DNA from: Actinospica robiniae DSM 44927
GTDB taxonomy: Bacteria; Actinomycetota; Actinomycetes; Streptomycetales; Catenulisporaceae
DNA length: 64,000 bases
Direction: 5' to 3'
Assembly: GCF_000504285.1 (NCBI RefSeq)
Contig: NZ_KI632511.1
Span: forward strand, 2,663,372-2,727,371
The notes under the pieces were generated by a model. The model saw nothing but the letters and a program-made list of their open reading frames with translations. It did not search any database and was not told the origin of the DNA. Positions 1 to 64,000 of the stretch are shown piece by piece; position 1 is the first letter of the stretch, and every line of letters begins with the position of its first letter. Both the position numbers and the translations under genes were made by a program.

Positions 1-876
1 CGGGAACTGATGCGCCGGAGTGAGCGCGACGGCCGCGGCACCGCTCGCCCGCAGCTCATCCACCCGCAGCCCGCAGGAGTCGACGGAGACCGGCGGCGTG
101 CGCAGGTGCTGGCTCGTCAGATGCTGGCGGACACCGAGCGAACCCGGGTCCTCCAGGGCGATCTCCCCGATGCCCTCCTGCTTGAGCACGTGCGCGACCA
201 GGCCGAGCGCCTGCGCCACGCCGGTGACCACGACCACGTCCCGCGGATCGACCCGGATGCCGCGGTTGCGCCCGAGCCAGTGCGCGACGGACTGCCGGAA
301 TCGGGCGACGCCGCGCGGATCCCCGTAGCCGAAGGCGGCCGGAGTGAGCGAGGTGAGCACCTGGCGTTCGGCCCGCAACCAGGCGGATCGGGGAAACGCG
401 GCCAAGTCCGGCACCCCGGGCGTCAGGTCGATCCGGGCCGGGCTGAGGCGCAGCGCGTCGAAGACGTCGGCGGTCGGCGTGAGGCCGAAGTCCAGGCCGG
501 GCAGAGATTCTGCGCGCACCTCGTCGGTCGGCGCCGCGGCCGGCCCCGCCGGAATCGGGGCGAGCGGAGCGGCGACGACGAACGTGCCGGCCCGGCCGCG
601 GCCGGCCACCTGCCCGTCCTCGATCAACCGCTGGTAGGCCTCGGTCACCACACCGCGCGAGACGCGCAGCTCCTCCGCAAGCACTCGGCCCGGAGGCAAC
701 CGCGCGCCGATCGGCAGCCGTCCGTCGGCGATGGCGGCGCGGAACTGGTCGGCCAGGTACGCGGAGAGCCCGCCGTCCGGCGCCTGGGCCAGACCCAGCT
801 GCAGGAAGTCAGTGCCCGGATTCTCCCGGCCGGCGACTTTGGACCGGTCGGATCGGGCCGCATTGGATCTGTCCAC
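1..876 (-). CDS. MocR/PdxR-type GntR regulator with aminotransferase-like domain (partial, C-terminus outside window)
   Basis: The minus strand reads open from a GTG at 876 to the window edge (292 codons, no stop). An in-frame TGA lies just upstream, so GTG 876 is the only reasonable start. A GntR-type winged helix spans about residues 35-100 (RLPPGRVLAEELRVSRGVVT, then EAYQRLIEDGQVAGRGRAGT). A fold-type I aminotransferase-like domain begins near residue 140 (LTPGVPDLAAFPRSAW; FGYGDPRGVARFRQSVAHW). The PLP lysine lies beyond the window. Proteins of this family are PLP-responsive DNA-binding regulators. The gene is divergent from an EamA-type exporter with 29 bp between the starts, so that exporter is the likely target. 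Confidence 0.88.
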   Translation of the reverse strand, partial: MDRSNAARSDRSKVAGRENPGTDFLQLGLAQAPDGGLSAYLADQFRAAIADGRLPIGARLPPGRVLAEELRVSRGVVTEAYQRLIEDGQVAGRGRAGTFVVAAPLAPIPAGPAAAPTDEVRAESLPGLDFGLTPTADVFDALRLSPARIDLTPGVPDLAAFPRSAWLRAERQVLTSLTPAAFGYGDPRGVARFRQSVAHWLGRNRGIRVDPRDVVVVTGVAQALGLVAHVLKQEGIGEIALEDPGSLGVRQHLTSQHLRTPPVSVDSCGLRVDELRASGAAAVALTPAHQFP

Positions 877-905
877 CGGGCCATTGTCTCAGGCACGCTG
901 GCCGC

Positions 906-1868
906 ATGAGTTTACGAACGGACTCGGCTCCGGCAGCGGAAGCCGATCTCGGATCCGGACCGCGCCGGCCGGTCCGGGCCCGCAACCTCGCCACCGGCAC
1001 CGTCGCGATGACCCTGCTCGGCGCGAGCGTCGGCGTCTCCCGCACGCTGACCACGGCTCCGCTCTTCACCGCGCAGGCCCTGCGCTATCTCGTGGCCGGG
1101 CTGGTCCTGCTGGCCATGGCCAAGCGCGCCTGCGCCGCATTGGTCTGGCCGCGCGGCAGGGAATGGCTGTGGCTCACCGGGATCGCCGCGGTGGGGCTCG
1201 TCCTTTTCAACGTCGCGATCGTGCGCGGGCTCGACCATGCCGAGCCCGCGGTCATCGCCGTCGCAGTGGCCTGTGTCCCGATCGTGCTCGGCGTCGTCGG
1301 GCCCTTGCTCGAGCGACGCGTTCCTAGTCGCAGGATCCTGATCGCGGCGGCCACGGTCACCGCGGGCAGCGCCCTGGTCGAAGGCACCGGCCGCACCGAC
1401 GCGATCGGGCTCGCCTGGGCGGCGGTCGTGCTCGCGTGCGAGGCCTGCTTCACCCTGCTGGCCGTCCCGGTGCTGCCGCGGCACAGTGCGTGGGGCGTCT
1501 CTGTGCACTCGGTGTGGATCGGCGCGATCATGTTCGCGGTGCTCGGATGCGCCACCGAGGGTCCGAGCTCGGTCGCCCGGATCACCGCGAGCCAGTGGGC
1601 CGCGCTCGCCTACCTCGCTCTCATGGTGACCGCGGTCGCCTTCATCTGCTGGTACTCGACCGTCGCCGCGCTCGGTCCCGGCGCCGCGGGCGTGCTGACC
1701 GGGATCGCGCCGGTCGCCGCCGCCCTGACCGGCGTCGTCCTCGACGGCCGGACGCCGGCCGTGTGCGTGTGGTGCGGCATGCTCGTGGTGTTCTGCGGCC
1801 TGGCCGTCGGGCTGGCCGGCGGCCGTGCGATCACCCGGGTGCCGCGTCGGCGCACCGGGCCGAGCTGA
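906..1868 (+). CDS. EamA/DMT-family membrane transporter
   Basis: This 320-residue protein has about ten hydrophobic segments in the two-fold EamA (drug/metabolite transporter) arrangement, with a conserved C-terminal stretch GAAGVLTGIAPVAAALTG. The first about 30 residues are hydrophilic and arginine-rich and are probably cytoplasmic. Family members export amino acids, metabolites or drugs; the substrate cannot be read from sequence. The start ATG lies 29 bp from the divergent MocR gene, which probably controls it. The stop is 20 bp before the polX start, so read-through is possible. Confidence 0.85.
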   Translation: MSLRTDSAPAAEADLGSGPRRPVRARNLATGTVAMTLLGASVGVSRTLTTAPLFTAQALRYLVAGLVLLAMAKRACAALVWPRGREWLWLTGIAAVGLVLFNVAIVRGLDHAEPAVIAVAVACVPIVLGVVGPLLERRVPSRRILIAAATVTAGSALVEGTGRTDAIGLAWAAVVLACEACFTLLAVPVLPRHSAWGVSVHSVWIGAIMFAVLGCATEGPSSVARITASQWAALAYLALMVTAVAFICWYSTVAALGPGAAGVLTGIAPVAAALTGVVLDGRTPAVCVWCGMLVVFCGLAVGLAGGRAITRVPRRRTGPS

Positions 1869-1888
1869 CCCGGCCTAGCCTGGACGGT

Positions 1889-3616
1889 ATGGCTGTGTCG
1901 AACGACGAGGTCGCCGCCGCCTTGACCGAACTGGCCGAGCTGACCTCGATCAGCGGCGGCGACGCGTTCAAGGCGCGCGCGTACGAGAAGGCCGCGCGGG
2001 CCGTCGCCGGCCACCAGGTCGAGGTGCGTACCCTCGACGCGGCCCAGCTGCGGCAGATTCCGGGCGTGGGCAAGGCGATCGCGGACAAGATCGTCGAGTT
2101 CTGCCACAGCGGCACGTTCCCCGCCCTGGAGATGCAGCGCACTGCTATCCCGGCCGGGCTGCGGCAGCTGATCGACATCCCCACACTCGGGCCGAAGAAA
2201 GCACTGGTGCTCTACCAGGAGCTCGGGATCACCTCCGTGGACGAGCTGGTGGACGCGGTGCAGGCGGGCCGGCTGGACGAGCTGCGCGGCTTCGGCCCCA
2301 AGACGGCCGAGAACATCATGCACGGCGTGGAGATCCTGCGGCACGGCGCCGGCCGGGTGCACCTCGACGTCGCCCTGTCCGCCGCCGAGCAGATCGTCGA
2401 GGTCATCGGCGCGGTGCCCGGCTGCACCCGGTGCGCGTACGCCGGGTCGCTGCGCCGCTTCCGCGAGACCATCGGCGACGTCGACGTGCTGGCCGCCGCG
2501 GACGACCCGAAGCCGCTGATGCGGGCGCTGAAGGCGATGCCGGACGTGGCCGACGTGATCGCGAGCGGCCCGACGAAGACCTCGATCCGCACGACCGCGG
2601 GCCTGCAGGTGGACCTGCGGGTGGTGCCGCCGGAGTCATGGGGCGCGGCGATGCAGTACTTCACCGGCTCGAAGGCGCACAACGTCGGGGTGCGCACGAT
2701 CGCGGTGCGGGCCGGGCTGAAACTGTCCGAATACGGGCTCTTCGACGCCGGGACCGACGAGCTGATCGCCTCCCGGACCGAGGAGGAGCTCTACGAACGG
2801 CTCGGCCTGCAGTGGGTGCCGCCGCCGATGCGGGAGGACCGCGGGGAGATCGCGGCCGCCCAGGAGGGCACGGTACCCGGGCTCGTCACCGAGAGCGACA
2901 TCCGCGGGGACCTGCACACCCACACCGACCTCACCGACGGCATCGCTTCGCTGCCCGAGATGGTCCAGGCGGCGGCGGAGCGCGGCTACGCCTACTTCGC
3001 CATCACCGATCACGCGCCGAACCTCTACATGCAGCAGATGTCGACCGACAAGATGCTCGAGCAGCGCCAGCAGGTGCGCGAGCTCAACCGGGCCTACAAG
3101 CGGCTGCGCCTGCTGCACGGCACGGAGCTGAACATCGACCCGGACGGCGGGGTGGACTGGGCGGACGACATCCTGGCCGGCTTCGACGTGTGCGTGGCCT
3201 CGGTGCACTCGCACTTCAACCAGCCGGCCGACGCGATGACCAGAAGGCTGATCAAGGCTTGTGAGAACCCGTACATCCACGTGATCGGCCACCCCAGCAC
3301 GCGGATCCTCGGACGCCGCGGGCCGGTGGCGGCGGACTGGGACGCGGTCTTCCGGGCGGCGGCCCGCACCGGCACCGCGTTCGAGATCAACGCCTCGCCC
3401 AACCGCCTCGACCTGAACGACGAACACATCATCGCGGCCCGCGCGGCCGGGGTGAAGTTCGCCGTGAACACCGACGCGCACGCGGTGCCGCACCTCGACA
3501 ACCTGCGGTACGGCGTCGGCACCGCCCAGCGCGGCTGGCTGACCCCCGACGACGTCATCAACACCTGGCCGTTGCGGCGGCTGCAGGCGTTCCTGCGGGA
3601 CGTCTCGCGCGGTTAG
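1889..3616 (+). CDS. polX: DNA polymerase/3'-5' exonuclease PolX
   Basis: This 575-residue protein matches bacterial PolX in length and domain order. An N-terminal 8-kDa/helix-hairpin-helix region (LRQIPGVGKAIADKIVEF) is followed by HhH motifs (IPTLGPKKA, LRGFGPKTAENI), then the family X nucleotidyltransferase palm with AGSLRRFRETIGDVDVL, which carries the GS and paired Asp residues. A C-terminal PHP phosphoesterase domain starts near residue 340 (GDLHTHTDLTDG, FAITDHAPN). PolX fills short gaps in base-excision repair, and the PHP domain supplies Mn-dependent 3'-5' exonuclease or phosphatase activity. The open frame extends upstream into the EamA gene, but ATG 1889 is the start that matches the family N-terminus. 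Confidence 0.93.
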   Translation: MAVSNDEVAAALTELAELTSISGGDAFKARAYEKAARAVAGHQVEVRTLDAAQLRQIPGVGKAIADKIVEFCHSGTFPALEMQRTAIPAGLRQLIDIPTLGPKKALVLYQELGITSVDELVDAVQAGRLDELRGFGPKTAENIMHGVEILRHGAGRVHLDVALSAAEQIVEVIGAVPGCTRCAYAGSLRRFRETIGDVDVLAAADDPKPLMRALKAMPDVADVIASGPTKTSIRTTAGLQVDLRVVPPESWGAAMQYFTGSKAHNVGVRTIAVRAGLKLSEYGLFDAGTDELIASRTEEELYERLGLQWVPPPMREDRGEIAAAQEGTVPGLVTESDIRGDLHTHTDLTDGIASLPEMVQAAAERGYAYFAITDHAPNLYMQQMSTDKMLEQRQQVRELNRAYKRLRLLHGTELNIDPDGGVDWADDILAGFDVCVASVHSHFNQPADAMTRRLIKACENPYIHVIGHPSTRILGRRGPVAADWDAVFRAAARTGTAFEINASPNRLDLNDEHIIAARAAGVKFAVNTDAHAVPHLDNLRYGVGTAQRGWLTPDDVINTWPLRRLQAFLRDVSRG

Positions 3617-3638
3617 CGCCGCGCGCGGCCCGCCCGGG

Positions 3639-3917
3639 CTAGACCATGCCCAGCGACAGCGGCACCTCGCTCGTGCGGGCGCCGTCGACGATGCTCTGGT
3701 GCAGGTCCCGGCTCTCCTTCTCGGTCTCACAGGGCACCGGGCTGCCGGTGACCGTGTACCAGTCGGACGAGCCGCTGTACTGCGCGGTGACGATGGCCTG
3801 GCCGTCGGCCCAGGTCGTGTGGACGTCGACTTCCCCGCGGAGCACGCCCGCCTCGGCGGTGCTGACCCCGGCGTGCCCGGTGAGTATGCGGGTCGTCGTC
3901 CACGATGCCCAGTTCAT
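3639..3917 (-). CDS. DUF1876 (dsRBD-fold) protein
   Basis: The product is a 92-residue soluble protein beginning MNWASWTTTRILTGHAGVST. Its conserved features (TTWADGQAIVTAQYSGSSDW, VTGSPV, then a C-terminal helix rich in charged residues) match the DUF1876 family, which has a double-stranded-RNA-binding-domain-like fold and no assigned activity. The open frame extends much farther upstream, but that part is low-complexity shadow coding; ATG 3917 is the family start and has GAGGGGA about 6 bases upstream. It converges with polX across 22 bp. These proteins are common as small single-domain genes in actinobacteria. Confidence 0.85.
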   Translation of the reverse strand: MNWASWTTTRILTGHAGVSTAEAGVLRGEVDVHTTWADGQAIVTAQYSGSSDWYTVTGSPVPCETEKESRDLHQSIVDGARTSEVPLSLGMV

Positions 3918-4051
3918 GGGAGATCCCCTCGAGATGAGAGCGGTTGATGCTTGGAGCCGTAAGCGTCCCCGGCCCCGGCGCGCGGCGCCAGCGGCCGCGC
4001 GTCGGACGGGGACGGGGGTGAGAAGGAACCGGGCCGGGACGACGCGCCGGG

Positions 4052-4606
4052 CTAGACCCGGTGCGCCCGGTGCCGGCCGGTGGCGATGACACCCATCGCG
4101 GCCAGGCCGAGCACCACCGCCACCCCGCCGGTGAAGGCGTTGTTCCAGATCAGCGCCCGAGGCGCGTGGTGGGCGATCGAGACGATCCAGGGGCTGACCA
4201 CCAGCCAGGCGCCGAGCACCGAGAGCACCCAGCCGAGCTGCATCAGCCGCAGCGGCCGCGCCGCCATGGCGATGCCGAGGCCGGCGATCGCCAACCCGAT
4301 GATGAGGTTGTTGACGGTCATGACCGAGTTGGTGGACTGGAAGTGGATCACCCACGGCGAGATGGCCGCGTACAGGCCGGTGATCACCGCCAGGCCGTCC
4401 ACGGCGGTGGCCCGCGGCCCCTCGAGCACCTTGTCGAAGCGCTGGCGCATCTCGGCCGAGTCCGGGTGGGTGTGGATGTCCGGCGCGTCGTGCACGGCGG
4501 CGCCGGGGCGGCCGTGCGCCGCCGGGGTGGTGGCTCCGGCCGCGGGCCGGACCGAGCTTGACCCGGGGGTCTCGCCACGGGGCTGGTTCATGGGGCTGTC
4601 AGACAT
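4052..4606 (-). CDS. SPW-repeat integral membrane protein
   Basis: This protein has about 184 residues. A hydrophilic 70-residue N-terminus rich in Pro, Ala and Gly precedes four transmembrane segments arranged as two SPW repeats, visible as AAISPWVIHF and VVSPWIVSI. Such proteins are found in actinobacteria and some proteobacteria and have no proven function. The start ATG at 4606 has an excellent Shine-Dalgarno (TAAGGAGAT) about 8 bases upstream, which rules out the longer frame to 4630. The DUF1876 gene follows on the same strand after 134 bp, so the two could share a transcript. Confidence 0.85.
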   Translation of the reverse strand: MSDSPMNQPRGETPGSSSVRPAAGATTPAAHGRPGAAVHDAPDIHTHPDSAEMRQRFDKVLEGPRATAVDGLAVITGLYAAISPWVIHFQSTNSVMTVNNLIIGLAIAGLGIAMAARPLRLMQLGWVLSVLGAWLVVSPWIVSIAHHAPRALIWNNAFTGGVAVVLGLAAMGVIATGRHRAHRV

Positions 4607-4996
4607 CGCGGATCTCCTTAGTCGCTGCATGTCCTCCTCACACCACTGTGCGGCGAGGATCCGGCAGGCTGATAGAGAAAAAAGAACATGAGTTCCGGAT
4701 ACCGCGATCTTTTCACCCGAATGGCGGATGCCGCGGGGTCCGCGCGTCCGTTTTCAACCGATTTCGACCCAGTCCGCTCCTCTAACGGCGCACCGGCGAT
4801 GACAGCGCTCGGCCGACGGGGTAGGGCGCCGCGCCGACAGGACCCCCGCACGGACCCGCAAGTGAGATCTTGCGTGTCCGCCGTCCAGTCCACCGCCGGA
4901 GAGGGCGACGGCGCGGCGCGTCGGACCGGCGCACCGGCTCCCGCACGCTAGGTTCACCATCAGGTGCGATTCGCGGCAAAGCGGCTGGAGGAGACG
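4607..4996. other. Intergenic region between divergent genes
   Basis: These 390 bp separate the SPW-repeat gene (minus) from the VOC gene (plus) and must hold both promoters. The stretch near 4670-4720 is less GC-rich than its surroundings. I see no convincing gene, RNA or dyad operator, and the short open frames here have no recognisable content. Confidence 0.5.
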
Positions 4997-5410
4997 ATGG
5001 CGTCCCGGCTCAACCCCTACCTGAACTTCGACGGCAACGCCCGGCAGGCGCTGGAGTTCTACGCCGAGGTGTTCGGCGGCAGCCTCAACCTGAGCACCTT
5101 CGCCGACCTCGGCGCCCAGGACTCGCCGGAGTCCGAGAAGATCATGCACGGGCAGCTCGACACCGAGGCCGGCTACACGATCATGGCCGCGGACCTGCCC
5201 ACCGGGATGGAGTTCCAGGGCATGCAGGGCTTCGGCGTCAGCCTCAGCGGCGACGACGCCGACCGGCTGCGCGAGTACTGGGACAAGCTCTCGGCCGACG
5301 GCGCCATCACCATGCCGATGCGCCGGCAGGTGTGGGGCGACGAGTTCGGCATGTGCACCGACAAGTTCGGCGTCCCGTGGCTGGTCAACATCGCCGCGCC
5401 GGGGGCCTGA
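4997..5410 (+). CDS. VOC-fold protein, PhnB/glyoxalase-like
   Basis: The 137-residue product has the two-module vicinal-oxygen-chelate layout of the PhnB-like group: NPYLNFDGNARQALEFYAEV at the N-terminus, and QVWGDEFGMCTDKFGVPWLV in the second module. Proteins of this type bind small molecules or metals or act as antibiotic-binding or dioxygenase-like enzymes; the ligand is unknown here. ATG 4997 is chosen because GGAGGAG lies 5-8 bases upstream and the family begins at this point. The APH-like kinase gene follows after 36 bp on the same strand. Confidence 0.85.
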   Translation: MASRLNPYLNFDGNARQALEFYAEVFGGSLNLSTFADLGAQDSPESEKIMHGQLDTEAGYTIMAADLPTGMEFQGMQGFGVSLSGDDADRLREYWDKLSADGAITMPMRRQVWGDEFGMCTDKFGVPWLVNIAAPGA

Positions 5411-5446
5411 CCAGCCGGGCACCAGCGCGCCGGATACCCTCGCGGG

Positions 5447-6283
5447 ATGACGGAGAATCAGCCCGCCGACGTCTTCACCACACACGGCGTCAGCCTCGAC
5501 GGAGCTCGCGCCGTGAAGACCTTCCGCAGCTGGGACCGTGGCGAACATCTGCGCGAATGGCGCGGGCTGAACCTGTTGCACCGCTACGCTCCCGGCCTCG
5601 GCCCCGAGCCGATCAGCGGAGAACTCGACCGCGAGCCGCCCCGGATCGTGATGAGCCGCGTGCCCGGCAAACCACTCGCCACGCAGCGAGCGACCTCGCA
5701 GCAAGTCGACGCCCTGGCCGCGGCACTCGACCGGATGCATCGCTGCGTGCCACCGGACATCCTGGCCACAGCCGAGCCGCAGGACACCCCGGCCGACATG
5801 GCGCAACTGCTCCGGAAGATGCGCGCCACCCGCGCGAGACCGTCGGACGACGCGTCAGACGCCGTGCACGCCGCCTTCGACGCTGTCGCAGCATTCATCG
5901 ACTCCGACTGGCCGACGCGAGCCGCGCTGATCGGCGAGCCCTCTCCGGTCTTCGGCCTCTGCGACGGCAACCTGGCCAATTACCTGTGGGACGGCCACGA
6001 GATTCGCATCATCGACTTCGAAAGCGCCGGCAGGAACGATCGCGCGTACGACGTCGCCGACGTAGTCGAGCACATCTCCACGCGCCTAGGAGCCGCGATC
6101 GCCCCGGAAGACCTGATAGGTCGGCTGCGCCTGCGGCCCGACGAACACGAGCGGGCCCGGGCGTATCGGCCGGCGTTCGCAGCGTTCTGGTTCCTGATGC
6201 TGCTGCCGGACGGCCCGGCCCACCGGCGCAACCCGCCCGGATCGCTGGAGGATCAGGCCGCGCACTTGCAGTCGCTGCTCTGA
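5447..6283 (+). CDS. Aminoglycoside phosphotransferase (APH)-fold protein
   Basis: This 278-residue protein has the APH/choline-kinase fold. The catalytic loop reads FGLCDGNLANYLWD, keeping the catalytic Asp and the Mg-binding Asn but with Leu-Cys where most members have His-Gly. The metal-binding strand is RIIDFESAG. The N-terminus has VKTF at the position of the ATP-binding lysine and a conserved PRIVMSRVPGKPL hinge. Such proteins phosphorylate hydroxyls of antibiotics, sugars or metabolites; the substrate is unknown and resistance should not be assumed. The weak spacing to the VOC gene (36 bp) suggests a two-gene unit. Confidence 0.8.
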   Translation: MTENQPADVFTTHGVSLDGARAVKTFRSWDRGEHLREWRGLNLLHRYAPGLGPEPISGELDREPPRIVMSRVPGKPLATQRATSQQVDALAAALDRMHRCVPPDILATAEPQDTPADMAQLLRKMRATRARPSDDASDAVHAAFDAVAAFIDSDWPTRAALIGEPSPVFGLCDGNLANYLWDGHEIRIIDFESAGRNDRAYDVADVVEHISTRLGAAIAPEDLIGRLRLRPDEHERARAYRPAFAAFWFLMLLPDGPAHRRNPPGSLEDQAAHLQSLL

Positions 6284-6319
6284 CCGACTGATCGCACAAC
6301 CCTACCCGCGTTGCTCGCC

Positions 6320-7159
6320 CTAGCCGGCTTCGACGCCGCGCGGTTCGCCGTCCGGGGCGGAGCGGAGCAGGTCGAGGGCGCGGGCGGATTCGGAGCCGGG
6401 CTCGGCGTGGTAGAGGGCGAGGATCTGGCCGCCGGTGTCGGTCAGGGGCAGCTTCTCGCGGCGCAGCTCGAGCGGGCCGAGGCTGGGATGGCGCAGGCGC
6501 AGGGTGCCGCCGGCGAGGGCGGTGACGTCGTGGCGGGCCCAGAGGCGGCGGAAGGGCTCGCTGGCCAGCGACAGCTCGCCGACGAGCTGTGCGATCCGCG
6601 GGTCGCCGACGTCGCTGCCGACGGAGGCGCGGAAGCCGGCGACGAGGCCGCGGGCGGCCTTCTCCCAGTCTTCGTAGAGGGCCTGCTCGCCGGGGTCGAG
6701 GAAGATCGCGCGCAGCCGGTTCAGGCCGGGGCGGATGTTCGGGGAGACGGCCTCGGCCAGCCGGTTCGCGGCGAGGACGTCGAAGGAGCGGCTCTCCACG
6801 AACGCCGGCACGTTGATCACCTCGAGCAGCTGGCGGATGCCCGCCGGGACCACCTCTCGGCGCGGGCGCCGGGCGGCGGGGCGGGCGGCGGTCAGGCTCA
6901 GCAGGTGCTCGGTGGCGATCTCGTCCAGCCGCAGCACCCGGGCCAGGGCCTCGAGCACCTGCGGGGACGGGTTGCGGTCGCGGCCCTGCTCGAGCCGCAG
7001 GTAGTAGTCGGCGCTGATGCCCGCGAGGGTGGCCACCTCCTCGCGGCGCAGGCCCGGGGTGCGGCGCACGCCGACGACCGGCAGGCCGACGAGCGCCGGG
7101 TCGATCAGTTCCCGGCGCGCTCGCAGGTACTCCCCCAGTGCGTTCGCCGTCTTGCTCAT
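6320..7159 (-). CDS. HTH regulator with MmyB-like ligand-binding domain
   Basis: The product has 279 residues. An N-terminal Xre-type helix-turn-helix carries the diagnostic segment RRTPGLRREEVATLAGISAD followed by YYLRLEQGRD. The rest matches the MmyB-like PAS-type sensing domain (VPAFVESRSFDVLAANRLAEA; FLDPGEQALYEDWEKAARGL). This family is widespread in actinobacteria and usually controls an adjacent oxidoreductase or transporter. ATG 7159 is chosen over an upstream ATG because it starts the conserved MSKTANALGEYLRARRE. It is divergent from the aldo-keto reductase gene, with 140 bp between them, and that gene is its likely target. Confidence 0.9.
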   Translation of the reverse strand: MSKTANALGEYLRARRELIDPALVGLPVVGVRRTPGLRREEVATLAGISADYYLRLEQGRDRNPSPQVLEALARVLRLDEIATEHLLSLTAARPAARRPRREVVPAGIRQLLEVINVPAFVESRSFDVLAANRLAEAVSPNIRPGLNRLRAIFLDPGEQALYEDWEKAARGLVAGFRASVGSDVGDPRIAQLVGELSLASEPFRRLWARHDVTALAGGTLRLRHPSLGPLELRREKLPLTDTGGQILALYHAEPGSESARALDLLRSAPDGEPRGVEAG

Positions 7160-7299
7160 GCCTCCGATCCTACGAAACCGGGGGCCGGGGGTGCCTGGTC
7201 CCCTCACTCCCAGGATGAGCAGGGCCTCGGCTGCGCCGGCCCGGGCTGGCTACGGTGGGAAGTGCTCCCGGAGGCACCGGCGAGCGGAGAGGAACCCTC

Positions 7300-8184
7300 A
7301 TGTCAGGCATCGAGCTGCCCGGCGGCAGCTACCGTCTCGGCGATCTCAGCGTCTCCCGGTTCGGCTACGGCGCGATGCAGCTGGCCGGTCCTGGCGTGTT
7401 CGGGCCGCCGAAGGACCGCGCCGCCGCGCTCGAGGTGCTGCGCACGGCCGTGGACCTGGGCATCACGCACATCGACACGGCCGACTTCTACGGCCCGCAC
7501 GTGACCAACGAGATCATCCGCGAGGCGCTCGCGCCCTACCCGGACGGCCTGCGCATCGTCACCAAGGTGGGCGCACGCCGGGACGAGCAGGGCGGGTGGC
7601 CGCACGCCCGGACGCCGGCCGAGCTGGTCGAGCAGGTCCACCAGAACCTCGAGCGGCTCGGCCTGGAGGCGATGGACGTGGTCAACCTGCGGGTCGGCGG
7701 CTTCGACTCGCCCGAGCCCGGGTCGATCGCCGAGCAGTTCGGCGCGCTCGCCGAGCTGCGCGAGCAGGGCCTGATCCGGCACCTCGGCCTGAGCACGGTC
7801 GACGCCGACCAGCTCGCCGAGGCCCAGGCGATCGCCCCGGTGGTGTGCGTGCAGAACTTCTACAACATCGCCAACCGCCGGGACGACGCGCTGGTGGAGA
7901 GCACGGCGCGGCAGGGCATCGCGTTCGTGCCCTACTTCCCGCTCGGCGGCTTCTCGCCGCTGCAGTCCGAGACCCTGCACAAGGTCGCGGCGCGGCTGGA
8001 GGCGACGCCGATGTCCGTCTCGCTCGCCTGGCTGCTGCAGCGCTCGCCGAACATGCTGCTGATCCCCGGCACGTCCTCGGCGCAGCACCTGCGCGAGAAC
8101 ATCGCCGGCGCCGCGCTGGAGCTGCCGGCCGACGCCGTCGCCGAACTGGACGCGATCGCCGCGGAGGCGGCGTCAGAGGGCTGA
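7300..8184 (+). CDS. pdxI: Aldo-keto reductase, PdxI (YdbC)-like
   Basis: The 294-residue TIM-barrel protein carries the AKR catalytic Asp and Tyr in ITHIDTADFYGPHVTN and the Lys in RIVTKVGARR. The usual catalytic His strand reads AMDVVNLRVGG, so Arg replaces His. That substitution, together with RFGYGAMQLAGPGVFGPP and LIPGTSSAQHLRENIA, is characteristic of the E. coli YdbC/PdxI group, a NADPH-dependent pyridoxal reductase in vitamin B6 salvage. The substrate assignment here is by family resemblance only. ATG 7300 has a GAGAGGA ribosome-binding site. The stop overlaps the end of the convergent DinB-fold gene by 12 nt. Confidence 0.82.
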   Translation: MSGIELPGGSYRLGDLSVSRFGYGAMQLAGPGVFGPPKDRAAALEVLRTAVDLGITHIDTADFYGPHVTNEIIREALAPYPDGLRIVTKVGARRDEQGGWPHARTPAELVEQVHQNLERLGLEAMDVVNLRVGGFDSPEPGSIAEQFGALAELREQGLIRHLGLSTVDADQLAEAQAIAPVVCVQNFYNIANRRDDALVESTARQGIAFVPYFPLGGFSPLQSETLHKVAARLEATPMSVSLAWLLQRSPNMLLIPGTSSAQHLRENIAGAALELPADAVAELDAIAAEAASEG

Positions 8185-8832
8185 GATCGAGGCCGGTGCG
8201 CGCTCGGCCCGGCTGAGCGCGCGCAGGACGGCGGTGGATCCGTGTCGGCGCAAGGAGATCCGGGACAGCAGGTCGACCACCGTCTGTACCGCCTCGGCCG
8301 GGAACTCGGGCGTCGGGACGCCGACGCTGCAGGCGAGGTCGTCGCTGTGGATCAGCAGTTCGAGCATTCGGCTGGTGACGAAGTCGTCGAAGCTGATCGA
8401 CCAGGCACCCCAGGTCGGTCGGCGCACCGGCCGGCCGGGCTCGCCGGGCAGCGTGGTGCGCAGCTCGGCCACGCAGGCCGCGACCCGCGCGGCGAGGTCC
8501 GCCGGGCCTCCGGCCGCGTCCTGCTCGCCGCCGGTGCGGATCCGCTGGTTGAACGGCGTATCCAGGGCCGTGCCGATCCACTCGACCCGCGCGTAGTAGT
8601 CCTCGATGTCGATGACGGGCTCGGCCGGGATCGGCTCGGCCAGCATGGCGGGCAGGAAGAAGATCTGCCCGGCCAGGTGCCCGGCCAGCCCGCGGACGCT
8701 GAAGTCGGCCAGCGCCGAAGGCTCGTCCCAGTGGTCCGCGACATCCTCGGCGGCCAGCAGCGCCGCCGCCGTCTGCGCGACCTCGAGGTAGAGCCCGCGA
8801 TTGCGCGACTGAGCAAGAAGACGAATACTCAT
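8173..8832 (-). CDS. Mycothiol-dependent maleylpyruvate isomerase-like DinB-fold protein
   Basis: This 219-residue four-helix-bundle protein resembles the actinobacterial MDMPI N-terminal domain family. Likely metal-ligand histidines sit in FSVRGLAGHLAGQIFF and in MLELLIHSDDLACSVG. Members are thought to be metal-dependent, mycothiol-using transferases or isomerases; the actual reaction is unknown. The start ATG overlaps the stop of the upstream methyltransferase gene as ATGA (8829-8832), so the two are translationally coupled. The 3' end overlaps the end of the aldo-keto reductase gene on the other strand. Confidence 0.8.
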   Translation of the reverse strand: MSIRLLAQSRNRGLYLEVAQTAAALLAAEDVADHWDEPSALADFSVRGLAGHLAGQIFFLPAMLAEPIPAEPVIDIEDYYARVEWIGTALDTPFNQRIRTGGEQDAAGGPADLAARVAACVAELRTTLPGEPGRPVRRPTWGAWSISFDDFVTSRMLELLIHSDDLACSVGVPTPEFPAEAVQTVVDLLSRISLRRHGSTAVLRALSRAERAPASISAL

Positions 8833-9641
8833 TGGTGCATTCCAACGGCCGCATAGGCGGAATAGCGGCGTGCGTCGCCGCCCAGCGGGTCGGGGCCCGA
8901 CTCGGGATCGGGACGCCAGTCGATCATGCTCACCAGGCCGGGCGGGACGACCTCGTAGGGACCGAGCAGGTCGAGGATCTCCTTGTGGCCGCGGCCGGTC
9001 AGGCCGGCCGTCGCGCTGCGGTAGACCTCTTCCATCTCCTCGAGTCGCTCGGGCTCGAAGTCGTTGGTGGCGTGGCTGACCGCCAGCAGCGAGTCCGGGA
9101 CGGTGGCACGGTGGTAGGCCTCGACGACGGCGGCCGGGTCGTCCTCGTCCGGGACGAAGTGCAGCACCGCGAACATCAGCACGGCCACCGGGCGGTCGAA
9201 GTCGAGTCGGCGCAGGGCCTCGGCCAGCACGGTCTCGGTGTCGCGCAGGTCCGCGTGCACGACGGCGGTGCGCTCGTTGCCGGCGAGCAGGTTGCGGCTG
9301 TGCGCGACGGCGACCGGGTCGTTGTCGACGTAGACGATCCGGGCCGTGGGGTCGAGGCTGTGCGCGATCTCGTGCACGTTGCCGGAGGTCGGTATGCCGG
9401 AGCCGAGGTCGAGGAACTGGTCGACGCCCCGGCTGATGGCGAAGGCGACCGCCCGGCGCAGGAAACCCCGGTTGGCCCGGGCTATGTGCGGCGAGTCCGG
9501 CCAGACCTCAAGCGCCTGGGACGCGAGCGCCCGGTCGGCGGCGAAGTTGTGCGAGCCGCCGAGGTAGAAGTCGTACATGCGGGCCGGGGCGGGACGCTCG
9601 ATGTCGATGTCGTCGGGCGCCCAGGAGGGGCGGTTCGTCAT
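8829..9641 (-). CDS. DUF574 SAM-dependent methyltransferase
   Basis: The 270-residue product matches the actinobacterial S-adenosylmethionine-binding DUF574 family. It has the N-terminal signature RPAPARMYDFYLGGSHNFAA, the SAM-binding motif I QFLDLGSGIPTSGNVHEIA, and the acidic strand RIVYVDNDPVAVAHSR. These proteins occur in many paralogous copies in streptomycetes and relatives and have no firmly assigned substrate. ATG 9641 follows a GGAGAAAGG site. Downstream it is coupled to the DinB-fold gene by an ATGA overlap. The stretch 9642-9793 upstream holds the promoter region and ends at the stop of the next reductase gene. Confidence 0.86.
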   Translation of the reverse strand: MTNRPSWAPDDIDIERPAPARMYDFYLGGSHNFAADRALASQALEVWPDSPHIARANRGFLRRAVAFAISRGVDQFLDLGSGIPTSGNVHEIAHSLDPTARIVYVDNDPVAVAHSRNLLAGNERTAVVHADLRDTETVLAEALRRLDFDRPVAVLMFAVLHFVPDEDDPAAVVEAYHRATVPDSLLAVSHATNDFEPERLEEMEEVYRSATAGLTGRGHKEILDLLGPYEVVPPGLVSMIDWRPDPESGPDPLGGDARRYSAYAAVGMHQ

Positions 9642-9793
9642 CGCGGTGGCCTTTCTCCGGCGGCTGACAGACGGTGGCGCGGCCATGGCGCCCGGCCGCA
9701 CTCGAGTGATGATAGGGCGCCGGGCCGGTCCGTGCGGCGTGCTCGGACCGGCCTCGGCGCACCGGACGCCGCGGGCGGGCGCGGAGGGATGCC

Positions 9794-10699
9794 TCAGCTG
9801 AAGTAGTGGCCTGATTCGACGTCCTCGACCCAGCCGGGGCGGGTCGGCTCCCAGCCGAGCACCTCGCGAGTCACGGCGTTGGAGACCGGGGCGTCGAGCG
9901 CGCCGAAGGCGGCCAGGAAACCGAGGTACTTCGGCGCCTCCTCTTCGGTGACGCTGCGGGCCTCGATCCCGAGCTGCCCGGCGATGGTCTCGGCGATCGT
10001 CTTGAACGGGATGCCGGTGTCGTCCACGCCGTGCAGCCGGGTGCCGGCCGGCGCCTTCTCCAGGGCGAGCCGGTAGAGCACGCCGATGTCGCGGGAGTCG
10101 GCCGCGGCCCAGCGGCTGGCACCGTCGCCGAGGTACGCGGCCGCGCCGCTCTGCCGGGCGAACGCGATGAGCGAGGGGGTGAAGCCGTGCTTGTCCAGAT
10201 CCGAGTGGACCAGCGGGGCGAGGCGCACGACCGAGGAGCGCACGCCCTGCTCGGCCAGGCTGATCGTCAGGTTCTCGGTGTCGACGCGCGGGCCGCCTGC
10301 GATCACGTCGGCCTCGGTGCCGAGCCGGCCGGTGATGCTGCCGAAGGCCAGCATCAGCACGCCGGAGGTGGTGACCAGCGGATTTCCGGTGCCGGCCAGT
10401 ACCTCGCCGAAGGCCTTGGCGACCTCGAGGTCCGCCTCGGCGGCCCGGACCATCTGGCCGGTCTGGGTCAGGGAGTGGTCGAAGGCGAGGTGGATGACGC
10501 CGTCGGCCTCGGCCGCCGCGGCCTTGAGGACGTCGAGGTCGTGCAGGTGGCCGCGGCGTACCTCGGCGCCGAGGGCGGCGACCCGCTCGGCCGCGGCGTC
10601 GGATCGGGCGAGGCCGAGGACCTGGTGCCCGTGGGCAAGCAGTTCGGGGATGACGGCGGAGGCGATGTGGCCCGAGGCGCCGGTGACGAACACGCGCAT
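9794..10699 (-). CDS. Extended SDR/NAD(P)-dependent epimerase-like reductase
   Basis: The 301-residue Rossmann protein starts MRVFVTGASGHIASAVIPEL, with the GxxGxxA nucleotide-binding motif, and is of the atypical/extended SDR type. It lacks an obvious YxxxK in the usual context, so its catalytic competence is uncertain; the region IPFKTIAETIAGQLGI is typical of the NmrA/epimerase group. ATG 10699 is preferred to the longer frame because it opens the Rossmann strand directly. It is divergent from a TetR gene, and the 104-bp gap contains a perfect paired operator, so it is almost certainly controlled by that regulator. Confidence 0.85.
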   Translation of the reverse strand: MRVFVTGASGHIASAVIPELLAHGHQVLGLARSDAAAERVAALGAEVRRGHLHDLDVLKAAAAEADGVIHLAFDHSLTQTGQMVRAAEADLEVAKAFGEVLAGTGNPLVTTSGVLMLAFGSITGRLGTEADVIAGGPRVDTENLTISLAEQGVRSSVVRLAPLVHSDLDKHGFTPSLIAFARQSGAAAYLGDGASRWAAADSRDIGVLYRLALEKAPAGTRLHGVDDTGIPFKTIAETIAGQLGIEARSVTEEEAPKYLGFLAAFGALDAPVSNAVTREVLGWEPTRPGWVEDVESGHYFS

Positions 10700-10717
10700 G
10701 AGGGACTCCCGTGGAAG

Positions 10718-10772
10718 TGATGGCACTTGGTGTCATTCAGCCTAACACGACTCATGACACCAAGTGCCATCA
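10718..10772. promoter_or_regulatory. Paired TetR operator between divergent genes
   Basis: A perfect 19-bp inverted repeat is visible: TGATGGCACTTGGTGTCAT at 10718-10736 and its exact reverse complement at 10754-10772, separated by 17 bp. Each arm is itself a near-palindrome (TGGCAC-TTG-GTGTCA), so this is best read as two operators, one facing each divergent gene. It lies between the reductase start (10699) and the TetR start (10804), as expected for autoregulation plus control of the reductase. Confidence 0.85.
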
Positions 10773-10803
10773 ACCTCGAGTGTGGTCCAGTACCCTGGAG
10801 CCG

Positions 10804-11397
10804 ATGACACGCTGGGAGCCCGACGCCGCCGGCCGCCTGACCAAGGCGGCGCTCGAACTGTTCGACGAGCAGGGATACGACGCCACGACCGTGGCGGAGA
10901 TCGCCGAGCGCGCCGGGCTGACCAAGCGCACCTTCTTCCGGCACTTCCCGGACAAGCGCGAGGCGCTGTTCAACGGCTCGGAGCAGCTGCAGAGCGTGTG
11001 GCTCGAGGGCATCGCCGAGGCGCCCGCGGACGCCGACGCGCTCAGCGCCGTGATGGCCGGGCTCGACCCGGTAGCGGAGGTGTTCGGGCAGCGCCATCCG
11101 TTCTCCCGGATCCGCGCCGGGATCGTGGCGGCGAATCCGGAGCTGCAGGAACGGGAACTGATCAAGCTGCACACGCTCGGGGAGGCGATCACCGGCGCCC
11201 TGCTGGGGCGGGGCGTGCCGGAGAACGCCGCGGCCCTCGCCGCCCAGGCCGGGGTGGCGGTCTTCCATGTCGGGTTCGGCCGCTGGGTGCGGCAGGAGGA
11301 CCCGGCCGCGTTCAGGGCACTGCTGCACGCGACACTGCGCGATCTGCAGGCGGTGACCGCGGCCGGGTCGGCGCTCAGGACTCCGGAGTCAGGCTGA
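10804..11397 (+). CDS. TetR-family transcriptional regulator
   Basis: The 197-residue protein has the TetR helix-turn-helix at about residues 10-55 (TTVAEIAERAGLTKRTFFRH followed by FPDKREALF), then an all-helical ligand-binding domain. ATG 10804 starts the conserved MTRWEPDAAGRLTKAALELF; the open frame upstream runs through the operator and is not coding. It likely represses itself and the divergent SDR-type reductase through the paired dyad at 10718-10772. The inducer is unknown. Its last 23 nt overlap the end of the convergent SGNH hydrolase gene. Confidence 0.9.
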   Translation: MTRWEPDAAGRLTKAALELFDEQGYDATTVAEIAERAGLTKRTFFRHFPDKREALFNGSEQLQSVWLEGIAEAPADADALSAVMAGLDPVAEVFGQRHPFSRIRAGIVAANPELQERELIKLHTLGEAITGALLGRGVPENAAALAAQAGVAVFHVGFGRWVRQEDPAAFRALLHATLRDLQAVTAAGSALRTPESG

Positions 11398-12565
11398 TTC
11401 CCTCAAGGCCCTGATTCGCCGTCGCCGTGCAGGCGTACTGGCCGGGCGCCTGGGCCCAGAACTTGGTCAGGCAGCTGCCGAGGGCCGCCTGGCCGTAGGC
11501 GTTCGGGTGGATCGACTCCTGCAGGATGCCCTGGGTGGCGCCGGTGGTCACGAAGCGGATCCACTCGGCCTGCGCGGCCGGGATCGGGTTCGCCGGCGAG
11601 TCGGCGGACGTGGCCTGTGCGGCACTGGTCGCGCACACCTCGTGCCCGGCGTCGGCGCGCTGCACGTCGAGGAACTCAGCACCCTGAGCCGCAGCGGCCT
11701 GCTCGAGCATCGCGGCGATCTGGGCGACCACGACGTCGTGGGCCCAGGTGGCGTCGGTGTCGTAGATCGGGCAGCCGCCGGTGGTCAGCCGCGCGTACGT
11801 CTCCGGGTAGCGGAAGTCGCCGCCGTCCGGGAACGGGGAGGGGTAGGACTGCAGCACGAGCCGGTAATCAGAGTTCTTGTACCCGGCCGCCGCCATGGTG
11901 GCGCGGATCGAGGCGAGCACCGCCTCGACCTTGGGCTCCACGGCGGTGATGGCCTGCGTGAGCGCGGGCTGCTGGGACGCCTCGCACGGGCCGAGGCCCA
12001 GGGTGAAGTCCCGGAAGCAGGTCGTGAGCACGCCGCCGAAGTTCAGGTCGTTGCCGCTGACGGACACCACGATCAGCTTCACGTCGTCGCGCGCCGCGAG
12101 CGTGGCCAGCTGGTCGACCTGCGGCGCCTCGCCCTTGAACGTCTGGCCGCCGTCCGCGGCGGGCAGCACGTTGTCGGTGACCGCGCCGGAGCAGGCGAGG
12201 TTGACCCGCTGATCCACCGGCAGCGTGGCAGACTGGATCTCGGAGACGTCCGAGCGGTCGCAGCCGTTGCCGTAGGAGGCCCCGTAGACCCGGCTCGGAT
12301 CATGCTGACAGCTCGTGGCGTCGCAGTCGTACGCCGCGCGATCGGTACCCCAGACGTCCCCGGAGGTGCTCGGCGGTACCGCGTTGCCCTGCCAGCGCCC
12401 TGCTTCGCCCGAGATGTAGCTGTCTCCCATCGAGACCGCGGCCGTCGGGCGCGCGTCTTGGGGCGACGCGGCGGCCAGCGCGCCCGGCGCGAGGGTGCCG
12501 AGGCCGGTCAGCGCGACGACGACGAGCACCCCGATCCGGCCGAGTCGGCGACGTGTGGTGAACAT
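11375..12565 (-). CDS. Secreted SGNH/GDSL hydrolase
   Basis: This 396-residue protein begins with a signal peptide: basic MFTTRRRLGR, a hydrophobic core, and a probable cleavage after PGALAAA. The mature part shows the SGNH blocks: VSMGDSYISGEAG with the nucleophilic Ser near residue 49, SGNDLNFGG with the oxyanion Asn, and the catalytic His in ESIHPNAYGQ. Paired Cys residues suggest disulphides. Family members are secreted esterases, lipases or carbohydrate deacetylases; the substrate is unknown. It converges with the TetR gene and the two reading frames overlap at their 3' ends. Confidence 0.88.
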   Translation of the reverse strand: MFTTRRRLGRIGVLVVVALTGLGTLAPGALAAASPQDARPTAAVSMGDSYISGEAGRWQGNAVPPSTSGDVWGTDRAAYDCDATSCQHDPSRVYGASYGNGCDRSDVSEIQSATLPVDQRVNLACSGAVTDNVLPAADGGQTFKGEAPQVDQLATLAARDDVKLIVVSVSGNDLNFGGVLTTCFRDFTLGLGPCEASQQPALTQAITAVEPKVEAVLASIRATMAAAGYKNSDYRLVLQSYPSPFPDGGDFRYPETYARLTTGGCPIYDTDATWAHDVVVAQIAAMLEQAAAAQGAEFLDVQRADAGHEVCATSAAQATSADSPANPIPAAQAEWIRFVTTGATQGILQESIHPNAYGQAALGSCLTKFWAQAPGQYACTATANQGLEGISLTPES

Positions 12566-12745
12566 ATAAGCCCTTTCCCTCGGTGCGACTCAAACACCCC
12601 ATGAGTAACAAACACCGGCAAACGTAGTCGCACGGTTCGGCGCGGATCACCGAGAGGGAAGGACGACACGCGAAGGTCGCTCGAACGTGTCCAAGAGCGG
12701 CCGGACCTGGGCGGCGCGACGTCGGCGGGGCCGGCCGCCGCGTCG

Positions 12746-13948
12746 TCAGCGGCAGGGCGCGGCGCGGCGGATCCGGCTGTCCAGCACGCTCTCCAGCGGC
12801 AGTGTGGCCGCGCCAAGGGCGCTGCGGTCCGAGTCGAGCAGGCCGAGTTCGATCGAGGTCGCCGCGAACGGATGCCGCAGCGCGTGCCGGCCGGCCGAGG
12901 CGCGGATGGCCGGCAGCAGCCGGACGCCGAGCAGCCGGCCGGCCCACCCGCACAGCACGACCCGCTCGGGATTGAACAAGTTGACGAGGTTGGCGATCCC
13001 GACGCCGAGGTACTCCGCGGTCTCGGCCATGACCTCCGCGGCGACGGGCGAGGGATCGGCGGCCAGTGCGGCCAGCGCGGACTCCTCGTCGCCGTCGGCG
13101 GGCAGCGCGATGCCGGCGCGGTCCAGGATGGCCTCGGCGCCGACGTACGCCTCCAGGCAGCCGGTCGAGCCGCAGCGGCACCGCCGGCCGTTGGCCACGA
13201 TCTTCGTGTGGCCCCACTCGCCAGCGCTGGAGGTGGCGCCGCGGTAGATGCCGCCGCCGGTGATCAGCGACGCGCCGACCCCGGAGCCGAGGATCGCCAC
13301 CACCGCGCTGCGCGCGCCGCGTCCCGCACCGAACCAGAGCTCTGCCTGGCCGGTCGTCTTGGCGCAGTTCTCGAAACGCAGCGGCAGGTCGGTGTGGGCA
13401 CGCAGCAAACGCTCCAGCGGCACCGCGTCCCAGCCGTAGGTCTGGCCGTGCACCAGCGCTTCGTCTCCCTGCTCGACGATTCCCGGCACCCCGACTCCGA
13501 CGCCGAGGACCGAGCCGGCGTCGACCGCGGCGTCGCGCAGCACGGCCTCGAGGCCCGTGGCAATCGTTTGCGCAACCGTCTCCGGCTCGTGCTCGGTGGG
13601 GTCGGCCAGCCGGCACTCGGTCTGCGCGCGTTCGGCCAGGGTCAGGTCGTAGAGCCCCACCTGGATGCGGGTCTCGCCGACGTCGACGCCGACCACGAAC
13701 CCGTAGTCCGGATCGATCTCCAGCAGCGTGCGCGGACGTCCGCCGTCAGAGTCCTGCGATCCAGCCTCGGTCACCACGCCCTCGGTGAGCAGCTCGCGTA
13801 CCACGCTCGTCATCGAGGCCTGACTCAGGCCGGTCGCCTCGGCCAGATCCTGCCGGCTGCAGGGGCGGTGGAAGTAGAGCCGCCACAGCACAGCCGAGCG
13901 GTTCTCCCGGCGCACGTCCTTCACCGTCGCCCGTCTGCGGTCTTGCAT
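12746..13948 (-). CDS. ROK-family transcriptional regulator (first copy)
   Basis: The 400-residue protein has an N-terminal winged helix (SRQDLAEATGLSQASMTSVV) followed by a ROK sugar-kinase-like domain. The ATP-binding motif reads GVDVGETRIQVGLYD rather than the kinase DxGGT form, and the zinc site is present as CRCGSTGCLEAYV. The SAGEWGH motif holds the sugar-contacting His. These features mark a sugar-responsive repressor rather than a kinase. ATG 13948 is chosen because it starts MQDRRRATVKDVRRENRSAV, aligned with the second copy. It lies downstream of the second ROK gene with a 58-bp gap that contains AT-rich promoter-like sequence. Confidence 0.9.
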   Translation of the reverse strand: MQDRRRATVKDVRRENRSAVLWRLYFHRPCSRQDLAEATGLSQASMTSVVRELLTEGVVTEAGSQDSDGGRPRTLLEIDPDYGFVVGVDVGETRIQVGLYDLTLAERAQTECRLADPTEHEPETVAQTIATGLEAVLRDAAVDAGSVLGVGVGVPGIVEQGDEALVHGQTYGWDAVPLERLLRAHTDLPLRFENCAKTTGQAELWFGAGRGARSAVVAILGSGVGASLITGGGIYRGATSSAGEWGHTKIVANGRRCRCGSTGCLEAYVGAEAILDRAGIALPADGDEESALAALAADPSPVAAEVMAETAEYLGVGIANLVNLFNPERVVLCGWAGRLLGVRLLPAIRASAGRHALRHPFAATSIELGLLDSDRSALGAATLPLESVLDSRIRRAAPCR

Positions 13949-14006
13949 CAGCTCCCCATCAGCTCGTCCTTGCGGAAAACTTATACAGGTAGGCAATATA
14001 GGCCCC

Positions 14007-15251
14007 CTAACTCGGCCGCGGTGCGGCGCCGGCGGTCTGCAGGAAGCGGGCGACCGGAAGCGTGGCGGCGCCGAGGGCGACGGCGTCCGGACCGAGCCGG
14101 CCGACCTCGATCGCGGCCTTGGCGAAGGGATGGCGCAGCGCGTGCGCCCGGGCCACCTCGAGCACCCTGGGCAGCAGCTCGCGGGCGAGCAGGAGGCCGG
14201 CCCAGCCGCCGATGATGATCCGCTCCGGATTGAACAGGTTGATGAGGTTGCCGATGCTCACGCCGAGGTGCAGCGCGGTCTCGTCCAGCACCGCCCGGGC
14301 CGCGAGCACGTCCGGGGCATCGCTCTCCGCCCGCGCCACGGCCAGGATCCGCAGCATCGCGCTCTCCTCGTCGTCGGCGCCGGACAGGCCGGCCGCGGCC
14401 TGCGGGCACGCCTCGGCGTAGCGCGCGATGATCGACTCCGCCCCGATATAAGCCTCCAGACATCCCCGGGTCCCGCACCGGCACAGCCGGCCGCCGATCG
14501 CGGCGGTGACGTGGCCCCACTCCCCCGCGCCGGTGCTCGAGCCGCGGTAGGTGACGCCGTCGAGCATCACCGAGGCGCCGATGCCGGAGCCGATCAGCAG
14601 GAACAGCGTGTCGCTCGCCCCGCGCCCGGCACCGAACCACATCTCCGCCTGGCCGAGGGCGTTGGCCCCGTTGTCCAGGAACAGCGGCAGATCGGTCACC
14701 TCGCGCAGCAGCGCCTCGAGCGGCGCCGCGTCCCAGCCGATGGTCTGACAGTGCACCACCGCCGCCTCGGGCCGGACCTCGACGATCCCGGGCACCCCGA
14801 TTCCGATGCCCAGCATACGGATTCCGCTGTCCGGCGCGGGCGCGCCGACCTCCGCGAGGCCCGCGGCCACGCCGGCCACCACGTCCCGCGGCGTGCAGCG
14901 GCCCGGCACCATCGGGATCTCGGCCCGGGCCAGCTCGGTCAGGGCCAGATCGAAGCGCTCCACCCGGATCCGGGTCTCGCCCACGTCGACCCCGATCACC
15001 TGGAAACGGGAGGCCGCCACGTCCAGCAGGATCCGCGGCCGCCCGCCCGCGGACTCGGTGGCGCCGGACTCGATCACCACCTCCGCCTCGATCAGCTCAC
15101 TGACGACGGAGCTGACCGAGGCTCCGCTCAGCCCGGTGGCCCGGCTCAGCTCCAACCGGCTGGAGGCGCGGTGGAAGTACAGATGCCGCAACAGCAGCGA
15201 CCTGTTCGACCTGCGCACGTCCCGGACGTTGCGTCCGCGCGGCTCCGCCAT
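14007..15251 (-). CDS. ROK-family transcriptional regulator (second copy), divergent from the sugar ABC operon
   Basis: This 414-residue protein is a close paralogue of its neighbour: winged helix SRLELSRATGLSGASVSSVV, degenerate ATP motif GVDVGETRIRVERFD, sugar motif TGAGEWGH and zinc site CRCGTRGCLEAYI. ATG 15251 starts MAEPRGRNVRDVRRSNRSLL, parallel to the other copy. Its position 226 bp from the divergent solute-binding-protein gene makes it the likely repressor of that importer. The two ROK genes probably arose by duplication, so they may bind related operators and different sugars. Confidence 0.9.
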   Translation of the reverse strand: MAEPRGRNVRDVRRSNRSLLLRHLYFHRASSRLELSRATGLSGASVSSVVSELIEAEVVIESGATESAGGRPRILLDVAASRFQVIGVDVGETRIRVERFDLALTELARAEIPMVPGRCTPRDVVAGVAAGLAEVGAPAPDSGIRMLGIGIGVPGIVEVRPEAAVVHCQTIGWDAAPLEALLREVTDLPLFLDNGANALGQAEMWFGAGRGASDTLFLLIGSGIGASVMLDGVTYRGSSTGAGEWGHVTAAIGGRLCRCGTRGCLEAYIGAESIIARYAEACPQAAAGLSGADDEESAMLRILAVARAESDAPDVLAARAVLDETALHLGVSIGNLINLFNPERIIIGGWAGLLLARELLPRVLEVARAHALRHPFAKAAIEVGRLGPDAVALGAATLPVARFLQTAGAAPRPS

Positions 15252-15321
15252 CGACCCCCTCCGAGGACCGCACCGGCGCCGGCCTAGCCCGCCCGTCACA
15301 CACGGGCGAGGCGGCCGGCTC

Positions 15322-15350
15322 TTGACGGCAGAGTACTGCGGAAGTTAAAT
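15322..15350 (+). promoter_or_regulatory. Sigma-70-type promoter for the ABC importer
   Basis: TTGACG at 15322-15327 and TTAAAT at 15345-15350 are separated by exactly 17 bp, which fits a housekeeping sigma promoter. It would give a leader of about 120 nt before the lipoprotein start at 15478. The AT-richer stretch just downstream (15350-15385) includes ACAC and GTGT arms spaced by 8 bp, a possible ROK-binding position, but that part is weak. Confidence 0.6.
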
Positions 15351-15477
15351 CGGAACACGAACTAAGGTGTGAAAGAAGTCACGACGGCGCTCGCAGCCGT
15401 CCGCACGGGGCTCAATCCATCCTCCGCCGCCTTCGCGGCCCGCCATGCCGGCGGCCGCAGTGAAGAAGGGATGTCCC

Positions 15478-16827
15478 ATGCTCAGAATCTCGCGTTCCCA
15501 TCGCTTCGCGAATACCGCCGCCGTCCTGGCCACGGCACTGATCGTCTCGGCCTGCAGCAGCGGGAACTCTGGCTCGGGCAGCGGTTCGGCCACGGCCGGC
15601 GGCTCGCTCAAGGGCCAGACGATCACCTACTGGGCCAGCGACCAGGGCAGCTCCATCAGCGACGACGTCCAGGTGCTCACCCCGGAGCTCAACGAGTTCA
15701 CCAAGGAGACCGGGGTCAAGGTCAACCTCCAGGTCATCGGGTGGAACGACCTGCTCAACCGGATCCTGGCGGCCACCGCCTCGGGTCAGGGCCCGGACGT
15801 GGTCAACATCGGCAACACCTGGTCCGCCTCGCTCCAGGCCACCGGCGCCTTCCTGCCGATCAGCCCGGACGTGATGAACCAGATCGGCGACACCGGGCGG
15901 TTCCTGCCCGGCGCGCTGGCGGCGACCGGCGCGGCCGGCAAGCCCCCGGTGGGCGTGCCGATCTACTCCACCGCGTACGGGCTCTACTACAACAAGGCGA
16001 TGTTCGCCGCGGCCGGCATCTCCAGTCCCCCGGCCACCTGGGAGGACCTGATCGCGGACGGCCAGAAGCTGACCCACGGCAACCAGTGGGGCCTGACCCT
16101 GGAAGCCGCGCAGACGCCGGAGAACGCGCACGCCGCGTTCGTGCTGAGCGAGCAGCAGGGCGGCTCCTGGTTCGACTCCTCCGGCAACCCCACCTTCAAC
16201 ACCCCGGCGAACGTGGCCGCGATCAAGCAGCTGGTCTCATTCATGGGCACCGACAAGATCACCAACCCGAGCGACGCCGAGAACTCCAACGGCACCGAGG
16301 CGCTGCAGGAGTTCGCCAGCGGCAAGGCGGCCATGCTGATGTGGCAGCCGGCCGGGGCGAACCTGACCAAGTACGGCATGCAGTCCTCGCAGTGGGGTGT
16401 CGCGCCGCTGCCGTTCCCGGCGAGCCCGCCGGCCGGCTCCCAGCACATCGACTCGATGGTCGGCGGCATCAACCTCTCCGTGTTCGCCAACACCAAGAAC
16501 CAGGCGGCGGCGCTGGCCTTCGTGAAGTTCATGACCAGCAAGGACACGCAGATCTCGCTGAACAAGACCTACGGCTCGCTGCCCTCGGTCACCGACGCCT
16601 ACACCGACCCGGCCTTCCAGACCGCGGACGACAAGGTGTTCCAGAACGTGCTGGCCACCTCGGCCACGGCGATGCCGGAGATCGCGGCGGAGAGCCAGTT
16701 CGAGACGGCGATCGGCGCGGCGCTCAAAACCCTGTTCTCCGATGCGGCGAACGGGACGGCGATCACCGACGCGCTGGTGCAGTCCACGCTCACCAGCGCC
16801 CAGCAGCAGATGGCGTCCGCGGGCTGA
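15478..16827 (+). CDS. Sugar ABC transporter substrate-binding lipoprotein
   Basis: The 449-residue family 1 (MalE-like) binding protein starts with a lipoprotein signal peptide: MLRISRSHRFANTAAV, a hydrophobic core, and lipobox IVSAC with the lipidated Cys at about residue 26. A Gly/Ser linker follows. The body has the expected GPDVVNIGNTWSASLQATGAF and AYGLYYNKAMFAAAGI regions that contact sugar. It delivers carbohydrate to the two permeases encoded next. ATG 15478 follows a GAAGGGA site. No ATPase is encoded nearby; in actinomycetes such importers commonly use a shared MsiK-type ATPase, which is inferred here. Confidence 0.92.
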   Translation: MLRISRSHRFANTAAVLATALIVSACSSGNSGSGSGSATAGGSLKGQTITYWASDQGSSISDDVQVLTPELNEFTKETGVKVNLQVIGWNDLLNRILAATASGQGPDVVNIGNTWSASLQATGAFLPISPDVMNQIGDTGRFLPGALAATGAAGKPPVGVPIYSTAYGLYYNKAMFAAAGISSPPATWEDLIADGQKLTHGNQWGLTLEAAQTPENAHAAFVLSEQQGGSWFDSSGNPTFNTPANVAAIKQLVSFMGTDKITNPSDAENSNGTEALQEFASGKAAMLMWQPAGANLTKYGMQSSQWGVAPLPFPASPPAGSQHIDSMVGGINLSVFANTKNQAAALAFVKFMTSKDTQISLNKTYGSLPSVTDAYTDPAFQTADDKVFQNVLATSATAMPEIAAESQFETAIGAALKTLFSDAANGTAITDALVQSTLTSAQQQMASAG

Positions 16828-16854
16828 GTCTCGCGCGCTCTGACGTCCAGCCGA

Positions 16855-16886
16855 GGTGTCGCCGGGCCCTAGGGCCCGGCGACACC
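16855..16886. repeat. Perfect 32-bp intercistronic palindrome (RNA hairpin)
   Basis: The sequence from 16855 to 16870 (GGTGTCGCCGGGCCCT) is followed immediately by its exact reverse complement to 16886. In RNA it forms a very stable hairpin 28 bp after the binding-protein stop and 50 bp before the first permease start. Such structures between binding-protein and permease genes usually stabilise the upstream mRNA or partly terminate, giving more binding protein than permease. There is no U-tract. Confidence 0.8.
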
Positions 16887-16936
16887 TTCCGGCTTGCCGT
16901 CCCACCGCCCCGCCTGTCCGGAAGGAACCACGCGCG

Positions 16937-17926
16937 ATGGCTCTCGCCGCCGAAACCGACCGTCCCCCGAGCCCGCCGCCGCCGACGCGCGCCGGCCGCA
17001 GCCGTCTCACCTGGTCTCGGACCCGTCGCAAGGCCCTGCCTTACGTCCTGCTGCTGCCCGCCGTCTGCTTCGAACTGCTCGTGCACATCGTCCCGATGCT
17101 GGTGGGCATCTGGATCAGCTTCAAGCAGCTGACCGTCTTCTTCATCCGCAACTGGTCCACCGCGCCGAACATCGGCCTGGGCAACTACCGGTTCGCGCTC
17201 AACTTCCACGAGGCGGTCGGCCAGTCGCTGCTGCACTCGTTCTACGTCACGCTCGGCTTCACCGTGCTCGTGGTCGCGCTGTCCTGGCTCCTCGGCACCG
17301 GGGCCGCGGTACTGATGCAGAACCCGTTCCGCGGCCGCGGCGCGCTGCGCACCTACTTCCTCGTCCCGTACGCGCTGCCCGCCTACACCGCGACCATCAC
17401 CTGGGAGTTCATGTTCCAGCGGGACCACGGCGCGGTGAACCAGATCATCGTGCGGGACCTGCACCTGACCTCGCACCTGCCGTTCTGGCTGATCGGCGGC
17501 AACAGCTTCGCCGCGCTGGTGATCACGGCCGTCTGGCGCACCTGGCCGTTCGCCTTCCTGGTGGTCACCGCGGGCATGCAGTCCATCCCGACCGACCTCT
17601 ACGAGGCGGCCGCCGTGGACGGGGCCGGGGTGTGGCAGTGCATCCGCAAGATCACCCTGCCCTCGCTGCGGCCGGTCAACCAGGTGCTGGTGCTGGTGCT
17701 GTTCCTGTGGAACTTCAACGACTTCTCCACCCCGTTCGTGCTCTTCGGCAACGTCGCGCCGACCCAGGCGAACCTGCTCTCGCTGCAGATCTACGACACC
17801 TCGTTCCAGACCTGGAACTTCGGCACCGGCTCGGCGATGTCCGTGCTGCTGCTGCTGTTCCTGCTCGTCGTCACCGCCGTCTACCTGCTGATCACCAACC
17901 GCGGACGGAGAGGCGCAGATGCCTGA
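16937..17926 (+). CDS. Sugar ABC transporter permease (MalF-like)
   Basis: The 329-residue protein has a basic, proline-rich N-terminus and six predicted membrane helices, starting near ALPYVLLLPAVCFELLVHIV. The EAA cytoplasmic loop that docks with the ATPase is present as YEAAAVDGAGVWQCIRKITL. It pairs with the next permease to form the channel for the sugar bound by the upstream lipoprotein. ATG 16937 follows a GGAAGGAA site at a distance of about 10 bases; the frame upstream crosses the palindrome and is not coding. Its end overlaps the next gene by 8 nt. Confidence 0.92.
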   Translation: MALAAETDRPPSPPPPTRAGRSRLTWSRTRRKALPYVLLLPAVCFELLVHIVPMLVGIWISFKQLTVFFIRNWSTAPNIGLGNYRFALNFHEAVGQSLLHSFYVTLGFTVLVVALSWLLGTGAAVLMQNPFRGRGALRTYFLVPYALPAYTATITWEFMFQRDHGAVNQIIVRDLHLTSHLPFWLIGGNSFAALVITAVWRTWPFAFLVVTAGMQSIPTDLYEAAAVDGAGVWQCIRKITLPSLRPVNQVLVLVLFLWNFNDFSTPFVLFGNVAPTQANLLSLQIYDTSFQTWNFGTGSAMSVLLLLFLLVVTAVYLLITNRGRRGADA

Positions 17927-18812
17927 CAAGCCCGTGACCGCCGCGGCCGCCCCGGCCCCGCGCCGGCGGCCCACCGCTCCGCCGCGCTCGTTCCTGTGGA
18001 CCAGGCGGATATGCCTGACCCTGTTGGCCGCGTTCACCGCGCTGCCGCTGTACGTGATGATCACCAGCTCGCTCAAGCCGCTGGTGGACGTGCAGGCCGC
18101 GTTCCGGTGGATCCCCTCGAGGCTGACGCTGAGTCCTTATGTGGACATCTGGAGCACCGTCCCGCTGGCGCACTATTTCGAGAACAGCGCCATCGTGGCG
18201 AGCAGCTCGACCGCGATCTCGGTCGTGGTGGCCATCTTCGCGGCCTACGCCGTGAGCCGGTACCGGTTCTTCGGGCGGCAGGCGTTCAAGGTGGCGGTGC
18301 TCTCCACCCAGATGTTCCCCGGGATCCTGTTCCTGCTGCCGCTGTTCCTGATCTTCGTCAACATCGGGAACGCGACCGGCATCGAGCTCTCGACCACGCG
18401 GCTCGGCCTGATCGTCACCTATCTCACCTTCACCCTGCCGTTCTCGGTCTGGCTGCTGGTGGGCTACCTCGACTCGATCCCGCGGGAGCTGGACGAGGCC
18501 GCGGCGGTGGACGGCAGCGGCCCCATCAGCACTCTGCTGCGGATCGTGGTCCCGGCCGCACGGCCGGGCATCATCACCGTCGCCGTGTACACGTTCATGA
18601 CGGCCTGGGGCGAGGTGCTCTTCGCCTCCGTGATGACGAACGACGCGAGCCGGACGCTGGCCGTCGGATTGCGCGACTACGCGTCGGAGAACGACGTGTA
18701 CTGGAACCAGATCATGGCCGCCTCGCTCGTCGTGAGCGTGCCGGTGGTGGTCGGATTCCTGTTGCTGCAGCGGTATCTTGTGGCCGGGCTCACCGCCGGG
18801 TCGGTCAAATAA
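17919..18812 (+). CDS. Sugar ABC transporter permease (MalG-like)
   Basis: The 297-residue second permease has six membrane helices and the EAA motif DEAAAVDGSGPISTLLRIVV followed by PAARPG. The N-terminal 25 residues are Ala/Pro/Arg-rich and cytoplasmic. It overlaps the first permease by 8 nt, which indicates coupled translation. A hairpin terminator follows 6 bp after the stop, closing the operon. The imported sugar is not identifiable; the divergent ROK regulator suggests a mono- or oligosaccharide inducer. Confidence 0.92.
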   Translation: MPDKPVTAAAAPAPRRRPTAPPRSFLWTRRICLTLLAAFTALPLYVMITSSLKPLVDVQAAFRWIPSRLTLSPYVDIWSTVPLAHYFENSAIVASSSTAISVVVAIFAAYAVSRYRFFGRQAFKVAVLSTQMFPGILFLLPLFLIFVNIGNATGIELSTTRLGLIVTYLTFTLPFSVWLLVGYLDSIPRELDEAAAVDGSGPISTLLRIVVPAARPGIITVAVYTFMTAWGEVLFASVMTNDASRTLAVGLRDYASENDVYWNQIMAASLVVSVPVVVGFLLLQRYLVAGLTAGSVK

Positions 18813-18818
18813 TCCCTT

Positions 18819-18858
18819 GGCCGAGCGCGACGCGGCCCTGCTAGTGTCGCGCTCGGCC
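18819..18858 (+). terminator. Hairpin terminator after the ABC operon
   Basis: A 13-bp perfect stem is formed by GGCCGAGCGCGAC (18819-18831) and GTCGCGCTCGGCC (18846-18858), with a 14-nt loop. It lies just after the permease stop. There is no T-run, as is common in high-GC actinobacteria. Confidence 0.7.
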
Positions 18859-18885
18859 GTGCAACGACAACAGGAGGTGAGACTC

Positions 18886-18939
18886 GTGAACACATACCCC
18901 CACGGGTGCTCCCTCAGCTGGTCACGGTCCTGCGGCTGA
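18886..18939 (+). CDS. Possible 17-residue leader peptide upstream of infA
   Basis: A GTG at 18886 follows a near-ideal Shine-Dalgarno (AGGAGGTGAG, 18872-18881) and opens a 17-codon frame, [17 protein letters not shown], that ends at TGA 18939. It lies 58 bp before infA, and a stem (CGGGAGC 18953-18959 with GCTCCCG 18973-18979) sits between it and the infA ribosome-binding site. The peptide has two Cys, two Trp-or-Tyr aromatics and four Ser but no amino-acid run that would define an attenuator. It may tune infA expression or be a small protein; the strong ribosome-binding site is the main evidence. Confidence 0.4.
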
Positions 18940-18997
18940 CCTTCGGTGTCGCCGGGAGCGCCTGACCTCAAGGCTCCCGAAGGAGACGGTCAGCACA

Positions 18998-19222
18998 ATG
19001 ACGAGACAGCGCGACGGCATCGAAGTCGAGGGGCACGTCGTCGAGTGCCTGCGCAGCGCCATGTTCATGGTCGAGTTGGACAACGGGCACCGCGTCCTCG
19101 CCCACATCAGCGGGAAGATCCGCAAGAACTACATCAAGATCCTGCCGGAGGACCGGGTGCTGGTGGAGCTCACACCCTACGACCTGAGCCGCGGCCGGAT
19201 CACGTTCCGCTACCGCAACTGA
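18998..19222 (+). CDS. infA: Translation initiation factor IF-1 (non-ribosomal-operon copy)
   Basis: The 74-residue single OB-fold protein matches IF-1 along its length: [40 protein letters not shown] and [22 protein letters not shown]-1 binds the ribosomal A site with IF-2 and IF-3 during initiation. The gene stands alone rather than in the rpmJ-rpsM-rpsK ribosomal operon, so this is probably a second copy. It differs from typical actinobacterial IF-1 at the N-terminus (MTRQRDG instead of MAKKxG) and has an unusual Cys near residue 18. A strong stem terminator follows. Confidence 0.93.
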
Positions 19223-19240
19223 TGCCGGCAAGACACAGGT

Positions 19241-19287
19241 GAGTGCCGGGCCTGAGATACGAACCCTTTGTCTCGGGCCCGGCGCTC
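19241..19287. terminator. Bidirectional terminator between infA and the DUF1203 gene
   Basis: GAGTGCCGGGCCTGAGA (19241-19257) pairs with TCTCGGGCCCGGCGCTC (19271-19287) to give a 17-bp stem with two G-U pairs and a 13-nt loop. It sits between convergent genes, 18 bp after the infA stop and 5 bp before the other stop, so it can serve both. Confidence 0.8.
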
Positions 19288-19292
19288 GCGGC

Positions 19293-19802
19293 TCAGCTGC
19301 GGCGCGTCGCCATCAGGAAGCAGCCGAACTCCACAGCCCGCACGTGCACGACGGCCACCGCCGGATCGCCGTACAGCTCCTCGAGTTCTTCCTCGATCGG
19401 AGCGGTAGCCTCGGCGCCTTCACGCACCAGGCGGCCGCCGAGGATCGAGCCGTCGGCGTCGTAGGCGCGCAGCACCCGGTGCTTGCCGCGCACGCCCTCC
19501 GGGAAAACGCCCTCGGCGACCTCGGGCGCGGCGCCGCCGCAGTCGTCGAGGTGGATGAAGACCGGGCCGACTTCGTTGTACGGGCCGGGCTGCGCGCCGG
19601 TCTCCTCGGCCCAGCGGCGCAACGGCGCGTAGGAGACCAGTGCGAGGGTCTCGCCCGCCTTCGACCGGCCGAGGCAGCAGCGCAAGGGGTTGCCGCCGTC
19701 CTCGTCCACCACGATCCGGGGGGCGTTCCCGGCGTCGTCGTGCCCGCGCAGGACGCGCAGAACCTCGGGGGCGATGGCGCTCATCTCATAACGTCGATTC
19801 AT
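19293..19802 (-). CDS. DUF1203 domain protein
   Basis: The product is about 169 residues and matches the DUF1203 family, with APEVLRVLRG, DGGNPLRCCLGRSKAGETLA, LVSYAPLRRW, and a C-terminal GDPAVAVVHVRAVEFGCFLM. The family has no known activity. Start choice is uncertain: ATGs at 19802, 19811 and 19817 are all in frame, and 19802 gives the usual family N-terminus (MNRRYEMSAIAPEVL). The open frame extends to 19964, but that would collide with the divergent membrane-protein promoter. It converges on infA. Confidence 0.75.
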   Translation of the reverse strand: MNRRYEMSAIAPEVLRVLRGHDDAGNAPRIVVDEDGGNPLRCCLGRSKAGETLALVSYAPLRRWAEETGAQPGPYNEVGPVFIHLDDCGGAAPEVAEGVFPEGVRGKHRVLRAYDADGSILGGRLVREGAEATAPIEEELEELYGDPAVAVVHVRAVEFGCFLMATRRS

Positions 19803-19978
19803 ACCCACCATGGTCATCCAGGCCGCGGCTCCGGGCTGGCGGGATTCCGACGGCGCGTTCGGAGCCGCGCGTCGATGCCCGCTGATGAGTCGTTTGATAT
19901 CCCGTTGTGGATCAAAGCTCAGGTCAGTACACTGAGCGCCCGCATCATCCATCGGCGACATCATCAGTAGAGGACATC

Positions 19979-20404
19979 GTGGGCAACCTCGACTTCACCA
20001 ACCATCCGGGATTCTCCTGGTACTGCATACTCCTGCTCGTCTCCGGGGTGGCCCTGCTCGTGCTCGGCCCGGTGCCGGGGCTCAGCCGCGGTTCCCGGAT
20101 CGCGAACCTGCTGTTCGGTCTGGGCTTCCTCGGCTACGGGATCTACCTGGTCTTCATGTTCCACGGCGGCACGTATTTCCTGCTCTTCAAGGCCTTCATC
20201 GTTCCGATCGTGCTGATCGTGAACGCCGTCCGCGAGCTGCGGTACGCCAATCTCCGCCGCCGGGGCAACAACCGGCTCAAGGGCCGCGAGAAGGCGATGG
20301 CGGGCGAGGTCGCGCGCCGGCAGGCCGAGATCCAGACCGCGCTGGCCGAGGCGCACGCCCGGCACAACGCCGCCCAGGCCCAGGTTCCGACCGAGGTTCA
20401 ATAA
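19979..20404 (+). CDS. Small membrane protein with charged C-terminal helix
   Basis: I do not recognise this gene by name. The likely start is GTG 19979 (VGNLDFTNHPGFSWYCILLL), giving 141 residues. Three hydrophobic segments follow in the first 85 residues (CILLLVSGVALLVLGPV; ANLLFGLGFLGYGIYLVFMF; FKAFIVPIVLIVNAV). The last 55 residues form a charged, Ala/Glu/Arg-rich helix that may be a coiled coil. The open frame begins at 19907, but that part has no family-like features. It faces the SDR gene, with 28 bp between the stops. Confidence 0.65.
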   Translation: MGNLDFTNHPGFSWYCILLLVSGVALLVLGPVPGLSRGSRIANLLFGLGFLGYGIYLVFMFHGGTYFLLFKAFIVPIVLIVNAVRELRYANLRRRGNNRLKGREKAMAGEVARRQAEIQTALAEAHARHNAAQAQVPTEVQ

Positions 20405-20432
20405 CCGGCGAAGGCCGCCTCGCCGGCTGCGG

Positions 20433-21182
20433 CTACGCGATGCCGCCGTTGGCGTACAGGATCTGGCCGTTGGTCCAGCGTCCGCCCGGGCCGGCCAGGA
20501 AGGCGACCGACTCGGCGATGTCCTCGGGCGTGCCGAGCCGCTCCAGCGGGGCGGCGTGGGCGAGCTGCTCGATCTGCTGCTCCGACTTCCCGTCGAGGAA
20601 GAGCGGGGTGGCGGTCGGGCCGGGCGCCACGGCGTTGACGGTCACGTCCCGGCCGCGCAGCTCGCGGGCCGCGATCAGCGTCATCGCCTCGACCGCGCCC
20701 TTCGTGGCGGCGTAGGCCGTGTAGTTGGGCTGCTGGATCCGGGTGACCGAGGTGGAGAAGTTGATCAGCGCGCCGCCCGCGCGCAGCCGGCGGGCGGCGA
20801 GCTGCGAGACGACGAAGGCGCCGCGGACGTTCACCCGGTGCATCCGGTCGAAGTCGTCCAGGTTCAACTCGACCAGCGGGGCGAGCAGCATGATGCCGGC
20901 GGTGTTGACCACCACGTCGATCCCGCCGAAGCGCCGCTCCACGGTGTCGAAGAGCTCTGTCATCTGGTCCTGGTCGGCCACGTCGCCGCCCAGGGCGACG
21001 GCGTGCCCGCCGGCCGCCTCGATCTCGGCGGCGACCTTCTCGGCCTGATCCGCCCGGCCGGCGTAGTGCACCACGACCGTCATCCCGGCCGCGGCTAGGC
21101 GCCGGGAGACGGCGGTGCCGATCCCGCCCGAGCCGCCGGTGACCAGGGCGACGCGGTCGGAAGTGCTGCTGGTGGCGTTCAT
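20433..21182 (-). CDS. Short-chain dehydrogenase/reductase (classical SDR)
   Basis: The 249-residue enzyme shows the classical SDR pattern: cofactor motif VTGGSGGIGTAVSRRL, NTAG as NTAGIM, catalytic Ser in LINFSTSVTR, and the YxxxK pair in YTAYAATKGAVE. VVVHYAG after the second beta strand suggests NADP preference. It reduces a carbonyl or oxidises an alcohol; the substrate is unknown. ATG 21182 has GGGAG a few bases upstream. It is divergent from a TetR gene with a half-site array between them, so it is the likely regulated partner. Confidence 0.9.
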   Translation of the reverse strand: MNATSSTSDRVALVTGGSGGIGTAVSRRLAAAGMTVVVHYAGRADQAEKVAAEIEAAGGHAVALGGDVADQDQMTELFDTVERRFGGIDVVVNTAGIMLLAPLVELNLDDFDRMHRVNVRGAFVVSQLAARRLRAGGALINFSTSVTRIQQPNYTAYAATKGAVEAMTLIAARELRGRDVTVNAVAPGPTATPLFLDGKSEQQIEQLAHAAPLERLGTPEDIAESVAFLAGPGGRWTNGQILYANGGIA

Positions 21183-21200
21183 GGGAGGCTCCCTCGAGTT

Positions 21201-21234
21201 AAGTGGACGAGTTGTACACTAGCATCAAGTGTAC
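21201..21234. promoter_or_regulatory. TetR operator: three spaced half-sites
   Basis: Three related heptamers lie in the divergent gap: AGTGGAC (21202-21208), GTACACT (21214-21220) and AGTGTAC (21228-21234). The last two form a perfect inverted repeat with 7 bp between them, and the first two form an inverted repeat with one mismatch and 5 bp between. The array sits 19 bp from the SDR start and about 75 bp from the TetR start. Confidence 0.65.
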
Positions 21235-21307
21235 GAACCATCCATATATTCCGCGGGCAGGCCGCGCCCGGGGAACGGCGCGGTTAGAGTGGCCGAGGAG
21301 ACCAGGC

Positions 21308-21937
21308 ATGGAGCACACCGAGCGCGACACCCCGCCCCCGCCTCTGCTCAAGCCCGGCCGCGGCCGGCGCCGGGCCGAGGACGTGCGCCATGCCGCCCTG
21401 ACCGCGACCAGCGCGCTGCTGTTCGAGGAGGGGATCAGGGGCGTGACGTTCGAGAAGGTCGCGACCCGCGCGGGTGTCAGCAAGATGACGCTCTACAAGT
21501 GGTGGAGCTCCCCCGGCGTGCTCGCGTTCGAGGCCTACTTCAGCGCGCTCGAGGAGACGCTGGCGTTCCCCGACACCGGGGACCTGCGCGCCGATCTGAC
21601 CACCCAACTGCACGCGCTCGTCGGCCTGTTCTCCCGCAGCGGCGCGACGATCGCGCAGATCATCGGCGCGGCGCAGAGCGAACCAGAACTCATCGAAGCG
21701 CTCTCGAACCAGTACGTGCGCCGGCGCCGACAGCTCGCGGTCGAACGTCTGCGCAAGGCCAAGGATGCCGGGCAGCTGCGCCTGGACGCCGACCTCGACG
21801 CGATCGTCGACCAGCTCTGGGGCGCCTGCTACCACCGGCTGATGCTGCCCGTCCGCCCAGAGCACCCGGTGGACGAAGCGTTCGCGGACGCGTTGATCGC
21901 CAACCTCTTCGGCGGTATAGCGCCCGCCGCGGACTGA
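21308..21937 (+). CDS. TetR-family transcriptional regulator
   Basis: The 209-residue protein has the TetR helix-turn-helix in its first third (VTFEKVATRAGVSKMTLYKW then W at the helix end) and a C-terminal domain containing the TetR_C-type segment DAIVDQLWGACYHRLMLPV. ATG 21308 (MEHTERDTPPPPLLKPG) fits the family; the frame further upstream crosses the operator. It is divergent from the SDR gene and likely regulates it and itself. Its stop lies 17 bp before the left end of the large inverted-repeat element. Confidence 0.88.
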   Translation: MEHTERDTPPPPLLKPGRGRRRAEDVRHAALTATSALLFEEGIRGVTFEKVATRAGVSKMTLYKWWSSPGVLAFEAYFSALEETLAFPDTGDLRADLTTQLHALVGLFSRSGATIAQIIGAAQSEPELIEALSNQYVRRRRQLAVERLRKAKDAGQLRLDADLDAIVDQLWGACYHRLMLPVRPEHPVDEAFADALIANLFGGIAPAAD

Positions 21938-21953
21938 ATCCGCCCTGACGCGA

Positions 21954-23392
21954 GTTGATGATCGGCTGGGTGCTTTTGGGGCGTGAGCGTGGCTTGTCGA
22001 GTCGGGGTGGTCGTCGGGTGGTGGCAGCCGCTTCGCGTCGCCCAGGTTTCGTTTGCCCGCCCTGTCCACCCGTTGCGTTGGCGGGGCGGGCTGGGGTTTC
22101 AAGATTGAAAGGCGCCGCTGGCGGGCCCTTCCCTCGGAGAGAGATGCCGGGGTTTGTGGGTGCTGGCGTGGCGAGGCGGGCTGGGGTTCGGGATGGTGAG
22201 GTTGCGGGGGTGTGCTCTCTCCTCGGCCGGGTCCCGGAGGCAATCAGGAACCTGCCGGGAGGTCAAGCGGCGGAGGTTTCCGCTGATGCTCGATTGTGCA
22301 TCGCGCCGCTTGACCTCCCGACAGAACCCTGATCGGGCTTCGCCTGCCCGACCGAGGAGAGAGCCCACCCCCTGAGGTCCGGTGCGAGCTGCGCTCGGGC
22401 CGAGTCCCGGCCGGTGGTCCGGTCGCGCTCGATCCGGAAGAATCCTGCATCGCCGTCCTGGTCCGTTCTCCTCTTCTCTCCTACTTCAACGCGGGGGAAC
22501 GCGCCCGAGTTCCCCGGAAATATCCTTGATTTTCCCTAACCGACAAAGGCCGGATACGCGGTTTTTGTCAGTAGCGGCGTTTAACATGGAAACGTACGGG
22601 GTTGTCAGGGCTCGTGACCGGAGGGGTAATGGACGGAGTGGCTGGGCAGATGGCGTCAGAAGTGTGGCTCAAGGCGGCGCACGATTTCCCTTCGGGGTGC
22701 GACCGGGCCACGCGATCCTGTGCAGTTGTGAGCACGGGTGGACCGGATCAGGGCGATGCTGAATCCTTCCGCATCGAACGGGGCCGGCCTGCGGGATTCT
22801 GCCGCGAGGCCAGGGATCGAGGCCGGTCGCACCAAGGCGGTGCAGGATTCAGCAGCAAGTGCGAACCAGACGCCGATGCCCTCGCACGGATCAAGGATCG
22901 GGATGGCAGGGCCACGACGATGCAGGATTCTTCCGCATCGAGCACGACCCGACCACCGGACGGGATCCGGCCCGAGCGCAGCTCGCACCACTCCCCCAGG
23001 GGGTGGGCTCTCTCCTCGGTCGGGCAGGCGAAGCCCGATCAGGGTTCTGCCGGGAGGTCAAGCGGCGCCATGCAAAATCCACCACCAACCAAAGCCACCG
23101 CCGCTTGACCTCCCGGCAGGTCCCTGATTGCCTCCGGGGACCGACCGAGGAGATAGCACACCCCCGGCACCCGACCACCCCGAACACCAGCCCGCCCCGG
23201 CACGCCAGCGACCACGCAACCCCGGCATCTCTCTCCGAGGGAAGGCCCCAGCCGGAGGCGAAATCTTGCAACCGCAGCCCGCCCCGCCAACGCAACGGGT
23301 GGGCGGGTGGTCAGACGAACCGGGCGACGCGAAGCGGCCGCCCCCGACCCGACAAGCCACCACACCCCACGGGCGCTAAGCCGATCATCAAC
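21954..23392. repeat. 1.44-kb nested inverted-repeat (fold-back) element, no convincing gene
   Basis: The element starts GTTGATGATCGGCT (21954-21967) and ends with its exact reverse complement (23379-23392). Inside, the left about 500 bp (21954-22455) and the right about 480 bp (22915-23392) are imperfect inverted copies. Each arm contains a smaller inverted repeat of about 55-60-bp arms sharing GGGAGGTCAAGCGGCG: left unit 22211-22372, right unit 23001-23165. The central about 460 bp carries repeated GGATTC-containing motifs and a less GC-rich patch near 22500-22600. No target-site duplication is obvious. Short open frames cross it but have no recognisable product. It resembles a MITE or fold-back element. 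Confidence 0.8.
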
Positions 23393-23628
23393 CCGCTATA
23401 GGGCCTGTTCGAGGTTCAGATCCAGGCGGAACGGCTGATCTAGATGTACTCACCACAGAGGTCGGTGACGGGGTTAAACGGCTCAGTGGTCTTGAAATGG
23501 CTGAGGGCCCTCTGGCTTGGTGTGGATTGCGACATCTGCACCTGCGATCAGAAAGGCCCTCATGCCCCACCGTACGCACCTTTGTCCGAGGCAGGCGGCT
23601 GCGTCCCCAACCTCACAGGACACGACAC
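23393..23628. other. Gene-free stretch, possible insertion-sequence remnant
   Basis: These 236 bp join the fold-back element to the TetR gene. The stretch is less GC-rich than its surroundings and contains an 8-bp inverted pair TGAGGGCC (23505-23512) and GGCCCTCA (23554-23561), followed by an ATG that opens a short frame starting MPHRTHLCPRQAA. That arrangement looks like the upstream end and first codons of a degraded insertion sequence, but no transposase motif is present. Confidence 0.3.
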
Positions 23629-24225
23629 CTAGCCGGGTTCGACCATCGGCCGCAGGCCCGCCAGCAGTAGGTCGAGGTGGCGGCGCCAGAGCTCCGGGGT
23701 GGCCGCGACGGTCTCCTCCACCACGCAGCGCAGGCTGATCAGGCACAGCCGCACGTCCTGGACCGAGACATCCTCGCGCACCCGGCCGGCGCCTTTCGCC
23801 CGCACCAGCATGGCCTCCACGGCCGCCCACCATTCGGGCCCCCGCTCCGCGGCGCCCTCGGGGCGGGTGGCGAACAGCCGGGCGAGGCAGCCGCGGTGGG
23901 CGGCCATGATCTCGCCGGTGCGGCGCAGGCACTGCTCCAGCGCCTCGCCCGGCACGTCCCCGGCCAGCGACTGGTGGACGGCGGCGAGCATCTCGTCGAT
24001 GACGACCTCGTAGAGCTCGTCGATCAGCGCCTCTTTGGTCGGGAACCGGCGGTACAGGGTGCCCGGGCCGACCCCGGCGCGGCGGGCGATCTCGTTCACC
24101 CCGACCTCCGGACCCTGTTCTGCGAAGAGGTCGAACGCGGCGCGCAGCAGGCGCTCCCGGTTCTCCGCCGCGTCCCGCCGAAGGGGCTTGGCGGCGGAGG
24201 ATTCGGGCGCCTGCTGCTCGCTCAT
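23629..24225 (-). CDS. TetR-family regulator coupled to the MFS exporter
   Basis: The 198-residue protein has a TetR helix-turn-helix at about residues 40-65 (VGVNEIARRAGVGPGTLYRR then FPTKEALIDEL) and a helical C-terminal domain. Its ATG overlaps the exporter stop as ATGA (24222-24225), so it is the second gene of a coupled exporter-regulator unit. It probably represses the exporter by binding the CGGAG/CTCCG dyads at 25776-25832. The ligand is unknown and may be the exported compound. Confidence 0.88.
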   Translation of the reverse strand: MSEQQAPESSAAKPLRRDAAENRERLLRAAFDLFAEQGPEVGVNEIARRAGVGPGTLYRRFPTKEALIDELYEVVIDEMLAAVHQSLAGDVPGEALEQCLRRTGEIMAAHRGCLARLFATRPEGAAERGPEWWAAVEAMLVRAKGAGRVREDVSVQDVRLCLISLRCVVEETVAATPELWRRHLDLLLAGLRPMVEPG

Positions 24226-25676
24226 GCCGCTACTCCCTCGCTCACGTCACTGGCCTCGCCGATCGGCGCACGATCTCCGGCGACGCGGAGGCGTGCGGCG
24301 TTGGGCACCATCATGGCAGCCAGGGCGGCCAGCACCGCCGCACCGGAGAGCATCCAGAAGACGTGGGTGTAGCCGGAGTCCGCGGGCAGCGGGTGGGCGG
24401 CGGTGACGCCGGAGGTCAGCAGGCTGGCTCCGATCCCGCTGCCGATCGCGCCGCCGATGGTGCGGATGTTGGCGTTCATGCCCGAGGCCACGCCGGTCTG
24501 GTCGGCCGAGACCGACTCGACCACCAGGGCCGACATCCCGGAGAAGGCCAGTCCGATGCCGAGGCCGATGATGCTGACGCCCACGTAGATCTGCCAGCTG
24601 CTGTCGTGCGCCAGGGCCAGCAGGACGAACGGCGGCACGCTCAGCGCGCTGCCGGCGAACAGCACGAGCTTCGAGCCGAAGCGCTCGCCGAGCCGGCCGG
24701 CCAGCACGCCGCCGACGAACACCGTGGCGGTCATCGGCAGCAGGTAGAGGCCCGACTTGGTCACGTCGGCGCTGAAGCCGTAGCCCGCCGTGGCACTCGG
24801 GGTCTGCAGCAGCTGCGGCAGGAAGGTCATGCAGGTGTACATCACCACGCCGAACAGCAGCGCGACCAGGTTCGCGGTCCACACCGCGGGGATGCGCATC
24901 ATCTTCATGTCGATCAGCGGGTGGGCCGAGTGCAGCTCGGCGTAGATCCACACCGGGATCAGCACCGCGGTGGCGGCGAACAGGCCGATGATCCCGGCCG
25001 AGCCCCAGCCCCAGGACGAGCCGTCGCTCACCCCGAGCAGCAGGGTGACCAACCAGGCCGAGAGCAGCAGGCCGCCGAGCCAGCTCAGCCCGCCCTTGCC
25101 GCGCACCGGGGACTCGGGCACGAAGACGAACGCCCCTACGGCCGCGGCGGCGGTGGCGAACATCGGGAACCAGAACAGCCAGTGGTAGTCGAGGTGGCTC
25201 ACGATCGGGCCGGCCAGCACGAGGCCGAGCCCGCCGCCCACGGCGGTCAGCGCCGCGATCACGCCCACCGCGCCGCGCACCTTGGCGGCCGGGAACTCGT
25301 CCCGGACGATGCCGAAGGCGAGCGGCAGCATCGCGCCGCCGGCGCCCTGCACGATCCGGGCCACGATCATCAGGCCGATGCTGTGCGACACGCCCGCCAG
25401 CGCGGACCCGACGGTCAGCCCGATCAGCGTGACGACCAGCATCTTCTCCTTGCCGACCAGGTCGCCGATGCGCCCGAGGATGGGCGTGGCGATGGAGGCG
25501 GAGAGCAGGTAGCCGGTCATCAGCCAGGTGGTGGCGGCCTCCGAGCTGTGCAGGTGGCCCTGGATGGTGGGCAGCACCGGCGCGATCATCGACTGCAGCA
25601 GCGAGTAGGCGGTGACCGCGACCACCAGCACGGTGAAGGTCACGGTGTAATGCGGACGTCGGTTGGCCAAGGCCAT
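24222..25676 (-). CDS. MFS drug-type exporter (DHA2, 14 TM)
   Basis: The 484-residue membrane protein has about 14 hydrophobic helices. Family motifs are visible: motif A GRIGDLVGKEKMLVVTLIG, motif C-like GGGLGLVLAGPIVSH, and a central loop VFVPESPVRGKG. It is an H+-antiporter of the EmrB/QacA type that exports drugs or natural products. ATG 25676 (MALANRRPHYTVTF) has a GAAGGA site. It is followed by an overlapping TetR gene, and the dyads 100-155 bp upstream of its start are candidate operators. Confidence 0.9.
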   Translation of the reverse strand: MALANRRPHYTVTFTVLVVAVTAYSLLQSMIAPVLPTIQGHLHSSEAATTWLMTGYLLSASIATPILGRIGDLVGKEKMLVVTLIGLTVGSALAGVSHSIGLMIVARIVQGAGGAMLPLAFGIVRDEFPAAKVRGAVGVIAALTAVGGGLGLVLAGPIVSHLDYHWLFWFPMFATAAAAVGAFVFVPESPVRGKGGLSWLGGLLLSAWLVTLLLGVSDGSSWGWGSAGIIGLFAATAVLIPVWIYAELHSAHPLIDMKMMRIPAVWTANLVALLFGVVMYTCMTFLPQLLQTPSATAGYGFSADVTKSGLYLLPMTATVFVGGVLAGRLGERFGSKLVLFAGSALSVPPFVLLALAHDSSWQIYVGVSIIGLGIGLAFSGMSALVVESVSADQTGVASGMNANIRTIGGAIGSGIGASLLTSGVTAAHPLPADSGYTHVFWMLSGAAVLAALAAMMVPNAARLRVAGDRAPIGEASDVSEGVAA

Positions 25677-25775
25677 GGCGGTTCCTTCGAAGATCACAGA
25701 GCCGAAAGCCGGCGGGGATGGCGGAGCCGGACCTGCCGGAGCCGGGCACCGATGACCGATCCGCAGGGGAAGCTA

Positions 25776-25832
25776 AGCGGAGGCGAACTCCGGATAGTCG
25801 GAGCATAACACAAGCGGAGTCGCTTCTCCGTT
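25776..25832. promoter_or_regulatory. Two CGGAG/CTCCG dyads upstream of the exporter
   Basis: AAGCGGAG occurs twice, each time followed by CTCCG: dyad 1 at 25778-25792 (5-bp spacer) and dyad 2 at 25815-25830 (6-bp spacer). They lie 102-154 bp upstream of the MFS start and bracket TATGCT on the minus strand, a possible -10 element. They are the best candidates for the TetR operator; spacer lengths differ by one base. Confidence 0.5.
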
Positions 25833-25972
25833 TACGGGATTCCACCCGCCCCGGCACACCTCCGTGCGCCCTGGCCGGAGATTTTCGGTAATCCTGGGGC
25901 GCACGCGCCGGTCTCCTGTGCACCAGCGGGGCGAGAGCCCGAAGACCGCGCCCCACGACCGGAAGAGGAACC

Positions 25973-27883
25973 ATGTCGATGTCAGTCCGGCAGGAAGACC
26001 CCGCGCCCGAACTCGTCTCGGCCGCGCGCGCCGGCGACCCGCGCGCGCTCGACGCCCTGGTCTCGGCGTCGCTTCCGCTGGTCTACAACCTGGTGGGCCG
26101 GGCGCTGCGCGGCCACGCGGACGTGGACGACGTCGTGCAGGAGACGATGCTGCGGGTGGTGCGCCGGATCGGGGACCTGGAGCGGCCGGAGTCCTACCGG
26201 TCCTGGCTGGTGGCGATCGCGTTGCGCCAGGCCCGGGACCAGGGCGCACGGCAGCGGGTGGCCACGGCGCGCACGACGCGTTCCGAGCCGGGGCGCGAGC
26301 ACGCCGACCGGGACTCGGACTTCGCCTCCGTCACGGTGCTGCGACTCGGGCTGACCGAGCAGCGGCGCGACGTGGCCGAGGCGACGCGCTGGCTGGACCC
26401 GGAGGACCGCGAGCTGCTCTCGCTGTGGTGGCTGGAGGAGAGCGGGCACCTCGCCCGGCCCGAGCTCGCCCACGCGCTGGGCCTGTCCGCGCCGCACGCG
26501 GCGGTGCGGGTGCACCGGATGAAGCAGCAGCTTGATACCGCGCGCTCGGTGGTCCGCGCGCTGCGGGACGTCGGCCGCTGCGAAGCGCTCGGCGAGCTGG
26601 CGGCTGGCTGGGACGGCACACCGAATCCCTTGTGGCGCAAGCGTTTCGCCCGGCACGTGCGCGACTGCGCGGTGTGCTCGGCACGGGACCGCGCGCTGGT
26701 GCCCGTGGCGAGCCTGCTGCGCGGGCTTCCGCTGGTGCCGCTGCCGCCGACGCTGCTGGCGGCCGCTGCTCACGGCAGTGCGAGCGGCCACGTCGCGCAG
26801 CCCGCGCGCACCGGCCACGGCGGGCGGCGGGCCAGGCCGCGGCGCTCGGGCCCGAAGTCGCTCGCGTCGAGCCATCCGGCGCTGATCACGAGCGTCGCCG
26901 TGGTCGCCGTGGCGGTGGCCGCGTACGCGGTGATCCCCAACGCCCACCCGGCGACGACGCCGACGGCGGGCACGCAGCAGGCCTCGGGGATCGGGCTCTC
27001 CTCGCCCAGCCCGTCCGCCGAGCCGACGGACACGGTGACGGCGAGCGCGAGCCCTGCTGCCTCGGCGTCGCCGTCCGCCAGTCCGAGCAAAGCGGCGCGC
27101 ACCTCCGCGGCGGCCGTGGTCGTTCCGGCGACGAGCGCGCAGACGAGTTCACGCAAGGGCGTCGGCGTCTGGACCTTCACCGGCCAGAACCAGGCCCTGG
27201 CCGAGTCCGGCGCCTCCTGGTTCTACACGTGGTCAACCAGCGCTCAGGGCATATCCGCCCCGCACGCCGGCTTCGTGCCGATGATCTGGGGCAGCAGCAG
27301 CGTCACCGCCGGCGCGCTCGCCCAGGCGAAGCAGACCACGAGTTGCGGCTGCGTCCTCGGCTTCAACGAGCCGGACAACGGCGGCCAGTCGAACATGACG
27401 CCGGCTCAGGCGCTCGCGCTCTGGCCGCAACTGCAGTCGACCGGGCTGGAACTCGGCTCCCCCGCGGTCGCGGCGGGCGGCGCCGACTCCGGCGGGTGGC
27501 TGGACCAGTTCATGTCCGGCGCCCGGCAGGACGGCTACCGTGTCGACTTCATCACGCTGCACTGGTACGGCTCCGACTTCGACCCGAGCGCCGCGACCGG
27601 ACAGCTGCAGTCGTACATCGAAGCGGTCTACGCCAAGTACCACCTGCCGATCTGGCTCACCGAGTTCGCGCTGATCAGCTTCTCCGGCGGCGAGCAGTAT
27701 CCGAGCGAGTCGGTGCAGGCGGCGTTCCTGACCCAGGCCACGGCGATGCTCGACAAGCTCTCCTACGTCAAGCGCTACGCCTGGTTCGGCCTGCCCGCGA
27801 CCAGCGCGCTGCCGAACACCGGGCTGTTCCAAGCCGGGCCGGTGATCACTCCGGTCGGCGCGGCGTTCGAGGCGGCGCAGTGA
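25973..27883 (+). CDS. ECF sigma factor fused to zinc anti-sigma motif, TM helix and GH128-type glucanase domain
   Basis: This 636-residue protein runs from cytoplasm to outside. Residues 15-90 form sigma region 2 (ADVDDVVQETMLRVVRRIGD), and residues 130-195 region 4 (LARPELAHALGLSAPHAAVR). Residues 228-235 give a ZAS-like zinc motif, H-x3-C-x2-C (RHVRDCAVC). One transmembrane helix spans about 303-322, followed by a Ser/Pro/Thr/Ala linker to 393. Residues 394-636 match the GH128/Glyco_hydro_cc barrel, with likely catalytic Glu466 in GFNEPD and Glu564 in WLTEFAL. It resembles membrane-tethered ECF53-type sigma factors, in which release by proteolysis is thought to activate the sigma. A beta-glucan signal is inferred. 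No separate anti-sigma gene is adjacent. Confidence 0.88.
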   Translation: MSMSVRQEDPAPELVSAARAGDPRALDALVSASLPLVYNLVGRALRGHADVDDVVQETMLRVVRRIGDLERPESYRSWLVAIALRQARDQGARQRVATARTTRSEPGREHADRDSDFASVTVLRLGLTEQRRDVAEATRWLDPEDRELLSLWWLEESGHLARPELAHALGLSAPHAAVRVHRMKQQLDTARSVVRALRDVGRCEALGELAAGWDGTPNPLWRKRFARHVRDCAVCSARDRALVPVASLLRGLPLVPLPPTLLAAAAHGSASGHVAQPARTGHGGRRARPRRSGPKSLASSHPALITSVAVVAVAVAAYAVIPNAHPATTPTAGTQQASGIGLSSPSPSAEPTDTVTASASPAASASPSASPSKAARTSAAAVVVPATSAQTSSRKGVGVWTFTGQNQALAESGASWFYTWSTSAQGISAPHAGFVPMIWGSSSVTAGALAQAKQTTSCGCVLGFNEPDNGGQSNMTPAQALALWPQLQSTGLELGSPAVAAGGADSGGWLDQFMSGARQDGYRVDFITLHWYGSDFDPSAATGQLQSYIEAVYAKYHLPIWLTEFALISFSGGEQYPSESVQAAFLTQATAMLDKLSYVKRYAWFGLPATSALPNTGLFQAGPVITPVGAAFEAAQ

Positions 27884-27892
27884 GCGCGGGTG

Positions 27893-28618
27893 CTAGCCGA
27901 TGCCCGGCGTGGCGGCCGAGAGGAACGCGCTGGCCGTTTCGAAGGACTCCTCGTCGGCCGTGCGGTCGTAGTCCACGCCCGGTATCTCGCCGGGCACCGC
28001 GTGCTGGTGGGTGAAGCCGTGCACCGCGGTGCCGTACATCGCCAGCCGCCAGTCCGCCTCGGCCTTGATCATCTCCTCGGAGAACGCGGCGACGTCGGCC
28101 ATCGGGACGTGCGGGTCGCGGGCGCCGTGGCAGGCCAGCACCCGGGCACGTACCGCTCCGGGCTCCGCCGGGCGGCCGGTGGCGAGCGAGCCGTGCATGC
28201 TGACCACGGCGGCGAGGTCCGCTCCGGCGCGGGCTAGGGTGAGCACGGTCATGCCGCCGAAGCAGAACCCGACCGCGGCGAAGCAGCCCGCCGACTCCGG
28301 GGCCTCGTTCAGGGCGGTGATCCCGGCGGTCGCGCGCCGGACCAGGGTGTCCGGGTCGTCGCGCAGCGCCTTGATCGCGGCCACCGTCTGCTCGCGCCCG
28401 GCGCCGGGGACGGCCGGCCCGAAGATGTCGGCGGCCAGCACGGCGTAGCCCAGGTCGGCGTAGCGCCCGGCCTGCTCGCGGGCGTGGGCGTCGAGGCCGG
28501 CGCCGCCGTGCACCAGCAGGATGCCCGGGAGCCGTCCGGCCGCCGCGTGGCACACGTGCAGATATCCGCGCAGCGGGGTGTCCCCGTCGGCGTAGGAGAG
28601 AGTGCGCTCGATGCTCAT
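27893..28618 (-). CDS. Dienelactone hydrolase family protein
   Basis: The 241-residue alpha/beta hydrolase has the DLH triad: nucleophilic Cys in GFCFGG, Asp in GARDPHVP and His in AVHGFTHQHA. The N-terminal GILLVHGGAGLDAHAREQAG forms the oxyanion region. Family enzymes open dienelactones or hydrolyse other esters. The gene stands alone, 10 bp from the end of the sigma-glucanase gene and facing it. The AT-rich stretch 28640-28690 upstream of it holds the promoter region. Confidence 0.86.
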   Translation of the reverse strand: MSIERTLSYADGDTPLRGYLHVCHAAAGRLPGILLVHGGAGLDAHAREQAGRYADLGYAVLAADIFGPAVPGAGREQTVAAIKALRDDPDTLVRRATAGITALNEAPESAGCFAAVGFCFGGMTVLTLARAGADLAAVVSMHGSLATGRPAEPGAVRARVLACHGARDPHVPMADVAAFSEEMIKAEADWRLAMYGTAVHGFTHQHAVPGEIPGVDYDRTADEESFETASAFLSAATPGIG

Positions 28619-28711
28619 GGACGCAGGCTATCCCAGATTCCTGCGATCTATTGACACCGTATCACAATAATGTAATGTATACGAGATGTGCCGGGTCACA
28701 TCCGGATCTCG

Positions 28712-29545
28712 CTACGGCTTGCGCGGCGAGAACTCCCTGAGCTCGTCGTCACCGTCGCGCACCACCGCGTAACACGACTCGGGCATCTCGACCCAGGCGC
28801 CGGGCAGGTCGCCGATCGGCTCGGAGACCACGAGGCGCGCGTCGTCGGACGCCTCCTGCAGGATCTCCCGGCCCGGAAACAGCTTCCGCAGTTCCGGCAC
28901 GGTGCGGTTGAAGAACAGCGACCGCGACTGGCCGGCGCTGGAGTAGCGGAACGCCCACAGCGTCTCGCCGTCGCTGGTCGCGATCGTGCCCTGGAACGGG
29001 TTCTCCACGCCGCGGGCCCGGCCGAGCTGCTCCACCAGTCCGATCGCGCGGGCCACCGCGCCGGGCGGGTCCTGTTCGAGCCCGAAGGTGAGCGCGGTGT
29101 AGAAGAGCAGCTCGGAGTCGGTGGTGCCGGCGATCTCGGGGAAGAGCGACTCGTCGATCGCCAGCACCAGGTCGCGCTTGACCAGGTGGAAGCCGTCGAT
29201 GAAGCCGTTGTGCATCCACAGCCGCCGGTCGTGCCGGAACGGGTGGCAGTTGGACTGCTGCACCGACGAGCCGATCGCGGCGCGCAGGTGCGCGAAGAAG
29301 AGCCGGGAGGTGACGTGGCCGCTGACCTCGCGCAGGTTCTGGTCGTTCCAGGCCGGCTCGGTGCTGCGGAAGACGCCCGGGACCGGACCGGCGTCGTCGT
29401 ACCAGCCGATGCCGAAGCCGTCGCCGTTGGTCGGCTCGGCGCCCATCTTCGCGTGCAGGCTCTGGTCGATCATCGAGTGCATCGGCGTGTACAGCACGTG
29501 CGAGAGCAGCATGGGAGAGCCCGAATACGCGAGCCAGCGACACAT
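28712..29545 (-). CDS. Class II glutamine amidotransferase (YafJ-like)
   Basis: The 277-residue N-terminal-nucleophile amidotransferase begins MCRWLAYSGSP; Cys2 becomes the catalytic N-terminus after Met removal. Conserved features include NGDGFGIGWYDD, FFAHLRAAIGSSVQQSNCHP and WMHNGFIDGF. It hydrolyses glutamine for an unknown acceptor; no synthetase partner domain is fused. The same minus-strand frame stays open far upstream through hypF, but ATG 29545 is the family start. It is divergent from hypF with 102 bp between starts. Confidence 0.88.
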   Translation of the reverse strand: MCRWLAYSGSPMLLSHVLYTPMHSMIDQSLHAKMGAEPTNGDGFGIGWYDDAGPVPGVFRSTEPAWNDQNLREVSGHVTSRLFFAHLRAAIGSSVQQSNCHPFRHDRRLWMHNGFIDGFHLVKRDLVLAIDESLFPEIAGTTDSELLFYTALTFGLEQDPPGAVARAIGLVEQLGRARGVENPFQGTIATSDGETLWAFRYSSAGQSRSLFFNRTVPELRKLFPGREILQEASDDARLVVSEPIGDLPGAWVEMPESCYAVVRDGDDELREFSPRKP

Positions 29546-29647
29546 GCCGCCACTGTGCCCAAGCCCCGGCCGCCGCGCACGCCGACACGCCGGGCCGCCG
29601 GTGCGCCGCCGCCCGGCCCGGCGGGCGCGCGCTGGCAGAATCGCGCC

Positions 29648-31981
29648 ATGACGGCGGAGCAGCGGGAACGGCGCGTGGTCAGGGTCGAGGGCGTGGTGCA
29701 GGGGGTCGGCTTCCGGCCGTTCGTCTACGCGCTCGCCGGGCGGCTGGGGCTGGACGGGCTGGTGGGCAACGACGTCGACGGGGTCTTCATCGAGGTCGAG
29801 GGGCCCGAGCCGCGGCTGGCGCAGTTCCTCAGCGGGCTGAGGCTCGAGGCCCCGGCGCTCGCCAGCGTCGAGCGCGTGCAATGGGCGCCCGCGCCGACGA
29901 CCGGCACGCCCGGCTTCAGCATCGTGGCCAGCGCCGCGCGCGGAACGCGGCCCGCGCCCATCCCGGCGGACACCGCGACCTGTGCGGACTGCCTGCGCGA
30001 GGTCGAGGACCCGGCCGATCGCCGGTTCCGGTATCCGTTCACGAACTGCACCGACTGCGGGCCGCGCTTCACCATCGTCCAAGGCGTGCCCTACGACCGG
30101 CCGCTGACGACGATGGCCGGGTTCCCGATGTGTGAAGCCTGCGCGGCCGAGTACCACGATCCTGCGGATCGGCGCTTTCACGCCCAGCCGACCTGCTGTC
30201 CCGCCTGCGGTCCACGGCTGCGCTTCGAGCGCGACGGCGCCGGGGACATGGGCGAGCCGATCGCCGCGGCCGCCCGGCTGCTGCGCGACGGCGGCGTGCT
30301 CGCGGTCAAAGGGCTCGGCGGCTACCACCTCGCTGTACTCGCCGCGGACGAGGAGGCGACTGCGCAGCTCCGACGCCGCAAGCGCCGCGAGGAGAAGCCG
30401 TTCGCGCTCATGGTCGCGGATCTCGCGCAGGCTCGGACCTTGTGCCGCGTCGATGAGGTCGGCGCGGAGTGTCTGAGCTGCCGTCAGCGTCCTGCGGTGC
30501 TGCTCGATCGCCTGCCCGAGGCGCGGGTGGCGTCGGCAGTGGCTCCGGGCAATCGGCACCTCGCGCTGATGCTGCCGTACACTGCGCTGCACCACCTGCT
30601 GCTGCGCGAAGTCGGCGAGGCGCTCGTCCTCACGAGTGGAAACGTCTCCGATGAGCCGATCGCGCACCTCGACGGGGACGCGGCCAAGCGGCTGGCCGGC
30701 ATCGCCGACGCGTTCCTTGTGCACGATCGGCCGATCCAGACCCGCACCGACGACTCCGTCGTCAGGCCCCTGTTCGGCCGCCCGATGATGGTCCGCCGGT
30801 CACGCGGCTACGTCCCGGATACGGTGACCCTGCCGGTGGCGGCCGATCGCCCGATCCTGGCGTGCGGGGGCGAGTTGAAGAACACGTTCTGCCTAGCCCG
30901 GGACCGGCGCGCCGTCGTCTCGCACCACATCGGCGATCTGGAGAACCACGAGACGCTCCGCTCCTACCACCAGGGCATCGCTCATCTGCGTCGCCTGCTC
31001 GACCTCGACCCCGCCGTGATCGCCCACGACCTGCACCCGGAGTATCTGTCCACGAAGTACGCGCTCGAACTCGCCGAGGGCGACGAGCGGCTGACCCGGG
31101 TCGAGGTGCAGCACCATCACGCGCACATCGCCTCCTGCCTCGCGGACAACGGCGAGTGCGGCCCGGTGATCGGCGTCGCCTTCGACGGGCTCGGATACGG
31201 CACCGACGGCACGCTGTGGGGCGGCGAGTTTCTGCTCGCGGACCTGCGCTCGGCGCGGCGCGCGGCCCACCTCGAGCCGGTGCCGATGCCGGGAGGCACC
31301 TCGGCGATCCGGCAGCCGTGGCGGATGGCCGCCGCGTACCTCGACGCCGCGTTCGGTGACGAGGGGGCGCCGGTCGAACTCGCGGTACTGCGCCGCAACG
31401 AGGCCCGGTGGACGCAGGTCGTCGTGTTGGCGCGGGCCGGGTTGAACGCGCCGCTGACGTCGAGTGCCGGCCGCCTGTTCGACGCGGTCGGCGCGCTCCT
31501 CGGGCTGCGCGACGAGATCAGTTTCGAAGGCCAGGCCGCGATCGCGCTCGAACAGATCGCCGACCTCGATGAGCGGGGCGCCTACCTGTTACCGGTGGCC
31601 GAGCCCGCCGGAGCGGAGGAACCGCTGAGACTGCGCGGCGCGGAACTCGTGCGCGCGGCGGCGGTGGACGTGCTGGCCGGGGTCGATCCCGGCGTCATCG
31701 CAGCCCGCTTCCACCACGGCGTCGCGGACGCGATCGCACGGGTCTGCGAGCGGCTGAGCGAGGAGAACGGCGTGCGGACCGTCGCGCTGTCGGGCGGCGT
31801 GTTCCAGAACGTGCTGCTGACCACCGGCGTCGTGCGGCGGCTCGAAGGCGCCGGCCTGCGGGTGCTGACGCACCGGCAGGTGCCCGCGAACGACGGCGGG
31901 ATCAGCCTGGGCCAGGCGGCCGTCGCGGCAGCGCAGGCCCGAGGGCTGATCCCGCGGGAGGGGCACCTCACATGCCTCTGA
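29648..31981 (+). CDS. hypF: Hydrogenase maturation carbamoyltransferase HypF
   Basis: The 777-residue protein has the full HypF order: acylphosphatase-like domain (VQGVGFRPFVYALAGRLGLD), two zinc fingers (CADC, CTDCGPRF, CEAC, CCPACGPR) at about 110-195, a YrdC-like domain (about 205-385), and a Kae1/carbamoyltransferase domain with VEVQHHHAHIASCLADNG and SGGVFQNVLL. It makes the thiocarboxamide that becomes the cyanide ligands on HypE. It is separate from the main hyp operon and converges on it, overlapping the 34-residue gene by 14 nt. Confidence 0.96.
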   Translation: MTAEQRERRVVRVEGVVQGVGFRPFVYALAGRLGLDGLVGNDVDGVFIEVEGPEPRLAQFLSGLRLEAPALASVERVQWAPAPTTGTPGFSIVASAARGTRPAPIPADTATCADCLREVEDPADRRFRYPFTNCTDCGPRFTIVQGVPYDRPLTTMAGFPMCEACAAEYHDPADRRFHAQPTCCPACGPRLRFERDGAGDMGEPIAAAARLLRDGGVLAVKGLGGYHLAVLAADEEATAQLRRRKRREEKPFALMVADLAQARTLCRVDEVGAECLSCRQRPAVLLDRLPEARVASAVAPGNRHLALMLPYTALHHLLLREVGEALVLTSGNVSDEPIAHLDGDAAKRLAGIADAFLVHDRPIQTRTDDSVVRPLFGRPMMVRRSRGYVPDTVTLPVAADRPILACGGELKNTFCLARDRRAVVSHHIGDLENHETLRSYHQGIAHLRRLLDLDPAVIAHDLHPEYLSTKYALELAEGDERLTRVEVQHHHAHIASCLADNGECGPVIGVAFDGLGYGTDGTLWGGEFLLADLRSARRAAHLEPVPMPGGTSAIRQPWRMAAAYLDAAFGDEGAPVELAVLRRNEARWTQVVVLARAGLNAPLTSSAGRLFDAVGALLGLRDEISFEGQAAIALEQIADLDERGAYLLPVAEPAGAEEPLRLRGAELVRAAAVDVLAGVDPGVIAARFHHGVADAIARVCERLSEENGVRTVALSGGVFQNVLLTTGVVRRLEGAGLRVLTHRQVPANDGGISLGQAAVAAAQARGLIPREGHLTCL

Positions 31982-32072
31982 TCCTGAGATAGCGCTGGAG
32001 GGTCGGGTACTCCCGCCACACCATCGCGGCGAGACCGCCGACGGCCATCATGGAGAACAACAGGCGCTTCAT
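31968..32072 (-). CDS. 34-residue membrane microprotein at the end of the hydrogenase operon
   Basis: A short frame from ATG 32072 to TGA 31968 encodes MKRLLFSMMAVGGLAAMVWR followed by EYPTLQRYLRIRGM. AAGGAG lies 8 bases upstream. It has one hydrophobic helix and a basic C-terminus, the layout of the actinobacterial DUF6893-type small proteins. It starts 31 bp after the 69-residue gene and overlaps the hypF 3' end by 14 nt on the opposite strand. A role as a membrane-anchored hydrogenase accessory is inferred from position only. Confidence 0.65.
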   Translation of the reverse strand: MKRLLFSMMAVGGLAAMVWREYPTLQRYLRIRGM

Positions 32073-32102
32073 GACGCTTCGCTCCTTCTCTCGCCCCGGC
32101 GC

Positions 32103-32312
32103 TCAGCCCGGGGGCAGGTTCGGCATGACCGGCAGGATGGGGTTGTGCGCCTTCGGGTTCACCCCGGTGGACCGGCGCGAGTCCGCGGTGCCGTCGTCGT
32201 TGTGACCGACCTCCTTGTCGTACGCGCCCTTGGCGTTGCCCTGGGCCACGCCCTTGATGTGGCTGGAGGCGTCCGGTTCTACGTCGGGTTCGCCGACGCG
32301 GATTTCAGCCAT
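32103..32312 (-). CDS. 69-residue hydrophilic protein in the hydrogenase operon
   Basis: I cannot assign a family. The product (MAEIRVGEPDVEPDASSHIK... ending VMPNLPPG) is hydrophilic, rich in Asp, Gly, Asn and Pro, and lacks Cys, so it is not an electron carrier. It is probably largely disordered. It overlaps the DUF5947 gene by 8 nt, so it is coupled to the operon, and a real gene is likely. A chaperone or assembly role is only a guess. Confidence 0.6.
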   Translation of the reverse strand: MAEIRVGEPDVEPDASSHIKGVAQGNAKGAYDKEVGHNDDGTADSRRSTGVNPKAHNPILPVMPNLPPG

Positions 32313-32949
32313 GGTCCTTCCTTTCTCCGAGGTCTGCGAAGAAGCCCGCGATCGCCGGCCACACCGCGGTCCCGCCGGACAGGCCGCGCCACTCCCGGCG
32401 GATCAGCGCGACCAGGCGGTAGCAGTCGTCGATCGGGACGATCCAGTGGTCGTGCCGCCCGCGCGCGGTGTTGAGCAGCAGTGCCTGCACCTCCGGCTCC
32501 AGCGCGGCGAGCGGCGGACAGCGCTCGGTGACGCGCCGCCAGTCCGCCGCGTCCAGGTCCCAGCGGGTGGCGCCGGCCGGGCTCGGGTAGTGCGCCAGCG
32601 CCGTGCCGTCCGGGTGGGCGACGATGAAGGCCAGACCCACCGGCAGGCCGAGCTCGGCGAGCTCGTCCACCGGCAGCTCGGGCAGCTGCTCGCGCCGGGT
32701 GGGCACGAGCCGGAAGCGGCCCACCGTGCCGGGCGGGCCGGCCGCCGCCGAGGCGTCCCGCTGGAAGAGCACCGTGCACGCCGGGCAGGCGCACTGCAGC
32801 TCCCCGCTCTGCCCGTCCACCAGGTGACGATGCGTCGGGGAGAGCGCGACGCCGCACACGTCGCAGCGCTCCTCCGCCTCGTCCCGGACCGGCGGCCGGC
32901 GGATCGCCCGCGCCAGCGCGGTCGTGGCCTCGGCCGCGACGGCCGTCAC
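32305..32949 (-). CDS. DUF5947 hydrogenase-associated protein with CxxC pairs
   Basis: The 214-residue protein belongs to the DUF5947 type found beside actinobacterial hydrogenases. Two Cys pairs, EERCDVCGVAL and LQCACPACTVLF, are about 25 residues apart and could bind zinc or iron in a rubredoxin-like way. The rest is alpha/beta without a catalytic motif. It is coupled to the NifU-like gene upstream by ATGA (32946-32949) and overlaps the 69-residue gene downstream. A role in electron transfer or cluster handling for HhySL is plausible but unproven. Confidence 0.75.
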   Translation of the reverse strand: MTAVAAEATTALARAIRRPPVRDEAEERCDVCGVALSPTHRHLVDGQSGELQCACPACTVLFQRDASAAAGPPGTVGRFRLVPTRREQLPELPVDELAELGLPVGLAFIVAHPDGTALAHYPSPAGATRWDLDAADWRRVTERCPPLAALEPEVQALLLNTARGRHDHWIVPIDDCYRLVALIRREWRGLSGGTAVWPAIAGFFADLGERKDHG

Positions 32950-33533
32950 GAGTTCGCGCCCGTCGTCTGCGTGGTCAGCTTGGTCAACGGCACGAAGGCG
33001 GGCGCGGCCGTGGACGGCGGGCGTTTCGCGATGACCGCGACGTCGGCCAGTTCCGGCGCGAGGTCGAGCACCGTCTGGCGCACGGCGTCGTGCATGCCCT
33101 GGGCCGTCGAGCCGCAGCCCTCGACGGTGAGCTCCACCGTGGCCACGTCGTGCTCGACGCCGCGCAGCGTGATCCGCCCGCCGCGCTCCTCGATCGCCGG
33201 GCGCAGCTGCGCGATGGCCCGCTCCACCCGGGGCTCGAGCGGCTCAGGGTGGATCTCGTGCAGCACCATCAGATGGTCGATCAGCTCGTCGCGCACCAGG
33301 GCGTCGAGCAGTTCGGGCTGCTGCGCGGCCGCGGCGTGGTCGACCGCGCGGGCCAGCGCCTCGCCGTAGATGTGGGCGAGCTCCGCGACCGCCGACAACG
33401 CCAGCTCGCCGGCCGGCCCGGGCGTCTTCTCGATCAGCTCGAGCGTCTCCTCGAGCCGGACGAGCCGGGCCCGGACCTCCTCGTCCGGCAGCCGGGAGCG
33501 GCTCACCGGATCGCGCCGCGCCGCCTCAGCCAT
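32946..33533 (-). CDS. NifU C-terminal-like protein with degenerate cluster site
   Basis: The 195-residue product has an N-terminal helical part and a NifU-C-like domain near residues 115-165 (ERGGRITLRGVEHDVATVEL then TVEGCGSTAQGMHDAV). Canonical NifU/Nfu has CxxC at this point; here only one Cys remains (GCGS), so it may assemble a bridging cluster as a dimer or bind something else. Such proteins are regular members of group 1h hydrogenase operons. It overlaps hhyL by 8 nt and the DUF5947 gene by 4 nt. Confidence 0.78.
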   Translation of the reverse strand: MAEAARRDPVSRSRLPDEEVRARLVRLEETLELIEKTPGPAGELALSAVAELAHIYGEALARAVDHAAAAQQPELLDALVRDELIDHLMVLHEIHPEPLEPRVERAIAQLRPAIEERGGRITLRGVEHDVATVELTVEGCGSTAQGMHDAVRQTVLDLAPELADVAVIAKRPPSTAAPAFVPLTKLTTQTTGANS

Positions 33534-35319
33534 GGTTGGCGCCGAACATCGGCGAGTGCGTCTTCTGCAGGGTGCGGCCCTTGCCGAGGTACATGTGCAC
33601 GCCGCAGGGCAGACAGGGGTCGAAGCTGCGCACCGCGCGCATGATGTCGACGCCCTTGAAGTTGTCCGGCCCGTTCTCCTCGAAGATCGGCATGTCCTGC
33701 ACCGCGTCCTCGTACGGGCCGGGGGTGCCGTAGCTGTCCCGCGGGCTCGCGTTCCAGGGCGTCGGCGGGTACGGGTGGTAGTTGGCGATCTTGCCGTCGC
33801 GGATGACGAGGTGGTGCGAGAGCACGCCGCGCACGGCCTCGTGGAAGCCGCAGCCGATGGCCTCCTCGGGCACCTCGAAGTCGGTGAAGGTGCGGGTGTC
33901 GCCGGAGCGCACCCGGCCGAGCGCCTCCTCGATGAAGCCGACCGCCATCGCCGCGGCGTAGGCGACGAAGTAGACCCGGGCCCGGTTGCGCTCGATCGCG
34001 TTGGACCACTTCGGGATGTGCCATTCGAGGGTCTGCTCCGGCAGCTCCCGGCTGCGCGGCAGCGAGATCTGCACGCTGCGGCCGGTCGACTTCACGTACG
34101 GGCTGTCGACCAGGCCGGCCAGCGCGGTGGTGTAGAGCCGGGCGAACGCGCCGCCGCCGGTGTCGAGCGCGAGGTGCTCGCCGCTCAGGCCGTCGTACCA
34201 GCGCGGGCTCATCACCCAGCTGTACTTGTCCTCGAAGTTGCGCTTGCCCGGCGCGGGCAGCGTGGTCTGGTTCCACGGGTGGCGCTGGTCCACCGGGTTG
34301 CCGAGCGGGTCGTGGGTGACGAACGGGTCCTCGTTGACCCAGTCGTCGTAGTAGGAGCTGCCCAGCAGGATCCGCAGGCCGAGGTTGATCTCGACCAGGT
34401 CGGTGGTCAGCAGCTTGCCGTCCACGACGATGCCGGGGGTCACGCCCATGGCCCGGCCCCACTCGGTCATGTGCTCGTACTTGTAGTCGACGATCTCCGG
34501 GTTCTGGAACGCGCCCCAGCAGCCGAGCAGCACCCGGCGGCGGCCGACCTCCTCGTACCCGGGCAGCGCCTCGTAGAAGAAGTCGAACACGTCGTCGTTG
34601 AGCGCGACGGACTTCTTGATGAAGTCGAGCACGCTGATCAGCCGGGAGAGGTAGTCGGTGAACAGGGTCGGGCTGGGCATCGTGCCGACGCCGCCGGGAT
34701 ACAGCGTGGAGGGGTGCACGTGCCGGCCCTCCATCAGGCAGAACATCTCCCGGGTGACCCGGCTGACCTTCAGCGCCTCCCGGTAGATCTCGCCCTCGAA
34801 CGGGTTGAAGGCGCGCATGATGTCGGCGATGGTGCGGTAGCCGTGGATCGCGGCGTGCGGCGCCTGGGTGTTCTCGGCCCGGGCGAGCACGCTCGGGTTG
34901 GTGTCCTTGACCATCGCCTCGCAGTAGTCGGCGAAGACCAGGTTGTCCTGGAAGATGGTGTGGTCGAAGATGTACTCGGCCGCCTCGCCGAGGTTGATGA
35001 TGTTCTCGGCCAGCGGCGGGTTGGCGATGCCGTAGGCCATGTTCTGCGCGTAGATCGAGCAGGTGGTGTGGTTGTCGCCGCAGATCCCGCAGATCCGGCT
35101 GGTGATGAAGCCCGCGTCGCGCGGGTCCTTGCCCTTCATGAACACCGAGTAGCCGCGGAAGATCGAGGAGGTGCTGTGGCACTCGGCGACCCGCTGGTTG
35201 GCGAAGTCGATCTTCGTGTAGATGCCCAGGTTGCCCACGATCCGGGTGATCGGATCCCAGGACATCTCCACGAGCTGGCCCGGCGCCGTACTCGAAGGCG
35301 CTTCGCGGGTCGCTGTCAT
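33526..35319 (-). CDS. hhyL: [NiFe] hydrogenase large subunit, group 1h (high-affinity)
   Basis: The 597-residue catalytic subunit carries both nickel-binding motifs: L1 RICGICGDNHTTC (Cys77 and Cys80) and L2 DPCLPCGVHMY (Cys569 and Cys572). Sequence after His575 (22 residues) is the peptide removed by the maturation protease. The L1 form and the overall sequence fit the actinobacterial group 1h enzymes that oxidise atmospheric H2 under air. Its ATG overlaps the small-subunit stop (35316-35319), so the two are co-translated. HypA-F insert Ni and Fe(CN)2CO before cleavage. Confidence 0.96.
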   Translation of the reverse strand: MTATREAPSSTAPGQLVEMSWDPITRIVGNLGIYTKIDFANQRVAECHSTSSIFRGYSVFMKGKDPRDAGFITSRICGICGDNHTTCSIYAQNMAYGIANPPLAENIINLGEAAEYIFDHTIFQDNLVFADYCEAMVKDTNPSVLARAENTQAPHAAIHGYRTIADIMRAFNPFEGEIYREALKVSRVTREMFCLMEGRHVHPSTLYPGGVGTMPSPTLFTDYLSRLISVLDFIKKSVALNDDVFDFFYEALPGYEEVGRRRVLLGCWGAFQNPEIVDYKYEHMTEWGRAMGVTPGIVVDGKLLTTDLVEINLGLRILLGSSYYDDWVNEDPFVTHDPLGNPVDQRHPWNQTTLPAPGKRNFEDKYSWVMSPRWYDGLSGEHLALDTGGGAFARLYTTALAGLVDSPYVKSTGRSVQISLPRSRELPEQTLEWHIPKWSNAIERNRARVYFVAYAAAMAVGFIEEALGRVRSGDTRTFTDFEVPEEAIGCGFHEAVRGVLSHHLVIRDGKIANYHPYPPTPWNASPRDSYGTPGPYEDAVQDMPIFEENGPDNFKGVDIMRAVRSFDPCLPCGVHMYLGKGRTLQKTHSPMFGANHG

Positions 35320-36434
35320 CTGTTCGTCTCCTTGGTCGGTGTGCCTGCGGTGCCGGTGGAGCGGTTCGGGCGCCAACGCGGGTCGTAGCCGGAGGTCAGC
35401 GCGTCCTGGTTGTGCCGCCACTTGGGTTCGGCGTTCATCGTGCGGTTGGTGATGCCGCGCAGCCGGCGCACGAACATGCCGTAGGGCTTGGAGGCCATCG
35501 AGGAGAAGCCGCCGCCGGGGGGCTCGTCCAGGAACGGCATGAACTTGTCCGGGAAGCCGGGCATGGTGCAGCCGATGCAGACGCCGCCGACGTTGGGGCA
35601 GCCGCCGACGCCGTTCATCCAGCCGCGCTTGGGCACGTTGCAGTTGACCACCGGGCCCCAGCAGCCCACCTTCACCTGGCACTTGGGCGAGTTGTAGTCC
35701 TTGGCGAAGTCGGACTGCTCGTAGTACCCGGCCCGGTCGCAGCCCTCGTGCACGGTCCGGCCGAAGAGCCACTGCGGCCGCAGCTGCGCGTCCAGCGGGG
35801 GCGGCGGCGCGCTGCCGGCGGCGTGGAAGAGCGCCCAGGTGAGGGTCTCCATGAAGTTCTCCGGCTGGACCGGGCAGCCGGGCACGTTGATGATCGGCAG
35901 CGAGCCGGCCGAGCGGAAGTCCCAGCCGAGGTAGTCGGCCAGGCCCATGGAGCCGGTGGGGTTGCCGGCCATCGCGTGGATGCCGCCGTACGCGGCGCAG
36001 GTGCCGGCCGTGACCACGGCCCAGGCCTTGGGGGCGAGGTGGTCGATCCACCAGTTGAGGGTGAGCGGCTCGCCGGTGTGCTCGTCGTTGCCGAAGGAGG
36101 TCCAGTACCCCTCGCCGTTGATCCGCTCGTTCGGGATGGAGCCCTCGATCACCAGGATGAAGGGGGCGTCGAGGTCGCCGCGGGCGGCGGCGCGGAACGG
36201 GGCGAGGTAGTCCTCGCCGCCGAGCGACGGGGAGAGCACCTTGTTGTGCAGGTGCACCTTGGGCAGGCCCGGGATCAGCCCGGCCACCACGTCCTCGATG
36301 GCGGGCTGGGACGAGGCGGTGATCGAGACGGTGTCGCCGTCGCAGCTCATCCCCTCGGAGATCCAGAGGATGTGGACTTCCTCGACGCCGCGCTGCGGCT
36401 GCTCGCGCCGGTGTGTTGCCTCGGTGGCGGTCAT
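35316..36434 (-). CDS. hhyS: [NiFe] hydrogenase small subunit, group 1h
   Basis: The 372-residue FeS subunit lacks a Tat signal, consistent with a cytoplasmic or peripherally attached enzyme. The proximal-cluster motif is SEGMSCDGD: Cys31 is followed by Asp34 where other hydrogenases have Cys, a feature known in oxygen-tolerant group 1h enzymes. Further cluster Cys lie in AGTCAAYGG, PGCPVQ, KCQVKVGCWGPVVNC and GGVCIGCTMPGFPD. It passes electrons from the NiFe site to an unknown acceptor. The 51 bp before the start is AT-rich but may still be part of the long operon. Confidence 0.96.
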   Translation of the reverse strand: MTATEATHRREQPQRGVEEVHILWISEGMSCDGDTVSITASSQPAIEDVVAGLIPGLPKVHLHNKVLSPSLGGEDYLAPFRAAARGDLDAPFILVIEGSIPNERINGEGYWTSFGNDEHTGEPLTLNWWIDHLAPKAWAVVTAGTCAAYGGIHAMAGNPTGSMGLADYLGWDFRSAGSLPIINVPGCPVQPENFMETLTWALFHAAGSAPPPPLDAQLRPQWLFGRTVHEGCDRAGYYEQSDFAKDYNSPKCQVKVGCWGPVVNCNVPKRGWMNGVGGCPNVGGVCIGCTMPGFPDKFMPFLDEPPGGGFSSMASKPYGMFVRRLRGITNRTMNAEPKWRHNQDALTSGYDPRWRPNRSTGTAGTPTKETNR

Positions 36435-36485
36435 CGCCGCTCTCCTCTGTGCTCGGACGCCAATGATTCCATCTCTAATATGCGT

Positions 36486-37079
36486 CTATTTATACGTGTG
36501 GGCGACCGGGGCGGCCGTCGCGACACCCAGGAGGCCGAACACCGCCTCGGCGGCCCGCTCCAGCGCCGAGGCGACCGGCTCGCTCAGGCCCATCTCCTCC
36601 TCCAGCCGGGCCGGGCGGACCCCGACCAGGCAGACCCGCTCGACCCGGCCGGGCCCGAGCCCGCCGAGGGTGCGCAGCAGGTCGAGCACCGTCTGCGGAT
36701 CCATCCCGTGCGCGTCCGGGACGCCGGCGAACCGGGGCCCGGCCTCGGCCTCGGCGCCGTCCTCGGGCTGGGGCTCGACGCAGTACTCGGTTTCGGCCTC
36801 GGCGCCGTCCTCGGTCTCGGGATAGATCTCGAGCACGACGATGGTGCCGGGCGGCGCGTCCACCGGCACCGCGTCCACCAGGATCAGCGTGCTGAAACGG
36901 CCGTCGAGCAGGTCGTAGGCCAGGTGCAGGCCGCGGATGCCGTAGTCGGCGACGGTCACGCCCTCCGGCAGTTCGCGGCCGGCCAGGTGCCGGACCACGG
37001 CCACGCCGAAGCCGTCGTCGCCGAGGAAGACGTTGCCGACGCCGGCGACCAGCACGCCGCGCGGCTGATCCGCCGTCAC
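36486..37079 (-). CDS. Hydrogenase maturation protease (HybD/HyaD-like) with acidic insert
   Basis: The 197-residue endopeptidase begins with VLVAGVGNVFLGDDGFGVAV, containing the conserved GNxxxxDDGxG nickel-sensing site, and keeps a second Asp in ILVDAVPVD. It cleaves the large-subunit tail after the CxxCxxH motif. An acidic stretch at about residues 82-115 (PETEDGAEAETEYCVEPQPE, then DGAEAEAG) repeats EDGAEAE and interrupts the usual fold; the matching DNA repeats lie at 36735-36830. GTG 37079 overlaps the stop of the upstream gene as GTGA. Which subunit it processes is inferred from position. Confidence 0.88.
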   Translation of the reverse strand: MTADQPRGVLVAGVGNVFLGDDGFGVAVVRHLAGRELPEGVTVADYGIRGLHLAYDLLDGRFSTLILVDAVPVDAPPGTIVVLEIYPETEDGAEAETEYCVEPQPEDGAEAEAGPRFAGVPDAHGMDPQTVLDLLRTLGGLGPGRVERVCLVGVRPARLEEEMGLSEPVASALERAAEAVFGLLGVATAAPVAHTYK

Positions 37080-38461
37080 CGCTCGCCCTCGATCCTGGTC
37101 AGCTCTTCCGGCGTGAAGTGATAGTGGCGGCCGTGCAGGTCGGCGCCGGGGTCGTCCTCGATGCTCACGGCCACGTAGCGGGTGCCGTCGACGTCGGTCA
37201 GCACGGCCTCGACCCGCGCGGTGCGGCCGATCAGGAACATGTCGTGCACGTCGGTGCCGTGCTTGCGGGGGTTGAGCCGGACCCGGCCGCCCCTGGTCAC
37301 CGGGACGCCGTCGACCAGCACCCGGTCGGTCGCGGGATCGATCGCGTCGTCCGCGCCTGGCTCCCACCAGGCGCGCTCCTCCACCGGCGCCGCGGGCCGC
37401 TGCCCCCGGATCGTCCCGTGCAGCCGGCCGAGCACCTCCGGCGGCATCGTCTCGACCCGGTCGATGATCGCGGCGGCACGCGGATCGGTCGCCCGCGCCT
37501 CGCTCTTCTCCTCGTCGGTGAGGGTCAGCGTGCGCAGCGAGAGGATCTCGTCGATCTCGGTCGCGTCGAACAGGTCGCCGGGGCTCTCCGGGCTCACCCG
37601 CGGGTGATCCTCCATCAGGATCGGCGCGGAGAGCACCACGCCCCACTCGTCCGGGGCGCCCGCGAGCACGGGGAACGTGTGGATGTTGCGGCAGCCCTTC
37701 GCCGCGTCCTCGGCCCAGGCGGGCGGGTCGAGCAGGGAGACGAAGCGCCCGCCCGCCACGCCGAGCAGGCTGTGCGTGGCGATCAGCGAGGCGCCGAGCG
37801 CCTCGGCCCGCGGCGCCCCCGCACCGGGGGCAGCGGCCGCGTTGCTCACCTCGAGCCGCAGCCGGAACAGCGGCACGACCGCCTCGAGCGGCGTCGCCGA
37901 CAGACTCAGCACGGCGTGCAGCGGCCGGCGGACCCGCACGATCCGGCCCGAGTCCGCGAGCTGCTCGATCTCCTCGCCGCCCGGCACCTCGATCTCGGCG
38001 AGCAGCGGAGCCTCGCGAAGGCCGGCGAGCCCGACCACGAACTCGTGCTCGCGCGGGACCGCCTCGTCGAAGGTGAGGAAGCGCACCCCTGACACGGTCA
38101 GCGCGTCGACGGGGGCGTATCCGGCCTCGGTGCGCTCCTCCACCCGGCGGTGCTGCATCTGCAGGAACCGGACGCACACCGTGATCGTGGCGGCGTCGCG
38201 CGAACGGACCTGGATCAGACACTCCGTCTGCTGCCGCCAGGCGTCGGCGGAACCGGCCACGTTCGTGTCCTGAAGCACGTCCGCCGGCAGCCACGGCTTG
38301 GGCGCCAGGACGCCGAACTGCCAGCGCATCCGGTTCTTCGCGGACGAGCGCCGGTACGGGTAGAGCAGGTAGCCCTCGTACAGGACGGCGTCGGCGACGG
38401 CCCGGGCGCCGTCGAAGCCGGCGCCGGAGGCTCCGCCGGCTGACACGGCGGCCGTGCTCAC
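37076..38461 (-). CDS. 461-residue hydrogenase-operon protein of unknown function
   Basis: I do not recognise a named domain. The protein is soluble and mixed alpha/beta; it begins MSTAAVSAGGASGAGFDGAR and contains DAVLYEGYLLYPYRRSSAKN, KGCRNIHTFPVLAGAPDEWG, and NPRKHGTDVHDMFLIGRTAR near the C-terminus. It has four Cys, none arranged as a cluster motif. It is coupled by 4-nt overlaps to hypB upstream and the protease downstream, so it belongs to the maturation set. Homologues in other hydrogenase loci would be the first thing to compare. Confidence 0.78.
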   Translation of the reverse strand: MSTAAVSAGGASGAGFDGARAVADAVLYEGYLLYPYRRSSAKNRMRWQFGVLAPKPWLPADVLQDTNVAGSADAWRQQTECLIQVRSRDAATITVCVRFLQMQHRRVEERTEAGYAPVDALTVSGVRFLTFDEAVPREHEFVVGLAGLREAPLLAEIEVPGGEEIEQLADSGRIVRVRRPLHAVLSLSATPLEAVVPLFRLRLEVSNAAAAPGAGAPRAEALGASLIATHSLLGVAGGRFVSLLDPPAWAEDAAKGCRNIHTFPVLAGAPDEWGVVLSAPILMEDHPRVSPESPGDLFDATEIDEILSLRTLTLTDEEKSEARATDPRAAAIIDRVETMPPEVLGRLHGTIRGQRPAAPVEERAWWEPGADDAIDPATDRVLVDGVPVTRGGRVRLNPRKHGTDVHDMFLIGRTARVEAVLTDVDGTRYVAVSIEDDPGADLHGRHYHFTPEELTRIEGER

Positions 38462-39246
38462 GACGCCGGCCTCTCGGCGGGCACGGTGACCGCGGCCGTC
38501 TCACCGAAGCCGGCCGGCTGCAGCAGGGACATCGAACGGGAACGCTCCTGGAGCCAGTCGTACCAGGCCTCGAGGCCGTCGCCGCGGGTCGCCGAGAGCT
38601 CGAGCACCTCGGCGTCCGGGTTCACCTGGCGGACCCGGGCGTGGAAGCCGACCGGATCGAAGTCCACGTACGGCAGCAGGTCCATCTTGTTGAGCAGCAC
38701 CACGTCCGCGGTCCCGAACATGTGCGGGTACTTCAGGGGCTTGTCGACGCCCTCGGTCACCGACATCACCACCGCGCGGTGGTCCTCGCCGAGGTCGAAC
38801 AGCGCCGGGCAGACGAGGTTGCCGACGTTCTCCACGAACACCAGCGCCCCGCGGGCCGGCTCCAGCGCCCGCACCGCGTCGCCGACCATCGAGGCGTCGA
38901 GGTGGCAGCCGGCCCCGGTGTTGATCTGCACGGCCGGGCAGCCGGCCGACCGGATCCGCTCGGCGTCCAGCGGCGTGGCCTGATCGCCCTCGATGACGCA
39001 GATCGGCCGCTGCCCGCGCAGATCCGCCACCGCCCGCTCGAGCAGGCTGGTCTTGCCGGAACCGGGCGAGCTCATCAGGTTCACCAGCACCACGCCGTGC
39101 CGGCGCAGCCAGTCCCGGTTCTGCTCGGCGAGGTGCTGGTTCTTCTCCAGCACCCGGTGCTCGAGGTCCTCGGTCCGCGTCGCCGCGTGCCGGTGCGGCT
39201 CGGCCGGGCCGCGCCCGCCCTCCGCGCAATCGCAGGTTCCGCACAT
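38458..39246 (-). CDS. hypB: Hydrogenase nickel-incorporation GTPase HypB
   Basis: The 262-residue G3E-family GTPase has the N-terminal metal motif MCGTCDC, the P-loop LMSSPGSGKTSLLERA, the switch region FVENVGNLVCPALFDLGEDH with the bridging-metal Cys, and LLNKMDLLPYVDFD for guanine specificity. It delivers nickel with HypA to the hydrogenase precursor. The His-rich nickel store of some HypB proteins is reduced to HRHAA here. The gene overlaps the 461-residue gene by 4 nt and starts 1 bp after hypA ends. Confidence 0.95.
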   Translation of the reverse strand: MCGTCDCAEGGRGPAEPHRHAATRTEDLEHRVLEKNQHLAEQNRDWLRRHGVVLVNLMSSPGSGKTSLLERAVADLRGQRPICVIEGDQATPLDAERIRSAGCPAVQINTGAGCHLDASMVGDAVRALEPARGALVFVENVGNLVCPALFDLGEDHRAVVMSVTEGVDKPLKYPHMFGTADVVLLNKMDLLPYVDFDPVGFHARVRQVNPDAEVLELSATRGDGLEAWYDWLQERSRSMSLLQPAGFGETAAVTVPAERPAS

Positions 39247-39247
39247 G

Positions 39248-39580
39248 CTAGGCAGCCACCTCCACCGACACGATCCGCAGCTCCGCTCCGGCCAGCACCT
39301 CGATGTGGGCGCTGCCGCAGGGACACAGCGGGATCGGGTCCTCGAGTTCGAATTCGTCTGTGCAATCCCGGCAGCGCGCCCGGGCGGCCGGCTCGTCGAT
39401 CTCCAGCCGGGCGCCCTCGGCCGGGGTGCCGGCCGCGGCCACGTCGAAGCAGAAGCGGACCGCGTCCGGGAGCACCCCGGAGAGCCGGCCGATCTCCAGG
39501 CGCACGCCGGCGATCCGCGCGCCGTCGAAGCGCTCGACGACGGCGTCCACCACGCTCTGGGTGATCGAGAGCTCGTGCAC
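39248..39580 (-). CDS. hypA: Hydrogenase nickel-incorporation protein HypA
   Basis: The 110-residue protein starts with the conserved nickel site MHELSITQSVVDAV (His2) and has the zinc ribbon ARCRDCTDEFEL and PLCPCGS. It receives nickel from HypB and hands it to the large subunit. It is packed tightly between hypE (2-bp gap) and hypB (1-bp gap). Confidence 0.95.
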   Translation of the reverse strand: MHELSITQSVVDAVVERFDGARIAGVRLEIGRLSGVLPDAVRFCFDVAAAGTPAEGARLEIDEPAARARCRDCTDEFELEDPIPLCPCGSAHIEVLAGAELRIVSVEVAA

Positions 39581-39582
39581 GG

Positions 39583-40683
39583 TCAGCAGATCCTCGGCAG
39601 CGGGTCGCCGACCAGCATGTCGACGATGCGGGTGCCGCCGAAGGCGGTGGAGAGCAGGACCAGGCCGGGCGGGTCGGCGGCCACCCGGCCGATCACCGCC
39701 GCCTGCTCCCCCAGCGGGTGCGCCCGCAGCGCGGCCAGCGCGTCCTGGGCCTGGTCGCCGTCGACCACCACCACGATCCGGCCTTCGCAGGCCACGTACA
39801 GCGGGTCGATGCCGAGCAGCTCGCAGGCCCCGCGCACCTCGGGCCGCACCGGCACCGCGCCCTCGTCGAGCACCACCGAGACCTCCGCGGCCATCGCGAG
39901 CTCGTTGAGCACGGTGGCGACGCCGCCGCGGGTGGCGTCGCGCATCGCGCGCACGCCCGGCACGGCCTCGAGCAGTCCGGCCACCAGGCCGGCCACCGAC
40001 GCGGTGTCCGAGACCAGGTCGGCCTCGAGGTCGAGGCCGCCGCGGGCCAGCATGATCGTGATGCCGTGCTCGCCGATCGGCCCGGAGACCAGCACCGCGT
40101 CCCCGGCCCGCGCCGAGGCCAGGCTCAGCGCGCCGGGCGGGCGGCGCGGCACGCCCACGCCGGCCGTGTTGATGTAGCAGCCGTCCGCCTTGCCGCGCTG
40201 GACCACCTTCGTGTCCCCGGTGACGATCTCCACGCCGGCCTCGCGCGCCGCGGCCGCCATGGACGCGACGATCCGGTTGAGGTCGGCGATCGGGAAGCCC
40301 TCCTCCAGGATGAACCCGGCGGACAGGTAGCGCGGCACCGCCCCGGAGACGGCCAGGTCGTTGACCGTGCCGTTGACGGCGAGGTCGCCGATGTTCCCGC
40401 CCGGGAAGAAGAGCGGGCTGACCACGAAGGAGTCCGTGGTCAGGGCCACGCCGGCGTCGCCGAGGCGCAGCTGCGCGGCGTCGTCGAGCTCTTCCAGCAG
40501 GGGATTGCGGAAGGCCTCGAGGAAGATCGCCTCGATCAGCGTGTGGGTGGCCTTGCCGCCGGAGCCGTGGGCGAGGGTGACCCGCTCCTCGCGCACCCGG
40601 GCGCGGGCCCGCCGGGCCCGGTCGATCCGGTCGAGCACCTCCCGCTCGCGCGCGTCCTGCGCGGGGATGTCGGCGGACTTCAT
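39583..40683 (-). CDS. hypE: Carbamoyl-dehydratase HypE
   Basis: The 366-residue protein has PurM/AIR-synthase architecture: VTLAHGSGGKATHTLIEAIF, the ATP-binding LTTDSFVVSPLFFPGGNIGD, and VRAMRDATRGGVATVLNELA. It ends PRIC; the terminal Cys carries the carbamoyl that is dehydrated to the cyanide ligand. An extra about 35-residue charged N-terminus precedes the usual start region; ATG 40683 overlaps the hypD stop as ATGA, which supports it. Works with HypF and HypC-HypD. Confidence 0.95.
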   Translation of the reverse strand: MKSADIPAQDAREREVLDRIDRARRARARVREERVTLAHGSGGKATHTLIEAIFLEAFRNPLLEELDDAAQLRLGDAGVALTTDSFVVSPLFFPGGNIGDLAVNGTVNDLAVSGAVPRYLSAGFILEEGFPIADLNRIVASMAAAAREAGVEIVTGDTKVVQRGKADGCYINTAGVGVPRRPPGALSLASARAGDAVLVSGPIGEHGITIMLARGGLDLEADLVSDTASVAGLVAGLLEAVPGVRAMRDATRGGVATVLNELAMAAEVSVVLDEGAVPVRPEVRGACELLGIDPLYVACEGRIVVVVDGDQAQDALAALRAHPLGEQAAVIGRVAADPPGLVLLSTAFGGTRIVDMLVGDPLPRIC

Positions 40684-41810
40684 CGGCTCACCGCCGCCTC
40701 GCGCACCCGGGAACGGCTGAAGCGGCCGAAGTTGTAGTACGCGGCGCAGGCGCCCTCGGGCGAGACCATGCAGGTGCCGATCGGCGTCTCCGGGGTGCAC
40801 GCGGTGCCGAAGACCTTGCACTCCCACGGTTTGAGCACGCCCTTGAGCACCTCGCCGCACTGGCACGCCTTGGGGTCGGCGACGCGGACGCCGGGCACCT
40901 CGAAGCGCTCCTCGGCGTCGAAGCGGGCGAACTCCTCGCGCAGCCGCAGCGCGGAGTGCGAGATGAAGCCGAGCCCGCGCCACTCGAAGTAGGGCCGCAG
41001 CCGCATCGTCTCGCCGATCGCCCGCAGCGCCACCGGGTTGCCCTCCCAGGGCACCACCCGGGCGTACTGGTTCTCCACCTCCGCGCGCCCCTCCCGCACC
41101 TGGACCATCAGGCGGTGGATGGACTCGAGGATGTCGAGCGGCTCGAACCCGGCCACCACCACCGGCTTGCGGTACTCGCGCGCGATGAACTCGTACGGGC
41201 GGCAGCCGATCACGGTCGAGACGTGGCCCGGGCCGAGGAAGCCGTCGAGCCGCAGGTCCGGGGAGTCGAGGATGGCCTTGATCGCCGGGACGATGGTGAC
41301 GTGGTTGCAGAACACGGAGAAGTTCTCGAGCTTCTCCGCGGCCGCGCGCAGCAGCGTCATCGCGGTCGAGGGCGCGGTGGTCTCGAAGCCGATGGCCATG
41401 AACACCACCTGCCGGTCCGGGTTCTCCCGGGCCAGCCGCAGCGAGTCGAGCGGCGAGTAGACCATCCGGATGTCGGTGTCCGCGGCGTTGGAGTCGAAGA
41501 AGCTGCCGTCGCCGCCGGGCACCCGCATCATGTCGCCGAACGAGGTCATCAGCACGTCCGGCTGCCGGGCGAGGTGGATCGCGTCGTCCACCCGGCCCAT
41601 CGGGATGACGCAGACCGGGCAGCCCGGGCCGTGCACCAGGGTGACCTGCTCGGGCAGGTAGTCCTCGATGCCGTGTTTGTAGATCGTGTGCGTGTGCCCG
41701 CCGCACACCTCCATGAAGGTGTAGCGCCGACCGGGCTCGCACAGCGCGGCGATCCGGGCGGCCAGCGCCCGCGCCGTCTCGGCGTCGCGGTATTCGTCGA
41801 CGAAGCGCAT
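40680..41810 (-). CDS. hypD: Hydrogenase maturation iron-cofactor scaffold HypD
   Basis: The 376-residue protein carries the HypD motifs FMEVCGGHTHTIYKHGIEDY and VHGPGCPVCVIP, which bind the Fe(CN)2CO intermediate, and C-terminal cluster Cys in CQCGEVLKG, WECKVFGTACTPETPIGTCM. It assembles the iron unit with HypC and HypE. ATG 41810 starts MRFVDEYRDAETARALAARI. It overlaps hypE by 4 nt and follows hypC by 14 bp. Confidence 0.96.
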   Translation of the reverse strand: MRFVDEYRDAETARALAARIAALCEPGRRYTFMEVCGGHTHTIYKHGIEDYLPEQVTLVHGPGCPVCVIPMGRVDDAIHLARQPDVLMTSFGDMMRVPGGDGSFFDSNAADTDIRMVYSPLDSLRLARENPDRQVVFMAIGFETTAPSTAMTLLRAAAEKLENFSVFCNHVTIVPAIKAILDSPDLRLDGFLGPGHVSTVIGCRPYEFIAREYRKPVVVAGFEPLDILESIHRLMVQVREGRAEVENQYARVVPWEGNPVALRAIGETMRLRPYFEWRGLGFISHSALRLREEFARFDAEERFEVPGVRVADPKACQCGEVLKGVLKPWECKVFGTACTPETPIGTCMVSPEGACAAYYNFGRFSRSRVREAAVSR

Positions 41811-41824
41811 CGCCGGTCCCGTTC

Positions 41825-42094
41825 CTATTCGATCGTCGAACCGGCCATGGCGGCCAGTTCGTCCTCGTACGCCTGGCCGAGGTCCTCGAGCAGCGCGAGG
41901 GTGGCCCGCGCCTCGGCCTCGTCGATGACGGACAGCGCGAAGCCGACGTGGATCAGCACCCACGCGCCGGGCTCCGGCGGCTCGGCCAGCAGTCCCAGGT
42001 TCACCGTCCGCCGGACCCCGCTCACCTCCACCTTCGCCAGCTCCGGCCGGCCGACGCCGACCTCGATCACCTCGCCCGGAATGGCCAGGCACAT
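41825..42094 (-). CDS. hypC: Hydrogenase assembly chaperone HypC
   Basis: The 89-residue protein begins MCLAIPGEVIEVG; Cys2 is the iron/cofactor ligand. The OB-like core has RTVNLGLLAE and GAWVLIHVGFALSVIDEAEA, typical of HypC/HupF. It shuttles the Fe(CN)2CO unit from HypD to the large subunit. Its start shares one base with the end of the SIS-protein gene (TGATG at 42092-42096), so translation is coupled. A second HypC-like protein is encoded at 42795-43001. Confidence 0.95.
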   Translation of the reverse strand: MCLAIPGEVIEVGVGRPELAKVEVSGVRRTVNLGLLAEPPEPGAWVLIHVGFALSVIDEAEARATLALLEDLGQAYEDELAAMAGSTIE

Positions 42095-42798
42095 CAGTTG
42101 CTCCCGCGGGTCTCGGCGCGCCCGGTCGGCGCGGGGATGGGGGTGGCGGCCGGGGCGAGCGCGGCCACGGTCAGCTCCCAGAGGGCGTGGTAGAGCGTGG
42201 TCTGCGCCTCCTGCACCCGGTGCACCGAGGGCGAGGGGACGGTGAAGAGGTGGTCGAGGAACTCCAGCTCGGCCATCCGGCCGCCGTCGTACCCGGCGAT
42301 GCCCACCGTCAGCAGGCCCCTGCGGGCCGCCTCCTCCAGCCCGAGCAGCAGGTTCGCCGAGTTGCCGCTGGTGGAGATGCCCACCGCGACGTCCGCGGGG
42401 CGGGCGAAGGCGGCGATCTGGCGGGAGAAGGCGACCTCGAACCCGACGTCGTTGGACAGCGCCGTGACCACCGCGACGTCGTTGGTCAGGGCGATGGCGG
42501 GCAGCGGCGGCAACCGCCCGCCCGGGTGCAGGAACAGCGTCGCGAGCTCCTGGGCGTCGGTCGAGCTGCCGCCGTTGCCGAAGGCCAGCAGCCGGCCGCC
42601 GGACGCGAAGCGCCCGGCCATCTGACGCGCGCACAGCTCGAGCCGGGCGCCGTGGGCGCGGGCGAGCTCGGCCCGCAGCTCGGTGATCTCGGCGGCCTTG
42701 GCCTCGGTGGAGCACCGGGCCGCCTCCAGCAGCGCTTCGAGCGCGCCGCCGTCCGCGTAGAGGAAGGGGTAGAGGGCCTCGAGACCGGTCGCCGTCAT
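42094..42798 (-). CDS. SIS-domain protein, GmhA-like (first copy) in the hyp operon
   Basis: The 234-residue protein has a SIS sugar-phosphate fold: RLLAFGNGGSSTDAQELATL and VAVGISTSGNSANLLLGLEE, followed by LLTVGIAGYDGGRMAELEF. These match phosphoheptose-isomerase-like (GmhA/DiaA) proteins. No heptose pathway gene is nearby, and the gene is locked between hypC (1-nt overlap) and a hypC-like gene (4-nt overlap), so a hydrogenase-related role is suggested. The substrate, if any, is unknown. Confidence 0.85.
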   Translation of the reverse strand: MTATGLEALYPFLYADGGALEALLEAARCSTEAKAAEITELRAELARAHGARLELCARQMAGRFASGGRLLAFGNGGSSTDAQELATLFLHPGGRLPPLPAIALTNDVAVVTALSNDVGFEVAFSRQIAAFARPADVAVGISTSGNSANLLLGLEEAARRGLLTVGIAGYDGGRMAELEFLDHLFTVPSPSVHRVQEAQTTLYHALWELTVAALAPAATPIPAPTGRAETRGSN

Positions 42799-43001
42799 CT
42801 CGTCAGCTCCCTGACCATGCCGATCGCCTCGCCCGCGTGCACGAGCACGGTGTCCCCGACGCCCGCGGGCACCAGCGCCACGCTGATCGTCTCCCGGCGG
42901 CCCTCGCCGGCGTCGACCACGGCGAGGTCGTCCTCGAGCAGTTCCAGCACGGTGACGGGCAGGGCGGTGTCCGAGCAGGTGAGGCAGAATCCTTCGGTCA
43001 C
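42795..43001 (-). CDS. HypC/HupF-like chaperone (second copy)
   Basis: The 68-residue protein begins, from GTG 43001, VTEGFCLTCSDTALPVTVLE and continues as a small OB-type barrel ending VLVHAGEAIGMVRELTR, like HypC/HupF. It lacks the N-terminal MC; instead Cys6 and Cys9 form CLTC, so it may hold the cofactor or a metal differently from HypC proper. It overlaps both flanking SIS genes (GTGA at 42998-43001 and ATGA at 42795-42798). Confidence 0.78.
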   Translation of the reverse strand: MTEGFCLTCSDTALPVTVLELLEDDLAVVDAGEGRRETISVALVPAGVGDTVLVHAGEAIGMVRELTR

Positions 43002-43624
43002 GGCCGCACCGCCCCGGACTCGAGCGCGCCGGGATGCTCGAGGAAGACGTGCACGAGTTCCCAGAGGATGTGATAGGCCGTCACGTGCACCTCCTTGACC
43101 ACGCGCGAGTCGTCCGAGCGGGCCAGCAGCACGTGCTCGGCGGCGCCCCGGGCCACCACCGCGCCGCCGTCCCCGCCGAGCAGCGCGACCGTGAGCAGCC
43201 CCTGGCCGCGCGCGTGGATCAGGCCGCGCAGGACGTGCGCGGTGTCGCCGTCCGGGGACAGGCCGAGCGCGATGTCGCCCGGCTCGGCGAGCAGCCGCAG
43301 CTGATGGGCGAACACCTCGGCTAGCCCGTGCCGTTCGGCGACGCCGGTCAGCGTGGCCACGTCCGAGGTGAGCGAGACGGCCGGCAGCGCGCGTTTGCCG
43401 ACGATGACCGGGTGCACGAACTCGACCGCGACGTGCTGCGCGTCGGTGCAGGTGCCGCCGCTGCCGAAGACGATCAGCTTGCCGCCGGCCTGGAAGCGCG
43501 CGGCCATGGCGCGGGCGGCGTCGGCGAGCGCCCGAGCCTGGTCGGCGAGGGCCCGCAGGGGGTCGGCCCGCCGCTCGAAGATCGCGCTCACCGCCGGCGC
43601 GGAGGTGTCGGCTGCCAAGGTCAC
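42998..43624 (-). CDS. SIS-domain protein, GmhA-like (second copy), first gene of the long operon
   Basis: The 208-residue SIS protein is a diverged paralogue of the first copy: LIVFGSGGTCTDAQHVAVEF and IALGLSPDGDTAHVLRGLIH, then LLTVALLGGDGGAVVARGAA. In the second motif STSGNS is replaced by SPDGDT, so substrate contacts differ. GTG 43624 (VTLAADTSAPAV) is chosen because the upstream part of the open frame is Arg-rich and not conserved-looking. The 129-bp gap to the STAS gene may hold the operon promoter. Confidence 0.82.
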   Translation of the reverse strand: MTLAADTSAPAVSAIFERRADPLRALADQARALADAARAMAARFQAGGKLIVFGSGGTCTDAQHVAVEFVHPVIVGKRALPAVSLTSDVATLTGVAERHGLAEVFAHQLRLLAEPGDIALGLSPDGDTAHVLRGLIHARGQGLLTVALLGGDGGAVVARGAAEHVLLARSDDSRVVKEVHVTAYHILWELVHVFLEHPGALESGAVRP

Positions 43625-43753
43625 GGCGGTTCCGTCCTGTCCGGGTCGAGTTCGACGGCTGGTGTTGCCAGCCCGGCCGCGGGCTAAACGGTGCTTCCGG
43701 CCGGTCGCGGCCAAGTTCATCCATTGAGAGCAATGCGACGACCTGAGCCGCCC

Positions 43754-44125
43754 TCAGCCGTCGTGGCGGTGGGAGGCGAGGAACCGGCGGCCGGCCTCGT
43801 TCGCGTCGTCCACGGTGGCGTGCACGTGCAGCACCTGCTCGAGCCCGCCGAGGTCGAAGACCCGGCGCACCGCGCCGGACGGGACGATCAGCAGCCTGCC
43901 GCGGCGCCGGTCGAGGTCCTGGTGGCCCTCGGCGAGCACCCGGGCGCCGGCCGAGTCGAGGAACTCGACCCCGGTCAGGTCCAGGACCAGCGGCCGGCCG
44001 GGCTCCGCGGCGCGGGCGATCGCCTCCTGCAGCCGGGGCGCGGTGGACAGGTCCACCTCGCCCGAGACCAGCAGCATCTCGGTGCCGCCGCGGTGTTCGG
44101 AGACGAGGGAGAGGTGGGTCGGCAC
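43754..44125 (-). CDS. STAS-domain anti-sigma-factor antagonist
   Basis: The product is about 123 residues and has the STAS fold with LLVSGEVDLSTAPRLQEAIA and VLDLTGVEFLDSAGARVLAE; the Ser in LDSAG is the phosphorylation site in SpoIIAA/RsbV-type proteins. It would release a partner sigma factor by binding its anti-sigma kinase. GTG 44125 is preferred; the open frame runs to an ATG at 44197 and either is possible. The kinase partner is not encoded here. It lies 129 bp upstream of the hydrogenase operon on the same strand, so a regulatory link is possible but not shown. Confidence 0.78.
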   Translation of the reverse strand: MPTHLSLVSEHRGGTEMLLVSGEVDLSTAPRLQEAIARAAEPGRPLVLDLTGVEFLDSAGARVLAEGHQDLDRRRGRLLIVPSGAVRRVFDLGGLEQVLHVHATVDDANEAGRRFLASHRHDG

Positions 44126-44444
44126 GAGCGGATCCGTCCAGGTCAGGATTCTTCCGGCGGCTCGACGGTACCCGGCCCGGGCGGCCGGGCGCGGCAAGGC
44201 GGCCTCGGCACGCGGGCCCGGGCGCGTTCCGGAGGCGTTCCGGGCGGTGCCGGGCCACCGCGGTGTGATGAACGGTCAAACGCTGGCGTTCAGTGGCGTT
44301 TGCCATCAATAGGGTTTAAGTGCTCTAATTCCGGACATCCACCTCCGCCGATGCCCTGACGCATCGTCACGGTCGCGCGGTCCGCCACGCCGCGCGGCCG
44401 CAGCGCCACGGTCCACCGAACCACCGTCCAGCTAAGGCGTCCAT
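44126..44444. other. Divergent intergenic region with a dyad
   Basis: These 319 bp separate the STAS gene (minus) from ctaD (plus). A 7-bp inverted repeat, CAAACGC (44277-44283) and GCGTTTG (44296-44302), lies 142 bp before the ctaD start and is followed by an AT-richer stretch (44303-44335) that could hold the ctaD promoter. No gene or RNA is seen. Confidence 0.45.
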
Positions 44445-46178
44445 GTGACTACTGTCGAGGAGCGGGAGCCGCGGGCTTCCACGGTCAAGCCGGTCCGGCC
44501 CCGCCAACCGGGGAGCGTGTTCATCAGGTGGATCACCTCCACCGACCATAAGGTGATCGGCTTCCTCTATCTGATCACCTCGTGCATCTTCTTCGGCCTC
44601 GGCGGCATCATGGCCCTGCTGATCCGCACCCAGATCGCCCGGCCCGGCCTGGACGTGCTCTCCCCCGAGCAGTACAACCAGGCCTTCACCATGCACGGCA
44701 CGGTGATGCTGCTGATGTTCGCCACCCCGCTGTTCGCGGGCTTCACGAACGCGATCATGCCGTTGCAGATCGGCGCCCCCGACGTCGCCTTCCCGCGGCT
44801 GAACATGATCGCCTACTGGCTGTTCCTGTTCGGTTCGCTGATCGCCATCGGCGGGTTCCTCACCCCGCAGGGCGCGGCGGACTTCGGCTGGTTCGCGTAC
44901 TCGCCGCTGTCCAACGGCGTGCACTCGCCCGGCGCCGGCGGCGACATGTGGATCATGGGCCTGGCGCTGTCCGGCTTCGGCACGATCCTCGGCTCGGTGA
45001 ACTTCATCACCACCATCATCACGATGCGCATGCCGGGTATGACCATGTTCCGGATGCCGATCTTCACCTGGAACGTGCTGCTGACCTCGGTGCTCGTGCT
45101 GCTCGCCTTCCCGGTCCTGGCCGCGGCGCTGTTCGCGCTCGAGGCCGACCGCCGGCTCGGCGCGCACGTCTTCGACGCCTCCAACGGAGGACCGATCCTC
45201 TGGCAGCACCTGTTCTGGTTCTTCGGCCATCCCGAGGTCTACATCGTCGCCCTGCCGTTCTTCGGCATCATCTCGGACATCATCCCGGTCTTCAGCCGCA
45301 AGCCCGTGTTCGGATATTCGGGCCTGGTCTTCGCGACGCTCTCCATCGCGGGCCTGTCGGTGACGGTGTGGGCGCACCACATGTTCACCACCGGCGCGGT
45401 CATGCTCCCGTTCTTCGCGTTCATGACGTACCTGATCGCGGTGCCCACCGGCGTGAAGTTCTTCAACTGGGTCGGCACGATGTGGCGAGGTTCCTTATCG
45501 TTCGACACACCGCTGCTCTGGTCCGTGGGCTTCCTGGTGACGTTCCTCTTCGGCGGCCTGACCGGGGTCATGCTGGCCTCGCCCCCAATCGACTTCGCAG
45601 TGCAGGACTCATACTTCGTCATCGCCCACTTCCACTACGTACTCTTCGGCACGGTGGTATTCGCGATGTTCGGTGGGTTCTACTACTGGTGGCCGAAGTG
45701 GACCGGCAAGATGCTCGACGAAAGGCTCGGGAAGATCCACTTCTGGACACTGTTCATCGGCTTCCACACGACCTTCCTGGTCCAGCACTGGCTCGGCGCC
45801 GAGGGCATGCCCCGCCGTTACGCCACGTACCTCGCCTCGAACGGCTGGGCCACGCTCAACACCGTGTCCACGATCGGCTCCTACCTGCTCGGTCTCTCGA
45901 TGTTCCCGTTCCTCTACAACGTCTGGAAGACCTCGAAGGTCGGCCGCCGGGTGACGGTCGACGACCCGTGGGGCTGGGGCCGCTCACTCGAGTGGGCCAC
46001 CTCCTGCCCGCCGCCGCGGCACAACTTCAACTCGCTGCCCCGGGTCCGCTCGGAGTCCCCGGCCTTCGACCTGCACCACCCCGAGGTGGCGCTGATGGAG
46101 ATCCAGAACGGCGAGCGCGGCCACGCCGCGAAGAAGGCGCTGCTGAAGGAACAGGCGCACAAGAGCCGCGACCAGTAG
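44445..46178 (+). CDS. ctaD: Cytochrome c oxidase subunit I (aa3-type), stand-alone copy
   Basis: The 577-residue protein has twelve membrane helices and all cofactor ligands: heme a His in [12 protein letters not shown], CuB/Tyr site [16 protein letters not shown], CuB His-His in [12 protein letters not shown], and heme a and a3 His in [11 protein letters not shown]. It reduces O2 and pumps protons. Start is GTG 44445 ([12 protein letters not shown]). No subunit II, III or cytochrome bc1 gene is nearby, so it is an extra or dispersed copy that must use subunits encoded elsewhere. A strong terminator follows 16 bp after the stop. Confidence 0.95.
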
Positions 46179-46194
46179 GCGAACGGTTCGATCG

Positions 46195-46230
46195 ACGAAG
46201 GCCCGCGGCGCTTGAGCCGCGGGCCTTCGT
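46195..46230 (+). terminator. Intrinsic terminator after ctaD
   Basis: CGAAGGCCCGCGGC pairs perfectly with GCCGCGGGCCTTCG around a 6-nt loop (core stem 46196-46209 and 46216-46229), followed by a T-rich stretch. It lies just after the ctaD stop at 46178. Confidence 0.88.
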
Positions 46231-46270
46231 GTTCCTCGCTTTCTCGTGCTCTTCGCCTTCTGATACCGGC

Positions 46271-47131
46271 TCAGGTGAAAGCGCGGATGACGGCGGACAT
46301 GTCCAGCTCCGTCGGGTCGCCCTCGCCCTGCGCGGCGGCCTCGAAGCAGCCGAGCAGGGCGCCCATCAGCCGACCGTCGCTCTCCGCGGCGTCCGCGGCC
46401 CGCTCGATCAGGTCCGCGTCCTTCATCGCGCCGGCCAGGCTGAACGACACGGCGAAGTCCCCTTCGATCATCGACTTGCCCTTGAGCTGCGCGTAGCCGC
46501 AGTCCAGCGTTCCTCCGGCGATGGTCTGGAGGAACAGGGCCGGATCGACGCCGAGTCGTTTGGCCAGTCCGACGCTCTGGGCGGTGGCGCCGGTGACGGA
46601 CAGGACCCACGCGTTGGCGGCGAGCTTGAGCCGGTGTCCGGCCCCCGGCTGGTCGCCGACCCACACCGTGCGCGAGCCGATGGCGTCGAAGACCGGGGTG
46701 ACGGCGTCCCTGACCCCGCCCGGCCCGCCGGCCAGCACGATCAGCTGGCCGTTCTCGGCGGGCGCCCGCGTGCCGAGAACCGGGGCGTCGACGAACGCGA
46801 CACCGCGGCTCTCGGCCGTCCTGGCCAGGTGCTCGGTCGCCTCGATCCCGACCGTCCCGCACTGCGCCCACACCGCGTGGTCCTGCAAGGTGCCGAGGAT
46901 CGGAGTCATCACCTCGTCCACGGCGTTGGCGTCGAAGAGCATCGTGACGAGGACGTCGGCGTCGCGGACCGCGGACTCGGCGTCCTCGGCCACTGCGATG
47001 TCGAACGCCTCCAGCGGCCGCGCCTTCTCGACGGTACGGTTCCACACCGTCACCGTCATTCCGGCCCTGGCCAGGCTGCGGGCCATCCCCGCTCCCATCA
47101 AACCGGTGCCGAGCACCGTGACCTTCGTCAT
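46271..47131 (-). CDS. NAD(P)-dependent beta-hydroxyacid dehydrogenase-like oxidoreductase
   Basis: The 286-residue protein has an N-terminal Rossmann domain (KVTVLGTGLMGAGMARSLAR) followed by the all-helical C-terminal domain with the catalytic Lys region GAGHRLKLAANAWVLSVTGA. The NRT after strand 2 (VTVWNRTVEKA) suggests NADP. It belongs to the 3-hydroxyisobutyrate/imine-reductase superfamily; the substrate is unknown. Its ATG overlaps the P-type ATPase stop (ATGA, 47128-47131), an unusual pairing that suggests co-expression. Confidence 0.88.
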   Translation of the reverse strand: MTKVTVLGTGLMGAGMARSLARAGMTVTVWNRTVEKARPLEAFDIAVAEDAESAVRDADVLVTMLFDANAVDEVMTPILGTLQDHAVWAQCGTVGIEATEHLARTAESRGVAFVDAPVLGTRAPAENGQLIVLAGGPGGVRDAVTPVFDAIGSRTVWVGDQPGAGHRLKLAANAWVLSVTGATAQSVGLAKRLGVDPALFLQTIAGGTLDCGYAQLKGKSMIEGDFAVSFSLAGAMKDADLIERAADAAESDGRLMGALLGCFEAAAQGEGDPTELDMSAVIRAFT

Positions 47132-50100
47132 CGTCCTGCCTCCTTCGTCTCGTTCATGCGGGCTTTTGTCGGGTGCAGATGCGCGGCGATCTTCTCGATG
47201 AGGGCCGGAGCGAGCGCGCCGGCGGCGGTGGCCGTCGCCGCGGAGGCGCCGACCATCGTCCAGGCGACCGGTCCCAGCGGCGTGCAGCCGAAGAACTGGC
47301 TGACGCCGGGCGTCTCGACGACGGCGAAGAGCATGGCCGCCGAACCGACGCAGGTGGCCAGTACGAGCGGGCTGTGCCGGCTCGTGACCGCGGTCTGGCC
47401 GAGCTGCGTGATCACCAGCGCGGCGAGGCTCGCCGTGGATGCGCGACGCTCCCGGCCGGTGGCCCGCGCGGCCTGCCAGGCGAGCATCGCACCGAGCGCG
47501 GTGGCGCCGCCGCGCGCGGCGAGGTCGCGCACCAGTTCCGGGCCCCAGGTGCCGGGAACCGGGGCGGAATCCGGGCCCTGCGCGGCGCCCTCGGCGGCGG
47601 GGCGGGCCGGGGCGAGGGCGACGGCCAGCGCGGGCAGCATGTCCGTCATCATGTTGACGAGCAGGAACTGGCGGGTGCCCAGCGGCGCGCGTCCGCCGAT
47701 GGCGGTGCCGAGCAGGGTGAAGGCGATCTCTCCGGCGTTGCCGCCGACCAGGATCGCCACGGCGTCGCGCACGCTGCGCCAGAGTGCGCGCCCTTCCTGC
47801 AGAGCCGCGACGATACCCACCGGGTCGGGCTCGGCCAGCACCAGGTCGGCGGCGTTGCGCGCTGGCCGGCTGCCGGCGCCGCCAAGCGCGACCCCGACGT
47901 CGGCCAGACGGATCGCGGCGGCGTCGTTGCTTCCGTCGCCGGCCATCGCCACGACGCGGCCCGCGCCTTGCAGAGCTTGGATGATGCGCACTTTGTGCTG
48001 AGGCGACACCCGCGCGAACACCGTGCTCGCGGCGATCTTCGCATCGCGCTCGGTCTTGGGCAGCCGGTCGAGTTCGGCGCCGGTGAGCACGGTCTCGGTG
48101 TCCGGGATGTCGAGCTGCCGGGCGATGGCGACGGCCGTGCGCGGGTGGTCGCCGGTGATCATGACGGTACGCACGCCCGCTTCCGTCAGCAGGCGGACTG
48201 TTTCGGCCGCGCTCGGACGCACGGTGTCGGCGATGGCGACGAAACCGAGCAGTGTCAGCTCCCTGACCTGCTCGGCCAGCTGTGCCTGCGCGTCGTCGGG
48301 GAGCTGCTGCCCGTCTAGCTCACGCCGAGCCACGGCCAGCACGCGCAATCCGTCGTCGGCGAGCTGCCGCAACGTGGCCGCGGCCTTGCTGCGACGCTCA
48401 CGAGTCAGTTTCCGGTCGCCTTTCTCGGTATGCACGGTGACGCAGAGCTCGAGTACGGTCTCCGGCGCACCCTTGACTGCCAGCAGTCGGTGGCCGTCAC
48501 GAGCGCACAGGCCCGCCGAATAGCCACGGGTGGTCTCGAAGGGCAGTTCAGCGACGCGCTCCCATGCGTCGGATTCAGCCGGGTGCTCCCGCGCCGCCTG
48601 CACGACGGCGATGTCCGTCGGGTGCACCAAACTGCGGGTGGCGCCTTTCTCGTCGCCGGGATCGGGGCACGCGCACGCGGCGGTGTGCAGCACGACCGCC
48701 GACCGGTCTGCCGGAAGCACCTCGTCGAATGCTGCGATGCGCGCCACCGAGAGCCGTCCCTCGGTCAGCGTGCCGGTCTTGTCGAAGCAGACGGTGTCGA
48801 CCCGGCCGAGAGCTTCGAGCGCGTTGGCCGACCGCACCAGCACGCCCTTGCCGGACAGCCGACGGGCGGCGGCGAGCTGCGCGACCGTGGCCACCAGCGG
48901 AAGGCCTTCGGGCACGGCCGCAACGGCGACCGCCACCCCGGAGGCCAGCGCCTGGCGCAGCGGCACCCCGCGCACCGCGGCCAAAGCCGTCACCGCGCCG
49001 CCGCCGATCGCCGTGGCGGGCAGGGCGATCCGGGTCAGTTCGACGAGCCGCGCCTGGATTCCGGCGCGCGGCGCGCGGGCCGTCCCTGCCGCCGCGGTCG
49101 CCCGGCCGGCCTCGGTCTTCGCGCCGACGGCGCTGACGACGGCGTACCCGGTGCCGGCCACGACGACGCAGCCCTCGTACACCATGCAGGCACGTTCTGA
49201 CAGGTCGGCGCCCGGCGTCGGCTCGACGGACTTGGCCACGGGCAACGATTCGCCGGTCAGTGCGGACTCGTCGACTTCGAGTTCTTCCGCGCGGATGAGC
49301 CTCGCATCGGCCGGGATGACGTCTCCCGACCGCAGCACGATCACGTCGCCCAGGCGAAGCCGCGCGGCCGGGAGGCTGCGCGTCCGAGCGTCTTCGAGCC
49401 CGTCGATCCAGTCCTCGCCCTCGTCTGCCAGGCCCAGCGGCTCCCACCGGGCCAGGCGCGCGGCCGGGCGTTCGCCGAGCATGAGGCGCCGCAGGGCTTT
49501 GCGGGCGCGCATCTGTTGTCCGGCACTGATGATCGCGTTGCCGCCCATGACTCCGGAGACGAGGAACGCGTCAATACTCGAACCCACCACGGCCGAGGCT
49601 GCGGCGCCGAGCGCCAACACCGGGGTGAGCGGATCGCGCAGCTCGTCGGCGACGGACTGTGCGAATTCACCGGACACGCGCACCGGTGTGAAGGCCGCGA
49701 CGCGTGACGCCGCCGCACGGGTCGCCCGGACCGGCGCAGGAGCACGTCGCGCCGCAGCCGCCTCCCGATCGGCGTCGCGTCGACTCTGCAGAAGCCTGTT
49801 ATACACATCCTGAGCAGTGAGGGCATGCCACGGAGCCCGCGAAGTTCCTTCGGGCAGATCCTGTCGACCGCATCGCAGGCCACTGTAAGCGCCCGCGAGG
49901 AGGGCGGCCATCGCGGCGCTGTGCACGGGCGACACCTGAATCCGCGGCACGCGCGTCCGCCGCCGTCCGCCGCGGACCGTGAGCAGCGCGCCGAGTGCCG
50001 CTCCGCCCAGCGCCAGCCGGCTCGACCGGCGGCTGACCGCTTTCGCTGTGGGCACCGCGTTGACGACCCGCCACGCCTCGGCCAGCCCAGGCCCGGTGAT

Positions 50101-51825
50101 CAGGTCGCCAGACCAGCAGCTCGACGCGGCCGGTCCGGCTCCTTCTGCGGTCGGCGCCAGCACTGCCACGCCCACGTCCGCGGCCGCCAGCGCCGCCTCG
50201 TCCGCGCCGGAGACGAGCAGCACCACGCGGCCTTCATTCTGCAGACGCCTGATATGAGGGTGCAGATCCTCATTCGCAGGGAGCACGTCGTCGGCCCACT
50301 GCACCAGCTCGGCCGTGCTCGCGTCGTGGCTGAGCAGGATCCGGTCGGCGGCCTGGTGCGCGGCCTCCAGCAGAGCCTCGGCGAGCGGGTCGAGCGCGTG
50401 GCCGAGCGCCACGCGGCCACGGCGGTGGCCGGAGCGGTCGACGAGGTCGAACTCCTCGGCGCCGGGCTGCGGCTGCGGCTTCGCCTTCGCGGACCGGGGA
50501 GTCCGAAGCCTCCAGTCCTTGGCGCCCGCCTCCCGGCCTTCGGGCGCCGCGGGGGCGATGAGCTGTTCGGCGATGCGCCACACGTCCGCGTCCGTCATCT
50601 TCGTCGCGCGTCCGGCGACCTCGGCCTGCAGCACGACACGCTGCGCGGTCAACAGCGCGGCCGAGTCGATGACGACGGTGTCCACGCGGTCGAGCCGGTG
50701 CAGCGCGGTGCCGTCCATGGGCACCGCTCCGTGCCGGGTGAGGTTCCAGCCGAGCATCGCGACGTACGCGTCCCGACCCTGCCGCCCGGCCATCGGCATG
50801 GTCGTGAGCATGAGCTCGGCGGCACGTCCGGGGTCGCGGGCGAAAGCCAGCGCTCCGGCGGCCTCGAGCAGCGAGGCGAGTGCCGTCTCGTCGGCCAGCC
50901 GCTCCACCGGCCCTTCGGGCAGCGGCTGCGGCCGTTCCCCGACGTCGGGCGTCTCGTGGCCGAGTCCGACCCCGTCGCCGACCAGCTCGGGCTCCCGCCG
51001 GCGCCACACGGAGCGGCGGCCGAGCCGTTCGGTCAGGCGCAGCGCCTGGTGCACACTGTCCACGGCGAGTGGACCGGGGCCGAGGCTGGCCGCGTTGACG
51101 CCCGCGGTGCCCAGCGCGACCAGGAGCTCCGCCTGCAGGTGGCCGAGCCGGCGCTCGAGTCGCCGACGGGCCCAGGGGTGTGTGTTGGCGATCAGCAGCG
51201 GCAACCGGGCGGAGCGCGGGAGCAGCCCGACGTGCATCATCCGGCCGGCGCCGGCGAGGGCCAGCCCGGCCAGGTCGGTGGCGAGAGCGACGGCGGTGAC
51301 GGCGATCGGCGTGTCGTCGGCCGGATGCTCGGGCGTCACCTCCGTCCCTGCCGCCGCGAACTCACCGTCGTCGGTGCCGTGCTGCTCTTCGACCGACTCG
51401 ATCACCGAGACGATCTGGTCCAGGCCGATCGCGTCCTCGTTGAAGGCGAGCAGGACCTGCCGGGTGACGGAGTTGACCTGGGCCCAGTGCACCCCTTCGA
51501 GCCGGCCGAGCGCCTCGGTGACGTCGCCGGCCACCTTCTGATGCCGGGCACCGCGCCCGCTGAGCCCGCGCACCTCCACGTGGGCGTGCCCCGAGCGGGT
51601 CCAGACCCGGCGCACGTGCCGGCCGGCCCCGACGTCGGCCATGGCGGCGAGCACCGGCCCGGGGCGCTGGGCCGCCTGTGCCACGGCCGCCGTGCCGACA
51701 GCCCGCGCCACGGTCGCCGCGCCGGCGGCGGCGGTCCACGCCAGCCGCGCCGACTGGTACCCCGTGGCCCCGGCGTACCGGGTGGCGGAGACCAGGGCGA
51801 GCGGGCTTGCGAGCAGTCGGGGCAT
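47128..51825 (-). CDS. Very large P-type cation ATPase (CtpH/CtpI-like)
   Basis: The 1565-residue protein resembles mycobacterial CtpH/CtpI in size and order. The N-terminal about 600 residues include a HMA-like fold (VEVRGLSGRGARHQKVAGDV, without the CxxC) and a degenerate ATPase-like segment. The functional core follows with the actuator TGESLPVAKS, the phosphorylation site CFDKTGTLTEGR near residue 1010, MITGDHPRTAVAIARQL, and the hinge MAGDGSNDAAAIRLADVGVA. About eight core membrane helices are expected. It probably moves a divalent cation, but the ion is not known. It is the first gene of a coupled pair with the dehydrogenase. Confidence 0.9.
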   Translation of the reverse strand: MPRLLASPLALVSATRYAGATGYQSARLAWTAAAGAATVARAVGTAAVAQAAQRPGPVLAAMADVGAGRHVRRVWTRSGHAHVEVRGLSGRGARHQKVAGDVTEALGRLEGVHWAQVNSVTRQVLLAFNEDAIGLDQIVSVIESVEEQHGTDDGEFAAAGTEVTPEHPADDTPIAVTAVALATDLAGLALAGAGRMMHVGLLPRSARLPLLIANTHPWARRRLERRLGHLQAELLVALGTAGVNAASLGPGPLAVDSVHQALRLTERLGRRSVWRRREPELVGDGVGLGHETPDVGERPQPLPEGPVERLADETALASLLEAAGALAFARDPGRAAELMLTTMPMAGRQGRDAYVAMLGWNLTRHGAVPMDGTALHRLDRVDTVVIDSAALLTAQRVVLQAEVAGRATKMTDADVWRIAEQLIAPAAPEGREAGAKDWRLRTPRSAKAKPQPQPGAEEFDLVDRSGHRRGRVALGHALDPLAEALLEAAHQAADRILLSHDASTAELVQWADDVLPANEDLHPHIRRLQNEGRVVLLVSGADEAALAAADVGVAVLAPTAEGAGPAASSCWSGDLITGPGLAEAWRVVNAVPTAKAVSRRSSRLALGGAALGALLTVRGGRRRTRVPRIQVSPVHSAAMAALLAGAYSGLRCGRQDLPEGTSRAPWHALTAQDVYNRLLQSRRDADREAAAARRAPAPVRATRAAASRVAAFTPVRVSGEFAQSVADELRDPLTPVLALGAAASAVVGSSIDAFLVSGVMGGNAIISAGQQMRARKALRRLMLGERPAARLARWEPLGLADEGEDWIDGLEDARTRSLPAARLRLGDVIVLRSGDVIPADARLIRAEELEVDESALTGESLPVAKSVEPTPGADLSERACMVYEGCVVVAGTGYAVVSAVGAKTEAGRATAAAGTARAPRAGIQARLVELTRIALPATAIGGGAVTALAAVRGVPLRQALASGVAVAVAAVPEGLPLVATVAQLAAARRLSGKGVLVRSANALEALGRVDTVCFDKTGTLTEGRLSVARIAAFDEVLPADRSAVVLHTAACACPDPGDEKGATRSLVHPTDIAVVQAAREHPAESDAWERVAELPFETTRGYSAGLCARDGHRLLAVKGAPETVLELCVTVHTEKGDRKLTRERRSKAAATLRQLADDGLRVLAVARRELDGQQLPDDAQAQLAEQVRELTLLGFVAIADTVRPSAAETVRLLTEAGVRTVMITGDHPRTAVAIARQLDIPDTETVLTGAELDRLPKTERDAKIAASTVFARVSPQHKVRIIQALQGAGRVVAMAGDGSNDAAAIRLADVGVALGGAGSRPARNAADLVLAEPDPVGIVAALQEGRALWRSVRDAVAILVGGNAGEIAFTLLGTAIGGRAPLGTRQFLLVNMMTDMLPALAVALAPARPAAEGAAQGPDSAPVPGTWGPELVRDLAARGGATALGAMLAWQAARATGRERRASTASLAALVITQLGQTAVTSRHSPLVLATCVGSAAMLFAVVETPGVSQFFGCTPLGPVAWTMVGASAATATAAGALAPALIEKIAAHLHPTKARMNETKEAGR

Positions 51826-52314
51826 GCGGGCCTAGTACCCGACAGATCGGATTCAAACGACATCGCGATAGCGCCGAATGGCTTAACCGATCGCGCCACA
51901 GCCCCTCGCCGATGGGCCGCCCGGGGGACGCGCGGTCCGCGGAAGAGCCCATGGTCGGAGGCGCCCGGTTCCGGAACCCGGGCTTCCGGAGAGCGCTCTC
52001 GGACCGGTCCGGCACGCCACCTGGGTAAAGCCGGATCCAGCCCGAACCACCGTCGAAATGTCCCGCTGACGGGGATTGCGCGCCCTTGACTTCGACCTAG
52101 AGTCGGCAGAATATGGGTCCTGAATCACCCCGGGACCGGCTCGCGAGCCCACACCATTCCGCGACGCAGGGCCCTGGCACAAACCGATGACACGTCACGG
52201 CCGCTCGGCCGCGCACCCCTTGATCCGGCGACGGCGACGCCACCGCGGCGCCGCGCCGCGCTCCGCCCTGCCCGCGCGACCGGCCGACCGCTCACCGACC
52301 CGACGGAGGTCCAC
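51826..52314. other. Divergent intergenic region
   Basis: These 489 bp separate the P-type ATPase (minus) from the arabinofuranosidase (plus). A promoter-like element occurs at 52086-52114. I see no tRNA, convincing small gene or long repeat; short open frames are GC-bias artefacts. Confidence 0.5.
52086..52114 (+). promoter_or_regulatory. Promoter-like element with GACT/AGTC dyad
   Basis: TTGACT (52086-52091) and GAATAT (52109-52114) are 17 bp apart, and the spacer carries an inverted GACT...AGTC pair (52088-52104), which resembles operators of MerR-type regulators. It would give about a 200-nt leader to the arabinofuranosidase. No MerR gene is nearby, so this is a weak call. Confidence 0.35.
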
Positions 52315-53828
52315 GTGCTCGCCCTCTCCACCGTCCGCCGACGCGCGCGTCTGCTGGTGCGCTGCTGCTGGCGCTCGCGATAGCAGTGCCGTTATCCGGT
52401 ACGACCGCCACCAGAGCCGCCGCCGCGGCCTCGACCCTGCCCTGCGACATCTTCGCCTCGGCCGGAACGCCGTGCGAGGCCGCGTACAGCACCACCCGCG
52501 CGCTGTTCGCCTCCTACAACGGCTCGCTCTACCGGATCCAGCGGGCTTCGGACGGCAGCACCCTGAACGTCGCGCCGAAGTCGGCCGGCGGCGTGGCGAA
52601 CTCCGCGCCGCAGGTCTCCTTCTGCAACGGCACCACCTGCACCATCACCCTGATCTACGATCAGACCGCCAACGGCAACAACCTGCCCGTCTCCCCCGGC
52701 AAGTCCTGCTCCGGCTGCTCCAACGGCCTCGGCGGCCCCGCCGCGAACCGCGCCGACATCGGCGCGAACGCCATGGCGCTGCCGGTCACCGTCGGCGGCC
52801 AGACGACGTACGGCGCACTGTTCAACGCCGTCGGCACCGGCTACCGGAACAACGCCGCCAAGAACGTGCCCACCGGCTCGCAGCCCGAGGGCGTCTACAT
52901 GCTGACCTCGTCCAACCTCACGAGCGGCAGCTGCTGCTTCGACTTCGGGTCGGCCGAGACCAACGACAGCGACGACGGCAACGCGACCATGAACGCGATC
53001 TACTACGGCACCGCCTGCTGGACCGGCAACTGCACCGGCGTCGGCCCGTGGGTCGGCGGCGACCTCGAGAACGGCATGTACTTCAGCGACACCGGCAACA
53101 ACCCGGCGAGCATCCCGAGCGAGACCGGTTCCTTCCTCACCGCGTGGGAGAAGAACAACGGCACGACCAACTTCACCCTGAAGTACGGCAACGGCCAGTC
53201 CGGCGGCCTGACCACGGCGTACTCGGGCGCGCTGCCGAGCGGCTACAACCCGATGAAGGTGCAGAACTCGATCGAGCTCGGCACCGGCGGCGACAACAGC
53301 GACCTGGGCAAGGGCGAGTTCTTCGAAGGCGCCGTCACCGCGGGCTACCCCTCCGACGCGACCGAGAACGCCGTCCAGGCCAACGTCGTCGCGGCCGGCT
53401 ACGCCGACAACACCACCGCGTTCTCCACGAATGTCTCGGTGGTCAGTCTCAAGGCGCACGCCAACAGCAAGTACGTGGACGCCGCGAACAGCACGACCTC
53501 GCTGATCGCGGACGCCGCCTCGATCGGCAAGGCGGAGACCTTCGAGATGGTCACCGGCACTGACGGCACAGTGAACCTGAAGTCCTTGAACGACAACCAA
53601 TGGGTCACCGCCGAGAGCGACGGCGCCTCGCCGCTGATCGCCAACCGCACCGCGATCGGCCCTTGGGAGACCTTCGACCTGATCGCGAACGGCAACGGCA
53701 GCGTGAGCCTCCGCGCCCACGCGGACGACGACTACGTCACCACGCCCAACTCCGGCACCTCGCCCCTGATCGCGAGTCAGGCCTCGATCTCCACCTCGTC
53801 AGAGCAGTTCGATCTGATCTTCGACTGA
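52315..53828 (+). CDS. Secreted GH54-type alpha-L-arabinofuranosidase with fascin-like domain; signal peptide apparently frameshifted
   Basis: From 52386 one frame encodes the mature protein. The catalytic domain matches the AbfB fold: STLPCDIFASAGTPCEAAYS then TTRALFASYNGSLYRIQRAS, the nucleophile Glu in GGDLENGMYF and the acid/base Asp in GTGGDNSDLG. Cys pairs resemble the fungal enzyme. The C-terminal 140 residues form three about 45-residue trefoil repeats (VVSLKAHANSKYVDA, VNLKSLNDNQWVTA, VSLRAHADDDYVTT), fascin-like rather than the usual CBM42. GTG 52315 with GGAGGT upstream opens VLALSTVRRRARLLV, then the frame is lost; one extra base near 52359 would join it to ALLLALAIAVPLSG. So the true start is probably 52315. 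Confidence 0.82.
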
Positions 53829-53887
53829 CGCCCCGTCGCCCCTCTCCGGCCGACCGGGCATAGTAGGAGCGTCGGAGAGGGGCGAAC

Positions 53888-56800
53888 GTGGAACATGGAA
53901 CGTTGCTAGCCGGTCGGTACGAGGTCGGCGAGCGTCTGGGGCGCGGAGGCATGGGCGAGGTCTGGTCCGCCCGTGACAGAGTGCTGCAACGCGATGTCGC
54001 GCTCAAGCTGCTGCCGCTGGGTGAAGGCTCGGCCGCGGACCTGACCGCGCGCTTCGAGCGGGAGGCGGTCGCGGCGGCGCAGATCAATCACCCGAACGTG
54101 GTCGCGCTCTACGACCGGGGCGTGCACGACGGCACGCTCTTTCTGACCATGGAGCTGGTCGACGGGGTTCCGCTCAGCGCCCTGATCAAGACCTCCGGCG
54201 TGCTGCCGCCGGACCGCGCGCTGGAGCTCGCGGAGCAGGTCTGCGCCGCGTTGGAGGCGACGCACGCGGCCGGCGTCGTGCATTTCGACATCAAGCCGCG
54301 CAATGTGATGATCACAACCGCGGGCGTCGCCAAGGTCGTGGACTTCGGCATCGCGGGATTCCTGCAGGCGCGGCGCCTTTCGGTGGTCGACTCCTCGCGG
54401 CTGGCTCCGGCCGCGACGCTCGAGTACGCGGCGCCGGAGCAGCTCACCGCGGAACGCGGGGATGCGCGCTCTGACTTGTACGCGCTCGGCGGCGTGCTGT
54501 TCACCATGCTCACCGGGCGCGCGCCGTTCACCGGTGACACGGCGTGGGAAGTCATGGCCGCCAAGGCCACCACCGACGCGCCACGGCTGGAGCTGGCGCG
54601 GCCCGGGACGCCGCCCCCGCTCGCCGACCTGGTCGCGCGTTTGCTGGCGCGTGCACCCGAGGCACGTCCGCAGAGCGCGTGGGAGGTGCGCGAACGGCTG
54701 GCCGAACTCCGCACGGGCGTGAGCGATCCGGGCACGACCTCGATCGAGGCCCTGTCCGCGCCGCCCACCGAACGCCAACGACCCTCCGGGCCGGTCGGGG
54801 GCGGCGGTCCGCGCCAGCTCCCGCCGGACACCGGCCTGTTCACCGGACGCGCCCGGGAGCTCGAGACCCTGCTCGCGCTCTCGCAGCAGACGCGCACCGC
54901 GGGCGCCGCCGGGACGGTCGTGATCTCGGCGATCGACGGGATGGGCGGCATCGGCAAGACCGCACTGGCCATCCGCGCTGCGCACCGGCTCGCCCCGAAC
55001 TATCCGGACGGCCAGCTGTTCCTGGACCTGTACGGGTTCACCCAGGGCACCGCGCCCCGGGATCCGGGCGACGCGCTGGCCGCCCTGCTCGGCGGTCTCG
55101 GCGTGCCGCCGCAGAAGATCCCCGCGGACACCGACTCGCGCGCCGCCTACTACCGAGACCGGCTGGCCGGCAGCCGCACCCTCATCCTGCTCGACAATGC
55201 CGCCGACGAGGCGCAGGTCAGACCGCTGCTACCGGCTACCGAGGCCTGCCTCGTCCTGGTCACCAGCCGTCGGCGCCTCAAGGCCCTGGACGACGCACTG
55301 CCGCTGCCGCTCGACGTGCTGCCGCAGCCGGAAGCCGTCGCGTTGCTGCGCAAAGCCGCCCGCCTCGGCGAGCATGAGCGCGAGCAGGACCAGCCGCTGC
55401 TGGAGCAGGCAGCCGAGTTGTGCGGCCACCTCCCGCTTGCGCTGCTGATCGCCGGAGCCCTGCTGCGCACCGGCGGCGAGGCCTGGAACCTGAGCATCCT
55501 GATCGACCGGCTGACCGCGCGTCGTCCCGGCCAGGAGCTCGCGGCCTACACGGACGAGACGCGCAGCGTGGAAGCGGTGTTCGATCTCTCCTACCGGCAG
55601 CTGCCCGAGGATCTGCAGTTGCTGTTCCGACGGCTGGGCCTGCATCCTGGCCCGGAGATCGACGCGCACGCGGCCGCGGCGTTGCTCGACAGCGACCCGG
55701 ACACCGCCGCACGGGCGCTCCAGCGGCTCGCCGATCACAGCCTGCTGATCGCGGCCGGCCCCGGCCGCTACCGCCTCCACGACCTGATCCGCGCCCACGC
55801 CCGATCCCTAGCGGTGACCCTAGACCCGGAGGCCGAGCGGGCGGCGCCCATGGACCGGCTGCTGCGCTACTACGCCCACACCGCGCAGCGCGCCACGCTG
55901 CTCGTCGCCCGCCACCCCAGGCCCGAACCTGACGGCGCGTCACCCTCGTACTCCCCCGCACTGTCCGACCCGGAAGCCGCCCGCTCGTGGTTGCGCACCG
56001 AACACGCCAACCTGGACGCGGCGTTCACCCACGCCCACGCCGAGGGCCGCGATATACAGACGTCGCTGGCCGCCGGGCTGGCTGAGATCCTGCTCAGCGA
56101 CGGTCCCTGGAGCCGCGCCCTCGACATCCACCAAGCAGCCGCCCAGGCCGCAGACGCCCAGGGCGATCGGGTCGCGCAATCCGCAGCCCTGACCGACCTC
56201 GGCCGTGTACGTCAGCTGATCGGCGACTATCCGGGCGCGGGCGAAGCCATCGAGCGGGCACTGGAGATCTCCCGGGCGGCCGGCGATCGTTCCGGCGAAG
56301 CCAACGCCCTCAACGACCTCGGCCGAGTGCGCTACATGACCGGGGACTACGCCGAATCCATGCAGGCCCACGCGGGCGCGTTGGCGCTCTACCGCGAGCT
56401 CGGCCACCGCCACGGCGAAGCCACCGCGCTCAACGACCTGGGTGAGATGCAGTACCTCAGCGGCGAGAACGCGGCAGCTGCGGAAACCCTCACCCGAGCC
56501 CTGGAGATCTTCCGCGAGCTCGGCCACCGTCACGGCGAAGCCACCGCGCTCGCCAGCCTCGGCAACCTCCGGCACCTGCTCGGCGACTTCCCCGGCGCGA
56601 TCGAGGCCCTCGGCCATGCGCTGGAGAGCTACCGCGAGCTCGGCCTGCGCCTCGGCGAAGCCAACGCCCTGACCATGCTGGGTCAGGTGCAGCTCGAGAC
56701 CGGCGACCTCACCGCCGCCGCTACCTCCCTCGTCGACGCCATGGAGATCTGCCGCGCGGCCGGCCACCGCGGAGGCGAGGCCAACGCCCTGACCAATCTC

Positions 56801-57193
56801 GGCCGGGTACGGCAGGCGGACGGGGACTACGCGGGCGCCGTCGCCGCCCTCGAACAGGCCCTGGAGAACTACCGGGAGCTCGGCGACCGCGGCAACGAGT
56901 CCTGGGCGCTGAACCACTTCGCCTCCGCCCTCGCCGCGTCCGGCCGCCGCGTGCGCGCGTTCGAGCTCTACCAGCAGGCCCGGGCCATGAACCGGGAGCT
57001 GGACAAGCCCGACGACGAGGCGGTCGCGCTCGAAGGGCTCGCCGACCACTACCAGGCCGAGGGAGACAACGATCAGGCCGCCGCGCGGCTGCGGGAGGCC
57101 CTGACGATCTACGAGCGTATCGGCATGCACGCCGACGCCAAGTGCATCAGGGATCGACTCCTGTCTTTCGTCTCTTCGCGGCTTAGGGGATGA
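53888..57193 (+). CDS. Ser/Thr kinase-NB-ARC-TPR (STAND) protein
   Basis: The 1101-residue protein starts from GTG 53888. Residues 10-275 are a Hanks-type kinase: GRGGMGEVW loop, Lys40, VVHFDIKPRN catalytic loop with Asp134 but Phe where HRD has Arg (non-RD), and DFG 152-154. A Pro/Gly-rich linker leads to an NB-ARC domain at about 320-600, with Walker A GMGGIGKT (351-358) and RTLILLDNA as Walker B. A winged-helix segment follows (HDLIRAHARSLA). Eight 40-residue TPRs occupy 56165-57124. Ligand binding to the TPRs would drive nucleotide-dependent oligomerisation and kinase output; that scheme is inferred from STAND families. No TM segment is evident. Confidence 0.9.
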   Translation: MEHGTLLAGRYEVGERLGRGGMGEVWSARDRVLQRDVALKLLPLGEGSAADLTARFEREAVAAAQINHPNVVALYDRGVHDGTLFLTMELVDGVPLSALIKTSGVLPPDRALELAEQVCAALEATHAAGVVHFDIKPRNVMITTAGVAKVVDFGIAGFLQARRLSVVDSSRLAPAATLEYAAPEQLTAERGDARSDLYALGGVLFTMLTGRAPFTGDTAWEVMAAKATTDAPRLELARPGTPPPLADLVARLLARAPEARPQSAWEVRERLAELRTGVSDPGTTSIEALSAPPTERQRPSGPVGGGGPRQLPPDTGLFTGRARELETLLALSQQTRTAGAAGTVVISAIDGMGGIGKTALAIRAAHRLAPNYPDGQLFLDLYGFTQGTAPRDPGDALAALLGGLGVPPQKIPADTDSRAAYYRDRLAGSRTLILLDNAADEAQVRPLLPATEACLVLVTSRRRLKALDDALPLPLDVLPQPEAVALLRKAARLGEHEREQDQPLLEQAAELCGHLPLALLIAGALLRTGGEAWNLSILIDRLTARRPGQELAAYTDETRSVEAVFDLSYRQLPEDLQLLFRRLGLHPGPEIDAHAAAALLDSDPDTAARALQRLADHSLLIAAGPGRYRLHDLIRAHARSLAVTLDPEAERAAPMDRLLRYYAHTAQRATLLVARHPRPEPDGASPSYSPALSDPEAARSWLRTEHANLDAAFTHAHAEGRDIQTSLAAGLAEILLSDGPWSRALDIHQAAAQAADAQGDRVAQSAALTDLGRVRQLIGDYPGAGEAIERALEISRAAGDRSGEANALNDLGRVRYMTGDYAESMQAHAGALALYRELGHRHGEATALNDLGEMQYLSGENAAAAETLTRALEIFRELGHRHGEATALASLGNLRHLLGDFPGAIEALGHALESYRELGLRLGEANALTMLGQVQLETGDLTAAATSLVDAMEICRAAGHRGGEANALTNLGRVRQADGDYAGAVAALEQALENYRELGDRGNESWALNHFASALAASGRRVRAFELYQQARAMNRELDKPDDEAVALEGLADHYQAEGDNDQAAARLREALTIYERIGMHADAKCIRDRLLSFVSSRLRG
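56165..57124. repeat. Eight in-register 120-bp tandem TPR units
   Basis: Eight consecutive 40-codon units are exactly in register with no gap. Each begins with a basic or acidic residue plus xxGEA and contains ALNDLGRVR-like and RALEIYRELG-like segments; units 2 to 6 are the most alike. Residues at helix-helix contacts (A, L, G, L) are conserved, and surface positions vary. Confidence 0.9.
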
Positions 57194-57313
57194 CGACGCG
57201 AAATACAAGTCTTGGATCGGCGTCCCGAGTTTCTTTAAGGTGCTCTCACCAGCCCTGCCGCATTCGACCCATGGCAGGACACGATCGAGACCCGCTTGAG
57301 GAGGGCTCGAACC

Positions 57314-58849
57314 ATGAACATGCGCATCGGAGTGCCCCGGGAGCGCCTGGCCGGCGAGACACGCGTGGCGGCGACTCCGCGAACCGTCGAGCAACTGCGC
57401 GCCCTGGGCTACGAAGTGATCATCGAAGCCGACGCGGGTACGCTCTCGTCCTTCCCGGACGAGGCGTACACCGCGGCCGGAGCGAGCATCGGCGGCGCGG
57501 ACGAGGCCTGGGCCGCCGACGTCGTCCTGAAGGTGAACGCGCCGGACGCGGCGGAGATCGAGCAGACCCACGAGGGGCTCACCCTCGTCTCCCTGCTCGC
57601 CCCGGCCTTCAACCCCGACCTGGTCGAGGCCCTCTCGGCCCGGCCGATCACCGTGCTGGCGATGGACGCGGTTCCGCGCATCTCCCGCGCGCAGTCCCTG
57701 GACGTGCTCAGCTCCATGGCCAACATCGCCGGCTACCGCGCCGTGATCGAGGCCGCCCACGTCTTCGGGCGCTTCTTCACCGGCCAGGTCACCGCCGCCG
57801 GCAAGGTGCCCCCGGCCAAGGTGCTGATCGCCGGGGCCGGCGTGGCCGGACTCGCCGCGATCGGCGCGGCCAGCAGCCTCGGGGCCATAGTGCTGGCCAC
57901 CGACCCGCGCCCCGAGGTCGCCGACCAGGTCAAGTCGCTCGGCGGCGAGTACCTCGCAGTGCAGTCGGCCGAGGCGGAGGTCTCCGCGAGCGGCTACGCC
58001 AAGGAGATGTCGCAGGACTACAACACCCTGGCCGCCCGGCTCTACGCCGCCCAAGCACCCGAGGTCGACATCATCGTCACCACCGCGCTCATCCCCGGCC
58101 GCCCGGCACCGAGGCTGATCACCGCGGAGATGGTCGCCTCGATGCGCTCCGGCAGCGTCATCGTGGACATGGCCGCGGCCCAGGGCGGCAACGTCGAGGG
58201 CACCCGGGCCGGCGAGGTCGTGGTGACCGGCAACGGCGTGACGATCATCGGATACACCGACCTGGCCGGACGGCTGCCCGCGCAGGCCTCGCAGCTCTAC
58301 GGCACCAACCTGGTCAACCTGATGAAGCTGCTCACCCCGGGCAAGGACGGCGCGCTCGTGCTCGACCTCGAGGACGTGGTCCAGCGCGGCATCACGGTCG
58401 TGCACCGCGGCGAGAAGCTGTGGCCGCCGCCCGCGGTGCAGGTCTCGGCCGCGCCCGCGGCCCCGGTGGCGGCCGTGGCGGCCAAGCCGGAGAAGCCGAA
58501 GATGTCGCACACCCGGAAGCTGACCCTCACCGGGATCGGGATCCTCGCGCTGTGGCTGGTCAACGCGTTCGCGCCGGCGCCGCTGCCGGAGCACTTCACG
58601 GTGCTGATGCTGGCGACCGTGATCGGCTACTACGTCATCGGCAAGGTGCACCACGCGCTGCACACGCCGCTGATGTCGGTCACCAACGCGATCTCCGGGA
58701 TCATCGTGGTCGGCGCGATGCTGCAGATCGGCAGCGACAGCACGGTGATCCGGGTGCTCTCCTTCGTGGCGATCCTGCTCGCCTCCATCAACATCTTCGG
58801 CGGATTCGCCGTGACCCGCCGCATGCTCGGCATGTTCTCGAAGGGCTGA
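57314..58849 (+). CDS. pntA: NAD(P) transhydrogenase alpha subunit, PntAA-PntAB type
   Basis: The 511-residue protein begins [20 protein letters not shown], an NAD(H)-binding domain I with [19 protein letters not shown] and [21 protein letters not shown] (Rossmann). An Ala/Pro linker ([20 protein letters not shown]) joins it to three or four membrane helices. With PntB it uses the proton gradient to transfer hydride from NADH to NADP. ATG 57314 has GAGGAGGG 8 bases upstream; ATG 57320 is an alternative. PntB follows 3 bp after the stop. Confidence 0.95.
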
Positions 58850-58852
58850 TCC

Positions 58853-60256
58853 GTGACCGCGCAGAGCATCGCCGACGCCGCGTACATCATCGCGGCCCTG
58901 CTGTTCATCCTCACCCTCGCCGGGCTCTCCAAGCACGAGACCTCGCGCCAGGGCATCGTCTACGGCATCGCCGGCATGGCCGTGGCGCTGGCCGCCACCA
59001 TAGGGGTGGCGGTGCACAACGCCGCGGCCATCGCGGTCACCCTGCTCGTGGTGGCCATGGCCTGCGGCGCCGTGATCGGCCTGTGGCGGGCGAAGATCGT
59101 GGCGATGACCGGGATGCCGGAACTCATCGCCCTGCTGCACAGCTTCGTCGGCCTCGCCGCCGTGCTCGTCGGCTGGGACGGCTACTACTCGGTCGAGCAC
59201 GATGGCGCGCAGACCGAGTTCACCGGCTCACTGCTGCACATCCACCACGCCGAGGTCTTCATCGGCGTGTTCATCGGCGCGGTCACCTTCACCGGCTCGA
59301 TCGTCGCCAACCTCAAGCTCTCCGCCCGGATCAAATCCGCGCCGCTGATGCTGCCCGGCAAGAACCTGCTCAACCTCGGCGCGCTCGCCGCGTTCGCCGT
59401 GCTGACCGGCTTCTTCGTCGGCTCGCCCAGCCTCGGGCTGCTGGTCGCGGTCACCGTGGTCGCACTCGCCCTCGGCTGGCACCTGGTCGCCTCCATCGGC
59501 GGCGGCGACATGCCGGTGGTGGTCTCGATGCTCAACAGCTACTCCGGCTGGGCCGCGGCCGCCTCCGGCTTCCTGCTCGACAACAACCTCCTGATCGTCA
59601 CCGGCGCGCTCGTCGGCTCCTCCGGCGCGTACCTGTCCTACATCATGTGCCAGGCGATGAACCGCTCCTTCATCTCGGTGATCGCCGGCGGCTTCGGCAT
59701 CGAGGCGCCCACCGGCACGCAGGCCGACCTCGGCGAGTACCGCGAAGTCACCTCCACCGAGGTCGCCTCGCTGCTGACCAACGCCAAATCAGTGGTCATC
59801 ACACCCGGCTACGGCATGGCCGTCGCCCAGGCCCAGTACCCCGTCGCCGACCTCACCTCACGCCTTCGCGAACGCGGCGTCCAGGTGCGCTTCGGCATCC
59901 ACCCCGTCGCCGGCCGCCTGCCCGGGCATATGAACGTCCTGCTGGCCGAAGCGAAGGTCCCCTACGACATCGTCCTCGAAATGGACGAGATCAACGACGA
60001 CTTCGCCGAAACCTCCGTGGTCCTCGTCATCGGCGCCAACGACACCGTCAACCCGTCCGCCGCCGAAGACCCCGGCTCCCCCATCGCCGGCATGCCGGTA
60101 CTGCGGGTGTGGGAGGCCTCGGACGTCGTGGTGTTCAAGCGCTCGATGGCCGCCGGCTACGCGGGCGTGCAGAACCCGCTGTTCTTCCGGGAGAACAGCC
60201 AGATGCTGTTCGGCGACGCCAAGACCATGGTCGAAGAGGTCTTGCGCGCGATCTGA
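58853..60256 (+). CDS. pntB: NAD(P) transhydrogenase beta subunit
   Basis: The 467-residue protein starts from GTG 58853 ([20 protein letters not shown]). Its first two thirds are membrane helices with [20 protein letters not shown] and [20 protein letters not shown], and the last third is the NADP(H)-binding domain III with [20 protein letters not shown] and [20 protein letters not shown]. It completes the proton-pumping transhydrogenase. A hairpin terminator follows the stop by 32 bp. Confidence 0.96.
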
Positions 60257-60288
60257 CGCCGCCCGACGCGGCCTGACGCGTCTTCAGA

Positions 60289-60334
60289 AGGGGCGGTGGA
60301 CCGGCGGCCGGCGGCCGTGCGGTCCACCGCCCCT
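60289..60334 (+). terminator. Hairpin terminator after pntB
   Basis: AGGGGCGGTGGACC (60289-60302) pairs perfectly with GGTCCACCGCCCCT (60321-60334) around an 18-nt GC-rich loop. It lies 33 bp after pntB and before the arabinanase; a short T-rich run follows. Confidence 0.78.
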
Positions 60335-60442
60335 GAAACTTTCGAAGCCCTGTTTGCTGAAGCGCCGCATTCTCCGTACGTTCCGTTGGGAGCGTTCACG
60401 GCAACGGAGCCGGGGACGCGCTCACCGGAAACGGAGACGCAC

Positions 60443-61441
60443 TTGACCACCCACCGAGCCCGGCTCTCCGTCGCACTCCTGCTCCTGACCGCGCTCGCCA
60501 CCCTGGCCGCCGCGCTGCTGCCGGCCGGGCGCGCGAGCGCCGCGACCTATCCGAACCCCGAGACCATCAGCGGCTCCACCTACGCCCACGACCCGTCGAT
60601 GGTCAAGACCTCCGCCGGCCGCTACTTCCTGTTCTACACCGGCGGCGGCATCGAGATCAGCACCTCTACCAACCGCACCAGTTGGAGCGCGGACGGCCAG
60701 GTGCTCTCCGGCGGAGCCACGTGGGCCAAGGCCTACGGCGGCTGGAACGACCTGTGGGCGCCCGACGTCTCGTACCACAACGGCGTGTACTGGCTCTACT
60801 ACGCCGTCTCCTCGTTCGGCTCCAACGTCTCCGCGATCGGCCTGGCCACCAGCACCACCGCCGCGCCCGGATCCTGGACGGACAAGGGCCTGGTCTACTC
60901 GTCGTCGAGTTCGAGCAACTACAACGCGATCGATCCGGCGCTGGTGGTGGACACCTCCGGCAAGTGGTGGCTGTCCTTCGGCTCGTTCTGGTCGGGCATC
61001 AAGATGATCCAGATCGACCCCTCCACCGGCAAGCAGCTCGCGAGCAACACCACCCGCTACAACATCTCCGAGCGGCCGAGCCCGGATGCGGAGGAGGCCA
61101 GCTACGTCTATCCGCACGGCGGCTACTACTACCTGTTCACTTCCTTCGACTACTGCTGCAAGGGCACGAGCAGCACGTACCGGATCATGGTCTCCCGCGC
61201 CACCAGCATCACCGGCCCGTACGCGGACGAGAGCGGCGTGGCCGCGATGTCCGGCGGCGGGACGCAGATCCTGGGGACGCACGGGTACGTGATCGGCCCG
61301 GGCGGCCAGACGGTCCTGCACGACACCGACGGCGACGTGCTCGTCTACCACTACTACAGCGGCAACCTCAACGGCACCGCGCAGCTCGGACTCAATCACC
61401 TGACCTGGGGTTCGAACGGCTGGCCCACGGTGACGAGCTGA
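60443..61441 (+). CDS. Secreted GH43 endo-alpha-1,5-L-arabinanase
   Basis: The 332-residue protein is read from TTG 60443 (LTTHRARLSVALLLLTALAT), which begins a clear signal peptide cleaved near GRASAAT; GGAGA lies 5 bases upstream. The five-bladed propeller has the GH43 residues: catalytic Asp50 in TYAHDPSMVK, Asp164 in YNAIDPALVV, and Glu218 in DAEEASYVYPHGGYY. Length and sequence match endo-arabinanases, which cut arabinan backbones. The arabinofuranosidase 7 kb upstream could supply debranching. The open frame extends to 60296 but the 5' part crosses the pntB terminator. Confidence 0.85.
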   Translation: MTTHRARLSVALLLLTALATLAAALLPAGRASAATYPNPETISGSTYAHDPSMVKTSAGRYFLFYTGGGIEISTSTNRTSWSADGQVLSGGATWAKAYGGWNDLWAPDVSYHNGVYWLYYAVSSFGSNVSAIGLATSTTAAPGSWTDKGLVYSSSSSSNYNAIDPALVVDTSGKWWLSFGSFWSGIKMIQIDPSTGKQLASNTTRYNISERPSPDAEEASYVYPHGGYYYLFTSFDYCCKGTSSTYRIMVSRATSITGPYADESGVAAMSGGGTQILGTHGYVIGPGGQTVLHDTDGDVLVYHYYSGNLNGTAQLGLNHLTWGSNGWPTVTS

Positions 61442-61484
61442 AACACCTGGTCGCGGCGCGGTGCGTGCTGTTAGACTCGACACC

Positions 61485-61544
61485 GTGAATCAGCGACCCC
61501 TGCACCTGCAGACGACGACGCCGGAGCTTGTCCCGGCGCGCTGA
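61485..61544 (+). CDS. Threonine-rich leader peptide (attenuator) for the ThrRS-like gene
   Basis: A 19-residue frame from GTG 61485, VNQRPLHLQTTTPELVPAR, contains three consecutive Thr ACG codons (61512-61520) and ends at TGA 61544. It starts about 10 bases after a TTAGACT -10-like element (61471-61477), so it could be nearly leaderless. A terminator hairpin follows at 61561-61593. Stalling at ACG codons when charged tRNA-Thr is scarce would alter folding of the hairpin and allow read-through to the synthetase gene. Confidence 0.65.
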   Translation: MNQRPLHLQTTTPELVPAR

Positions 61545-61560
61545 CTTCCGTCACCTTTCT

Positions 61561-61593
61561 CGAAGCCCCGGGGCGAGCGGCCCCGGGGCTTCG
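61561..61593 (+). terminator. Attenuator terminator upstream of the ThrRS-like gene
   Basis: CGAAGCCCCGGGGC (61561-61574) pairs perfectly with GCCCCGGGGCTTCG (61580-61593) around a 5-nt loop, followed by a T-rich stretch (TCGTTCTCACGTTT). It lies 16 bases after the leader-peptide stop and 52 bases before the synthetase start, the spacing expected of an attenuator. A competing CGCCGG/CCGGCG pairing occurs near 61520-61538. Confidence 0.75.
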
Positions 61594-61645
61594 TCGTTCT
61601 CACGTTTCCCGTGGCCGTGCGCCCTTCTCACCGCAGGAGGCCACC

Positions 61646-62899
61646 ATGAACGACCACCGCAAGCTCGGCCGTGAACTCGGCATCTTCGACACCGACCCGC
61701 TGATCGGCGCGGGTCTGCCCTATTGGCTCCCGGACGGCGCGGCCGTGCGCCACGCGCTCGAGGAGTACGTGCGCGAGTTGGAGCGGCGCGCCGGCTATCA
61801 GCACGTGTACTCGCCGGTGCTCGGGAAACGCGAGCTTTACGAGATCTCCGGCCACTGGTCGCACTACAGCCAGGACATGTATCCGCCGATGGAGGTCGGC
61901 GGCGAGCAGCTCGTGCTTCGCCCAAGCCTGTGCCCGCACCACGCCGTGATCTACCGGTCCCGCGCGCACAGCTACCGCGAGCTGCCGCTGCGGATGGCGG
62001 AACTGGGCGGCATGTACCGGATGGAGCGCTCGGGCGTCCTCGGCGGCCTCAACCGGGTGCGCGCCATCCAGCTCAACGACGCGCACGTCTTCTGCCGCGA
62101 GGACCAGGTCGAGCAGGAGGCGAGGGCCGCGCTGGCTCTCATCGGGGAGGCGCACCGCGCGCTGGGCATCGTGGGCGCGCGCTACCGGCTCTCTCTGCCC
62201 GGCCCGGGCGCCAAGTACGTGGACAACCCGGCGATGTGGAGCCGTTCGATCGCATTGCTGCGCGAGATCCTGGCGGCGTCCGAGCTCGACTACGAGGAGG
62301 CCGAGGGCGAGGCGGCGTTCTACGGCCCGAAGATCGACGTGCAGCTGGCCGACAGCGCCGGCCGCGAGTTCAGCCTGTCCACCGTCCAGGTCGACTTCCA
62401 TCAGCCGGAGCAGTTCGACCTGCACTACATCGGCGCGGACGGCAACAAGCACCGGCCGGTGATGGTGCACCGCAGTGTCATCGGCAGCATCGAGCGCGCC
62501 ATCTCACACGTGCTCGAGGTGCACGCGGGCAAGTTCCCGGCGTGGCTGGCTCCGGTCCAGGTGGCCGTCCTCCCGCTCAGCGACGCGGAACTCCCGTACG
62601 CACAGGCCATCCGCGACCGCTGCCTGGAGCGGGGTCTGCGCGTCGAGCTCTACGCTCCGGACCGCGGCAGTCTCGGAGCCCGCATCCGCGAGGCCCGGCT
62701 GGTGCCGTATCAGGCCGTGGTCGGCGCGAGCGAAGCAGCGAGCGGCGACATCTCGCTGCGCCTGCGGGACGGGCGGCGGCTCGCGGCGATGAAGATCGAG
62801 CACGTACTCGCGCGCGTGCTCGAGCAGATCGCCCGCCGGGACGGCGCGCGACTCTGGGACGAAGAGCCGGCCGCGTCCGCGCCGAAGTCAGGCGAGTGA
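61646..62899 (+). CDS. Threonyl-tRNA synthetase-like protein lacking the N-terminal editing domains
   Basis: The 417-residue protein starts directly at the class II catalytic core; full ThrRS is about 650 residues. Motif 2 reads GGMYRMERSGVLGGLNRVRA and is followed by DDAH-like NDAHVFC; motif 3 is VHRSVIGSIERAISHVLE. The zinc ligands are Cys96 (RPSLCPHH), His147 and His275. The C-terminal anticodon-binding domain (FPAWLAPVQVAVLPLSDAEL) is intact. The TGS and editing domains are absent, as in archaeal and mitochondrial editing-less ThrRS. It may be a second, regulated ThrRS, perhaps tolerant to an inhibitor. ATG 61646 has GCAGGAGG upstream. Confidence 0.88.
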   Translation: MNDHRKLGRELGIFDTDPLIGAGLPYWLPDGAAVRHALEEYVRELERRAGYQHVYSPVLGKRELYEISGHWSHYSQDMYPPMEVGGEQLVLRPSLCPHHAVIYRSRAHSYRELPLRMAELGGMYRMERSGVLGGLNRVRAIQLNDAHVFCREDQVEQEARAALALIGEAHRALGIVGARYRLSLPGPGAKYVDNPAMWSRSIALLREILAASELDYEEAEGEAAFYGPKIDVQLADSAGREFSLSTVQVDFHQPEQFDLHYIGADGNKHRPVMVHRSVIGSIERAISHVLEVHAGKFPAWLAPVQVAVLPLSDAELPYAQAIRDRCLERGLRVELYAPDRGSLGARIREARLVPYQAVVGASEAASGDISLRLRDGRRLAAMKIEHVLARVLEQIARRDGARLWDEEPAASAPKSGE

Positions 62900-63604
62900 C
62901 GTGAGTGCGCGGGCGTCGGCATCGACGAGGTCGGGCGCGCACTCGTCGGCGACGGTGTTCCAGAACATCAGCTCGTACGACTGGAACAGCCGGCCGTAGA
63001 TGAAGGCTTCCTCGCTGTCCCGCCCCGCGTCGATCCCGGCCTGGAGTGCGTCGGCCGCCAGGTCCTCGATGTCCGGGGCCGGGGCGGCGAAGAAGTCGAA
63101 GAAACCGCACGCCTCGTCGTCGAACCCGTACTGTTCGCGCATGGCGGCGGCCACGGCGCCGCAGTATCCGCCCCACGCGGCGAAGTTCGCCAGCAGCGCG
63201 ACGATCACGTCGGCGGGTTCGGCGTAGAGGCAGAGCCAGGCCACGTACGCCGGATACGCCTGGCAGCCCGCCTTGGGCTGGTAGGCCCGGAGCATGGCCG
63301 GGGACATGCCGATCGCGGTGCGCAGCGCGGCGAGCCGGCTCAGCGCCAGCGCCTCGCCGTCGGCGAGGGCGGAGAACAGCCGCCGGCTGTGCGGTTCGGC
63401 GCAGCGGCCGGCGACGGTCAGGAAGCTGCGCCAGTCGCTGTGCACGATGCGCGTCTCCTCCGCCGCGATGGTCGCGAACACCGAGCGCGGCGCCCGGCCG
63501 GAGGCGAGCAGCGGCAGCAGCCGGTTGCCGCCCTCGGCCGGCGCGAGCGTCCCGCGGGCCATGGCGAGCACGTCGCGCGCTGAGCGGGCCGAGGTGAGCA
63601 GCAT
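62888..63604 (-). CDS. TenA/PqqC-like helical-bundle protein
   Basis: The 238-residue all-alpha protein resembles the TenA/heme-oxygenase-like fold: QPKAGCQAYPAYVAWLCLYA, VALLANFAAWGGYCGAVAAA and YGFDDEACGFFDFFA. TenA proteins are thiaminase II or related C-N hydrolases; the catalytic Cys-Glu arrangement cannot be confirmed here, so function is open. Two conserved acidic residues (EET at about 48 and E near the C-terminus) fit the fold. Its 3' end overlaps the ThrRS-like gene by 12 nt on the opposite strand. Confidence 0.65.
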   Translation of the reverse strand: MLLTSARSARDVLAMARGTLAPAEGGNRLLPLLASGRAPRSVFATIAAEETRIVHSDWRSFLTVAGRCAEPHSRRLFSALADGEALALSRLAALRTAIGMSPAMLRAYQPKAGCQAYPAYVAWLCLYAEPADVIVALLANFAAWGGYCGAVAAAMREQYGFDDEACGFFDFFAAPAPDIEDLAADALQAGIDAGRDSEEAFIYGRLFQSYELMFWNTVADECAPDLVDADARALTSLA

Positions 63605-63761
63605 GGAGCCTTCTTCCGTCGCCGGGCGCTGCGCCGAACCGCAGTCGGCGAACAGCCTAAATCAGGACACATCGGAAACCGCGTCAGCCCGCGCCGGGCC
63701 GCGCCCGGCGGCCACTGCGCCGGGCGGACGGGGGCGCGTGAGGGAACGCGCGCCCTGTCGG

Positions 63762-63785
63762 CTAACCTAGGTTAGGCATACCTTA
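63762..63785 (+). promoter_or_regulatory. DtxR/IdeR-type iron box upstream of efeU
   Basis: The 19-bp site CTAGGTTAGGCATACCTTA (63767-63785) matches the IdeR/DmdR consensus at 15 of 19 positions. It overlaps a perfect 14-bp palindrome CTAACCTAGGTTAG (63762-63775). It lies 44 bp before the efeU ATG and would repress it when iron is plentiful. Confidence 0.75.
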
Positions 63786-63828
63786 ATAAGGACTGCCTAC
63801 CCTTATCGAATTGGACGGGACGCTCGCG

Positions 63829-64000
63829 ATGCTGCCTACCTTCGTCATCGGCCTGCGGGAAGGACTCGAGGCCTCGCTCATCGTCGGGATCATCGCGGCC
63901 TTCCTCAGCCGGCAGGGCCGCCGCGATCTGCTGCGCTGGGTCTACCTCGGCGTCGGCCTCGCGGTGCTGCTGTGCATCGGGGTGGGCGCCACGCTCGAAG
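63829..64000 (+). CDS. efeU: Iron permease EfeU/FTR1 family (partial, runs off window)
   Basis: The first 57 codons are present: MLPTFVIGLREGLEASLIVG, then IIAAFLSRQGRRDLLRWVYLG and a hydrophobic helix to the edge. The REGLEA motif is the iron-transport signature of Ftr1/EfeU. It transports ferric or ferrous iron with EfeO and EfeB, which probably follow. An iron box lies just upstream, and ATG 63829 is the family start. Confidence 0.88.
   Translation, partial: MLPTFVIGLREGLEASLIVGIIAAFLSRQGRRDLLRWVYLGVGLAVLLCIGVGATLE

Follow-up and report, generated by a model that had tools for sequence, protein, structure and literature searches.

We identified in Actinospica robiniae DSM 44927 a gene for a single protein of 636 residues, in which an ECF sigma factor is joined through an anti-sigma zinc motif and one predicted transmembrane helix to a predicted GH128 subgroup I barrel. 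The fusion genes of this type share a promoter-like element, and in the A. robiniae genome the only two thaumatin-family genes that were found, located 2.2 Mb away, both carry this element. We consider it likely, although no expression, binding or enzyme data are at hand, that the protein is an autoinhibited, membrane-tethered sigma factor that senses beta-1,3-glucan and induces secreted glucan-active, probably antifungal, proteins.

Domain architecture of the fusion protein

The gene is located at positions 25973-27883 (+) of the window, that is, the stretch of 64,000 nucleotides that was analyzed (contig NZ_KI632511.1, positions 2,663,372 to 2,727,371, assembly GCF_000504285.1), in a genome of 9.92 Mb in one contig. 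Sigma region 2 (residues 29-94, positions 26057-26254) was identified with Pfam (PF04542, Sigma70_r2, E 1.3e-11), and the NCBIfam sigma70-ECF model covers residues 25-188 (E 1.8e-17). No Pfam model for region 4 or for a zinc finger gave a hit, except for a sub-threshold AsnC-type HTH at residues 142-184, and the assignment of a region 4-like HTH to residues 129-195 (positions 26357-26557) thus rests on the NCBIfam model and on structure. The H228-x3-C232-x2-C235 motif is preceded by C203, which gives C-x24-H-x3-C-x2-C (residues 203-235, positions 26579-26677), a spacing that appears to be that of the ZAS domain. All four residues are invariant in the 41 proteins that were aligned, out of 81 with the sigma-ZAS-TM chassis.

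A single hydrophobic 19-mer at residues 303-321 (positions 26879-26935), with a mean Kyte-Doolittle value of 2.52, is predicted to be the transmembrane helix, and more K/R residues were found on the sigma side of the helix in 27 of 30 fusions, with 2 ties and 1 reversed. The helix is followed by a Ser/Thr/Pro/Ala-rich linker, predicted to be extracytoplasmic (residues 322-393, positions 26936-27151), and by the GH128 barrel (residues 394-636, positions 27152-27880), which was recognized by Pfam as Glyco_hydro_cc (PF11790, residues 405-632, E 1.5e-51). As far as computation goes, these results support the initial annotation of a one-protein signaling device, with two corrections, while the signal that it had inferred, beta-1,3-glucan from fungal walls, gains indirect support from the promoter and thaumatin evidence described below. 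The initial annotation had regarded the intact catalytic pair as unusual, but such a pair is the rule among the related fusions, and glycosyl hydrolase domains had already been predicted for some ECF52/ECF53 proteins (PMC10766802).

The GH128 domain

We modeled the full protein with AlphaFold2 (whole-chain pTM 0.44), with pLDDT values of 84-98 for most blocks of the barrel, 70-77 for two blocks, and below 50 for the linkers, up to residue 390. The best structural match to the barrel is AmGH128_I from Amycolatopsis mediterranei (6uaq), a GH128 subgroup I endo-beta-1,3-glucanase (structure paper cited through PMC10956234), with Z 37.9, an rmsd of 1.2 A over 239 aligned residues and 57% identity, as compared to Z 26.5 or less for the listed other subgroups. 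AmGH128_I was solved as a lone glucanase domain (its native gene context was not seen), while the barrel described here is the outer domain of a predicted membrane-tethered sigma factor. E466 (positions 27368-27370) aligns with the residue changed in 6uat (E102A), and E564 (positions 27662-27664) with the residue changed in 6uas and 6ufl (E199A, E199Q).

Both Glu residues are kept in 46 of 46 related fusion loci. Since our first set of GH128 fusions had been selected partly by the catalytic motifs, which is circular, we repeated the selection by similarity to the GH domain alone and recovered the same 46 loci; in one of these, L107, the motif reads LNEPD with Glu kept. In the 30 fusions that were aligned, N465, P467, D468, Q472, W509, H530, W531, G533 and Y602 do not vary either, whereas position 439 is Trp in 35 and Arg in 11 of 46, and position 532 is Tyr in 38 and Phe in 8, and some members may thus differ. 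In a simple pairwise comparison with the closest sister, dN/dS was estimated to 0.32 for the GH domain and 0.31 for sigma region 2, while the two linkers drift (0.89, and 1.08 for residues 323-390).

It is possible, but in our view less likely than not, that the GH128 domain works as a lectin, with the catalytic residues kept for ligand binding and with no role for hydrolysis in signaling. There is a precedent in the GH10 domain of RsgI6 in Clostridium thermocellum, which binds its polysaccharides with very low activity (PMC4711584), so a kept active site need not mean that catalysis matters, and GH128 subgroup VII structures are titled as oligosaccharide-binding proteins in the PDB. However, the nearest fold is the subgroup I endo-glucanase rather than subgroup VII, and the invariance of the catalytic pair and of H530, W531, Q472, W509 and Y602, as well as the similar dN/dS values of the GH domain and sigma region 2, speak against a binding-only role.

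The sigma-ZAS part

The model of residues 1-262 (mean pLDDT 78.3, pTM 0.60) matches sigma-E region 2 structures and aligns across both sigma domains with SigW bound to RsiW (residues 8-194; 158 of 158 residues, 4.5 A, Z 11.1) and with CnrH bound to CnrY (residues 9-195; 149 residues, 3.7 A, Z 10.8). RNA-polymerase-bound SigH structures that span both domains do so only with an rmsd of about 26 A. On the other hand, the anti-sigma-bound structures SigE-RseA, AlgU-MucA and SigE-ChrR align mainly with one domain, and SigK with its anti-sigma domain aligns at 10.5 A, so the closed arrangement is not a general match. The result fits an autoinhibited arrangement of the SigW-RsiW kind, with moderate confidence.

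Distribution of the GH128 fusions

Among the best 80 of 346 related loci in a scan of named genomes, the same architecture recurred in 46, including Micromonospora, Actinoplanes-type genera, Streptomyces, Actinacidiphila, Sinosporangium, Asanoa, Rugosimonospora, Cellulomonas and Sanguibacter. No relative was found in viral contigs. A genus mate of A. robiniae carries the same locus as L067, titled Actinospica acidithermotolerans. A protein of G007, one of the 14 genomes of the family, is identical to L143, titled Catenulispora rubra, over the last 400 residues of the latter, which places its genus in the family searches in Catenulispora. All 14 genomes of the family have a match to the sigma-ZAS-TM chassis, and 7 of them have the GH128 domain. 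The chassis also bears other ectodomains: of ten that were scanned, five had a Pfam hit (CAP twice, AbfB, ricin-type lectin and GH99-like) and five had none.

In two of the 46 loci (L111, L113) the sigma and GH halves are in different frames, but a chance gene fusion or an assembly artifact is contradicted by the recurrence of the fusion across these genera. Also, the distances of the GH domain follow those of the sigma-ZAS part at r = 0.92 over 435 pairs of 30 sequences, which indicates, from distance correlation rather than a gene tree, that the two ends have traveled together.

A shared promoter-like element

The element GT[TA][AG]TC-N16/17-GTC[TC]C was identified in the 350-bp upstream stretches of 40 of 47 fusion genes (the 46 loci plus the window), as compared to a mean of 0.3 and a maximum of 3 in 200 resamplings of a Markov-1 control. 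Spacers of 13-19 were allowed in this search, but the 40 elements found had spacers of 16 (33 cases) or 17 (7 cases). The pattern was chosen after seeing the data: a first blind dyad search on 25 upstream regions was no stronger than its reverse-complement control, and the element emerged when GTAATC-N-GTCT was inspected by position and then tested with wider anchors. The more independent tests are the searches of the A. robiniae genome, of the thaumatin family and of the other genomes described below. In the window, the element GTAATC-N17-GTCTC at 25888-25915 (+), a predicted autoregulatory -35/-10, is the only match (expected 0.01) and is located 57 bp before the ATG.

Of the seven fusion genes that lack the strict element, L067 has a thaumatin gene between the element and the sigma gene, and a relaxed form recovers four more (44 of 47), leaving L067, L073 and L107. 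The sister's sigma gene and the Catenulispora genes do not match the strict element directly, but Catenulispora-type genes show GTTATG-N17-GTCTC in the upstream stretches that were read. A GGTCAC variant was found before divergent thaumatins in 8 of 9 Streptomyces loci. The relaxed pattern and both variants are post hoc. One stray match in L052, at 360 (+), is not upstream of its sigma gene.

The element was also found upstream of 20 of 34 loci of other chassis genes, although five of these (L099, L112, L114, L125, L145) are cut off at contig ends and some may be GH128 fusions. Related sigma factors may thus share promoters, and it could be argued that the element and the thaumatin genes are controlled by another chassis sigma factor or regulator, with the fusion protein as only one more target. 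We consider this unlikely, since the paralogs in the A. robiniae genome (L002, L003, L004 and L006) do not carry the element, and since the presence of thaumatin genes in the family follows the GH128 domain rather than the chassis.

Thaumatin and GH16 genes as predicted targets

In the A. robiniae genome, GTAATC-N15-18-GTCT has 9 matches, as compared to 1 for the reversed control. Two of these form a divergent pair at 459830 (-) and 459888 (+), facing two genes that are the only PF00314 (thaumatin) genes found in the genome (E 1.6e-60 and 3.4e-60; 0 of 14 control genomes). A loose pattern has 30 sites, as compared to 8 for the reversed control, and thus also hits chance sites; at 30 sites per genome, the chance that both thaumatin upstream regions of 300 bp hold one by accident is about 2e-7 in a simple uniform estimate. 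Seven other matches to GTWATC patterns (L150, L151, L155, L224-L227) look like chance, being within long spanning frames or before genes with no tie to the model; the GTAGTC and GTTGTC sites were not read one by one.

Across the 14 family genomes, PF00314 genes occur in exactly the 7 with the GH128 domain, two genes each, and in none of the other 7 (1 in 3432 if the genomes were independent, which they are not). In six of these seven genomes the thaumatin genes lie next to the GH128 domain, although the fusion gene of G007 seems split over contig ends, and only in A. robiniae are they far away. In the named-genome scan, thaumatin genes were found within the 4-kb flanks of the fusion gene in 10 of 49 loci (the 46 loci plus L099, L112 and L114) and in 0 of 31 loci of chassis genes with other or undetermined ectodomains; the remaining 39 fusion loci have no thaumatin gene within the flanks. 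In A. acidithermotolerans, one thaumatin gene precedes the fusion gene on the same strand and runs directly into it, the second is divergent, and both carry the element.

In eight further genomes, which we chose from the 46 fusion loci and which include L067 with its two thaumatins, the element has 28 sites, as compared to 5 control sites. Five precede the fusion gene itself, 4 precede thaumatin genes, 2 precede genes in two Actinoplanes-type genomes for GH16 plus ricin-type lectin proteins whose nearest PDB relatives are beta-1,3-glucanases, 2 precede other chassis sigma genes in Streptomyces (L195, L196), 2 precede alginate-lyase-like genes (L210 by a Pfam scan, L216 by eye) and 1 precedes a DUF1996 gene, while 12 sites precede no gene that we could tie to the model. 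At the S. hyaluromycini site (L202) the longest downstream frame was not the thaumatin, which is known from the flank and family searches. Four of the eight genomes have no thaumatin gene, and the single thaumatin of another of them, G056, is a weaker match without a strict site near it.

Proposed function and relation to known systems

The sensor domain and the main predicted targets are inferred to act on one polymer. GH128 subgroup I and the relatives of the GH16 proteins act on beta-1,3-glucan, and thaumatin-like proteins are reported to have beta-1,3-glucanase and antifungal activity (PMC13106811). We infer that the sigma factor is held inactive in the cytoplasm by its own ZAS-like domain, while the helix and a wall-spanning linker present the GH128 domain outside. 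Contact with, and probably cleavage of, beta-1,3-glucan, most likely from fungal walls, would trigger release of the sigma part, probably by regulated proteolysis near the membrane. Free sigma would then recognize GTWATC-N16/17-GTCTC promoters, namely its own, for positive feedback, and those of two secreted thaumatin-like proteins that bind or cut beta-1,3-glucan. More tentatively, it could be turnover rather than mere binding that frees the sigma domain, in a dedicated fungus-detection circuit of soil actinobacteria that induces thaumatin-like proteins or GH16 glucanases and converges on the PR-5 (thaumatin-like) response of plants. If true, such a circuit is a possible source of inducible antifungals and of glucan-responsive promoters.

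A beta-1,3-glucanase fold does not tell the source of the glucan, and the ligand could instead be plant callose, a bacterial curdlan-type glucan or the cell's own envelope; SCO4117, a fused ECF52 protein, acts in development (PMC5826349). This seems doubtful, since the PDB relatives of the predicted thaumatin-family targets include zeamatin and osmotin. Also, Streptomyces has secreted proteins that, by eye, look like thaumatin joined to GH128.

The protein resembles the fused ECF52/ECF53 sigma factors of Actinobacteria, in which the sigma domain, a ZAS-like zinc domain, transmembrane helices and an extracytoplasmic carbohydrate-related domain are in one chain and release by proteolysis has been proposed (PMC8999054, PMC5826349). 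Those with predicted glycosyl hydrolase domains have been published without experimental validation (PMC10766802). A GH128 ectodomain with a kept catalytic pair, the promoter element and a thaumatin/GH16 regulon were not found in the literature examined, which did not cover subscription papers, and the results presented here add an inferred ligand class, a promoter-like sequence and specific predicted target genes. In IutY of Pseudomonas putida (ECF243), sigma and anti-sigma are likewise fused in one chain and released by regulated proteolysis (PMC8999054), but IutY responds to the siderophore aerobactin and probably has no enzyme ectodomain. The SigI/RsgI system of C. thermocellum, especially SigI6/RsgI6, follows the same logic, with an extracellular GH or CBM sensor, a transmembrane helix, cytoplasmic sigma control, autoregulation and a regulon of enzymes acting on the sensed polysaccharide (PMC4711584). 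However, SigI/RsgI consists of two proteins, belongs to another sigma family and targets plant biomass, and the single fused ECF-type gene of A. robiniae is inferred to work alike but is not a member of that system.

Ectodomain variation on the sigma-ZAS-TM chassis

The same sigma-ZAS-TM chassis carries swapped ectodomains in the paralogous loci of the window's genome (L002, L003, L004 and L006) and in the related loci L023, L030, L032, L046, L117 and L118. These ectodomains include CAP, AbfB, ricin-type lectin and GH99-like domains, as identified by Pfam, a propeller-like domain recognized by eye, and an unnamed domain with a FHVASGG...MDD core, while five of ten ectodomains scanned have no Pfam hit. 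Short sigma-ZAS proteins without a clear TM helix are encoded beside full-length fused paralogues at two loci (L046:959-1915, + strand; L051:1457-2365, + strand). At another locus (L052:1933-4311, - strand), a gene for a secreted GH54-AbfB arabinofuranosidase is followed at once, in the same frame after a stop, by a sigma-ZAS protein without TM helix, which is possibly a split form of the fusion.

Within the GH128 domain, position 439 is Arg instead of Trp in 11 of 46 loci, of which nine are from Micromonospora (L068, L070, L071, L072, L097, L098, L106, L113, L115) and two from Actinoplanes (L081, L092), and this may alter glucan binding there. Also, four Streptomyces loci (L062, L063, L064, L065) encode secreted proteins that, as judged by eye, look like a thaumatin domain joined to GH128 in one chain. 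In those genomes, the search with the GH domain gave only this one match.

Other genes preceded by the promoter-like element, and a tRNA gene in the window

The same promoter-like element precedes a gene for a DUF1996 secreted protein in Paractinoplanes (L198) and for an alginate-lyase-like protein in two Streptomyces (L210, L216). In the window itself, tRNA-Ser (CGA) at 29809-29896 lies inside a long open frame (28688-31981) that continues into a gene named hypF-like by eye, and the true start of that gene is probably downstream.
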